From Lachnospiraceae bacterium (GTDB taxonomy: Bacteria; Bacillota; Clostridia; Lachnospirales; Lachnospiraceae), in NCBI GenBank assembly GCA_024694625.1, contig JAILJP010000042.1, positions 1 through 37,776 of the forward strand: a DNA stretch of 37,776 nucleotides, given 5' to 3'. The position numbers and the translations under genes are program-made. Under the pieces are notes generated by a model. The model was not told where the DNA came from, searched no databases, and saw nothing but the letters and a program-made list of their open reading frames with translations. Shown here in pieces: positions 1 through 37,776 of this stretch; position 1 is the stretch's first letter; each line of letters opens with the position of its first letter.

Positions 1-1061
1 GTAATTAATTCCTTCATTTGAGAAATGGTATTTTCCCGACCCGTAGGCATATGAATGGTAATATAGGGAATCTCAGCCCAGGCTACAATACCCTTTTCAT
101 CACACAAATCATAGAAATACTGATCGTGCTGATAATGAGCCAAACGAATGGAGTTTGCTCCTACGGATAAAATCAAATCCATGTCTTCTTCGTGCATTTC
201 TTTGGTAAGGGCATTTCCCACACCGGCCCTGTCCTGATGACGGGATACGCCGTGCAAAGGATAGCTTCTTCCGTTTAAGAAGAATCCTTTTTCCGGATCA
301 AAAGAATACTCTCTCAAACCAAATCTGGTTTCTACAGAATCACTTTCCTGCTCTCCCTTAAAAGCGACGGCTTTTGCGCTGTATAAATAGGGGTCATCCA
401 GTCCGTCCCAGCGATGAATGTTTTCCAGATTCATACTGCCTGTATATTTATTATCTTTTTTCTCTAAAACCACTTTGCCAAGAGAGGTTTTTTCTTTATC
501 AAAAACTTCTACCTCTACTTTTGAAACTTCCTCTGTCACATAGGCATCAAAGGTAATCTCTGCTTTATCGCCATCTAACTTTGGAGTTACCAAAAATCCG
601 TTCCCGCCGAAATAATCTAAATCAAAATGGGCTTCGTTTACACTGATGACATAGACATCACGATAGATTCCACCATAAAAGGTAAAATCTGCTCTTTGCG
701 GATACACTCTGTCGTTGGGGGAGTTGTCCGCAAATACACGAATGACATTTTCCTCTTTTAAAAGAGAAGAAATTTCTCCTCGAAAAGTAGAATAGCCACC
801 GTCGTGGCAAACCACTTCCGTGCCATTTACCTCTACTTTTGCAGATGAATTTACGCCTCGAAATTCCACATAAACTTTATCGCCATCTTCGGCCACTACA
901 TCAGTTTTTTGGAACTCCTTTTCATAAACGCACTCTCCGCGATAGTAATCTGTGGTGCCCTGTCCATCTATGGCATTCCAGGTATGGGGAAGATTCACAT
1001 TTTCTGTTTTTCCCTCTTTGGTAAATTTCCAATTATCATTAAAAAGTACTGTCTTTCTCAT
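1..1061 (-). CDS. GH2 glycosidase, beta-galactosidase-like, 3' part cut by window edge
   Basis: This is the N-terminal 353 codons of a glycoside hydrolase family 2 enzyme; the rest lies left of the window. The translation starts MRKTVLFNDNWKF, has the sugar-binding jelly-roll segment (LPHTWNAIDG, YYRGECVYEKEF, FYGGIYRDVYV), an Ig-like middle, then the barrel entry LNGRSYPLHGVSRHQDR and SIRLAHYQHDQYFYDLCDEKG. Those blocks are typical of GH2 beta-galactosidases. The catalytic acid (NE motif) and nucleophile would lie downstream, outside the window, so activity cannot be judged. The start ATG has a GAAAGGGG ribosome-binding site. The AraC gene upstream ends in a terminator, so this gene probably has its own promoter. 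There is no signal peptide, so it acts in the cytoplasm on imported oligosaccharides or glycosides. Substrate (galactoside or glucuronide) is not decidable. Confidence 0.9.
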   Translation of the reverse strand, partial: MRKTVLFNDNWKFTKEGKTENVNLPHTWNAIDGQGTTDYYRGECVYEKEFQKTDVVAEDGDKVYVEFRGVNSSAKVEVNGTEVVCHDGGYSTFRGEISSLLKEENVIRVFADNSPNDRVYPQRADFTFYGGIYRDVYVISVNEAHFDLDYFGGNGFLVTPKLDGDKAEITFDAYVTEEVSKVEVEVFDKEKTSLGKVVLEKKDNKYTGSMNLENIHRWDGLDDPYLYSAKAVAFKGEQESDSVETRFGLREYSFDPEKGFFLNGRSYPLHGVSRHQDRAGVGNALTKEMHEEDMDLILSVGANSIRLAHYQHDQYFYDLCDEKGIVAWAEIPYITIHMPTGRENTISQMKELI

Positions 1062-1107
1062 ACGAACCCCTTTCAAACACTTTCTTTTGTAATTTCATCA
1101 TACAAAA

Positions 1108-1143
1108 AAACCCCAAAAAAGCTTTAGAACTTTTTTGAGGTTT
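1108..1143 (-). terminator. intrinsic terminator of the AraC-type regulator gene
   Basis: The arms at 1108-1121 and 1130-1143 pair (CAAAAAAG with CTTTTTTG, then one mismatch, then CC/GG and AAA/TTT). On the minus strand the stem is followed by a run of seven T. It lies 14 bases past the stop of the AraC gene and separates it from the GH2 gene. Confidence 0.75.
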
Positions 1144-1156
1144 AATAGCACAATTT

Positions 1157-2365
1157 TTAATTCGACTCCCTTCGCATGAGATTTCTGTACTTGCTAGGGG
1201 TAATATTCTGGTATTTTTTAAACAATCTGGAGAAATAATTCTCATCATAGATTCCCACCAGTTCTGCCACATTTTGTACCGGCAAATCTGTAGTCGCCAG
1301 ATATTTTAAAGAGGTATACACCCGCTTTTCGTTGACATAATTTGTCAGCGTCTTATTGTTTTCGTTTTTAAACTGCTTGGACAAATAACTGGCACTGACA
1401 GATAGTTTTTCCGCAATGGCATTTAAGGACAAATCCTCCGTCAAATTAAAGTCGATATAATTGATAGCATCCCGAACCATTTCCGAATGTCCAATAAGGG
1501 AATGATTCCTCACCAAAAGGCAATACTTTCTGGTCATATCACGAGAAATCAGATTTAACTCCGCTTCGTTTTTGGCGGATTCTATTCGATTGGCAAAATC
1601 CTCCGACAACCGGTCGATATGAGCCGGATGCACATCTGCCTCCTGTACCGCACGACGCATCAGGGTATTTAAAATAATCAGGCTGTTTTGTCCATTGCGA
1701 AATCCATTTGCCACACGAGGGGACATCCGATAACCGGAAAACTCCCTTGCGATATCATAGACCTTTTCCGCATTTCCGGAACGTATGGCTTCCATAAACC
1801 GGTCTTCGATTCCGTACCGGTGTTCAATGGCTTCCATAGAAATTTTTTGTTCTTCCAACATTTGAAGTTCATCATATTGTGTTACTTCATATGCGAAATT
1901 TTCAATGTGAGAGCGCACAATCTCCACGCCCTTGGGCATCAGATAAGACATGTGCTGCATTACAATTTTTTCCAAAATCAATAAATCCGTCACCAAAGGA
2001 AGACTGTTATAGAATTCCTTTAATTCCTTTTGAAAACTCACCGGTATATTATTCTTTTCCATCACCTTTGGCAAAATATCCTCTGCAGAGGAAATAATAA
2101 AGGGCCCAATGACAATCATGGAATTATCATAAATGAAGGAAATGTTTTGGATAAAAAAAGAATCCACTACAATATACAAACCACCCAAATCACAAAGCTT
2201 CAAAGCTTCCGACAAGCCTCTGTCAAAAGGCGGTTTGATATTCAACAGCTCATAAAGGCGAACATCATAGGTCTTTGCGACCTTATCTCCCTCTCGAAAC
2301 CGATGAAAATCCACGCCAAAAATATTTACAGTCTCTTCCAATTGCGCCAATACATTTATTTCCAT
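1157..2365 (-). CDS. AraC-family transcriptional regulator
   Basis: This is a 402-aa regulator. The last ~100 residues form an AraC/XylS double helix-turn-helix: the segment beginning INYIDFNLTEDLSLNAIAEKL is the first HTH, and LVGIYDENYFSRLFKKYQNITPSKYR is the second HTH with the family signature. Residues 1 to about 290 are a sensory half I cannot place in a named domain; it resembles the N-terminal parts of YesN-type regulators of carbohydrate genes in Firmicutes. The start has GGAG six bases upstream. It sits between a GH2 gene and an esterase, all on the same strand, so it most likely activates sugar or glycoside genes in this island. The inducer is unknown. The stop is followed by an intrinsic terminator. 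Confidence 0.9.
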   Translation of the reverse strand: MEINVLAQLEETVNIFGVDFHRFREGDKVAKTYDVRLYELLNIKPPFDRGLSEALKLCDLGGLYIVVDSFFIQNISFIYDNSMIVIGPFIISSAEDILPKVMEKNNIPVSFQKELKEFYNSLPLVTDLLILEKIVMQHMSYLMPKGVEIVRSHIENFAYEVTQYDELQMLEEQKISMEAIEHRYGIEDRFMEAIRSGNAEKVYDIAREFSGYRMSPRVANGFRNGQNSLIILNTLMRRAVQEADVHPAHIDRLSEDFANRIESAKNEAELNLISRDMTRKYCLLVRNHSLIGHSEMVRDAINYIDFNLTEDLSLNAIAEKLSVSASYLSKQFKNENNKTLTNYVNEKRVYTSLKYLATTDLPVQNVAELVGIYDENYFSRLFKKYQNITPSKYRNLMRRESN

Positions 2366-2468
2366 TTTCCACTCCGAACATTTACTTACTGAAATGTATA
2401 AAATATATAGAAAATATTAGCACACTTTTACCCTTTTCTCCATATATAGCCAAAAACTTCCTGCCTTT

Positions 2469-3383
2469 CTATTTGTGATGCTTATTCGACGAAAAAAAGA
2501 CCAAAGTTTCTTCCATGACATCCTTTGCCTCCGGAACCATATGCCCCATAGTGAGAAAAGCATGAAATGCACCTTTATATCCTTTTCCCACACATGCTAT
2601 TCCATTTTCCTTTAATAATTCTTTTAGGATGTGGGAATCTGCTGCCAGCACCTCCCCCTCATCCCAAGCCATAAAGGTAGGGGGAAAATTCGAAAAATCT
2701 CCATTCTTTGGCGATACATAGGGATGTTTGGCAAGAATTTTATCCGGACAAAAATTGAAAAACAGCTGCTCTAAAGTGTGACAAGACAAAGAAATATCCG
2801 TCTCTTCGTTTTTACTCCGGTCGATTTCACCGGAGGCATCCATCAGTACAGAGTAAACCGCCACCGCTGTGGGAAGTTTTAATCCCTTGTCCTTTGCCAT
2901 CAAACAAGTAGTCACCGTAAGATATGCCCCACCACTTTCTCCCAGCACAAAAATGTTTCGATTTGGATAAAGAGAAAGCAGGGTCTCATATGCACTGATG
3001 CAATCCTCTTGTGCTGCCATAGCTTTATGTTCCGGTGCCAATCGATAACTGGCAGTATACACCACACAACCACTGTTAATTGCCAAATCCGAACCATAAT
3101 AACGACTGGTTCTGGCATTTCCTGCTACCAGGCCTCCTCCGTGAATGTAAAAAATAATATCCTTACTTTTTACCTGTGGCGGTGTAATCCTTTCCCCCTT
3201 CATGATGCCCAGTTTGATTTTTTCATATTTACATCCTTTCAAAGGCTTTAACATCATCATAGACAGATTGCTGGCCATTCGCATTTTCCATGGACGAAAT
3301 TTCCCACTTTTCGAATGGATTCCCTGCATTTTGTACTGATTTTGCATCATTTCTCTCATGTACTTCATTCTTTCGCTTGCCAT
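2469..3383 (-). CDS. HSL-type alpha/beta-hydrolase (esterase 1)
   Basis: This is a 304-aa serine esterase of the hormone-sensitive lipase family (bacterial family IV). The oxyanion motif HGGG is at residues 81-84, the nucleophile elbow GESGG at 148-152 (Ser150), the acid in AWDEGE (Asp241), and the histidine in FHAF (His274). The set is complete, so it should be active on short acyl esters. There is no signal peptide. I chose the ATG at 3383 because GGAGG lies six to seven bases upstream; the frame stays open to 3488 but the upstream starts have poorly spaced ribosome sites. It is a clear paralogue of esterase 2 (4226-5140): same length and the same positions for HGGG and Ser150. In a glycoside-use island the likely role is removal of acetyl or other acyl groups from imported sugars. 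Substrate unknown. Confidence 0.9.
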   Translation of the reverse strand: MASERMKYMREMMQNQYKMQGIHSKSGKFRPWKMRMASNLSMMMLKPLKGCKYEKIKLGIMKGERITPPQVKSKDIIFYIHGGGLVAGNARTSRYYGSDLAINSGCVVYTASYRLAPEHKAMAAQEDCISAYETLLSLYPNRNIFVLGESGGAYLTVTTCLMAKDKGLKLPTAVAVYSVLMDASGEIDRSKNEETDISLSCHTLEQLFFNFCPDKILAKHPYVSPKNGDFSNFPPTFMAWDEGEVLAADSHILKELLKENGIACVGKGYKGAFHAFLTMGHMVPEAKDVMEETLVFFSSNKHHK

Positions 3384-3474
3384 AACTTTCCTCCTTTTTT
3401 CAACAAATAATACGGTTTGATTAAGTGTAAACACAGCGTTATTACTGATGTAAAAAGTATAAAAAAAATTCATT

Positions 3475-3486
3475 TTCCCTTGTACC
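3475..3486 (-). promoter_or_regulatory. shared leader element GGTACAAGGGAA, copy 1
   Basis: On the minus strand this reads GGTACAAGGGAA followed by AATGAAT. The same 12 bases followed by ATGAAT recur upstream of esterase 2 at 5204-5215, and weaker forms occur before the GPH and PTE genes. It lies 92 bases upstream of the chosen start of esterase 1. It may be a regulator site or a leftover of gene duplication. Confidence 0.45.
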
Positions 3487-3513
3487 ACCAGGTTTTTTTA
3501 CTTATTTTCTTAC

Positions 3514-3560
3514 TGGACACGTGCAGACACAGGGTAGTATAATCAAACAAAGTGTTTGAT
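3514..3560 (+). promoter_or_regulatory. tetR promoter with palindromic operator
   Basis: A -10 box TATAAT lies at 3538-3543, with TGGACA at 3514-3519 as -35 (18-base spacer). Overlapping the -10 and the expected start of transcription is the perfect palindrome ATCAAACAaagTGTTTGAT (3542-3560, 8-base arms, 3-base centre). This placement is what an autorepressing TetR protein uses. The site lies between the divergent esterase 1 and tetR genes, so it could control both. Confidence 0.65.
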
Positions 3561-3588
3561 ATTGTTTGTAAAGCCAAGGAGGTATACT

Positions 3589-4188
3589 ATGAAACGCACC
3601 AATCAGTTTGAACGAACAGACAGAGATATTACCAATGCTCTTTTGACATTAATCCAGACACACAGTTTTGAAAAAATCACTGTTCAGATGATTATTGAGG
3701 AAGCCATGATTAATCGTTCCACCTTTTACCAGCATTTTCAGGACAAGTATGAAATCGTAGAGCGTCTCCAGCAAAAATATCTGGATGAGTTCGTAAAAAT
3801 TGCAGACGAAACCAGAGCAAACACTTCCGGCTCTCTCTCCGACTACAACAATATTTTCAAAGAATACTTTTTAAAAAATAGAGTCGTTCTGAAGCAGCTG
3901 TTTTCTTTAAATACATCCTCCATAAATTTCAAGGAAACATTAAAGCAATATATGTTTGATTATTTTTCCAAGGAGCGCCCCCATCTGTCCAATCTGGAAG
4001 TATCTATGATATGCGGAATGACTTTAGATATTCTGCAATACTATTTGGAAGATAAAAATCCCGGTGTGGATTTTATGATGTTATTCTTTACCTCTTTTAC
4101 CAATATAACAAAAAGCTTCTTCCGCCTGGATTCACCGGAAGCGGAAAAAGCTTTTTCAGAACTGTTAAACAAATATTCCAGTCGATAG
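3589..4188 (+). CDS. TetR/AcrR-family transcriptional regulator 1
   Basis: This is a 199-aa regulator. Residues ~10-56 form the TetR N-terminal DNA-binding domain (DITNALLTLIQ, ITVQMIIEEAMINRSTFYQHFQDKYEI). The C-terminal ligand-binding half is helical and resembles the TetR_C_7 type seen in DhaS-like regulators. The start ATG at 3589 is preceded by AAGGAGG with good spacing; an in-frame alternative at 3556 has no such site. It is divergent from esterase 1 and convergent with esterase 2, so it probably represses one or both esterases and itself through the palindrome at 3542-3560. The ligand may be an esterase substrate or product. The end of the coding sequence contains a terminator-like hairpin (4110-4156). 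Confidence 0.9.
   Translation: MKRTNQFERTDRDITNALLTLIQTHSFEKITVQMIIEEAMINRSTFYQHFQDKYEIVERLQQKYLDEFVKIADETRANTSGSLSDYNNIFKEYFLKNRVVLKQLFSLNTSSINFKETLKQYMFDYFSKERPHLSNLEVSMICGMTLDILQYYLEDKNPGVDFMMLFFTSFTNITKSFFRLDSPEAEKAFSELLNKYSSR
4110..4156. terminator. bidirectional terminator inside the 3' end of tetR 1
   Basis: The arms AAAAAGCTTCTTCCGC (4110-4125) and GCGGAAAAAGCTTTTT (4141-4156) pair at 15 of 16 positions. Each strand carries T residues at the stem's 3' edge. It is in the last ~25 codons of tetR. Esterase 2 on the opposite strand ends at 4226, and only 37 bases separate the two stops. Its natural client is therefore the minus-strand esterase 2 transcript; it could also cut tetR transcription short. 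Confidence 0.6.
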
Positions 4189-4225
4189 GGTAACAAAAAC
4201 ACATATTTGCTAACGAAACTTGTCA

Positions 4226-5140
4226 TTATTTATTTTTTTCAAAAAATGCGATGGTATCTTTTAAAATATCACGGCTTTCTTCTGTACCACGTCCTGCAGT
4301 AGCAAATGCATGGAAGCAGTCCGGATAGGATTTGTATGTCACACTTCCTCCGACTTTTTGCAGTTTTTCCACAATGATGTTTTGATCCACCGCCAAAGAT
4401 TCTGACTCATCCCAGGCCAAAAGCACCGGAGGAAATCCGTGAAAATCATCTAAGATAGGATGCGCAACCGGGTCCTCACTATACTCCAGCGTAGGGTCAA
4501 AGAGCTTACCCAAAGTCGTTAAACCATTGGGTGTAACAGTGAAATCTTTGTTTCCTTCAAATTCTCGATTTATCTGCTCTCCATTTGCACGGAAATCAAT
4601 GGGCGCTGAGTAAGGCACAATTCCTGCAGGAAGGCGATATCCCTCTTCTCGTAAACGTATGGTTACTGCAATACTTAGATATGCACCTCCGGACTCTCCT
4701 ATAAGATATATGGGAGTATCTTGATATTCTTCACATACACCTTTGTAAAACGCCACGCAATCATCCACCGGTGCGGGATAGGGATTTTCCGGGCAAAGAC
4801 GATAATCCAAGGTATAGACATCTCTTCCTGTCTCTGCCGTCAACATAGAAGCATACCCTCTGGAAGAATATGCATTTCCGCAAATCAATCCACCACCATG
4901 AATATAGATAATAATATAGTCCTTCTCGTTTCCTTCTTTAGAATTGATTTCTCCTGTTACTCCTCCAAATGTGATGGGAACAAAAGATACCCCCGGTTCC
5001 GCAGGCATTCTTTCCTGAGCATCCTGAACCACCTTTCTTAAATGTAAGGGATCCATTTCTCCATCAAACTTTGGAGCAAACCCCTGTTTCATCATCATTT
5101 GCATTCCTACTTTTAAGTTTTCCATTTCTGTACTTGCCAT
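4226..5140 (-). CDS. HSL-type alpha/beta-hydrolase (esterase 2)
   Basis: This is a 304-aa esterase of the hormone-sensitive lipase family. HGGG is at 81-84, GESGG at 148-152 with Ser150, AWDESE with Asp244, and CFHAFA with His277: a complete catalytic set. The start at 5140 is chosen for the AAAGGAGG site seven bases upstream. The frame is open to 5203, where an ATG follows AAGGG with only 2-base spacing. No signal peptide. It is a paralogue of esterase 1 on the other side of tetR, but the two have diverged (different N-terminal ~50 residues), which suggests different acyl substrates rather than a recent copy. It is preceded by a possible promoter and a copy of the shared leader element, and separated from the upstream GPH gene by a terminator. 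Confidence 0.9.
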   Translation of the reverse strand: MASTEMENLKVGMQMMMKQGFAPKFDGEMDPLHLRKVVQDAQERMPAEPGVSFVPITFGGVTGEINSKEGNEKDYIIIYIHGGGLICGNAYSSRGYASMLTAETGRDVYTLDYRLCPENPYPAPVDDCVAFYKGVCEEYQDTPIYLIGESGGAYLSIAVTIRLREEGYRLPAGIVPYSAPIDFRANGEQINREFEGNKDFTVTPNGLTTLGKLFDPTLEYSEDPVAHPILDDFHGFPPVLLAWDESESLAVDQNIIVEKLQKVGGSVTYKSYPDCFHAFATAGRGTEESRDILKDTIAFFEKNK

Positions 5141-5203
5141 TTCTATTCCTCCTTTGTGAATATGCTCATTTATCTTATGTCTATACTCTATCAACATATT
5201 CAT

Positions 5204-5215
5204 TTCCCTTGTACC
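5204..5215 (-). promoter_or_regulatory. shared leader element GGTACAAGGGAA, copy 2
   Basis: On the minus strand this is identical to the 12-base element upstream of esterase 1 and continues with ATGAAT. It lies 64 bases before the esterase 2 start. On the proposed promoter at 5230-5258 it would fall just after the transcription start. Confidence 0.45.
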
Positions 5216-5229
5216 GATAAGATAGGAGG

Positions 5230-5258
5230 GGTATGGTGTAATGATACTTTTATGTCAA
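5230..5258 (-). promoter_or_regulatory. possible promoter of esterase 2
   Basis: On the minus strand TTGACA (5253-5258) is followed after 17 bases by CATACC (5230-5235). The -35 is perfect; the -10 is poor (3 of 6 matches), which would fit a promoter needing an activator. It lies just downstream of the GPH terminator. Confidence 0.4.
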
Positions 5259-5267
5259 AATATAGTT

Positions 5268-5300
5268 TTATCCGACAAAAAAGAGCTTTTTGTCGGATAA
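5268..5300 (-). terminator. intrinsic terminator of the GPH transporter gene
   Basis: The arms TTATCCGACAAAAA (5268-5281) and TTTTTGTCGGATAA (5287-5300) pair perfectly over 14 bases. It lies 22 bases past the stop of the transporter gene and ahead of esterase 2. The trailing T-run is short, so strength is uncertain. Confidence 0.65.
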
Positions 5301-5321
5301 CTATTTATAACATAGGATTGC

Positions 5322-6818
5322 CTACGCATTCATATTTGCTTTTTTCTCCGCAATTCGTGACTGCACCTCCACCATCTTGTCATAAGTCAGTTCACTGTTC
5401 TTCATTGCCATAAGTGTACAAATCCACCCAATAATGGGACATCCAATCAAAAGTGTAATGGTAACAATCTTTACTCCTGTGGTAAGAGGATCGCCCTGCT
5501 GAGGAGTGGTTGAAACATAACCAATAGAAGCAACTGCTGCAGTAGCAATAGTAGCACCAAAAGCAGAAATAAATTTATCAATGAAAGAATATGTGGCTGA
5601 AACGGTAGCCGGCATATACTTTCCGGTACGGTCCAATTCCAAATCTACAATATCCATTCGAAGTGCATTGGTAGCCACCGATACCACCATCTTAAAACCG
5701 TTGTTGGCGAAGTTGATAATTATAAATGCCACAGCTAAAAGAAGTGCGCCACCGGAAAGACCACCACTTAGGATTCCTCCAACAGAAGTAAGGGGTGCCA
5801 CTGCCAAAAAGACTGCATACACCACATTTAATATTATGCAGGCCCATGTCCAGTCAATCATCACCTTTCGGTTTCCATGTTTTCCGGCACTGCGAGCTCC
5901 GATAACAGCAAATACAATAGAGGGGAGCATGGCTACAGCAGAAAGAATGGTAGAAAGTCCCATAGAACCAATCATAATACCAAACAACATTGTAGAAACT
6001 ACTGCCGCAGAGCCAATGGTTTGTGCCAATTTATCAGAGCAGGCTGCCACCATATATCTTTGAAGTTCCTTGTTTTCTTTGATAAGAGAAATCATATCCT
6101 TTAGTCCCGGTTTTTCTTCCTGGCTTTTCTCTACAGAGATGCCTTCAAAATTTTCCGGCACATCATAAGGCGCAATACCAATACATGCAATTCCATAGCA
6201 AACCAATGAAGCGATTACGATAAAAACATTTAATGTATTGAAATAATCCGGTCCCTGAATATTATCAAATTTCGGTAAAATAACTGCCATGGAAACCATG
6301 GATAATATCATAGGCGCCAAATAAGAATACATGGTTGACCACACAGAAAGAGTAGGTCTCTGCTTCGGGTCGTTGGTCATAACATTTCCTGTCATAGAAG
6401 TAGACACACTCACAAAGGTATATCCCACAATATAAATCATATAACAAAGAATAAAATAAATAAGACCTGCTACACCGGTCAGATCCAGTTTTGACCCTAC
6501 ATTACACATCAATGTAGAGGCACAGGCCATAATCGCCCATCCAATCATCATAAAGAATCGAATCTTTCCGTGTTTTCCATTAAAACGCTCTACAATATAC
6601 GCAATGATGGGGTCTGTAATTCCATCAAACACTCGGGATGCTGTAATGATAATACCCGTAACCGCTACTAAAATTCCAAAGTTTCCGTTGCCTATATATG
6701 TTGCAGAAGTCATCAGCATATAAAAGCACATTTGTCCTGCACCGGTGAGCATAGCCAGTGCGATTTGCCACGTTTTTGCCCGACGATAATTTCCGTCAGT
6801 CATACTTGTTTTTCCCAT
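5322..6818 (-). CDS. GPH-family sugar:cation symporter (MFS fold)
   Basis: This is a 498-aa integral membrane protein with about 12 hydrophobic segments. The N-terminal half shows the glycoside-pentoside-hexuronide (GPH, MelB/XynB/UidB) signature: ASRVFDGITDPIIAYIVERF in the TM2-TM3 loop, followed by GKIRFFMMIGW. A central cytoplasmic loop (about residues 205-240) separates the halves. GPH proteins import di- and oligosaccharides or glucuronides with Na+ or H+. I start it at the ATG at 6818, eight bases after GAAAGGG; the ATG at 6824 is only two bases from that site. It is 152 bases downstream of the PTE-like gene with no visible terminator between, so they may be co-transcribed. It is probably the uptake system feeding the GH2, GH43 and esterase enzymes here. 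Confidence 0.9.
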   Translation of the reverse strand: MGKTSMTDGNYRRAKTWQIALAMLTGAGQMCFYMLMTSATYIGNGNFGILVAVTGIIITASRVFDGITDPIIAYIVERFNGKHGKIRFFMMIGWAIMACASTLMCNVGSKLDLTGVAGLIYFILCYMIYIVGYTFVSVSTSMTGNVMTNDPKQRPTLSVWSTMYSYLAPMILSMVSMAVILPKFDNIQGPDYFNTLNVFIVIASLVCYGIACIGIAPYDVPENFEGISVEKSQEEKPGLKDMISLIKENKELQRYMVAACSDKLAQTIGSAAVVSTMLFGIMIGSMGLSTILSAVAMLPSIVFAVIGARSAGKHGNRKVMIDWTWACIILNVVYAVFLAVAPLTSVGGILSGGLSGGALLLAVAFIIINFANNGFKMVVSVATNALRMDIVDLELDRTGKYMPATVSATYSFIDKFISAFGATIATAAVASIGYVSTTPQQGDPLTTGVKIVTITLLIGCPIIGWICTLMAMKNSELTYDKMVEVQSRIAEKKANMNA

Positions 6819-6854
6819 TTTCATAACCCTTTCATTATAAACCTATCACCCAAG

Positions 6855-6865
6855 TTCCCCTGTAC
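6855..6865 (-). promoter_or_regulatory. leader element, variant before the GPH gene
   Basis: The minus strand reads GTACAGGGGAA, one base different from the 11-base core of the element shared by both esterases. It lies 37 bases upstream of the chosen GPH start. A TATAAT (minus strand, 6891-6896) lies further upstream but has no good -35. Confidence 0.3.
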
Positions 6866-6976
6866 TTTGCAAAATACTTTTGTTATTTGCATTATAAAAA
6901 CATTCCTACACTCGCATTAGTACACCATTTTTTTGTTTTAGCACAAAATCGACCAAACATCCCTACATTTGACATT

Positions 6977-8101
6977 TTATATTCCATTTGGCTCATACGC
7001 TAAAATTCGAACCGGATTTTCCACCAGTATTTTTTGCAACGCCTTTTCATATCCCAGCTGACGAAGCATAGGCGCACCGTATTCCATAAAACGTGTAGCC
7101 CCATAGCCACCATAAGTTTTCGCAAAAAGCTTACTGGAGAAATCACAGCCAATGGTAAGTTGGTCTTCGTACCCTGCTTCAATCAGTTGTACTAAGCCTT
7201 TTACTCTTTCATAATCCTCTGTTACAAAATACTGAGGATTGCTAAGAGTCATTCCCCAAGTATCAAAACCAATGGTAACTCCCAAATCCAACAGTTCTTT
7301 TTGTACATCCAAATTGATATTTCTCCCCTGATTCTTAAGCCTCATATAGTCATCTATAGAAATATGAGCAGCCAGTCGATTATCCATATGACAAATATGT
7401 ATCTTTTCCGGTTTTGCGCCCTGCTCTATGGCCAGCTTTGCCACAGCCACCACCATCTCCCCCGGGATATTGGGGTCGGTATGAATATGAACAGAAAGCC
7501 CTGTTTCACCGGATAATCTGGCGGTTGCCTTTACTCCTGCAATTTCTCCGTCGGTAATCCTTCCGTCAGGTCCAATGGTGGCAATGGCAGACTTTAAAAT
7601 CCCCGGACGAATACCACTGTCTCCTATACCCTCTTCCACATCTTTTTTAAATATGGGATAAAGAAAAGTCTCATCCTTTCCCATCCATTCCTTTGGTCGC
7701 GATGTTTCCGTATATACACCTGTAGCGCAAATAATATTTAGTCCCGTGCGCTTAGACAACTCCTGCATTGGTTTTATATCTTTTAGGACTCCACAAGGCG
7801 AACAATCCACTATACTGTCTGTCCCCAACGCCTTTAAAAAGGAATACTCCTTTATCAAAAAATCCATATCATCCATAACTGCACACTCATCGGATACCAG
7901 GTATACTCCTGTTTTCAAAAAAGGAAAATTTTCCGGTTGAAAAGCAAGCATAGACTGTGGCACATTTTTAAAATAATTTTTCATAAATTCCCCTGCTACC
8001 CTAAGGTCTAAAAATGTGTGTTCGTGCAAATCGGTAACGCCAAGTTTCTCCGGAGAAATCACTCCATTTACAGTATTGATTTTTCGTTCTGTTTGACTCA
8101 T
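6977..8101 (-). CDS. phosphotriesterase-like metal-dependent hydrolase
   Basis: This is a 374-aa member of the phosphotriesterase (PTE) branch of the amidohydrolase superfamily. The binuclear metal ligands are all visible: HEH (His26, His28), a lysine in GILKSA (Lys170, the bridging carboxylated residue), His207 in IHTDP, His238 in ICHMDN and Asp320 in IGCDFSS. Family members are mostly lactonases or esterases; some hydrolyse sugar lactones. No signal peptide, so it is cytoplasmic. ATG at 8101 is preceded by AAAGGA. It is followed by the GPH symporter on the same strand. The context points to a sugar-derived lactone or ester rather than an organophosphate. Specificity is inference; catalytic competence is well supported. 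Confidence 0.85.
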   Translation of the reverse strand: MSQTERKINTVNGVISPEKLGVTDLHEHTFLDLRVAGEFMKNYFKNVPQSMLAFQPENFPFLKTGVYLVSDECAVMDDMDFLIKEYSFLKALGTDSIVDCSPCGVLKDIKPMQELSKRTGLNIICATGVYTETSRPKEWMGKDETFLYPIFKKDVEEGIGDSGIRPGILKSAIATIGPDGRITDGEIAGVKATARLSGETGLSVHIHTDPNIPGEMVVAVAKLAIEQGAKPEKIHICHMDNRLAAHISIDDYMRLKNQGRNINLDVQKELLDLGVTIGFDTWGMTLSNPQYFVTEDYERVKGLVQLIEAGYEDQLTIGCDFSSKLFAKTYGGYGATRFMEYGAPMLRQLGYEKALQKILVENPVRILAYEPNGI

Positions 8102-8126
8102 AACGATAGTTCCTTTCTTTTATAGA

Positions 8127-8161
8127 TTCCCTTACGCATCTATTTTTCCATCTCCACTATA
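8127..8161 (-). promoter_or_regulatory. putative PTE promoter and leader
   Basis: On the minus strand an extended -10 TTGGTATAGT (core 8156-8161) follows the GH2 terminator. The leader then contains ATAGAT GCGTAAGGGA ATCTAT, a 6-bp stem with a loop holding GTAAGGGAA, a weak match to the element before the esterases. Confidence 0.3.
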
Positions 8162-8163
8162 CC

Positions 8164-8202
8164 AACAAAAAATAAGAGGCAGTACCAACAAGATACTGCC
8201 TC
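8164..8202 (-). terminator. intrinsic terminator of the GH43-GH2 unit
   Basis: The arms GAGGCAGTA (8176-8184) and TACTGCCTC (8194-8202) pair perfectly around a 9-base loop. On the minus strand the stem is followed by TTATTTTTTG. It lies about 72 bases after the GH2 stop. Confidence 0.85.
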
Positions 8203-8274
8203 CATCTACATAAAAGACGATTCTATTATATTGTGCGTTCACCCAACAAATTTACAATATTGTCGGATTTGCTT

Positions 8275-10668
8275 TTATCTCACGATTGCCAGTGCTCTTC
8301 CCCGGTAAGTAGTAATTTCACCTGAAGTATAGTTTTCCTCTGTGGTAGGTCGACCGGTGCCAAAGGCAATGACATTTTGTAATCCCAAGCCCTCTGCTGT
8401 CACCTTCATTTCCGCATAGGGCACAAAATTTCCATTTTCATCCACAGCTTCAATCACCTTATAGGAAACGGATTCCTCATCCAAAGGAAGTACTCCCATA
8501 TCCCGAAGTTCTACTAAAATCTCATCTTCAAGGATTCTAATGCCAACAGGCTTTCCTACAGTGCAGACCTCATCTCTGGAGATTTCATTTCCCTCTTCAT
8601 CATAGGAAACAGCACAAACTTTTCCAGGAATATATGTCGTTTCAAAAACTGCACGGAAATCATGTTCTTCTCCCGCCGGTGCTTTTCCAATAGAAACATC
8701 ATTTACAAACACCTCGACGCAGGGAGCTTTTGAATACACTTCCACCTTGATAGGCGCACCTTCCTCCACAGGCCAGCTCCAGCTATGTTCACAACTTCCC
8801 CAGCCGTAGCGTCCCAAAAGTTCTACTTTGTCATGTACTCTGGGGTCATAGCTTACCAAAAAGGTTTCTTCACTTCCCAGCACCACCTTTTTATAGCCCA
8901 GCTGGGGTTTTTCAAATCCGCAAATATCAAAATCTCCGGAGTCTGCTGTCCTGGCAGGATACTGTGCCACATGCATCATGCGGCGCATCATAGGCACATC
9001 CTTTTCCTCTACATAAAAGCTGTTTCCGATTCCGGCTTCGCCGATGTAGTCCATACTGGTCCACTCAAAATCTCCGATGAGATAAGGCAAACGCTTCACA
9101 TCTGCCCAATAGGAAGCAAATTCTCTGGGCTTACTTTCTGTAGCACACATCACCCGACTCGGAAAGTCTTTATGACTTCTTTCATACTGATACTGCAGGT
9201 AGTTGTAACCAACCACATCCCAGTCTTTCACAAAAGGCGCAGTATACGGCCCCCAAACATCCTGTCCGAATTTGCAGTCCAGATTCACCATACCGTCTTT
9301 TTCCAACTGTGCCGCATTTTCCATAACAGACTTCCAGTATTTTTCATTATCCTCATCATCCAGTCCACGGAAGAAAGAGCAAAGAGCGCCTCCCACCGGT
9401 CGGGTGGCATCGATTGATTTCACAAAAGAAACCATTTCTTCAGACTGAATATATCCGTCACTCAAACCACCCTGTTCTGGGATTTCATTTCCGATGGACC
9501 ACATGAACACGCAGGGATGATTTCTGTCACGAAGAAGCATGGCAGCCAACTCTCTTTCCCATTGATCAGCAAATTGATTGCTAAAATCAAAAGTGTCTTT
9601 TTCCATGTTCCAAACGTCAAAGGCCTCATCAATCACCAGCATTCCAATTTCATCACAAGCGTTTAAGAGATCTTTTGACATAGGATTATGGGCAAAACGA
9701 AGGGCGTTAAATCCTGCCTTCTTATGAAGCATAACCTTTCGGTATTCACTATCACGAAAAGCTGCTGCCCCTACAATACCATTGTCATGATGAATACAAC
9801 CGCCCACCAAATTTATAGGTCTTCCATTTAATCGAAGTCCCCACTTTGCATCCACACGAATGATTCGAATGCCAAACGTAATTTCATCAGAATCCATCAT
9901 CTTAGGATCATCCAAATCGCAAATCGTTACCCTTGCCACATAAAGATCGGGTGAATCCGGATCCCAAAGTTTTGGATGGTCAATGGTAATTTCTACATGG
10001 GATAGTTCTGCATCTTCTTTGTCAATGGAGATGGAATCCTTCATCACAGCCACCACTTCTTTTGTCGCACGGTCTAGGATTTCTATCGTAACTTCCACAG
10101 CCCGATCCGTATCCGTATCGTTTTCAATGGTAGTCTCTACCACCTGTACAGCAGCCCCTTCAATAGATTTTGTATAGGTATAAATACCATCTGCAAAAAT
10201 ATGCAATCTTTCTCCGGTTAAGCGCTCTATTTTTCGATACAATCCCGCTCCGGAATACCATCTGGTATTTGGCTCATTGGTATTGGACACTGTCACCGTC
10301 ACCCGGTTTTTTCCTTCTTTTATATAAGGATTCAACTCCACCAAAAAAGGTGTATATCCATAGGCATGACGAAAAGCCACATGACCATTTACCACTACTT
10401 TCGTATTTCCGAAACAACCATCAAAAGACAGTTGTTGCACCTTTTCCAAATCTTCTTTGGAAAACTCCAAATACTTTGTATAGGATGCCGTCTTTCCGGA
10501 ATAAAATCCCGTTCTGGCTCCCGGCACACTGTCCTTTGATACATCCGTTCCAATCATGAAATCATAGGGCAAATCTACGATCTTTTTTTCGCCCTGGGGA
10601 TACATAGGGATACTAGAAGGTTCTCCCCATTGAAATTCCCAACCATCATTGACATCAGATTTTTTCAC
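8275..10668 (-). CDS. GH2 glycosidase (beta-galactosidase/beta-glucuronidase type)
   Basis: This is a 797-aa family 2 glycoside hydrolase. Order: sugar-binding domain (about 1-150), Ig-like domain (to ~265), TIM barrel starting near LNGRPINLVGGCIHHDNG, then a DUF4982-type beta domain (YGWGSCEHSWSWP) and a final beta domain. The acid/base is Glu395 in MWSIGNEIPE; the nucleophile is Glu511 in CATESKPRE. Both are present. I choose the GTG start at 10668: its upstream GGGAG fits, and it overlaps the GH43 stop by 14 bases, indicating translational coupling. Starting at the ATG at 10710 would push the overlap to 56 bases. No signal peptide. Exact sugar specificity cannot be read; family members with this C-terminal layout act on beta-galactosides or related plant glycan side chains. 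Confidence 0.92.
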   Translation of the reverse strand: MKKSDVNDGWEFQWGEPSSIPMYPQGEKKIVDLPYDFMIGTDVSKDSVPGARTGFYSGKTASYTKYLEFSKEDLEKVQQLSFDGCFGNTKVVVNGHVAFRHAYGYTPFLVELNPYIKEGKNRVTVTVSNTNEPNTRWYSGAGLYRKIERLTGERLHIFADGIYTYTKSIEGAAVQVVETTIENDTDTDRAVEVTIEILDRATKEVVAVMKDSISIDKEDAELSHVEITIDHPKLWDPDSPDLYVARVTICDLDDPKMMDSDEITFGIRIIRVDAKWGLRLNGRPINLVGGCIHHDNGIVGAAAFRDSEYRKVMLHKKAGFNALRFAHNPMSKDLLNACDEIGMLVIDEAFDVWNMEKDTFDFSNQFADQWERELAAMLLRDRNHPCVFMWSIGNEIPEQGGLSDGYIQSEEMVSFVKSIDATRPVGGALCSFFRGLDDEDNEKYWKSVMENAAQLEKDGMVNLDCKFGQDVWGPYTAPFVKDWDVVGYNYLQYQYERSHKDFPSRVMCATESKPREFASYWADVKRLPYLIGDFEWTSMDYIGEAGIGNSFYVEEKDVPMMRRMMHVAQYPARTADSGDFDICGFEKPQLGYKKVVLGSEETFLVSYDPRVHDKVELLGRYGWGSCEHSWSWPVEEGAPIKVEVYSKAPCVEVFVNDVSIGKAPAGEEHDFRAVFETTYIPGKVCAVSYDEEGNEISRDEVCTVGKPVGIRILEDEILVELRDMGVLPLDEESVSYKVIEAVDENGNFVPYAEMKVTAEGLGLQNVIAFGTGRPTTEENYTSGEITTYRGRALAIVR

Positions 10669-12457
10669 GATACACTTCTCCCTCTGTAATACCATTTTCA
10701 TTAAAGGCATCTACTCGTACAAAATACTCTCTTCCCTTAACAAGTGCAGGAATCTTTTGCACTTCATCAAAGGTCATCCAACTGTGATACAACTTTTCAG
10801 GTGATGCACCCCAAAGTACGTTATATCCAACGGCTCCCTCAGATTTCATCTCAACTGTCATTTCCAAATCATTGTCACGTTTTGCTGTAAACTTCGGAGC
10901 AGAAGGCTTCTTACCATTTCCCACACCAAAGACACGAAGACCGGAAATACATGCCGGCTGGTCGTAAGCCGTTGCAAAAACTGTCAGCTTCAAATAACGA
11001 ACCTGAATGCCTTCTTCTCTTACCAAAAAATCATGGGTCAAATCTGTATTTGCTTCCCGTTTGTCCTCAATAACAAAGTACTCGTTTCCATCTAAAGAGC
11101 CTTCCAATAAGTATCTGGTTAGATGGTCTGCTCCATCAATGAATCTTGCCTGAGTAGTACCAACAATTTCTCCCGGACAGGGAATATCAATGGTGTCATC
11201 GGCAAAATTGATTTGAATGGCATGAACATCCATAGCCTCTTCCAAATCCAACTGCACCCATTCTCCCGGCTGATTGGATGTGGCTCTCCACCAGTTTCTA
11301 CAGTCTTCGTTGGAAATCAGTTCCGCGCCTTTCCCCTCTTCTGCACTGGAAGCAGTTGCCGGCTTTTTATAACTCAACAAATACCACTGGGGATTCTCCC
11401 AAGGATTTTGTTTCTCTCCGGAAACCGCAACCGGCCAGTCACCATATCTTTGGTTGCAGAACAACTCACCTTCTGCATCCACGCCGGAAGGCCAGATTCC
11501 CACACGACGTTCAAAATTGTGATTCACAGAAATTCGCATAGTGGCTGTATGCCAGATATTTCCCTGTAAATCTTCCATAGTAGAGCCATGTCCTGCACCG
11601 TTCATAAATCCGCCGGGCTTATAGGAAAAAGGCGCTGTTTCCGCTAAGGTATAAGGTCCCAAGGGAGAATCGGAGACATAGACACCATCCCCGTAAGTAT
11701 TATACTGGCTTCCTGCAAAAGCGTGCTGTAAGTAGTACTTGCCGTTAAACTTGTTTACCCAGGCACCCTCGATATAAGGACGTTTCGACAAAAATCCTCT
11801 CATCATAAAATACATCGCTTCACCGACTTCTTCTCTGGTTTTCCCCTGTTGTTTCAGTGTTGCTTCTGTCATAGCATCCAACTCTTCATCAGAAATAGGA
11901 TTTACAGAGTTGTTGTCACCTACTCTCTCATATCCATGGCTATCTGCATGTCCATAGACAAGTCCTACCGGCTCCCCGATGTTTTTCATGGTCTCGGGGT
12001 CTTTTTCCACTCCGTAAATCGGTGCCAGAGGAGAGCATCCCCAATAAAAATAAACCCTTCCATCATCATCTACAAAAAGGTTGGGATCCCAAAAATCAAA
12101 GTCTCCAGGAATTTCCTCGTAAGGACCGTTAATGGGATCTTTGGTGCGGTAATGAGAACAGGGATGGTCGTGATTAGAAGCACAAAAATATACATAATCT
12201 CCCATAACTCTTACATCCGGTGCGTAGTCATAGAAAGGTAAATTCTCCGGCAATTTATAATTGGTCCAATTCACCATATCCTCACTGACCCAGCATCCCA
12301 GACTCATAGAAGGGAAAATATAATACTTGCCCTTGAAACAAATCATAGACGGATCTGCTGCCTCTCTGTCTATATGCAAAGGGCCATCTGTCTTTCCGTA
12401 ATCTCTGTTAAACTGATAACGATACACTACATTTAACGGGTTGCAATAATACTTCAT
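10655..12457 (-). CDS. GH43 glycosidase with CBM32-like and Fn3 domains
   Basis: This is a 600-aa protein. Residues ~30-350 are a five-bladed family 43 catalytic domain with the three acidic residues: Asp35 (ADPSM), Asp124 (FWDPNLF) and Glu230 (YIEGAWV). Residues ~355-515 look like an F5/8 type C (CBM32-like) module (CRNWWRATSN, EWVQLDLEE, RYLKLTVFA), and ~515-600 an Fn3 domain ending YFVRVDAFNENG. GH43 enzymes are beta-xylosidases, alpha-L-arabinofuranosidases or galactan-active exo-enzymes. No signal peptide is seen despite the binding module, so it likely acts on imported oligosaccharides. The start follows AAAGGAGG. It is the first gene of a two-gene unit with the downstream GH2. Confidence 0.92.
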   Translation of the reverse strand: MKYYCNPLNVVYRYQFNRDYGKTDGPLHIDREAADPSMICFKGKYYIFPSMSLGCWVSEDMVNWTNYKLPENLPFYDYAPDVRVMGDYVYFCASNHDHPCSHYRTKDPINGPYEEIPGDFDFWDPNLFVDDDGRVYFYWGCSPLAPIYGVEKDPETMKNIGEPVGLVYGHADSHGYERVGDNNSVNPISDEELDAMTEATLKQQGKTREEVGEAMYFMMRGFLSKRPYIEGAWVNKFNGKYYLQHAFAGSQYNTYGDGVYVSDSPLGPYTLAETAPFSYKPGGFMNGAGHGSTMEDLQGNIWHTATMRISVNHNFERRVGIWPSGVDAEGELFCNQRYGDWPVAVSGEKQNPWENPQWYLLSYKKPATASSAEEGKGAELISNEDCRNWWRATSNQPGEWVQLDLEEAMDVHAIQINFADDTIDIPCPGEIVGTTQARFIDGADHLTRYLLEGSLDGNEYFVIEDKREANTDLTHDFLVREEGIQVRYLKLTVFATAYDQPACISGLRVFGVGNGKKPSAPKFTAKRDNDLEMTVEMKSEGAVGYNVLWGASPEKLYHSWMTFDEVQKIPALVKGREYFVRVDAFNENGITEGEVYREKI

Positions 12458-12564
12458 GTTCTTCCTCCTTTTTATAACAATTGAATCATTTCTCCTTAGT
12501 TTTATTTTAATTCAATATAACTGACGCATTTTCCAATACAAAAAATGCTTATAACTATATAAAA

Positions 12565-12601
12565 AACCAATGCTTACAATTTTATTATATAAGCATTGGT
12601 T
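12565..12601 (-). terminator. intrinsic terminator downstream of the MATE gene
   Basis: The arms AACCAATGCTTA (12565-12576) and TAAGCATTGGTT (12590-12601) pair perfectly over 12 bases. On the minus strand the stem runs into TTTTTTATA. A second perfect hairpin, ATGAAATAG/CTATTTCAT, lies just before it at 12626-12654. Together they insulate MATE from GH43. Confidence 0.8.
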
Positions 12602-12625
12602 CATTATATTTAGAACAGTTTTGTT

Positions 12626-12654
12626 ATGAAATAGCACGAATTTAACTATTTCAT
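12626..12654 (-). repeat. perfect inverted repeat in the MATE 3' region
   Basis: ATGAAATAG (12626-12634) and CTATTTCAT (12646-12654) are perfect 9-base arms with an 11-base loop. It lacks a T-run. It probably forms a stem in the 3' UTR of the MATE mRNA before the true terminator. Confidence 0.5.
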
Positions 12655-12710
12655 TTCACGGATAATCTTCGGTTTCCATAAGGCGTTTTGTGCTTCCCCG
12701 GCACCTTAAA

Positions 12711-14093
12711 CTAGGATGCCAGCTTTTCCCTTTTTTCGAACTTTGCTACCTTATCCTGATGAGTCAGTTTTTTCCATCCTATTACAAACAAGGAAAGAGC
12801 AATCACCACCGAAAGCATATCTGCAGCCACATACGCCCAACGGATACCATCAAATCCTATGATTGATTCCAGGAAAAACAAAAGCGGAATCAAAAACAAC
12901 CCCTTTTGAAATACCGAAAGTAAAGTGGCCTGTATCGCCTTTCCCACTGACTGCAAAAAGTTCGTGGAAAGGTAAAAGAATCCCAAAAACGGAGAGCTTA
13001 ACATAATAATAGAAAGCATTCCCTCAGCGGTTTGCGCCACCTCTTTGTCTTTTAAAAATAATCCGATAACAGGAGCTCTAAAGACGATTACAAGTAGCGT
13101 TGTCACTCCGCCAAAGACCACAACCAAAACCGCCAGCCGTTTTAAGACACCACTGATTTTTTTCATATTTTTTGCTCCGTAATTATAGGAAATCAAAGGT
13201 TGTGCTCCCATGCAGATTCCCATTAATACCATTACAATAATCATATTCACTCTTCCCGCCGCCGCGTTTGCAGCAATTGCGTCAGAGCCGTATTTTGATA
13301 ACAGTTGGTTGGCAAAGGAGCCTGCAAATCCGGATAATAATGTGCTAACCGCATTGGGCAGGCCCAATGCCATAATAGAAAAAATATAAAAGGGTTGCTT
13401 CAGAGCATTGGAAGGTTTCAAATTCAATACCACTGCCTTTTTCTTAAAATAACGAAGGTAGTAAAATGTTGCTGTGGCATTTCCAATCACTGTGGCAATG
13501 GCTGCACCCACAACTCCCATATGAAGTCCCAAAATAAAAATAGGATCCAAAACAAGATTTACCACAGTACCCAAAATATTTCCGATCAGTCCATCGGTCA
13601 TTGCTCCCTCTGCCCGAAGCAGCTGGCCCAAAAGGTTGCTGACCATTAAAAAAGGTGCGCCCAAAGCAAGAATTACCATATAATTAACTGCATATTGTTC
13701 CATGTCCGCAGTTGAACCCAAGAAATGCAATATGGGATATCGAAACAAAATTATCATTACACCGGAAATCACACCGCTAATAATCGCACCCCACATGCAA
13801 AGGGAAGAAACCATCTTGGCATGAGTATAACTCTTTGATCCCAAATCCCTTGAAATAAGAACCATTCCACCGCCGGACAACAGCATGGCAAAGGCCATCA
13901 ACAAACTAAACACCGGTCCAACCACAGAAACAGCTGCCACCTGCACCGTCTCACCGGTTTGTCCAACAAAAATCATATCTGCCATGTTATAAAGCAGCAT
14001 TACAATAATTACAATCAAAGATGGAACCACCATTTGAAAAATGGATTTCCATAGATTGTCGCTTTCAAAAACCTTCATTTGTTTTTCCTGCAT
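12711..14093 (-). CDS. MATE-family efflux transporter
   Basis: This is a 460-aa membrane protein with about 12 hydrophobic segments. The N-terminal part shows MATE features: FQMVVPSLIVIIVMLLYNMADMIFVG, then a second bundle beginning near FYIFSIMALGLPNAVSTLL. MATE proteins of the DinF/NorM-like type export organic cations, drugs or metabolites by Na+ or H+ antiport. ATG 14093 follows GGAGG with 8-base spacing. It is divergent from tetR 2, with a 217-base shared upstream region, so TetR 2 is its probable repressor. The cargo is unknown; it might be a toxic aglycone or product of the neighbouring catabolic enzymes, but that is conjecture. Confidence 0.92.
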   Translation of the reverse strand: MQEKQMKVFESDNLWKSIFQMVVPSLIVIIVMLLYNMADMIFVGQTGETVQVAAVSVVGPVFSLLMAFAMLLSGGGMVLISRDLGSKSYTHAKMVSSLCMWGAIISGVISGVMIILFRYPILHFLGSTADMEQYAVNYMVILALGAPFLMVSNLLGQLLRAEGAMTDGLIGNILGTVVNLVLDPIFILGLHMGVVGAAIATVIGNATATFYYLRYFKKKAVVLNLKPSNALKQPFYIFSIMALGLPNAVSTLLSGFAGSFANQLLSKYGSDAIAANAAAGRVNMIIVMVLMGICMGAQPLISYNYGAKNMKKISGVLKRLAVLVVVFGGVTTLLVIVFRAPVIGLFLKDKEVAQTAEGMLSIIMLSSPFLGFFYLSTNFLQSVGKAIQATLLSVFQKGLFLIPLLFFLESIIGFDGIRWAYVAADMLSVVIALSLFVIGWKKLTHQDKVAKFEKREKLAS

Positions 14094-14197
14094 ACATTCC
14101 GCCTCCTATCTTCTACCTTTTATCCGATTCAATCGTTTCCTTCAATACCGAAAACAATTTTCATACTATGTTTAGATAATCGTCATTCGAAAGTTGT

Positions 14198-14239
14198 TAA
14201 ACACTTGTTTATTAACTTTATATTTATTATAATAAGTGT
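14198..14239 (+). promoter_or_regulatory. tetR 2 promoter with overlapping inverted repeats
   Basis: A -10 TATAAT lies at 14228-14233 with TTGTTT (14205-14210) as -35 after a 17-base spacer. The palindrome TAAACActTGTTTA (14198-14211) covers the -35. ACACTT (14201-14206) and AAGTGT (14234-14239) also form an inverted pair bracketing the promoter. Either could be the TetR 2 operator controlling both tetR 2 and the divergent MATE gene. Confidence 0.5.
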
Positions 14240-14310
14240 AAAAATAGGATTCAACCAACAATATGCGACAAACCGAAACATATTAAACAATTAAAAAGGA
14301 AGTGTTGACT

Positions 14311-14919
14311 ATGTTGAAAAAAAATGAAACGCTATCAAAAAAAGAACGATCTATTGAGAAAAAAGAAGATGGAAGGGTAGTATATACAAAAATGCGCATT
14401 CGTAGTGCCTACTATGAACTTCTTCAGGAAATGGATGCGGAAAAGGTTACTGTAACCGCTATCTGTAAACAAGCAGAAATAAACCGGGCCACCTTTTACA
14501 AACACTATCTGGATGTGGAGGATTTAAAGGACAAACTTCAGGAAGAAGCCATAAAATCCCTGTCAAAGGGTATGGATGATTGCAACGCCTCTGCTACAGA
14601 TTTAATCACAAACATTTTAACCTTTTTAAAAAAGGACGCGGAATTTCATCCTGTGGTAAACTCTTTTTCAGATACCACATCAAGTTTTTCCAAAAAAATT
14701 TCTATGATGATATACGAAAACTTTTCCAAATATTTAGACCCCAAGCTTCCGAATATGTCTCCCGAGGAAAAAGGTCTTATTTTTGCCTATGTGGCTGCAG
14801 GCAGTGCGGGAATTATTGATTACTGGATGAACACAAACTGCAAAGAAAAAGAAGAGGTCATCGCCGAAAAAATTCAGCGACTCACCTCCTCCACCATTCA
14901 AAATCTTTCTCTGAAATAA
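14311..14919 (+). CDS. TetR/AcrR-family transcriptional regulator 2
   Basis: This is a 202-aa regulator. After a charged N-terminal stretch (MLKKNETLSKKERSIEKKED) comes a TetR DNA-binding domain (IRSAYYELLQ, KVTVTAICKQAEINRATFYKHYLDVEDL) at about residues 30-80. The rest is a helical ligand domain of the TetR_C_7-like type, as in TetR 1. The ATG at 14311 has AAGGAAG eight bases upstream; a GTG at 14302 in frame is less likely. Divergent from the MATE gene, which it probably represses. It ends before a bidirectional terminator. Confidence 0.9.
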   Translation: MLKKNETLSKKERSIEKKEDGRVVYTKMRIRSAYYELLQEMDAEKVTVTAICKQAEINRATFYKHYLDVEDLKDKLQEEAIKSLSKGMDDCNASATDLITNILTFLKKDAEFHPVVNSFSDTTSSFSKKISMMIYENFSKYLDPKLPNMSPEEKGLIFAYVAAGSAGIIDYWMNTNCKEKEEVIAEKIQRLTSSTIQNLSLK

Positions 14920-14941
14920 CAACTATCGTTACATAAAAAAG

Positions 14942-14982
14942 GAAGAAGGGCTCGGTCGAAACGGCCAAACCCTTCTTCTTTA
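14942..14982. terminator. bidirectional terminator between tetR 2 and spoVG
   Basis: The arms GAAGAAGGG (14942-14950) and CCCTTCTTC (14970-14978) pair perfectly. A inner GGTCG/CGGCC stretch may extend the fold. T residues follow on the plus strand, and six A on the left give a T-run on the minus strand, so it can serve both convergent genes. Confidence 0.8.
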
Positions 14983-15016
14983 TATGCGAGGTTGAAAATA
15001 TCAGTAAAACCTTCTC

Positions 15017-15286
15017 CTAAACGGCATCACTTTCATATTCACTACGATACTTATCCAAAATAAGTCTTTGCATCTCTTCTCTTGTTGAAGATTTGATTGG
15101 ATGTGCAATGTCCTTGTACTCGCCATCAGTAGTCTTTCTGGAAGGCATTGCAATGAACATGCCCTTGTCCCCATCAATAATCTTGATGTCATGTACAACA
15201 AATTCTTCGTCGATTGTAATAGATGCAACCGCTTTCAACTTCCCGTCTCGCTCTGTTTTACGTATTCTGATGTCTGTAATCTGCAT
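15017..15286 (-). CDS. spoVG: SpoVG, septation/RNA-binding regulator
   Basis: This is an 89-aa full-length SpoVG. It begins [10 protein letters not shown] and contains [19 protein letters not shown] and the signature [11 protein letters not shown]. SpoVG is a small nucleic-acid-binding protein, needed for asymmetric septation control in Bacillus sporulation and a global regulator in other Firmicutes. The start has GGAGGGAG upstream. It lies 53 bases downstream of glgD on the same strand; a TATAAT on the minus strand (15332-15337) may give it its own promoter. No terminator is visible after glgD, so read-through from the glycogen operon is possible. Confidence 0.95.
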
Positions 15287-15339
15287 AAGAAATCTCCCTC
15301 CGTATATCTCCCTAATTTGTGCAGTAAGAGTATTATATG

Positions 15340-16458
15340 TTAAACCCCAAAACGATTATTCCGTTCAGAAATAACCTTAATCTCATTCTCTCCGATGTAA
15401 TTTGTATCGGAAAGAAGTGTTTCGTTACTTTCCACAATGCAATTCTCAACGCGAACGTTGTCCCCAATATACGCTCCATTTAAGATGATGGAGTTTTTAA
15501 TTACACTGTTGTTTCCCACAAATACCTTCTTAAACAAAACCGAATTTTCTACCTGGCTGTTGATAATACAACCGGAACCAATCAATGAATTCTTTACGTT
15601 GGAACCTATGTTGTATTTTGCCGGCGGTAAATCGTAAGCCTTGGAATAAATCTTTGGCTCGTCTCGGAAGAAATACTTCCGTACTTCCGGTTTTAAGAAA
15701 TCCATATTTGTCTGGTAATATGCTTCTACTGTAGCAATGTTGCTCCAATAGCTTTCTAACATATAACCGTAAATCTTTTTCATTCCTCTGTAGCGTACCA
15801 AAATATCCGTAACAAAATTGTATCGGCTTTCTTCGTTACACTGTTCCAAAAGCTCAATGAGCTTTCTGCGTCGAATGACATAAACCCCTGTAGACACAAT
15901 ATTGGAATGAGCCATCATAGGCTTCTCTTCGAATTCGGTAATCAATCCGTCCTGATCCATCTTTACCGTTCCAAAACGACTGATATCGTCCCCCTCCGGA
16001 AGTTTTGCGCAAACCACCGTGATATCTGCCTGCTTTTGAATGTGATACTCCAATACCGGATTGAAATCCATCTTGTAGATGCAATCACCATTTGCGATTA
16101 CAACATAGGGTTCGTGGCGCTGTTTTAAGAAGTCGATGTTTTGCCACATAGCATCGGCAGTACCACGGTACCACCAACTGTTGTCCGCTGTAACCGTAGG
16201 AGTAAACAGGAATAACCCCCCTTGTTTACGACCAAAGTTCCACCACTTGGACGAATTCAAATGCTCATTCAAAGATCTGGCATTGTACTGAGATAACACT
16301 GCCACAGTCTGAATATGAGAATTTGTCATATTACTTAATGTAAAATCAATACTTCGGTAAGAACATCCCACAGGCATAGCAGATATTGCTCTCTTATCTG
16401 ACAGACGACCCATGCGACTACTATTACCACCTGCTAAAATGATACCTAATGCTTTCAT
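15340..16458 (-). CDS. glgD: GlgD, regulatory subunit of ADP-glucose pyrophosphorylase
   Basis: This is a 372-aa nucleotidyltransferase-fold protein with a C-terminal left-handed beta-helix (repeats such as [20 protein letters not shown]). The N-terminus reads [18 protein letters not shown], an altered form of the GlgC pyrophosphorylase motif, as expected for GlgD, which forms a complex with GlgC and stimulates it. Its ATG overlaps the glgC stop by four bases (ATGA), indicating translational coupling. It is shorter than GlgC and probably not catalytic by itself. Confidence 0.95.
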
Positions 16459-17729
16459 GATTCATCACCTGCCTTAATAATATAGCCTCCGCTTTCAAGT
16501 TCGTTTTCGGGATAGTCTTCTAAAGAAGTCTCTCCTCGAATGGCGGTATTCTTTCCTATTGTAACATCGTTGGGAATTACAGATCCCTGTCCCACAACGG
16601 CTAGACCAAAACCGTAAATGGAAGCATTCAACTTGGATTCTGCTTCCTCACCCATTCCAATTTTAACGTTGTTTCCAATCTTAACATCTTCAGCGATAAT
16701 CGCTTTTTCGATGACACAATTTTCACCGATATCCGCATTGGACATAATGATGGAATCCCGTACCACGGAACCTTTACCCACATGAACACCAGGTCCTAAT
16801 ACCGAACCTGTTACCTCGCCACCAATTCGATCTCCGGCACCGATAATCGCCTTTGTAACATGGGCTTCCGGTCCGATATACTGAGGCTCAATCATGTCCT
16901 GATTGGTGTAAATCTTCCAGAATTCTTCGTATAGGTTAAATTCGGGAATTAAATCAATCAATTCCATATTGGCTTCCCAATAAGAACCTAAAGTTCCAAC
17001 GTCTTTCCAATAGCCATTGAATTCATATGCAAAAATTCTTTGACCTTTTTCATGACAATAAGGAATGATATGTTTTCCGAAATCACAATTGGATTGATCT
17101 TTTAAATGAATCAGAGATTCACGAAGCACCGGCCAACTAAAGATATAAATACCCATAGATGCCAAATTTGACTTTGGATGTTCGGGCTTTTCCTCAAACT
17201 CTACGATTTGATCGTTTTCATCTGTAACCACTACACCAAATCGGCTGGCTTCTTCCATAGGAACCGGGAACGCGGCTATAGTAACATCTGCATTGTTTTG
17301 CTTATGGAAATCCAGCATAGCTTCGTAATCCATCTTATAGATATGATCTCCGGATAAAATAAGAACATACTCCGGATTGTAGCTTTCCATATACTTTAAA
17401 TTTTGATAGATGGCATTCGCTGTTCCTGAATACCAATCACTTCCATCCCCACTTTCGTAAGGAGGTAATACAGTAACACCGCCACTGGTTCGGTCCAAAT
17501 CCCAAGGAATACCGATACCGATATGGGAATTCAAAACCAAAGGCTGATACTGTGTTAGAACACCCACCGTATCAATGCCTGAATTAATACAGTTGGACAA
17601 CGGGAAATCGATGATTCGATATTTTCCGCCGAAGGCAACCGCAGGCTTTGCTACATCTGATGTGAGCACTCCAAGTCGACTCCCCTGACCGCCAGCTAAC
17701 AGCATAGCAATCATTTCTTTGCTCATCAT
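16455..17729 (-). CDS. glgC: GlgC, glucose-1-phosphate adenylyltransferase
   Basis: This is a 424-aa enzyme making ADP-glucose from ATP and glucose-1-phosphate, the first committed step of glycogen synthesis. The pyrophosphorylase motif [19 protein letters not shown] is at about residues 13-31; [24 protein letters not shown] and the glucose-binding FEEKP follow; the C-terminal ~120 residues form the beta-helix. It starts at ATG 17729, where AGGTGA lies six bases upstream; the next codon is also ATG. It is the first gene of a glgC-glgD operon, separated by a 344-base region from divergent murC. Confidence 0.96.
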
Positions 17730-17789
17730 AACCTCTCACCTCGCATTTTCTTCTAGTATAAATATAAAAAAACAAAGAATCTGCTTTGC

Positions 17790-17817
17790 CGTGCAATCAA
17801 CCGTGCATTTCCGTGCA
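17790..17817. repeat. triple CGTGCA repeat upstream of glgC
   Basis: CGTGCA occurs three times at 12- and 10-base steps, upstream of the proposed glgC -10. The two right copies include the inverted pair GTGCA/TGCAC. It may be a regulator site for the glycogen operon. Confidence 0.4.
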
Positions 17818-18002
17818 CCTCGACAAAACTTCATCGTGTTTAAAGTATATCATTTGTCTAAAAATTGCGCAACAAAACAGACAAAAATCTTTCTATTTAT
17901 TCTTCTTTTTTGTTGAATTCCTACAATTTGTGTGGCGGCTGTATAACTCTACACAATATGTAGTCAGATGTATTGAAAATATTCTCCTTTTTTTCCCGTT
18001 GT

Positions 18003-18031
18003 TTGCAAAAACAAAAATATGGTTTTATAAT
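18003..18031 (+). promoter_or_regulatory. murC promoter
   Basis: TTGCAA (18003-18008), a 17-base spacer and TATAAT (18026-18031) make a near-consensus sigma-A promoter, 43 bases before the murC ATG. Confidence 0.7.
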
Positions 18032-18073
18032 AGGAAGGATTTCGAATAGACAATAAAGATACAGGAGAATATC

Positions 18074-19450
18074 ATGTTTCAAATAAATTATGACAATCCC
18101 ATCCATGTTCATTTCATGGGAATCGGCGGAATCAGCATGAGTGGACTTGCTGAAGTTTTGCTGGATCAAAAATTTAGTGTTAGCGGATCGGACAACAATC
18201 CTTCCGATATTACAAAGCATTTAGAGACTTTGGGCATCCATATTTCCTATCCCCAAAGCGCCGACAATATCACCGACGATATTGACTTGGTAGTGTATAC
18301 TGCAGCCATCCATCCCGACAATCCGGAGTTTGTGGCAGCCAAAGAAAAAAACATTCCCATGCTTAACAGAGCTCAGCTTTTGGGACAGATCATCAATCAC
18401 TACAATCGTTCCATCTGTGTAGCGGGAACTCACGGAAAAACCACTACCACTTCTATGATTGCTCAGATTCTCCTTCGTGGAAAAGATGAGCCTACCATTT
18501 CCGTAGGTGGAATATTGGATGCTATTCATTCCAACATTCACGTAGGTTCTTCCGATTTATTTTTGGCAGAGGCTTGTGAATACACCAACAGCTTCCACGA
18601 ATTCCATCCGAAGTATTCCGTTATTTTAAATGTAGAAGAAGATCACATGGACTTTTTCCATGATTTAAAAGAGATTCAGGAAAGCTTCCATAAATTTGCC
18701 ACCAACACCGCAAAAGACGGAGCCTTAATTATTGGCGGCGAAATTCCAAATTGCCAATTAATCACAAAGGATTTGGAATGCAAAATCATCACCTTCGGTT
18801 TTGATGATCGCTTCGATTACTACCCTACAGAAATCACCTATGATGATAAGGGATGTGCATCCTTTGTTCCTGTCGGTTTTCATAAGTCTCTTCCAAAGGT
18901 AGTTTTACACGTTCCGGGAAAGCACAATATCGGAAACGCTTTGGCAGCCATTGCACTGGCTCAGGAAATGAAGCTTCCTATGGAAGAAATCACCTTAGGA
19001 CTTTCTGATTTTGGTGGAGCCCACCGACGTTTCGAATTAAAAGGAACTTACAAAGGTGCAACCATTGTGGATGACTACGCTCATCATCCCACAGAAATCA
19101 AAGCATCCTTGGCGGCAGCGCAAAACTATCCCCACGATCGACTTGTAGTAGTTTTCCAGCCTCACACCTATACCAGAACAAAAGCCTTTTTGGACGATTT
19201 TGCTGAAGCACTTTCTCAAGCTGATTTGGTTATCCTGGCAAAGATTTATGCTGCCAGAGAAGACGATATTTACGGAGTAAGCTCCAAAGATATCCAAAGC
19301 AGAATTCAAAACAACGGAAAAGAATGTTTGTATTTCGAAACTTTTGAAGAGATTGAAACCTATTTGAGAAAAAATTTAATTCAGAATGATTTGTTAATAA
19401 CTATGGGCGCCGGAAATGTTGTAAACATTGGCGAAGACCTGTTAGCTTAA
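18074..19450 (+). CDS. murC: MurC, UDP-N-acetylmuramate--L-alanine ligase
   Basis: This is a 458-aa full-length MurC. It has the N-terminal Rossmann motif FMGIGGISMSGLAE, the ATP-binding P-loop GTHGKTTTT (residues 118-126), a central Mur ligase domain (EACEYTNSFHEFHP, NVEEDHMDFF) and a C-terminal domain with DDYAHHPTEIKA. It adds L-alanine to UDP-MurNAc, the first step of the stem peptide of peptidoglycan, in the cytoplasm. The start has AGGAGA upstream. It has its own promoter and terminator and so appears to be a single-gene unit. Confidence 0.97.
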   Translation: MFQINYDNPIHVHFMGIGGISMSGLAEVLLDQKFSVSGSDNNPSDITKHLETLGIHISYPQSADNITDDIDLVVYTAAIHPDNPEFVAAKEKNIPMLNRAQLLGQIINHYNRSICVAGTHGKTTTTSMIAQILLRGKDEPTISVGGILDAIHSNIHVGSSDLFLAEACEYTNSFHEFHPKYSVILNVEEDHMDFFHDLKEIQESFHKFATNTAKDGALIIGGEIPNCQLITKDLECKIITFGFDDRFDYYPTEITYDDKGCASFVPVGFHKSLPKVVLHVPGKHNIGNALAAIALAQEMKLPMEEITLGLSDFGGAHRRFELKGTYKGATIVDDYAHHPTEIKASLAAAQNYPHDRLVVVFQPHTYTRTKAFLDDFAEALSQADLVILAKIYAAREDDIYGVSSKDIQSRIQNNGKECLYFETFEEIETYLRKNLIQNDLLITMGAGNVVNIGEDLLA

Positions 19451-19453
19451 TAC

Positions 19454-19561
19454 TTATCCACATTATCCACAATGACTTTTGGAAAATTATTCCCGAAGCA
19501 TTGTGGATTTTTTTGTCCTTATTTTACAATGTTTTTCTTTCCTGACCACCACTTATCCACA
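19454..19561 (+). promoter_or_regulatory. cluster of three perfect DnaA boxes
   Basis: TTATCCACA, the DnaA box consensus, occurs exactly at 19454-19462, 19463-19471 and 19553-19561, all in the same orientation. The second copy is also part of the murC terminator stem. The cluster lies upstream of the promoter of the dnaD-like/dnaI-like replication operon, suggesting DnaA control or DnaA titration. Confidence 0.6.
19465..19514 (+). terminator. intrinsic terminator of murC
   Basis: The arms ATCCACAATG (19465-19474) and CATTGTGGAT (19499-19508) pair perfectly over 10 bases, followed by seven T. The 5' arm contains most of the second DnaA box. Confidence 0.85.
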
Positions 19562-19606
19562 TTTTGAGAAACCGCTTAACTACGGGCTTTGTGGGTTATT
19601 TTTTCC

Positions 19607-19634
19607 TTGCAACCACTTCTCATTATGCTATAAT
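19607..19634 (+). promoter_or_regulatory. promoter of the dnaD-like/dnaI-like/prs operon
   Basis: TTGCAA (19607-19612) and TATAAT (19629-19634) are spaced by 16 bases, and the -10 is extended (TGC directly before it). Transcription should start near 19641, giving a leader of about 80 bases. Confidence 0.75.
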
Positions 19635-19650
19635 CCATTACAGATTTAAC

Positions 19651-19713
19651 GGCAAATCGCCCGGGGGACTAGTTAGGGAGAAAATGAATTTGCCTTTGAG
19701 GAAGAGGGAGTAA
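19651..19713 (+). promoter_or_regulatory. operon leader with 7-bp stem and 9-codon upstream ORF
   Basis: GGCAAAT (19651-19657) can pair with ATTTGCC (19688-19694). A small frame at 19684-19713, MNLPLRKRE, has GGGAG three bases before its ATG and overlaps the AGGAAGAGGGAG that serves as ribosome site for the next gene. Its stop is six bases before that gene's ATG. Translation of this peptide is not proven. Confidence 0.3.
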
Positions 19714-19719
19714 TTAACT

Positions 19720-20757
19720 ATGTCTGATATTTCACTGCATACCGACGGACCCAGTTCCGTCACCTGCGTATCAAACAACTTCATCGATCACTATATGGCA
19801 GAAGCCAATGGTGAGTACGTTAAAATTTATCTGTATTTACTTCGTTGTCTCGGACGAGATGACAACGATTTTTCCATTACAACCATAGCACAGCACTTAG
19901 GCCATACCGACTTAGACGTTAAACGAGCTTTACAATATTGGGAAGCTCGCCATTTGTTGCGCTTAGAATATGACTGGAACCAGCAATTGGTAGGAATCTG
20001 CCTTGTGGATGCCACTCCAAAAGAAGTAAATGCTTCTACCCCTTTGGTCATCAAAGAGGCTGCTCCCAAGCGTCCCGTTTCCGCCAACTACACTCCGGAA
20101 GAACTTCTTGTTTTCAACGACAACAAAGAAGTAAAGGATCTTTTGATGCTGGCACAGTGCTACTCCGGAAAACAGCTTACCCAAAACGATATGAACACCA
20201 TTATCTTTTGGTACGACGGTTTATCCATGTCTCCGGAACTCATTGAATTTTTGATTAATTACTGTGCGTCCAACGGACACACCAAGTTAAACTACATGAA
20301 CAAAATTGCCCTCTCTTGGGCAGATCAGGGTATTACCACCTTGGCTCAGGCTGAGTTAAACGTGGCACAGCACTCTGACAGCTATCGTTCTGTTATTTCA
20401 AATTTGGGACTGGGAAATCGTTCCCTAAATCCCGCAGAACTTTCCTTCTTAAACATTTGGACGAAGGAATACGGATTTTCTTCTGACATTATTGGAGAAG
20501 CATGCTCCAGAGCAAAGATGAGAGGCACCAGTGCACCTATGAAATACGCTCATCGTATTTTGGAAGGTTGGCACAACAGCGGTGTTACATCTCTAAACGA
20601 TGTAAATGCACTGGATATGGAATATGCCAACAAGGTTGCCGCACAAAAAACTGTGGCTGCCACCAAAATTAGTCGTCCGACAAAAGCACACAATTTCAGC
20701 GAGCGTACCGACAATGATTGGGATGCTTTGGAATTGGAATTGTTGCAAAAGAAATAG
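19720..20757 (+). CDS. DnaD/DnaB-like replication initiation protein
   Basis: This is a 345-aa protein. Residues ~30-95 form a winged-helix (YLYLLRCLGRDDNDFSITTIAQHLG). Two DnaD-like C-terminal domains (DDBH2/DnaB_2) follow, at ~123-205 and ~230-290. Each ends with the YxxxIxxxW signature: YMNKIALSW (192-200) and YAHRILEGW (276-284). In Bacillus, DnaD and DnaB help load the helicase with DnaI; the two-domain layout is closer to DnaB, the HTH to DnaD. It lies nine bases upstream of the DnaI-like loader, as dnaB-dnaI do in Bacillus. Its role in helicase loading is therefore well supported, though DnaD versus DnaB orthology is open. Confidence 0.9.
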   Translation: MSDISLHTDGPSSVTCVSNNFIDHYMAEANGEYVKIYLYLLRCLGRDDNDFSITTIAQHLGHTDLDVKRALQYWEARHLLRLEYDWNQQLVGICLVDATPKEVNASTPLVIKEAAPKRPVSANYTPEELLVFNDNKEVKDLLMLAQCYSGKQLTQNDMNTIIFWYDGLSMSPELIEFLINYCASNGHTKLNYMNKIALSWADQGITTLAQAELNVAQHSDSYRSVISNLGLGNRSLNPAELSFLNIWTKEYGFSSDIIGEACSRAKMRGTSAPMKYAHRILEGWHNSGVTSLNDVNALDMEYANKVAAQKTVAATKISRPTKAHNFSERTDNDWDALELELLQKK

Positions 20758-20766
20758 GAGGGGATT

Positions 20767-21744
20767 ATGGACCTGACACAATCGGAATACGATTCCATCA
20801 TGCGGGAATATGAAGAACGACGCCTATACAATGCGGAAGTTATCCGCAAACGACGCCTTGAATTAGAAGAAACCCTTCCCGCCTATTTTGAAATCGACAA
20901 AAAAATATCTTCCGCCAGCATGGACTACTTCAAGAGTCAGCTGACGTCCAACAAAATGGATAAAGAAGAATACCACAAAAGTATTCAGCGCTTTACAAAA
21001 GAAAAGGAATCCATTTTGGAAAAGGCCGGATATCCAACAGATTATCTGGAGCCAATTTATGACTGTAAAGATTGTAAAGATACAGGATATATTGAAGGCG
21101 AAAAATGCCATTGTTTGAAACAGGCAGCCATCAAAAAGCTGTATCCCCACACCAATCTATCCAATAAATATCAAAATGTTTCTTTCAAACATTTTTCCTT
21201 GGATTACTACGACAGAAATGATAATGACGCAAAAACGAATTTATCTTCTTTCGATTATGCTAAAAATGCTTTGGATTATTGCCAAGATTTTGTGAAGAAT
21301 TTTAATTCCACAGGTGGTAATATTCTTTTGTATGGGAACACAGGCCTTGGTAAGACCTATTTGTCTACCTGTATCGGTTTAGAATTGTTAGAACAGGGCT
21401 ACTCTGTTTTATACCTTACCGCTACGCAATTACTGGATGTGTTCGAAAAGAAAATGAAAGATCGCGGCACTTCAGCCCGTCAGGATTTTATGCTACTTTC
21501 CGAAGTAGATCTTTTAATTATTGATGATTTGGGAACGGAATTCCAAAATTCCTTTAATATCCCCAACGTTTTAGACTGCATCAATAATCGAATTCTTTCA
21601 GAGAAGTCTACGGTGATTTCCACCAATCTGAATTTAAGAGACTTGCAGACCTGTTACACTGAGCGATTCATCTCAAGAATTGTAGAAAACTACAAGCTCC
21701 TTCGTTTAACAGGAAAAGACATACGTATCCAAAAAAATTTATAA
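20767..21744 (+). CDS. DnaI/DnaC-like AAA+ helicase loader
   Basis: This is a 325-aa ATPase. The N-terminal ~95 residues are helical and charged. A zinc-type motif Cys100-x2-Cys103 ... Cys114-x-Cys116 follows, as in DnaI. The AAA+ core has Walker A GNTGLGKT (190-197), Walker B LLIIDDLG, a sensor-1 STNL, and an arginine-finger region ERFISRIVENY. DnaI/DnaC proteins deliver the replicative helicase to the origin. It starts nine bases after the DnaD-like gene with AGGAGGGG upstream. An IstB-type transposition ATPase is unlikely because no transposase is nearby and the zinc motif is present. Confidence 0.92.
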   Translation: MDLTQSEYDSIMREYEERRLYNAEVIRKRRLELEETLPAYFEIDKKISSASMDYFKSQLTSNKMDKEEYHKSIQRFTKEKESILEKAGYPTDYLEPIYDCKDCKDTGYIEGEKCHCLKQAAIKKLYPHTNLSNKYQNVSFKHFSLDYYDRNDNDAKTNLSSFDYAKNALDYCQDFVKNFNSTGGNILLYGNTGLGKTYLSTCIGLELLEQGYSVLYLTATQLLDVFEKKMKDRGTSARQDFMLLSEVDLLIIDDLGTEFQNSFNIPNVLDCINNRILSEKSTVISTNLNLRDLQTCYTERFISRIVENYKLLRLTGKDIRIQKNL

Positions 21745-21774
21745 TATAGTATTCACAAATGGAGGACAGTGAAC

Positions 21775-22956
21775 ATGCCACGCAATGATGAAACTCTTGC
21801 AACCAAAAAACCTATTGCTCCCTTGGGCATCATTCCCTTGGAAAGTATTTCCGACATCGGTCAAAAAGTTGACCAGTACTTGTCTCAGTGGAGAGCAGAT
21901 CGAAACAGCGATCATTTGGATGACATTACAAAATCCAGCTATCGCAGCGGATCTTACATTGTAAGTGCCAAGGTTCCCAGATTCGGTTCCGGCGAAGCAA
22001 AAGGTGAGATTTCCCAGTCTGTCAGAGGATTAGACGTTTACATTATGACAGACGTTACAAACTACAGCTTGACTTACAAGCTCTGTGGTCACACTAATCA
22101 CTATTCACCCGATGACCACTACGCAGATTTGAAACGTATCATTGCTGCTATTGAAGGAAAGGCAAATCGTATCACCGTAATCCTTCCTTTCTTATATGAA
22201 AGCAGACAGCACAGAAGAACTTCCAGAGAGTCTTTAGACTGTGCGATTGCATTGCAGGAATTAATTGCAATGGGCGTTGACAACATCATTACATTTGATG
22301 CACACGACCCCAGAGTACAGAACGCAATTCCTTTACATGGATTCGATACTGTACAGCCTGCATACCAGTTTATCAAGGGTATCTTGAAAAACGTAAAAGA
22401 CTTACAGATTGACAACGAACACTTAATGATTATCTCCCCTGACGAAGGCGGTACAAACCGTGCCGTATACATGGCTTCCGTTTTAGGTGTAGATATGGGT
22501 ATGTTCTACAAACGTCGTGATTATTCAAAGATCGTTGACGGAAGAAACCCCATCGTAGCTCATGAGTTCTTGGGAAGCTCCGTTGAAGGAAAAGACGTTA
22601 TCATCGTAGATGATATGATTTCTTCCGGCGAAAGTATGATTGACGTAGCAAAAGAATTAAAGAAGAGAAAAGCAAACCGTATCTTTACTGTTGCTACCTT
22701 CGGTCTCTTCACCAGCGGATTGGATAAATTCGATAAGGCTGTAGAAGAAGGTTTGATTTACAGAGTTGTTACTACAAACCTTACCTACCAGACACCGGAA
22801 TTACTTTCCCGTCCTTACTACATCAATTGCGATATGAGTAAGTACATTGCTTACATCATTGATACCTTAAACCATGATTGCACCATCGCATCATTGTTAG
22901 ATCCTTATGAAAGAATCGAAGCTCTTGTAAATAAATACAAAGCAGGTGAATACTAA
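21775..22956 (+). CDS. prs: ribose-phosphate pyrophosphokinase (PRPP synthetase)
   Basis: This is a 393-aa enzyme making PRPP from ribose-5-phosphate and ATP, for nucleotides, His and Trp. It shows the ATP/loop segment PFLYESRQHRRTSRES, TFDAHDPRVQ, and the PRPP-binding motif VDDMISSGESM. It is longer than the classic ~315-aa Prs, with ~60 extra N-terminal residues, a form common in Clostridia. The ATG at 21775 follows GGAGG with 9-base spacing. It is the last gene after the helicase loader (30-base gap), ended by a strong terminator. Confidence 0.95.
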   Translation: MPRNDETLATKKPIAPLGIIPLESISDIGQKVDQYLSQWRADRNSDHLDDITKSSYRSGSYIVSAKVPRFGSGEAKGEISQSVRGLDVYIMTDVTNYSLTYKLCGHTNHYSPDDHYADLKRIIAAIEGKANRITVILPFLYESRQHRRTSRESLDCAIALQELIAMGVDNIITFDAHDPRVQNAIPLHGFDTVQPAYQFIKGILKNVKDLQIDNEHLMIISPDEGGTNRAVYMASVLGVDMGMFYKRRDYSKIVDGRNPIVAHEFLGSSVEGKDVIIVDDMISSGESMIDVAKELKKRKANRIFTVATFGLFTSGLDKFDKAVEEGLIYRVVTTNLTYQTPELLSRPYYINCDMSKYIAYIIDTLNHDCTIASLLDPYERIEALVNKYKAGEY

Positions 22957-22969
22957 AGAATACAAATAT

Positions 22970-23001
22970 GGGATACATCCAATCGGATGTATCCCTTTTT
23001 T
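22970..23001 (+). terminator. intrinsic terminator of prs
   Basis: An 11-bp perfect stem, GGGATACATCC (22970-22980) with GGATGTATCCC (22985-22995), a 4-base loop, then six T. Confidence 0.92.
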
Positions 23002-23012
23002 GTTTATCCTTT

Positions 23013-25562
23013 TTATTCATTCACAAGGTAGGAAATAAATACATTTCCCTGTCCTAAGAACAGTTCTGATGCATCATTCATTCCAATCTTTCGGTTTGCT
23101 CCCGTTGCAGGATCAAATACGGTAATATTCAAAGCATCATATCCCACGATTAATACCGCCTCGTTTTCTCCTGTTCTGGCATATACAGGATTTCCAAGGT
23201 TTACATAATACAACACTTCTGACAAACTACAGCCCGTCAAATCCAGGACCGTACATTCCTTTAAGGAATTGGACAATACAGAAATGGGTGTCTGGCCCTG
23301 AGCCAACAGCTCGTTTACTTCGATGTTTTCTCCCTGCAGCACCATCATAGCGCTGATACACTGCGCGGAAGAGTTGGCATCCGTATCGGAACTACCCACG
23401 GAAATACCGGAGATTGCAGATTTAATAGAGCTTCTTCCTCGCTTCCATATATAATGCTGGTTGGAATCTACAACGATTCCCATCTGTTCGTCTGCAGCAA
23501 TAATGGCCTTTTGTACACTGCTTCCTGCGAAGATCACGTTTGAGCCCACATAAGCGAAGTATTTTTCTTCACTCTGACTGACAGAAATGGAAATATTCAT
23601 ATTATCTCCAGCCAAGGCTGCACTGGCTTCCGTATAGCTGTATTTCGGAGTGCTCTCAGAATCCGTCATGGCAATCTGTAATACCCTGCCTAAATCATCA
23701 TCCTCTACATAGTTTACCGCTACTTCCTTATTGATTTCACCGGAAGTATTTCGAATGGTATCTTCTCCCGCTGCCACATATCCGTCCTGTTCCTTGGTCA
23801 CACGCTCCAACGCAAGGGTTGTGCCATCCTTTGATGCTGAAATTACGTAATATCCACTCTTTTCGTATTCTTTCAGCACATCCCCATTTTCATGATCCAC
23901 TTTTTGAATCTGAAGCTTGTACATAGGATAAATCTCGGTTCCCGCTGCATCAGTGGAAACATCCGATTCTTTTACATAACCGTAAACAAAATCTTCATCA
24001 ATGAAATCCACAGGTCGTAACAATTCTCCATCCTTTGACGTCAAATCAAAGGTGGTTTGTTTTTCCAAATCCATAACATGGATAGAATCGGATACATTTT
24101 CATCATCTATCCAGGCAAAATATCTAGAAGACTTGGAAGATGCATACTGACCGTCGGACAAAGAAGAAACCAATTCGGTGGTGGTAAGGTTGTTCAAATC
24201 CACCTGAAGAAGGGTTCCGTCCACCATGATATAAAATACATTGTCCGTTGCCAGATACAGCAAATCACTGAATCTCGCTTTTAAAATCTGATAAGAATTG
24301 GTGGAGGAAATAAACACCTGCTCATTTGCCACCACTGCGGCACTGTCGTAGTGATAAAGGTTGATTCCGCATTCTCCTTCATGGGAACCGGCATTCATAT
24401 ATCCATAAACCACAAAGTCCATGGTACCGCTTTCATCAATATTCAAAATCATAATATCGTGTTCGTTGTAATTCGTTCTGGAATCCAACACGTCCTCTCC
24501 ACTAAAGGAGAAAATTTGGGTGAGCGTTCCTGTATTATGATTGTATTCATATAAGTTTCCACTGTGGACAAAGGCTACAATGGAACCGGTTTCGTTGGAC
24601 AAATAGGTGAAATCTCCGGAATGGACACCTAAGTTTACCACGCCGTTTTTCACTTCAAAATTCTCTTCATCCAAGATGAGATCCATGGTTCGGTTGTAAT
24701 CCAATAGATACATCCGCTCCGTGGTATAACGTATTTTGAAATATTCCTCTACATTATAATATCTCGTTTGATTGGAAACTTCCTCAGCCATGGTGTAATA
24801 GTAAACCACCACACAATAATCGCTGTTAATGTCTTTAAGTTCCACAACCGGATCTCCGGATACTTCTCCGTCAAATCCCTTCCAGCCCACATTATCGCAA
24901 GAGGACGTAATGGATACTTCAGCCAAAGAATCCACCGCATCCGCACTACTTTCCAAATAGGTAGCCAAGCTGGCGTAGTTATCCGAAAGTGCCGTATTAT
25001 GGAACTCTTTCGCAAAGTCCAAACACTCTTTTTCATGGGAATCCACTGGGATTAAAATTCTGGTGTAGTAAAAAATCTCATCATCTCCGGAAGTCAGATG
25101 AATCACCAACAAATACTCTTCTCCCTCTTCAATCAGGTTTTCAATGGTGGGAGAAACGGTAATAATATCGTCCGCCTGTACAAAATCCTTGATTTCTGTC
25201 TCTGCTATTTTTCTCGTGGTATCCGTACTTCGAATTTCATAGGAAATGGTATCAATTTCCATTCCATAGGTAAGGATTTCCATAGGAAGCACTCTGGAAG
25301 AATCCAAAGGCACCACCGCATCTCTCATATAGCAGGCGTTCATTTCTGTACGATATCCGTGAAGCTCGTTTACCTTGGTATCCAACGCCTCCATAGTAAT
25401 AATAGGAAGTGTAGGTTCGTCCATGGTGGTAACTTCACTGGACTTTTTATAATTTAATAAGAAGTTATAAAAGAGCAAAGACGCTAAAAATACAAGCAAA
25501 AGAATCAAAGCTTTTTTCTTGTCAATCTTTGCCAAACGTTTTTCTCGAAACTGGAGTTTCAT
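23013..25562 (-). CDS. large membrane-anchored extracellular protein with degenerate C39-like end
   Basis: This is an 849-aa protein I cannot name. A basic N-terminus and one hydrophobic helix (residues ~19-37, LILLLVFLASLLFYNFLLNY) predict an N-in anchor with ~800 residues outside. The middle (~300-650) is rich in short beta-strand repeats, perhaps a propeller. The last ~120 residues resemble the papain-like C39 fold: AQCISAMM, then AVLIVGYDALNITVFDPATG. In C39 peptidases the residue before AVxxxGYD is the catalytic His; here it is Glu (NEAVLIVGYD). The Cys and Asp positions seem kept. It may thus be a binding rather than cleaving domain. It is divergent from csoR, single in its unit. Start follows AGGAGA. 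Confidence 0.8.
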   Translation of the reverse strand: MKLQFREKRLAKIDKKKALILLLVFLASLLFYNFLLNYKKSSEVTTMDEPTLPIITMEALDTKVNELHGYRTEMNACYMRDAVVPLDSSRVLPMEILTYGMEIDTISYEIRSTDTTRKIAETEIKDFVQADDIITVSPTIENLIEEGEEYLLVIHLTSGDDEIFYYTRILIPVDSHEKECLDFAKEFHNTALSDNYASLATYLESSADAVDSLAEVSITSSCDNVGWKGFDGEVSGDPVVELKDINSDYCVVVYYYTMAEEVSNQTRYYNVEEYFKIRYTTERMYLLDYNRTMDLILDEENFEVKNGVVNLGVHSGDFTYLSNETGSIVAFVHSGNLYEYNHNTGTLTQIFSFSGEDVLDSRTNYNEHDIMILNIDESGTMDFVVYGYMNAGSHEGECGINLYHYDSAAVVANEQVFISSTNSYQILKARFSDLLYLATDNVFYIMVDGTLLQVDLNNLTTTELVSSLSDGQYASSKSSRYFAWIDDENVSDSIHVMDLEKQTTFDLTSKDGELLRPVDFIDEDFVYGYVKESDVSTDAAGTEIYPMYKLQIQKVDHENGDVLKEYEKSGYYVISASKDGTTLALERVTKEQDGYVAAGEDTIRNTSGEINKEVAVNYVEDDDLGRVLQIAMTDSESTPKYSYTEASAALAGDNMNISISVSQSEEKYFAYVGSNVIFAGSSVQKAIIAADEQMGIVVDSNQHYIWKRGRSSIKSAISGISVGSSDTDANSSAQCISAMMVLQGENIEVNELLAQGQTPISVLSNSLKECTVLDLTGCSLSEVLYYVNLGNPVYARTGENEAVLIVGYDALNITVFDPATGANRKIGMNDASELFLGQGNVFISYLVNE

Positions 25563-25575
25563 TCAGGTCTCCTTT

Positions 25576-25604
25576 TTGCAATCACATTACGAACGTGGTA
25601 TAAT
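25576..25604 (+). promoter_or_regulatory. promoter of the csoR-like/LtaS-like operon
   Basis: TTGCAA (25576-25581), 17-base spacer, TATAAT (25599-25604) with an extended TGG before it. It overlaps the 73-base divergent region shared with the 849-aa gene. Confidence 0.7.
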
Positions 25605-25634
25605 TCACCCGTTGCAAGAAAGCAGAGGTGTACC

Positions 25635-26021
25635 ATGTCAGAACATGAATTTGATGAAAATATAACAGAGGAATCTCCGGAAGGGATGCATACCCATGAC
25701 GGTGTTCACTATCATTCCCACTCTGATTCCACAGATGGGCATACCCATACACACGGTCATACCCACGCTAATACGAAACAGGTAATAAATCGACTTAATC
25801 GTGCCATCGGCCATTTAGAGTCCGTTAAACGAATGGTAGAAGACGGTCGGGATTGCACGGAAGTATTAATACAAATCGCTGCGGTTCGTTCCGCAATTAA
25901 TAATGTAGGAAAAATCATCCTGGAAGATCACATCCATCATTGTATCGTGGATGCTGTTGAATCCGGGGACCAAAAGGCCTTTGATGATCTTGATTCCGCT
26001 ATTAATAAGTTTATCAAATAG
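25635..26021 (+). CDS. CsoR/RcnR-family metal-sensing repressor with His-rich N-terminus
   Basis: This is a 128-aa protein of the DUF156 (CsoR/RcnR/FrmR) family. Residues 48-128 are the three-helix core (INRLNRAIGHLESVKRMVEDG). Cys74, His99 and Cys103 reproduce exactly the Cys-x24-His-x3-Cys spacing of the Cu(I) site of CsoR. Residues 19-44 hold ten histidines (HTHDGVHYHSHS, GHTHTHGHTH), an extension most CsoR proteins lack and a likely Zn/Ni/Cu buffer. No copper ATPase or chaperone gene is adjacent; instead it is nine bases upstream of an LtaS-like gene, so it may regulate that operon itself. GAGGTG precedes the start. Confidence 0.88.
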   Translation: MSEHEFDENITEESPEGMHTHDGVHYHSHSDSTDGHTHTHGHTHANTKQVINRLNRAIGHLESVKRMVEDGRDCTEVLIQIAAVRSAINNVGKIILEDHIHHCIVDAVESGDQKAFDDLDSAINKFIK

Positions 26022-26030
26022 AGGTTAGAA

Positions 26031-28163
26031 ATGAAACTTAATTTTTTGAAAAACAGAAAAGAAAAACCCAAGAAACCACCGAAAGAACCTAGTAAATTAT
26101 CAATCTTTTTAAATAAGCACGCACTACTTACTCACATCCCCCTTTCTTTGGCAATGTGCTTCGCCATGGAATGGATGTCACAACACTCCTTTATGGAGGC
26201 GATGAACTTCGTCGTTAATCACACAGGAGCTTATCTTTACAACTCCTTTTTAATTTTCTCCGTATATAACCTGGTTTTTTTGACAAAACGAAAAACCTTT
26301 TTACGTATGGTAATATCTGCAGTTTTTGTAATGCTTGGCATTGTTAACTGCGTTATTTTATTTAACCGAGTTACACCCTTTGGTTTTACGGATTTAAGTA
26401 TGATTGGAGACTTGCTCACCATGCAAAATACCAACTACTTTACCGCCGATCAGGCAGCTATGTCCGTTGCAGCCATTGGCATTTATGCACTGCTTATGGT
26501 TCGCCTATTTATTAAAGGAGCACAGCAGGAGCCTAAATATCCTTTTTGGCTACGTTTGGCCTTAGTTGTTTTTTGTTTTGCAACCATTCCTTTTTCTACA
26601 AGATTTTTACAAAACAACGGTGTATTGACCAGTTATTTCGGAAACCTGGCTCAAGGTTATAAAAACTACGGTTACCTTTATGGTTTTGCCACCAGTATTT
26701 TAGACCGAGGAATGTCCAAGCCAAAGGATTACTCCGATGAAACCGTAAAGAGTATTTTGAAAAAAACTGATATGGGTGAAAACACCATAGATGAAGAGAA
26801 TCTTCCAAACATTGTAGTGGTGCTGTTGGAATCTTACTATGATGTCTCCGAAACAGACTTCATCGAAACTTCCGAAGATCCCATGCCTTTCTTCCATTAT
26901 TTAGAAGAGAACTACTCCACAGGACATTGTACGGTTCCCGTTGTAGGTGCCGGAACCTGTAACAGTGAGTTTGAAGTACTTACGGGAATGAGCTGCCAGT
27001 TCTTTGGCCCCGGTGAGTATCCCCAGAAGACGGTGCTAAAGCAAACCAATGTAGAAAGCGTTGCGGATATTCTAGGAGAAATCGGTTATGGAACCCATGT
27101 TGTTCACAACAACGGTGGAAACTTCTACTCCAGAGCTAATGCCTTTTCCATGATGGGATTTGATACCTTCACCTGTAAGGAAATGTTGGATATTACCGAC
27201 TATACTCCTCTTGGAAGCTGGCCTTTGGATGATATTTTGATTCCCGCCACTATGGACGCTATGAACTCTACTGAGTCTTCCGACTTTGTATATACCATTA
27301 CGGTAGGAACCCACGGTGACTACCCCACCTATCAGGTGATTGAAGATCCTGCCATTGAGGTCAATGCCAAAGGTAAGACCGAAGAGCAAAACTGGCAGTG
27401 GGAATACTACATCAACATGTTACATAACATGGATACTTGGATGAAGAACTATGTGGAAGCCTTAAATTCCACCGGCGAAGATACACTTCTTATTATGTTC
27501 GGCGATCACTTGCCTACCATGGGTTTAACAGAAGAAGAAATCGCCACCGGAGATTTGTACCAGACCAAATACGTTACCTGGAACAACTTCGGAATGGAAA
27601 AAGAAGACATGGATCTTACCACATACCAGTTGGTATCTGAATACTTAGACCGCCTTGGAATTCACGGCGGCACCATGGTTGACTATAACCAGTATCAGAC
27701 CAACGCCGGCGTGGATGCTTCTTCCGATGAATACTTGGAAGATTTGGAAATGCTTCAGTACGATTTGTTGTACGGTGAGCGTTATGCTTACGACCAAGGC
27801 GATCCTTATCCCTCTTCAGATTTGATTATGGGAATTAATGATGTGGTAATTGATGCAGCTTACCTCTATGGTGACAAGCTTCACATTTACGGTGACAACT
27901 TCACCAAGTGGTCTAAGGTTTACGTCAACGGCGAAAAGGTTACCACCTCATACGAATCCGGACAGGTATTGACCATTTCCGCCGACAGCATTGAAAACGG
28001 TGACACCATTTGTGTTTGCCAGGTTGGTTCTTCTAGTACCATTTTCCGTAGTTCCAATGATTACATGTTCTACGATCCAAACTATGAAGAAGCCACCGAC
28101 GAATCCGCTGAACCACAGGGAACTGAAGAAACAGAAGAAACCGCCGAAGAGGCTCAATTATAA
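26031..28163 (+). CDS. LtaS-like membrane sulfatase-fold phosphoglycerol transferase
   Basis: This is a 710-aa protein. Residues ~30-190 contain about five membrane helices. The extracellular alkaline-phosphatase-fold domain follows (~258-560): metal ligand Glu267 in VVLLESYYD, nucleophile Thr309 in GAGTCNSEFEVLTG, His428 in TVGTHGDY and Asp492-His493 in FGDHLP. This is the complete LtaS catalytic set, so it should transfer glycerol-phosphate from phosphatidylglycerol to a lipoteichoic acid or other envelope glycan. After the catalytic domain an Ig/TIG-like module (~605-685: VVIDAAYLYGDKLHIYGDNF) and an acidic Glu-rich tail are added, which LtaS of Staphylococcus lacks. It shares an operon with the CsoR-like sensor. 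Confidence 0.88.
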   Translation: MKLNFLKNRKEKPKKPPKEPSKLSIFLNKHALLTHIPLSLAMCFAMEWMSQHSFMEAMNFVVNHTGAYLYNSFLIFSVYNLVFLTKRKTFLRMVISAVFVMLGIVNCVILFNRVTPFGFTDLSMIGDLLTMQNTNYFTADQAAMSVAAIGIYALLMVRLFIKGAQQEPKYPFWLRLALVVFCFATIPFSTRFLQNNGVLTSYFGNLAQGYKNYGYLYGFATSILDRGMSKPKDYSDETVKSILKKTDMGENTIDEENLPNIVVVLLESYYDVSETDFIETSEDPMPFFHYLEENYSTGHCTVPVVGAGTCNSEFEVLTGMSCQFFGPGEYPQKTVLKQTNVESVADILGEIGYGTHVVHNNGGNFYSRANAFSMMGFDTFTCKEMLDITDYTPLGSWPLDDILIPATMDAMNSTESSDFVYTITVGTHGDYPTYQVIEDPAIEVNAKGKTEEQNWQWEYYINMLHNMDTWMKNYVEALNSTGEDTLLIMFGDHLPTMGLTEEEIATGDLYQTKYVTWNNFGMEKEDMDLTTYQLVSEYLDRLGIHGGTMVDYNQYQTNAGVDASSDEYLEDLEMLQYDLLYGERYAYDQGDPYPSSDLIMGINDVVIDAAYLYGDKLHIYGDNFTKWSKVYVNGEKVTTSYESGQVLTISADSIENGDTICVCQVGSSSTIFRSSNDYMFYDPNYEEATDESAEPQGTEETEETAEEAQL

Positions 28164-28170
28164 GCAATCA

Positions 28171-28210
28171 AAAAACTCCCGATTGGATATTAATCCAACG
28201 GGAGTTTTTT
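28171..28210. terminator. bidirectional terminator between LtaS-like gene and thiT
   Basis: AAAAACTCCCG (28171-28181) pairs with CGGGAGTTTTT (28199-28209), and TTGGAT (28183-28188) with ATCCAA (28193-28198) continues the stem. A-runs and T-runs on the two sides allow use from both directions. Confidence 0.9.
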
Positions 28211-28225
28211 ATGGTTAAATTTCTA

Positions 28226-28903
28226 TTAAGCCATCTGCTCAACTGAAGTTAAAGCTTTCTTAACAGGAGGCAACAACAATACCACAATGGTAATTGCAGC
28301 TTCCGCAGCAAGATAAGCACCGTTATAAGCAAGACTGTAGGTAAGCGGTCCGGAGAAGCCTGTTCCTTCTGCATAAGAGCCGAAGAAAATCACGCCGGAT
28401 AATACCGCAAAGAAGTATCTTCCCAAAACTGCTACAATATAACCTTTGATAAGGCCGTATTTTCCGCTGTTGGAGAAAAGTCCTGCCAATCCCAATGCAC
28501 CAAAGGCGAAGATATAATCTACTAACATCTGAGGCACAGATAAAATGTAGGGATCCAAAAGCATCTGTAAGATACCATAAGCGATGGCTGCGGTTAATCC
28601 GCCAGACAATCCATACCAATAACCAATTAATACAATGAACAACATAGAAAACAAGGTAACGGAACCTCCCATAGGCATATGGAAGATCTTAATCATAGAA
28701 GTTACCATTGCAAGAGCAATTGCTACTGCGGAGAAAGCCAGCTGTTTGGCCGGCATTTTCTCCTTTTTCTTTCCCCCGAAAACTGCGGCACCCAATAACA
28801 GTACAGCTAACATAATTAAAACCAGGCCAATATATCCTGCAGTTGTAAATTGATAAGTAATTTCTCCCCAGTCGTTTTCCTGCGGATAAACAAAAAATGA
28901 CAT
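28226..28903 (-). CDS. thiT: ThiT, thiamine-specific S component of an ECF transporter
   Basis: This is a 225-aa membrane protein. After a short extracellular/first-helix segment (MSFFVYPQENDWGEI ... IGLVLIMLAVLLLGAAVF) come the ThiT/YuaJ helices (LAFSAVAIALAMVTSMIKIF, GGLTAAIAYGILQMLLDPYI, LVDYIFAFGALGLAGLF). Compared with the ~180-aa ThiT of other species it has an extra N-terminal helix. It binds thiamine and works with the shared EcfAA'T module, encoded elsewhere. The start at 28903 lies seven T after AGGAGG. A TPP riboswitch directly precedes it, which confirms the substrate. Confidence 0.93.
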   Translation of the reverse strand: MSFFVYPQENDWGEITYQFTTAGYIGLVLIMLAVLLLGAAVFGGKKKEKMPAKQLAFSAVAIALAMVTSMIKIFHMPMGGSVTLFSMLFIVLIGYWYGLSGGLTAAIAYGILQMLLDPYILSVPQMLVDYIFAFGALGLAGLFSNSGKYGLIKGYIVAVLGRYFFAVLSGVIFFGSYAEGTGFSGPLTYSLAYNGAYLAAEAAITIVVLLLPPVKKALTSVEQMA

Positions 28904-28935
28904 AAAAAAACCTCCTAACGTCATCTTGCTAGGAG
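28904..28935 (-). terminator. thiT: riboswitch expression platform: hairpin holding the thiT ribosome site
   Basis: On the minus strand CTCCTAGC (28928-28935) pairs with GTTAGGAG (28912-28919) and is followed by seven T up to the ATG. The 3' arm is the ribosome-binding site itself. The hairpin can thus work as a terminator and as a sequestrator. Confidence 0.7.
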
Positions 28936-28943
28936 TTTTCGCT

Positions 28944-29033
28944 TGCTTCCTTACGCCGGTACTAACCGGTTCAAGTATTAAGGGTTAACAGATGCGCTCT
29001 GTCTCTCAGCATTTCATGCACCCCTAGCGGTTA
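28944..29033 (-). promoter_or_regulatory. TPP (THI-box) riboswitch
   Basis: On the minus strand: CTAGGGGTGC, then ATGCTGAGAGA, a variable P3 arm CAGAGCGCATCTG, ACCCTTAATACTTGAACCGG, and CGGCGTAAGGAAGC. These are the conserved TPP aptamer blocks (GGGGTGC, CTGAGA, ACCCTT, GAACC, GCGTAGGGAA) in the right order. It lies directly before thiT. An extended -10, TGCTATAAT (core 29053-29058), fits as its promoter. Confidence 0.95.
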
Positions 29034-29055
29034 TATTATTTTTCCGAAAACAATT

Positions 29056-29092
29056 ATAGCACTTTCCCCGGAAAAGGAAAGTGCTATTTTTT
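29056..29092. terminator. terminator after the LRR protein gene
   Basis: A 12-bp perfect stem: ATAGCACTTTCC (29056-29067) and GGAAAGTGCTAT (29076-29087). It starts four bases past the LRR stop. The T-run is on the plus strand; on the minus strand only AATTGTTTT follows. The thiT promoter -10 abuts it. Confidence 0.7.
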
Positions 29093-30257
29093 ATTTGTTT
29101 CTATGCTCTTTTACGTAGTTGATTTTCTTCTTGTTGCTGTACAAAATCGCAGCCACACCTGCAAGTAAAAATCCTAAGCTCAAGAAATATCTAGGATCGA
29201 TATCTCCATCCGCAGTCTTCGGTGTAGCATCCTTAACGTGCCCTCCGTTTCCTGAAGCTCCACCGGATGTAGAACCGCCGGTGCCGGTAGTAGTTCCTGT
29301 AGCTGTACCAGATCCGTCACCGCTGTTGGTGTTTCCGGAATCAGTATTTCCACTATCACCATTCTCGGTATTTCCGCTGTCGCTGTTTTCTTCACCGTTG
29401 TTATCATCATCGGAATCTGAACTTTCGCCACCTTCATCGGAAGTATTTAACACTTCAAAGGTGATTCCGTTTTGTGCTGCATAAGATTCTGCTGCCGAAT
29501 CAGAATATCCGTAAATAACGGAAGGATTCCAATTGGACTGACTTCCGATGGAAGTAACTGTCGCAGGTATTGTCAAAGTAGAAACATAATTGCAATTCTT
29601 TAAAGCATCCGTGCTAATGGAAGTACATGCACTTGATAAGTTCAATGATGACTTTCCTTCGGGGCAACGGATTAAATTGCTGCCGGAGATGTTGTACAAA
29701 CATCCGTCGTAAGAAGTATAACTGCTGTTTCCACCGGAAACTGTAATGGAACTCATCCCGGGGCATTCATCAAAGGCTCCGCTTCCAATACTAGACACGC
29801 TGGAAGGAATGGTTACGGAAGAAAGCGAGGTACAACCGTAAAATGCATTACTTCCGATACTGGATACACCCGGAAGGGAAATCCCGGATAATGATGAGCA
29901 GTTATAAAAGGTACTGTCCGGTATGGATGAAAGATTTCCGCTAAGTGTAACAGAACTCATATTGGTACATCCACTGAACACACCGGTTCCCATAGAAGTT
30001 ACCGTATCCGGTACCGTAACGGAAGTAACGGCTCCGTTGTCAGCAAAAACGCCGGAAGCTATAGTGGTAATACCTGCAGGAATGCTAACCGTTCCACCCG
30101 GTCCGGTATATCCGCTCAATGTCACTCCGTCATCCTCTATTACAAATCCATTCTCATCTGTAGTGCTAGCCTCGTTTCCGATTCCTGAAATCACCCAGAT
30201 GGAAAGAACGATGGAAAATGCTACCAATATCCATCCTAATTTTGTTCCAAACTTCAT
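29091..30257 (-). CDS. BspA-like leucine-rich-repeat surface protein with TPKTA sorting signal
   Basis: This is a 388-aa secreted protein. An N-terminal hydrophobic segment (residues ~8-26) serves as signal peptide. Residues ~45-250 are LRR_5 (BspA/TpLRR) repeats of ~23 aa: FSGCTNMSSVTLSGNLSSI, FYGCTSLSSVTIPSSVSSI, FDECPGMSSITV, ending with the usual cap GYSDSAAESYAAQNGITF. A Gly/Ser/Asn/Asp/Thr-rich linker (~273-340) suits wall spanning. The C-terminus is a sorting signal: TPKTA at 345-349, a hydrophobic stretch, then NKKK. Ala instead of Gly after Thr is unusual. The sortase gene directly upstream is the likely anchoring enzyme. It has its own promoter and a palindrome in the leader. Role in adhesion is inferred from the family. 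Confidence 0.88.
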   Translation of the reverse strand: MKFGTKLGWILVAFSIVLSIWVISGIGNEASTTDENGFVIEDDGVTLSGYTGPGGTVSIPAGITTIASGVFADNGAVTSVTVPDTVTSMGTGVFSGCTNMSSVTLSGNLSSIPDSTFYNCSSLSGISLPGVSSIGSNAFYGCTSLSSVTIPSSVSSIGSGAFDECPGMSSITVSGGNSSYTSYDGCLYNISGSNLIRCPEGKSSLNLSSACTSISTDALKNCNYVSTLTIPATVTSIGSQSNWNPSVIYGYSDSAAESYAAQNGITFEVLNTSDEGGESSDSDDDNNGEENSDSGNTENGDSGNTDSGNTNSGDGSGTATGTTTGTGGSTSGGASGNGGHVKDATPKTADGDIDPRYFLSLGFLLAGVAAILYSNKKKINYVKEHRNK

Positions 30258-30270
30258 TTTTACCTCTCCA

Positions 30271-30286
30271 AATCTAAGTTTAGATT
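30271..30286 (-). promoter_or_regulatory. perfect palindrome next to the LRR gene's ribosome site
   Basis: AATCTAAGTTTAGATT has 7-base perfect arms and a 2-base centre. It lies between the promoter and GGAGAGG. It is expected at about +15 to +30 of the transcript, so a repressor site is more likely than an RNA hairpin, whose loop would be too tight. Confidence 0.5.
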
Positions 30287-30307
30287 AAAAAACACAATAT
30301 ATGGTAT

Positions 30308-30336
30308 ATTATAACTGATAAAACCACATTATTCAA
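30308..30336 (-). promoter_or_regulatory. promoter of the LRR protein gene
   Basis: On the minus strand TTGAAT (30331-30336), 17-base spacer, TATAAT (30308-30313). The -35 overlaps the last codons of the sortase gene. Confidence 0.65.
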
Positions 30337-31447
30337 TTCTTTTTGCAACAACAAAGAGCCTTCCGTCCTCTGTATAAGTATTACAGGTGGAAAGGGTTAA
30401 AAACTTGTCTGTTTCCTTGATTTCCGATAAGTCCAAATCGTAGACGCTCAAACTATTTACATTATCCAAAAACGCCTGCCATTCCGCTTTGTTATTGGCT
30501 TGAATAAAGTTGTAATAGCGATAGGTGTTTTCGTCCTGATACTCCACCTTTGCCAAACACACGGCAAACACCTCATAGGTGCGATGCTCGTAAATGGTGT
30601 TAAAGGTAATGGTCTTGTGATTGGCATAAAAGTTCTCATCCAAATAATTGTCCAAAGTACCAAACATCAAATCCGATTTCATGTTGTGACCGTAAATAAT
30701 AGTATTGGTATTTTGATTTACAATATCGGACCGATAATCCACAAACAAAGAACCGTTAGAATCCTCTTCTCCATAGAAAGAATGGTTCAAATAGTATTCG
30801 TTGTCATCTGTCTTCTGCACTACAGGATAATTGATATTTGTGTCGGCGATGGTCAACCAGCCTACCGTATCCTGGTTTTGTTTCACCAGCTCCTGATATT
30901 CCGTTAATACACTAAGACTGTCTCTTTTGATATTTTCGCTCCAGGCGAAAGGATTTCCCGAAGTAACGGAAAAGTTTGCATCATTTTCTGTAGATGTGGT
31001 AGCGCTCTCTGTAGTAGAGCCGTCTGTAGACTGGGTGGTTTCTGCAAGCTGACTCATCTTTCTTGTGGTAAGATAGTCCTCCAATTCGTTTACTCCGAAA
31101 TAGCCGAAGAACACCACTGCCAATACCATGGCCAAAACTCCGATATAGGTCTGGTATTTCACCTTTCCCTCCGCCTCGTCGATTACAGCCTTGTCTTCCA
31201 GCAGTCCCACGTTGTGTTCCGCAACAATATCGGTAATATGCTCGACAAACTGCTCTCCGATAGGAGAACGAAATGAAATCTTCCCCTCTCGAAGAAGATT
31301 ATAAAGACGAACTGCAACTTCCGGGTCGTGAATATCCAGTTCATTATTGATACATTCTATTTTTTTCAAATCTTCCTGGGCATCCCGATACTCATGAAAG
31401 GTATCAAAGGTAAACTCCCCAATGGTAAATTTTTTTACTTCACTCAT
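30329..31447 (-). CDS. sortase, class B type, with cytoplasmic N-terminal extension
   Basis: This is a 372-aa transpeptidase. The catalytic domain (~190-372) shows class B features: TVGWLTIADTNINYPVVQ, NHSFYGEEDSNGSLFVDYR, catalytic His254 in IIYGHNM, Cys355 in TLSTCNTY and Arg363 in GRLFVVAKR. One membrane helix lies at ~100-117 (TYIGVLAMVLAVVFFGYFGV). Before it are ~98 charged residues predicted to be in the cytoplasm; most class B sortases start almost directly with the helix. A Ser/Thr-rich linker (135-160) follows the helix. Its likely substrate is the LRR protein just downstream (TPKTA). The giant repeat protein upstream lacks a sorting signal. Confidence 0.9.
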   Translation of the reverse strand: MSEVKKFTIGEFTFDTFHEYRDAQEDLKKIECINNELDIHDPEVAVRLYNLLREGKISFRSPIGEQFVEHITDIVAEHNVGLLEDKAVIDEAEGKVKYQTYIGVLAMVLAVVFFGYFGVNELEDYLTTRKMSQLAETTQSTDGSTTESATTSTENDANFSVTSGNPFAWSENIKRDSLSVLTEYQELVKQNQDTVGWLTIADTNINYPVVQKTDDNEYYLNHSFYGEEDSNGSLFVDYRSDIVNQNTNTIIYGHNMKSDLMFGTLDNYLDENFYANHKTITFNTIYEHRTYEVFAVCLAKVEYQDENTYRYYNFIQANNKAEWQAFLDNVNSLSVYDLDLSEIKETDKFLTLSTCNTYTEDGRLFVVAKRIE

Positions 31448-31469
31448 ATTACACCGTTTGTATTATTAC

Positions 31470-31506
31470 AAAAATAGGGCACGACATCTTGGATGCCCTG
31501 CCCTAT
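31470..31506 (-). terminator. terminator of the giant repeat protein gene, overlapping a sortase -10
   Basis: On the minus strand ATAGGGCA (31499-31506) pairs with TGCCCTAT (31474-31481) and five T follow. An inner GGCATC/GATGTC pairing may extend it. An extended -10, TGGTATAAT (core 31505-31510), overlaps the first arm, suggesting the sortase transcript begins inside the hairpin. Confidence 0.7.
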
Positions 31507-31535
31507 TATACCACCATATCTATGGTTTTTCTATT

Positions 31536-34500
31536 CTATTTTACGGTGACAGCCTTTACCTTTGACTTGGATCCGTAGACCTTTTTTCCGTCAATCAACT
31601 GATATGCTCGAATGTAGTAATAATACTTCTTCTTGCTGGTCAGTTTCTTGTTTGTCCAGTTGGACTTGGATGAGGGAACATCGGCAATCTTTTTGAAGCC
31701 TTTGTTCTTCTTGGTGCTTCGGTAAATGGTGTATCCCGTTGCAGAAGTATTCTTCTTCCAGCTCAACTTCGCCTTCTTTGCTGCCGAGCTCTTAACTTTA
31801 AAGCTTGGTGTGCTTACCAGCGTCTTTCCTGTCACGGTGGAAGATGTACCGTAATACTTCTTTCCGGCAATGGTCTTGTAAGCTTTTACGCTAATGTTGT
31901 AAGCCTTTGCCTGTTTCAAACCGCTAACTGTGTAGCTGTTTGAAGTGGTTGTCTTGGTGTAGGTCTTATTGTCCGCACTGTAAGTTACTTCATAACCGCT
32001 GGCGTGATTTACCTTGGTCCAAGAAACCTTAATCTTCTTATTGCTGGTTCCCTTTGCACTTAACTTCACAACACTTCCGATGGAAATGGTAAAGTACATG
32101 GTTCTGGTACCAGAGTAGTTGTTTACACCTGTAACTGTTACAGAAGCCACACCGGGATTGGTGTTATTGGCATAACTGATTACATAGTCACCACCACTAC
32201 CCTTTACAAGGTTTTCGCCCTGATAGGTTACGCTTACCGGAGGTGTCAAATTGGAACCGGTGTAAGTATCGTTGGAAATATTTCCAAAAGTACAGGTATT
32301 TACATTTCTCTGAATGATCTTGTAGGTTCCTGTCTTTACAAGACTTTGTCCTGCTACTGTAACTGTCGCTGTGTATGTAACGGTACCAACCTGAATGCAG
32401 GCATTTCCGTCAGTGCTACTATTGTAAGCCACGCTTGCAGGAAGCACGTTTCCGTTATTGTCCTTTACGGTAAGGGTCGGTTTGATTACATTTCCGGTAT
32501 AAGTATACTGGTCTGCAGCTCCTGATACACTTAAGTAATCTGATCCGAATACGATATTGAACGGTACCGTAATCGGTGTGTTTCTGTAATAGGTAGGCTG
32601 TAATGAGTCTACAATCACATATCCTGAGGTTGTGTAGTTGTTATCAGAGCCAACAGTGGTAATCTGATAATCCGTTCCATTTACCAAGGTATTGCCGCCG
32701 CATACTACCGTTACTCCCGGTGTAATGGCGCTTCCGGTATAAAGCTGGTCGGTAATGGTTACACAGCTTTCCGTCAGATTTGCATAAATCACAAAGGTCT
32801 GTGATGCATTGTTGTTTATGTAGTTGTTAATACCGGTTACCGTAACGGTAGCGGTTCCCGCATTTTTGTTGTTGGCAAACTCAATGGTGTAGTCCTGATC
32901 CTTAACCAGAATCTGACCGGAAGCATTGGTTACCGTATAATCAGGAGTCAGGCTTCTTCCGGTGTATGCCATTTCACTAGCGGTCAAAGCCAATGTGATA
33001 CCGCCTCCATAAGGAAGGATTACAAACTTAAATGGTGTTGCACTGTAGGTATTGTAGTTTCCTCCCAAAACAACCTGCGCCGTTGCCGGTGAAATCACAC
33101 CTCCGGCGTTGGTATTGTTGTTGTAAGAAATGGTATACATATCACTGTCAATGGGCACGGTAGCTGAAATCTCCGTATCATATACGTGGAATGCAGGTTC
33201 CATAGCTGAACCGTTATAGGTGGTTGCCCAGTAATAATATCCGTCTGTATCACTTTCAAAGTAGCTGTAGACGGTCCCTTCTTCATCATAGGTCTTTGTC
33301 AGTGTAGCGGTATCCGGATCAATCACCAGATTTGCAGGATTGATGGTCTTCTTTTGGATCACATAGGTTTCCGTAATGCTTCCGTAGAAACTGTTCTTTC
33401 CTTGGATCTTCAATTCCACACTGTCTTGTGCATTGATGCTGTCAGTAGGTGCAACCACGGTGTAATCCGTATCCTCTGTTAATGTGGAGGTAGGTGTGGT
33501 GGTCAAATTATTGACGGTAACGTCAGGCACCTGACTGGTTCCATTGTAAGTATAACTGTATGCGGATAGTTCAGACTGATACTTTGTACTGTCCGCAATA
33601 TCTTTACCAATGGTAAATGTCTTTGTGAACTTTCCGGTGTAGTTGCCCTTACCGGTTACGGTAATGGTAGGCACCTTCGTCGCATCATAGGCCGGATTGG
33701 TTGGATCACTGGTTGCCGCATCACGGTTGTTGGTCCACTCAATGGTATAGTCCGTATCTTTTACCAAGGTCTTATAGTTTGGCGTATTGCCGTGCTCAGG
33801 GTTATCGTTGGACACATCATGTATGATAAGTTCCGGCATAACCTGATTGCCAGTGTTCCAATCCTGAGTATCCACTGCCGACACTTCATATTCGTCGTCC
33901 ACACCGTCATCTGCGTCGTCTGTTTTTGGAATGGTAATTACCGTCCCGTCTACCTGCATACCACCATCGGTTCCCAAATCCTTTGGATTGATGGTAAAGG
34001 TGGTGGTAGTAGAGCCCTCATAGTATGCACTGCTTGCCGGCGCAGAAATCGTAATGGTATATGCACCTGCATTTACCATGGAAGCTCCGCCATAAGAAAC
34101 ATCATAATCCGTTCCCTCTGTCAAGGTCTTTGTAGAGTCTGCAAAGGTAACAGTAACTTTAAGGCTTGGTGTAAAGGCTTTTCCTGTGTATTCGGCCTCC
34201 TGTACTGCTTTTGTAATGGAAGCGGAGGAAAGGGCACATTTTGTTACGGTATATGTTGCGGAAGACACACTTCCGGTATAGTTTCCATTTCCCTGAACGG
34301 TAATGAATCCTGTATCTCCGGGTACAGTTACTAAAGGAGAGTATGTAACTGTAAAGTCACTGCCTTCTGTTAAGGTTCTTGTATTGCTGTTTACTGTAGC
34401 CGTTACTTCATAGGTAGGAAGCATTCCTGTTCCACCGGAGTAAGGAAGTTTTCCGTCTGCAGGTGTCAGACTAATCACACCTACGGAAGTCAAATCCACC

Positions 34501-37500
34501 GGGTCTATAGTAAAGGTTTTTGTTACCGAACCACTGTAGTTTCCATATCCATTAATATAAATCGTCGGCGCGTTATCTGCTGTATACGGCGCTGAATTAA
34601 TATTGTTGGCATAGGTTACATAATAATCCACATCTTCCTGAAGAACCGTTGTTCCTATCTTTACGGAAGAAATAGGGGGCTGAATCTCCTCACCGGTATA
34701 AGTATAGGTAGAAGATGCATCCGATAAAGTCACCGTCATTGTAGAAGCATCCAATTGGATTGGCTTAATGGTATAGGTAAATACCGCAGAGCCAAAGGCC
34801 TTGTCAGAATCCGTAACAGAAAGAGTAATCTCCGCTGTTCCCGCTTCCGTATTATTGGAATAGGTTGCTTTAAAAGGTGTGGCTGCAGTAGCTGCCATAT
34901 CGGAAAGTTTCCAGGTTTTGGCATCGGCACCTTTTAGGGCATATCGGATATTGGTGGTATCCGGAAGATAAACGGGATTTCCGTAGTTGTAGGTCTGGGC
35001 ATCAGAAGCGGACAGTGTCATCTTGCTTAAATCGTATTTAATATTGAAGTTCTTTATTACAGAACCACTGCCTGCTGTAAAGTATCCCATACCCGTAATG
35101 GTATATCCTGCTGTTCCAATATCAATATTGTTGGATAGAGCCGTAGTATAATGTGTGTTCTTTGTCAGTGCCACTCCATTGTAACTAAGGGAAACACCCG
35201 TAGGATTAATGGCACTTCCGGTATAGGTATAGGTGTCATTCAATCCGGTTACTTCCGCATCCGCAATATCACCATAGGAATATACGGTGTAGTAGCGCAT
35301 ACCGGTATAGTAATCTCCGTCTCCGGCAAAACTTAAGGTCACTTCTCCGGGAGTGGTCAGATTATCCAATCCATAAATAATGAATCCCTTGTTGTACTGA
35401 TACTTCACGGATGTACCATTTACAGACAGATAAAACTGAGTAGGATCAAAACTTGAAACAAAGTTGCCCTGTGCGTTTTTATCAATAATGTAGTTGTTGT
35501 TTCCAACATAGGCATCTGCCGAAGATACTCCTTCGTAGAAACTAAAGAGTGTCGTGTTGGAAATATCACCAATTACCTTGTAAGTAAGGGTTGTATAGGA
35601 AGATGTTAATTCCGTAGTGGATGCATAGTTTCCGCTTCCTGTACCGGTAATCGTAACGCTGTACTTTCCGGGAAGTTTGTAATCATCTCCATAGTTACTG
35701 TCCGCAACACCGTAAACCACGGTATAGTCGGTACCGTATTCCAAGGTAGTTCCGTCACTGTCTTTTACAATAAATCCGTTGGTTCCCTGATCGTTTGCCA
35801 CCGGCTTATGGATGGTTCCATCGTAATTGTAACTGGCAAAAGTAGTTCGGGCATAATCAGTTGTTTCATTGTCCCAAATGTATACTTGTGCGTTAGCCAA
35901 GCTCTTTTTGTTAATTACGAAGCTTCCGTAAATCTTACTGTTTCCAAAGTTTGACGATAAGGTAATTACCACATACCACACTCCGGAATTTACCGGTGTC
36001 GTCTTGGTCAGGCTGGTTACGTTGGAAGGAGTAACCGTTCCCGTTGCAGAAGATCCGTCGTAATAATCTACGGTATAATCTTCTCCCATCAAAAGCTTCG
36101 TCTTGTTAGCACCCACTCCGTAGTACAGATTCAAGTCACTTCCAAATGGTGTAATCTCTGCACCGGTGTAGTTCTTTGTATATCCGTTGGGATATGCAAG
36201 ATTTGTGCTGTCATATTCAATATTTGAGCGGATATCCGATGTGGTTCCCGTAGCATAAATCGCAATGTCATCGGGATTTGCCGCTTCTACCATTACCGTT
36301 CTGGTATGAGTTCCGGTAATGTTTGTATTTGTCATGGTAAGGGTTACTGTTTCCGCTGCGGTGGAAGACTCCGGGCCTACCGTAGTTCCGTCTGCTGTGG
36401 AAATGGTGTAATCCGTTCCCATAGTAAGAAGCTCGTCTCCGCTTCCTCCGTTATCAAATACCACCACGGTTAATCCGGAAGAGATGGTATTATAAACCGA
36501 AGGTTTAAAGTACATGGTCTTGTAAGGTGTTACCTCCGAACCGGTATAGGTATAATATGCCGTTTCATAGGTGGAGGATGAAATCACCGTTTCCGTAGAA
36601 ACGGATGCCGCATCATTTGGTACAAAGAATGCTTTCTTCACCTGTTTTGAAGCCACTGTCGTATTAAAAGGTGAAATGGTGTACTTCACCGTTAATGTTC
36701 TGGATGAGTAATAAATCGCTCCCGGATCAGATGATAAACTGATTCCCGGTGTAATAACGATGGTTGCCGTAACCGTATTTCCTACTTTTCTCGCAGTGGA
36801 GTCATAAGAAATGGAATAATAGGTACTAGGCACTTCTGCTCCGCTACTGTCCAAAAGCTTAATCACCGGACGTCCTGTCAAACCAAGATATAAGGTATCA
36901 AAGGTAACCACGTTGTCGCTGGTATTGCTGATGGCAGCTGAAGTCTTATGTACTTCAAAACCGTTGGTGTTGCTGTCAATACATGCATAGGTGTATTCCA
37001 CACGATATCCGTTGGCCGCATCTGCAATATCATCACCAATACTGTAATCTACGCTAATGGTTCCTTCGTAGTTGTTGATACCAGTAATGGTTGCCGTCTT
37101 TGCACCTACGAAGCTGTTGTCGTCATAGGTTACGGTGTAATCTGTGCTTTCCACCAAAGGTGTCGTGGTGGATGAGGCTCTCACTGTAAACTCCGGAACA
37201 TTGTCTCCGTCTGCATCTGCCTGTTCTACCACAAAGTTGGAAATATCCTTTCTGGTAATGGAATAGGTAAGATTTACGGTTGTATTTGCATAGTTTCCAA
37301 TACCGTTAATGGTTACCGTGGGTTTCAAAACGCTTCCGCTGGAATCCAAGGTGGTAACATCTACGTTGTTGGAATAGCTGATGGTGTAATCTGTTCCACT
37401 AATCAATGGAGTATCTCCGTTTTTCACAGATACTCTCGCATAGGTTGCGGAACCGGTATATGCCATGGTAGCACTTCCGTCTAAAGTTGTAGTCTGATTG

Positions 37501-37776
37501 GTAAGAGCGGTTCCGTAATCCAGATTTTCCAAAGTAAAACTTAAGGTCTGTCCAGATGAAGGTGTAATCTCAAAGTAGAGCTTTACAGTTCCGTAAAGAT
37601 TTCCAGTACCTTTCACTGTTACGGTTGGAGGAAGAGAAGCATCTGCTGCCGCCACCTTTGTGTTGTTGGCATAGTATACTTCATATCCCGCATCGGAACT
37701 CAAAGGTGTTCCGTCCGCTAACGTAACGGTTACTGCTGGAGTTACCGCACTTCCCGTATAGCTATAAGACTTACTT
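31536..37776 (-). CDS. giant repeat-containing secreted protein, N-terminal part beyond window
   Basis: The frame is open to the right edge (2,079 codons visible), so the true start lies outside. Most of it is built from degenerate ~80-110-aa units: YTGS..TP..(V)TV, then LxxGTDYTVSYxNN, then a closing V/ITGxGNYxGT...TFTI. I count about 18 closings. The C-terminal 176 residues are two Fn3-like domains (VSWTKVNHASGYEVTYS; LSWKKNTSATGYTIYRS) with 39 lysines and no sorting signal or membrane helix. The basic end could hold the protein to the anionic wall electrostatically. It resembles large Lachnospiraceae adhesin-like proteins; function is unknown. It precedes the sortase and LRR genes on the same strand. 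Confidence 0.85.
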   Translation of the reverse strand, partial: SKSYSYTGSAVTPAVTVTLADGTPLSSDAGYEVYYANNTKVAAADASLPPTVTVKGTGNLYGTVKLYFEITPSSGQTLSFTLENLDYGTALTNQTTTLDGSATMAYTGSATYARVSVKNGDTPLISGTDYTISYSNNVDVTTLDSSGSVLKPTVTINGIGNYANTTVNLTYSITRKDISNFVVEQADADGDNVPEFTVRASSTTTPLVESTDYTVTYDDNSFVGAKTATITGINNYEGTISVDYSIGDDIADAANGYRVEYTYACIDSNTNGFEVHKTSAAISNTSDNVVTFDTLYLGLTGRPVIKLLDSSGAEVPSTYYSISYDSTARKVGNTVTATIVITPGISLSSDPGAIYYSSRTLTVKYTISPFNTTVASKQVKKAFFVPNDAASVSTETVISSSTYETAYYTYTGSEVTPYKTMYFKPSVYNTISSGLTVVVFDNGGSGDELLTMGTDYTISTADGTTVGPESSTAAETVTLTMTNTNITGTHTRTVMVEAANPDDIAIYATGTTSDIRSNIEYDSTNLAYPNGYTKNYTGAEITPFGSDLNLYYGVGANKTKLLMGEDYTVDYYDGSSATGTVTPSNVTSLTKTTPVNSGVWYVVITLSSNFGNSKIYGSFVINKKSLANAQVYIWDNETTDYARTTFASYNYDGTIHKPVANDQGTNGFIVKDSDGTTLEYGTDYTVVYGVADSNYGDDYKLPGKYSVTITGTGSGNYASTTELTSSYTTLTYKVIGDISNTTLFSFYEGVSSADAYVGNNNYIIDKNAQGNFVSSFDPTQFYLSVNGTSVKYQYNKGFIIYGLDNLTTPGEVTLSFAGDGDYYTGMRYYTVYSYGDIADAEVTGLNDTYTYTGSAINPTGVSLSYNGVALTKNTHYTTALSNNIDIGTAGYTITGMGYFTAGSGSVIKNFNIKYDLSKMTLSASDAQTYNYGNPVYLPDTTNIRYALKGADAKTWKLSDMAATAATPFKATYSNNTEAGTAEITLSVTDSDKAFGSAVFTYTIKPIQLDASTMTVTLSDASSTYTYTGEEIQPPISSVKIGTTVLQEDVDYYVTYANNINSAPYTADNAPTIYINGYGNYSGSVTKTFTIDPVDLTSVGVISLTPADGKLPYSGGTGMLPTYEVTATVNSNTRTLTEGSDFTVTYSPLVTVPGDTGFITVQGNGNYTGSVSSATYTVTKCALSSASITKAVQEAEYTGKAFTPSLKVTVTFADSTKTLTEGTDYDVSYGGASMVNAGAYTITISAPASSAYYEGSTTTTFTINPKDLGTDGGMQVDGTVITIPKTDDADDGVDDEYEVSAVDTQDWNTGNQVMPELIIHDVSNDNPEHGNTPNYKTLVKDTDYTIEWTNNRDAATSDPTNPAYDATKVPTITVTGKGNYTGKFTKTFTIGKDIADSTKYQSELSAYSYTYNGTSQVPDVTVNNLTTTPTSTLTEDTDYTVVAPTDSINAQDSVELKIQGKNSFYGSITETYVIQKKTINPANLVIDPDTATLTKTYDEEGTVYSYFESDTDGYYYWATTYNGSAMEPAFHVYDTEISATVPIDSDMYTISYNNNTNAGGVISPATAQVVLGGNYNTYSATPFKFVILPYGGGITLALTASEMAYTGRSLTPDYTVTNASGQILVKDQDYTIEFANNKNAGTATVTVTGINNYINNNASQTFVIYANLTESCVTITDQLYTGSAITPGVTVVCGGNTLVNGTDYQITTVGSDNNYTTSGYVIVDSLQPTYYRNTPITVPFNIVFGSDYLSVSGAADQYTYTGNVIKPTLTVKDNNGNVLPASVAYNSSTDGNACIQVGTVTYTATVTVAGQSLVKTGTYKIIQRNVNTCTFGNISNDTYTGSNLTPPVSVTYQGENLVKGSGGDYVISYANNTNPGVASVTVTGVNNYSGTRTMYFTISIGSVVKLSAKGTSNKKIKVSWTKVNHASGYEVTYSADNKTYTKTTTSNSYTVSGLKQAKAYNISVKAYKTIAGKKYYGTSSTVTGKTLVSTPSFKVKSSAAKKAKLSWKKNTSATGYTIYRSTKKNKGFKKIADVPSSKSNWTNKKLTSKKKYYYYIRAYQLIDGKKVYGSKSKVKAVTVK
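31539..32066 (-). other. C-terminal pair of lysine-rich Fn3-like domains
   Basis: This covers the last 176 codons of the giant protein: two Fn3-like domains, each with a W-K strand (KVSWTK, LSWKK), SGY/TGY turn and a KxYYY/KKYYG strand (GKKYYG, GKKVYG). Lysine makes up 22% of residues, unlike the acidic Thr/Tyr-rich repeats before it. Confidence 0.7.
32067..37776 (-). repeat. protein-level tandem repeat array (~18 degenerate units)
   Basis: The repeat core appears as DYTISYSNN, DYTVTYDDN, DYTVDYYDG, DYYVTYANN, DFTVTYSP, DYTIEWTNN, DYTIEFANN, DYVISYANN and similar, each ~25-35 residues before a GNY/NNY closing motif. Units differ strongly from each other, so this is an old array rather than a recent DNA-level expansion. 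Confidence 0.75.

Follow-up and report, generated by a model that had tools for sequence, protein, structure and literature searches.

The window, that is, the whole 37,776-nucleotide stretch of DNA analysed, contains a murC gene encoding UDP-N-acetylmuramate-L-alanine ligase (18074..19450, + strand; TIGR01082, 6.6e-144), followed on the same strand by a presumed operon of three genes. The first (19720..20757) encodes a DnaD-like initiation protein of the DnaB_2/DnaD_dom type (PF07261, 6.8e-39; TIGR01446, 1.9e-24), the second (20767..21744) encodes a dnaI/dnaC-type AAA+ helicase loader with PDB matches to DnaC (6qel, 6e-16) and the primosomal protein DnaI (4m4w, 2e-10), and the third (21769..22956; alternative start ATG at 21775) is a prs-type PRPP synthetase gene (NF005299, 5.9e-177). 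These matches bear out the first-pass annotation, in which the genes downstream of the boxes described below had been called DnaD-like and DnaI-like. Wherever the loci of same-family relatives extend sufficiently, the dnaD-dnaI-prs order was almost always retained. Elsewhere in the window, a very large protein of a repetitive surface type (2055 aa if translated from a TTG start) is encoded at 31536-37703 and may run past the contig end.

An exact-match scan of the 37.8 kb located three copies of TTATCCACA, all on the + strand and all between murC and the dnaD-dnaI-prs operon. Box 1 (19454-19462) begins 3 bp past the murC stop codon, box 2 (19463-19471) abuts box 1 at a 9-bp pitch, and box 3 (19553-19561) is promoter-proximal, its end lying 67 bp before the predicted -10. 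The earlier observation of three perfect same-orientation DnaA boxes within 108 bases was thus reproduced. The window has no further exact copy, and boxes 1 and 2 constitute the sole abutting pair, TTATCCACATTATCCACA, in the 2.34-Mb draft genome (123 contigs), which carries approximately 41 copies of TTATCCACA and 0 copies of the reversed-pattern control of the pair. The only other tight box clusters in this genome were found on contig C16 (67-224), on the rpmH/rnpA side of oriC, and on contig C38 (8993-9090). The latter (L005:3994-4091) consists of an abutting TTATGCACA/TTATCCACA pair and one opposite exact box, and is located between two hybrid histidine-kinase genes. The three copies match the 9-mer DnaA-box consensus and are the same box as that at the rpmH-side oriC of this genome; among the boxes at the dnaA/oriC loci of 13 relatives, TTATCCACA is the most frequent. 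The DnaA encoded by this genome has the C-terminal domain for box binding (PF08299, 2.6e-28).

A secondary origin would also fit the clustering of the boxes, as would a nucleotide-exchange site of the datA/DARS type. However, neither a DnaA-trio, sought as a TA[GAC] run on either strand, nor a strong AT-rich block was present in 19441-19720, and canonical rpmH/dnaA oriC boxes are located elsewhere in the genome. The second-origin reading was rejected because of the missing trio and the oriC elsewhere, and the explanation as a whole is very improbable. To our knowledge, DnaA nucleotide-exchange sites have not been described for Firmicutes.

Box 2 doubles as the 5' side of the hairpin in the intrinsic terminator of murC (19465..19514, + strand), which consists of the stem ATCCACAATG/CATTGTGGAT and a 24-nt loop, followed by 7 T residues. 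This hairpin was found by folding (-21.2 kcal/mol; z -6.25; equalled by 0 of 200 shuffles), a terminator scan with an 8-nt loop limit having missed the 24-nt loop. An Rfam search of the region gave no match, and the fold of the 5' UTR was not better than those of shuffled sequences.

In 61 related genomes, the DnaD homologue was located and, wherever possible, the murC-dnaD gap was read. The exact box was present in 27 of the 31 same-family gaps (dinucleotide shuffles: mean 0.2, maximum 2), where 69 boxes were forward and 3 reverse, and in 8 of 10 gaps from other families of the order. Velocimicrobium porci (L047) showed the same architecture as the window. A held-out set, for which a forecast was set down before the genomes were fetched, comprised 80 more same-family genomes and three family members from the class search described below, nearly all from other genera, and gave 77 readable gaps. 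Exact boxes were found in 68 of these (161 forward and 9 reverse), and the first box began 0-10 bp past the murC stop codon in 58 of the 71 box-bearing held-out gaps. Conservation of the boxes ahead of the operon across the Lachnospiraceae, a family of gut and rumen bacteria, was a check that the first-pass annotation had proposed, and it is strongly borne out. Exact boxes were missing in some genera (9 of the 77 held-out gaps, as well as L030, L033, L045 and L096), and several same-genus relatives have one exact box together with degenerate TTATCAACA/TTATTAACA copies.

As a lineage control, DnaI was searched for across the class, and 57 upstream regions from Clostridia outside the order were obtained (L144, L146, L147 and L149-L202). 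dnaD was recognisable at 54 of the 57 dnaI loci, in no case after murC. A single exact box, in reverse orientation, was detected in these regions, and the box was absent upstream of dnaD in 53 of 54. Moreover, the boxes are gone where dnaD lies directly behind murC (gap 60 in L026, 20 in L042 and L104, and 4 in L109, and an overlap in L100). Since the boxes are kept in most of the family, all but absent outside the order and lost where the gap leaves them no room, the box cluster is a trait of the Lachnospirales murC-dnaD junction.

T-tailed hairpins with a box as one arm were present in 23 of the 42 first-set gaps and in 34 of the 77 held-out gaps; when the boxes were fixed and the remaining letters were shuffled, the value was 0.16 against the 34 held-out gaps. 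Roughly half of the genera have such a composite, with differing stem sequences. The stem beyond the box varies between genera with complementarity kept, and 27 distinct extensions were counted in the held-out set. A strict composite pattern occurred 12 times in the 61 whole genomes, 10 of them at murC-dnaD, and the reversed control gave 0. Given that box 2 is a terminator arm and that composites are this frequent, selection for the terminator hairpin of murC might have produced the boxes as a mere by-product. However, the stem includes neither box 1 nor box 3, the box core remains constant while the stem extensions vary, and many genera have boxes without the composite. The by-product explanation is largely refuted by the conserved boxes outside stems and is hardly credible.

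Among perfect same-strand pairs within 30 bp in the 61 genomes, a pitch of 9 was seen 47 times, with murC-dnaD accounting for 29, the region upstream of hpf for 9, oriC for 2 and other places for 7, whereas the identified oriC loci favour pitches of 11 (6 times) and 12 (2 times). At murC-dnaD in the relatives, 29 of 34 perfect pairs have 0 bp between the boxes. According to PMC11317965, E. coli DnaA prefers a gap of 2-3 bp, corresponding to a pitch of 11-12, and the addition of 1 bp to a 3-bp gap strongly weakens binding. The junction resembles the E. coli double boxes found by ChIP-seq at nrdA, polA, purH and DARS2 in having same-orientation pairs upstream of replication or nucleotide genes. 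It differs from them in that boxes 1 and 2 are separated by 0 bp and not by 2-3 bp, so that they do not form an E. coli-type double box; no pair with a 3-bp gap occurs in the window, and an oriC-like pitch of 11-12 is uncommon at murC-dnaD. Because the 0-bp gap differs both from the E. coli gap and from the local oriC pitch of 11-12, DnaA may not occupy the abutting boxes simultaneously.

The difference in pitch from oriC within the same genomes, and the concentration of the 47 perfect 18-mers at two operons (dnaD and hpf), could instead reflect a protein other than DnaA that reads TTATCCACATTATCCACA as one operator. This is improbable in view of the single and triple boxes, the pitches of 12 and 21, and the degenerate TTATNCACA and TTATCAACA typical of DnaA sites, all of which occur at the same places, and of the identity of the 9-mer to the oriC box.

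Exact and often abutting boxes were also observed upstream of hpf, the gene for a ribosome hibernation factor, in roughly half of the Lachnospiraceae genomes analysed (loci L113, L116, L118, L132, L135, L136, L139, L142, L071 and L081, with secA after hpf where the locus reaches); they were absent upstream of hpf in the window's own genus. hpf is thus a possible second recurrent target of DnaA. In two genera (L061 and L085), an abutting TTATCCACA pair lies upstream of trmB, a tRNA (guanine-N7) methyltransferase-like gene. An exceptionally dense array of exact boxes flanks dnaA on both sides at L083 (G023 contig C132, 600-2630). The idea that the unassigned tandem pairs of the relatives represent oriC was ruled out, since this applies to one locus only (L083) and most of the pairs lie upstream of hpf.

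A sigma-A promoter with a TG extension (TTGCAA-16-TATAAT) was predicted at 19607..19634 on the + strand, with a predicted transcription start site at about 19641. Between box 3 and the -35 there is a partly conserved imperfect inverted repeat (19568..19601, + strand; PWM 20.7 bits; consensus about AAACCCTTGATTTTACTGGGTTTGTGGGCAATTT), which occupies the same place in the dnaD upstream regions of many genera and could be the site of a second regulator or a hairpin. The placement of the boxes relative to the predicted -10 was analysed in 93 regions, about one per genus, with -10 positions swapped among genomes as the null. The nearest box end lay 40-100 bp before the -10 in 67 of the 93 regions, compared with 39.7 expected and a maximum of 53 in 5000 swaps, and the box-to--10 distances showed a periodicity of approximately 10 bp (Rayleigh 0.51, reached by 0 of 5000 swaps), to which the 9-bp pair pitch itself contributes in part; all the regions are of shared ancestry, so that the p-values do not refer to independent events and the apparent number of independent cases is inflated, and the -10 is probably wrongly chosen in a few genomes (e.g. 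L025, L262 and L143), which blurs the phasing statistics. The spacers between box and -10 had a mean identity of 36% in these regions.

The preferred box-to--10 distances were about 49, 59, 68 and 78 bp, with the boxes upstream of the -35; as a whole, the box positions fall into two groups ahead of the -10, one at about 50-100 bp and the other at about 150-270 bp from it. A strong extended -10 was present in 89 regions, and none of their 192 exact forward boxes overlapped the -35 or was located downstream of it. In the held-out set, the promoter-proximal boxes clustered at approximately 48-53, 58-60, 66-72 and 76-79 bp before the predicted -10, and 16, 9 and 9 of 70 distances fell in 66-71, 47-52 and 76-80 bp, respectively. 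The main peak recurred as we had forecast, but the forecast of a single dominant distance held only in part: neighbouring peaks about one helical turn apart share the distribution. As at promoters of a DnaA regulon, the boxes occupy constrained positions relative to the predicted promoters and are conserved across relatives.

The main rival explanation is titration, in which the cluster would mainly be a DnaA sink near oriC that delays initiation, its effects on dnaD being incidental. This would agree with the presence of several consensus boxes and with the distances between dnaD and dnaA where both are on the same contig: 46 kb in G057, 205 kb in G135 and 139 kb in G012, an assembly flagged as 6% contaminated. 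In B. subtilis, oriC-proximal DnaA-box clusters titrate DnaA (PMC5295017). However, preferred, helix-phased distances to a promoter would not be expected from titration, nor would a single orientation or the loss of the boxes together with the gap at the five loci mentioned above, and as the main role of the cluster titration appears unlikely. Because of the preferred promoter distances, the lack of boxes at or below the -35 and the single orientation, control of the operon is favoured over pure titration, and the murC-dnaD intergenic region is probably a DnaA-responsive control region for dnaD-dnaI-prs. The first-pass annotation had offered both possibilities; conservation and promoter distances support its proposal that DnaA could regulate how much of its partners is supplied, with which titration may coexist. 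The terminator overlap, the 9-bp pitch and the promoter distances go beyond that annotation.

Box identity, conservation, orientation, spacing, phasing to the predicted promoter and overlap with the terminator were directly established. For the rest, namely binding by DnaA, the direction of its effect, looping and feedback, we infer the following scheme. DnaA would bind abutting boxes arranged head to tail. These form two clusters, of which the first is at the murC end and built into the terminator and the second lies approximately 50-90 bp upstream of the extended -10 sigma-A promoter. As no box overlaps the -35 or -10, upstream activation or modulation is more likely than steric repression: from promoter-proximal boxes on preferred helix faces upstream of the -35, bound DnaA would most likely activate or modulate RNA polymerase. 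DnaA molecules at the two clusters could interact by looping. Supply of the partners in helicase loading, together with that of PRPP for nucleotides, would then track free or ATP-bound DnaA. Inhibition of cooperative DnaA binding by DnaD is reported for B. subtilis (PMC5295017; also the title of Bonilla and Grossman 2012), so that DnaD could close a feedback loop.

DnaA is a known transcription factor (PMC4447404, PMC8203912 and PMC11317965). The arrangement is like that of the B. subtilis DnaA regulon (sda, ywlC, trmE-noc and others) in that clusters of TTATCCACA-like boxes lie upstream of genes; there the clusters are DnaA-bound, some acting on transcription and some titrating, whereas binding is predicted here. 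It is unlike that regulon in that a helicase-loader operon would be targeted, in the abutting of boxes, and in the placement of one box within a terminator; dnaD, dnaB and dnaI are not among the direct DnaA targets of B. subtilis listed in PMC4447404. A term search of a review of DnaA transcription targets (PMC8203912) gave a single helicase-related gene, dnaB of Caulobacter, with predicted boxes. DnaA would act on the helicase step at the gene level in both cases, but in Caulobacter, a member of a different phylum, the target is the helicase gene itself and no fixed architecture is described. In a literature search with most subscription journals outside its scope, no report described DnaA boxes ahead of dnaD-dnaI, the abutting 18-mer, a terminator built on a DnaA box, or a link between DnaA boxes and hpf. 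Because of this scope, priority for the dnaD-dnaI boxes, the 18-mer and the box terminator cannot be claimed.

Taken as a sequence module, the junction is real, conserved and lineage-specific, with an unusual spacing and a dual-use terminator, and a regulatory role is most likely. A wider picture can be put forward tentatively. Lachnospirales DnaA might use abutting, helix-phased pairs for gene regulation as opposed to the 11-12-bp pitch at oriC, and might govern a small conserved regulon of the helicase-loader operon and, in many genera, hpf, with the murC boxes doubling as terminator; initiation capacity, nucleotide supply and ribosome idling would follow one initiator signal. We know of no mechanism in Firmicutes by which helicase-loading capacity is matched to initiator activity. 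If the proposed control is true, there would be a direct feed-forward from the initiator to the helicase loader, with a possible feedback through DnaD, in a dominant gut family, and the 9-bp regulatory pitch against the 11-12-bp oriC pitch may offer a way to tell the two jobs of DnaA apart by sequence.
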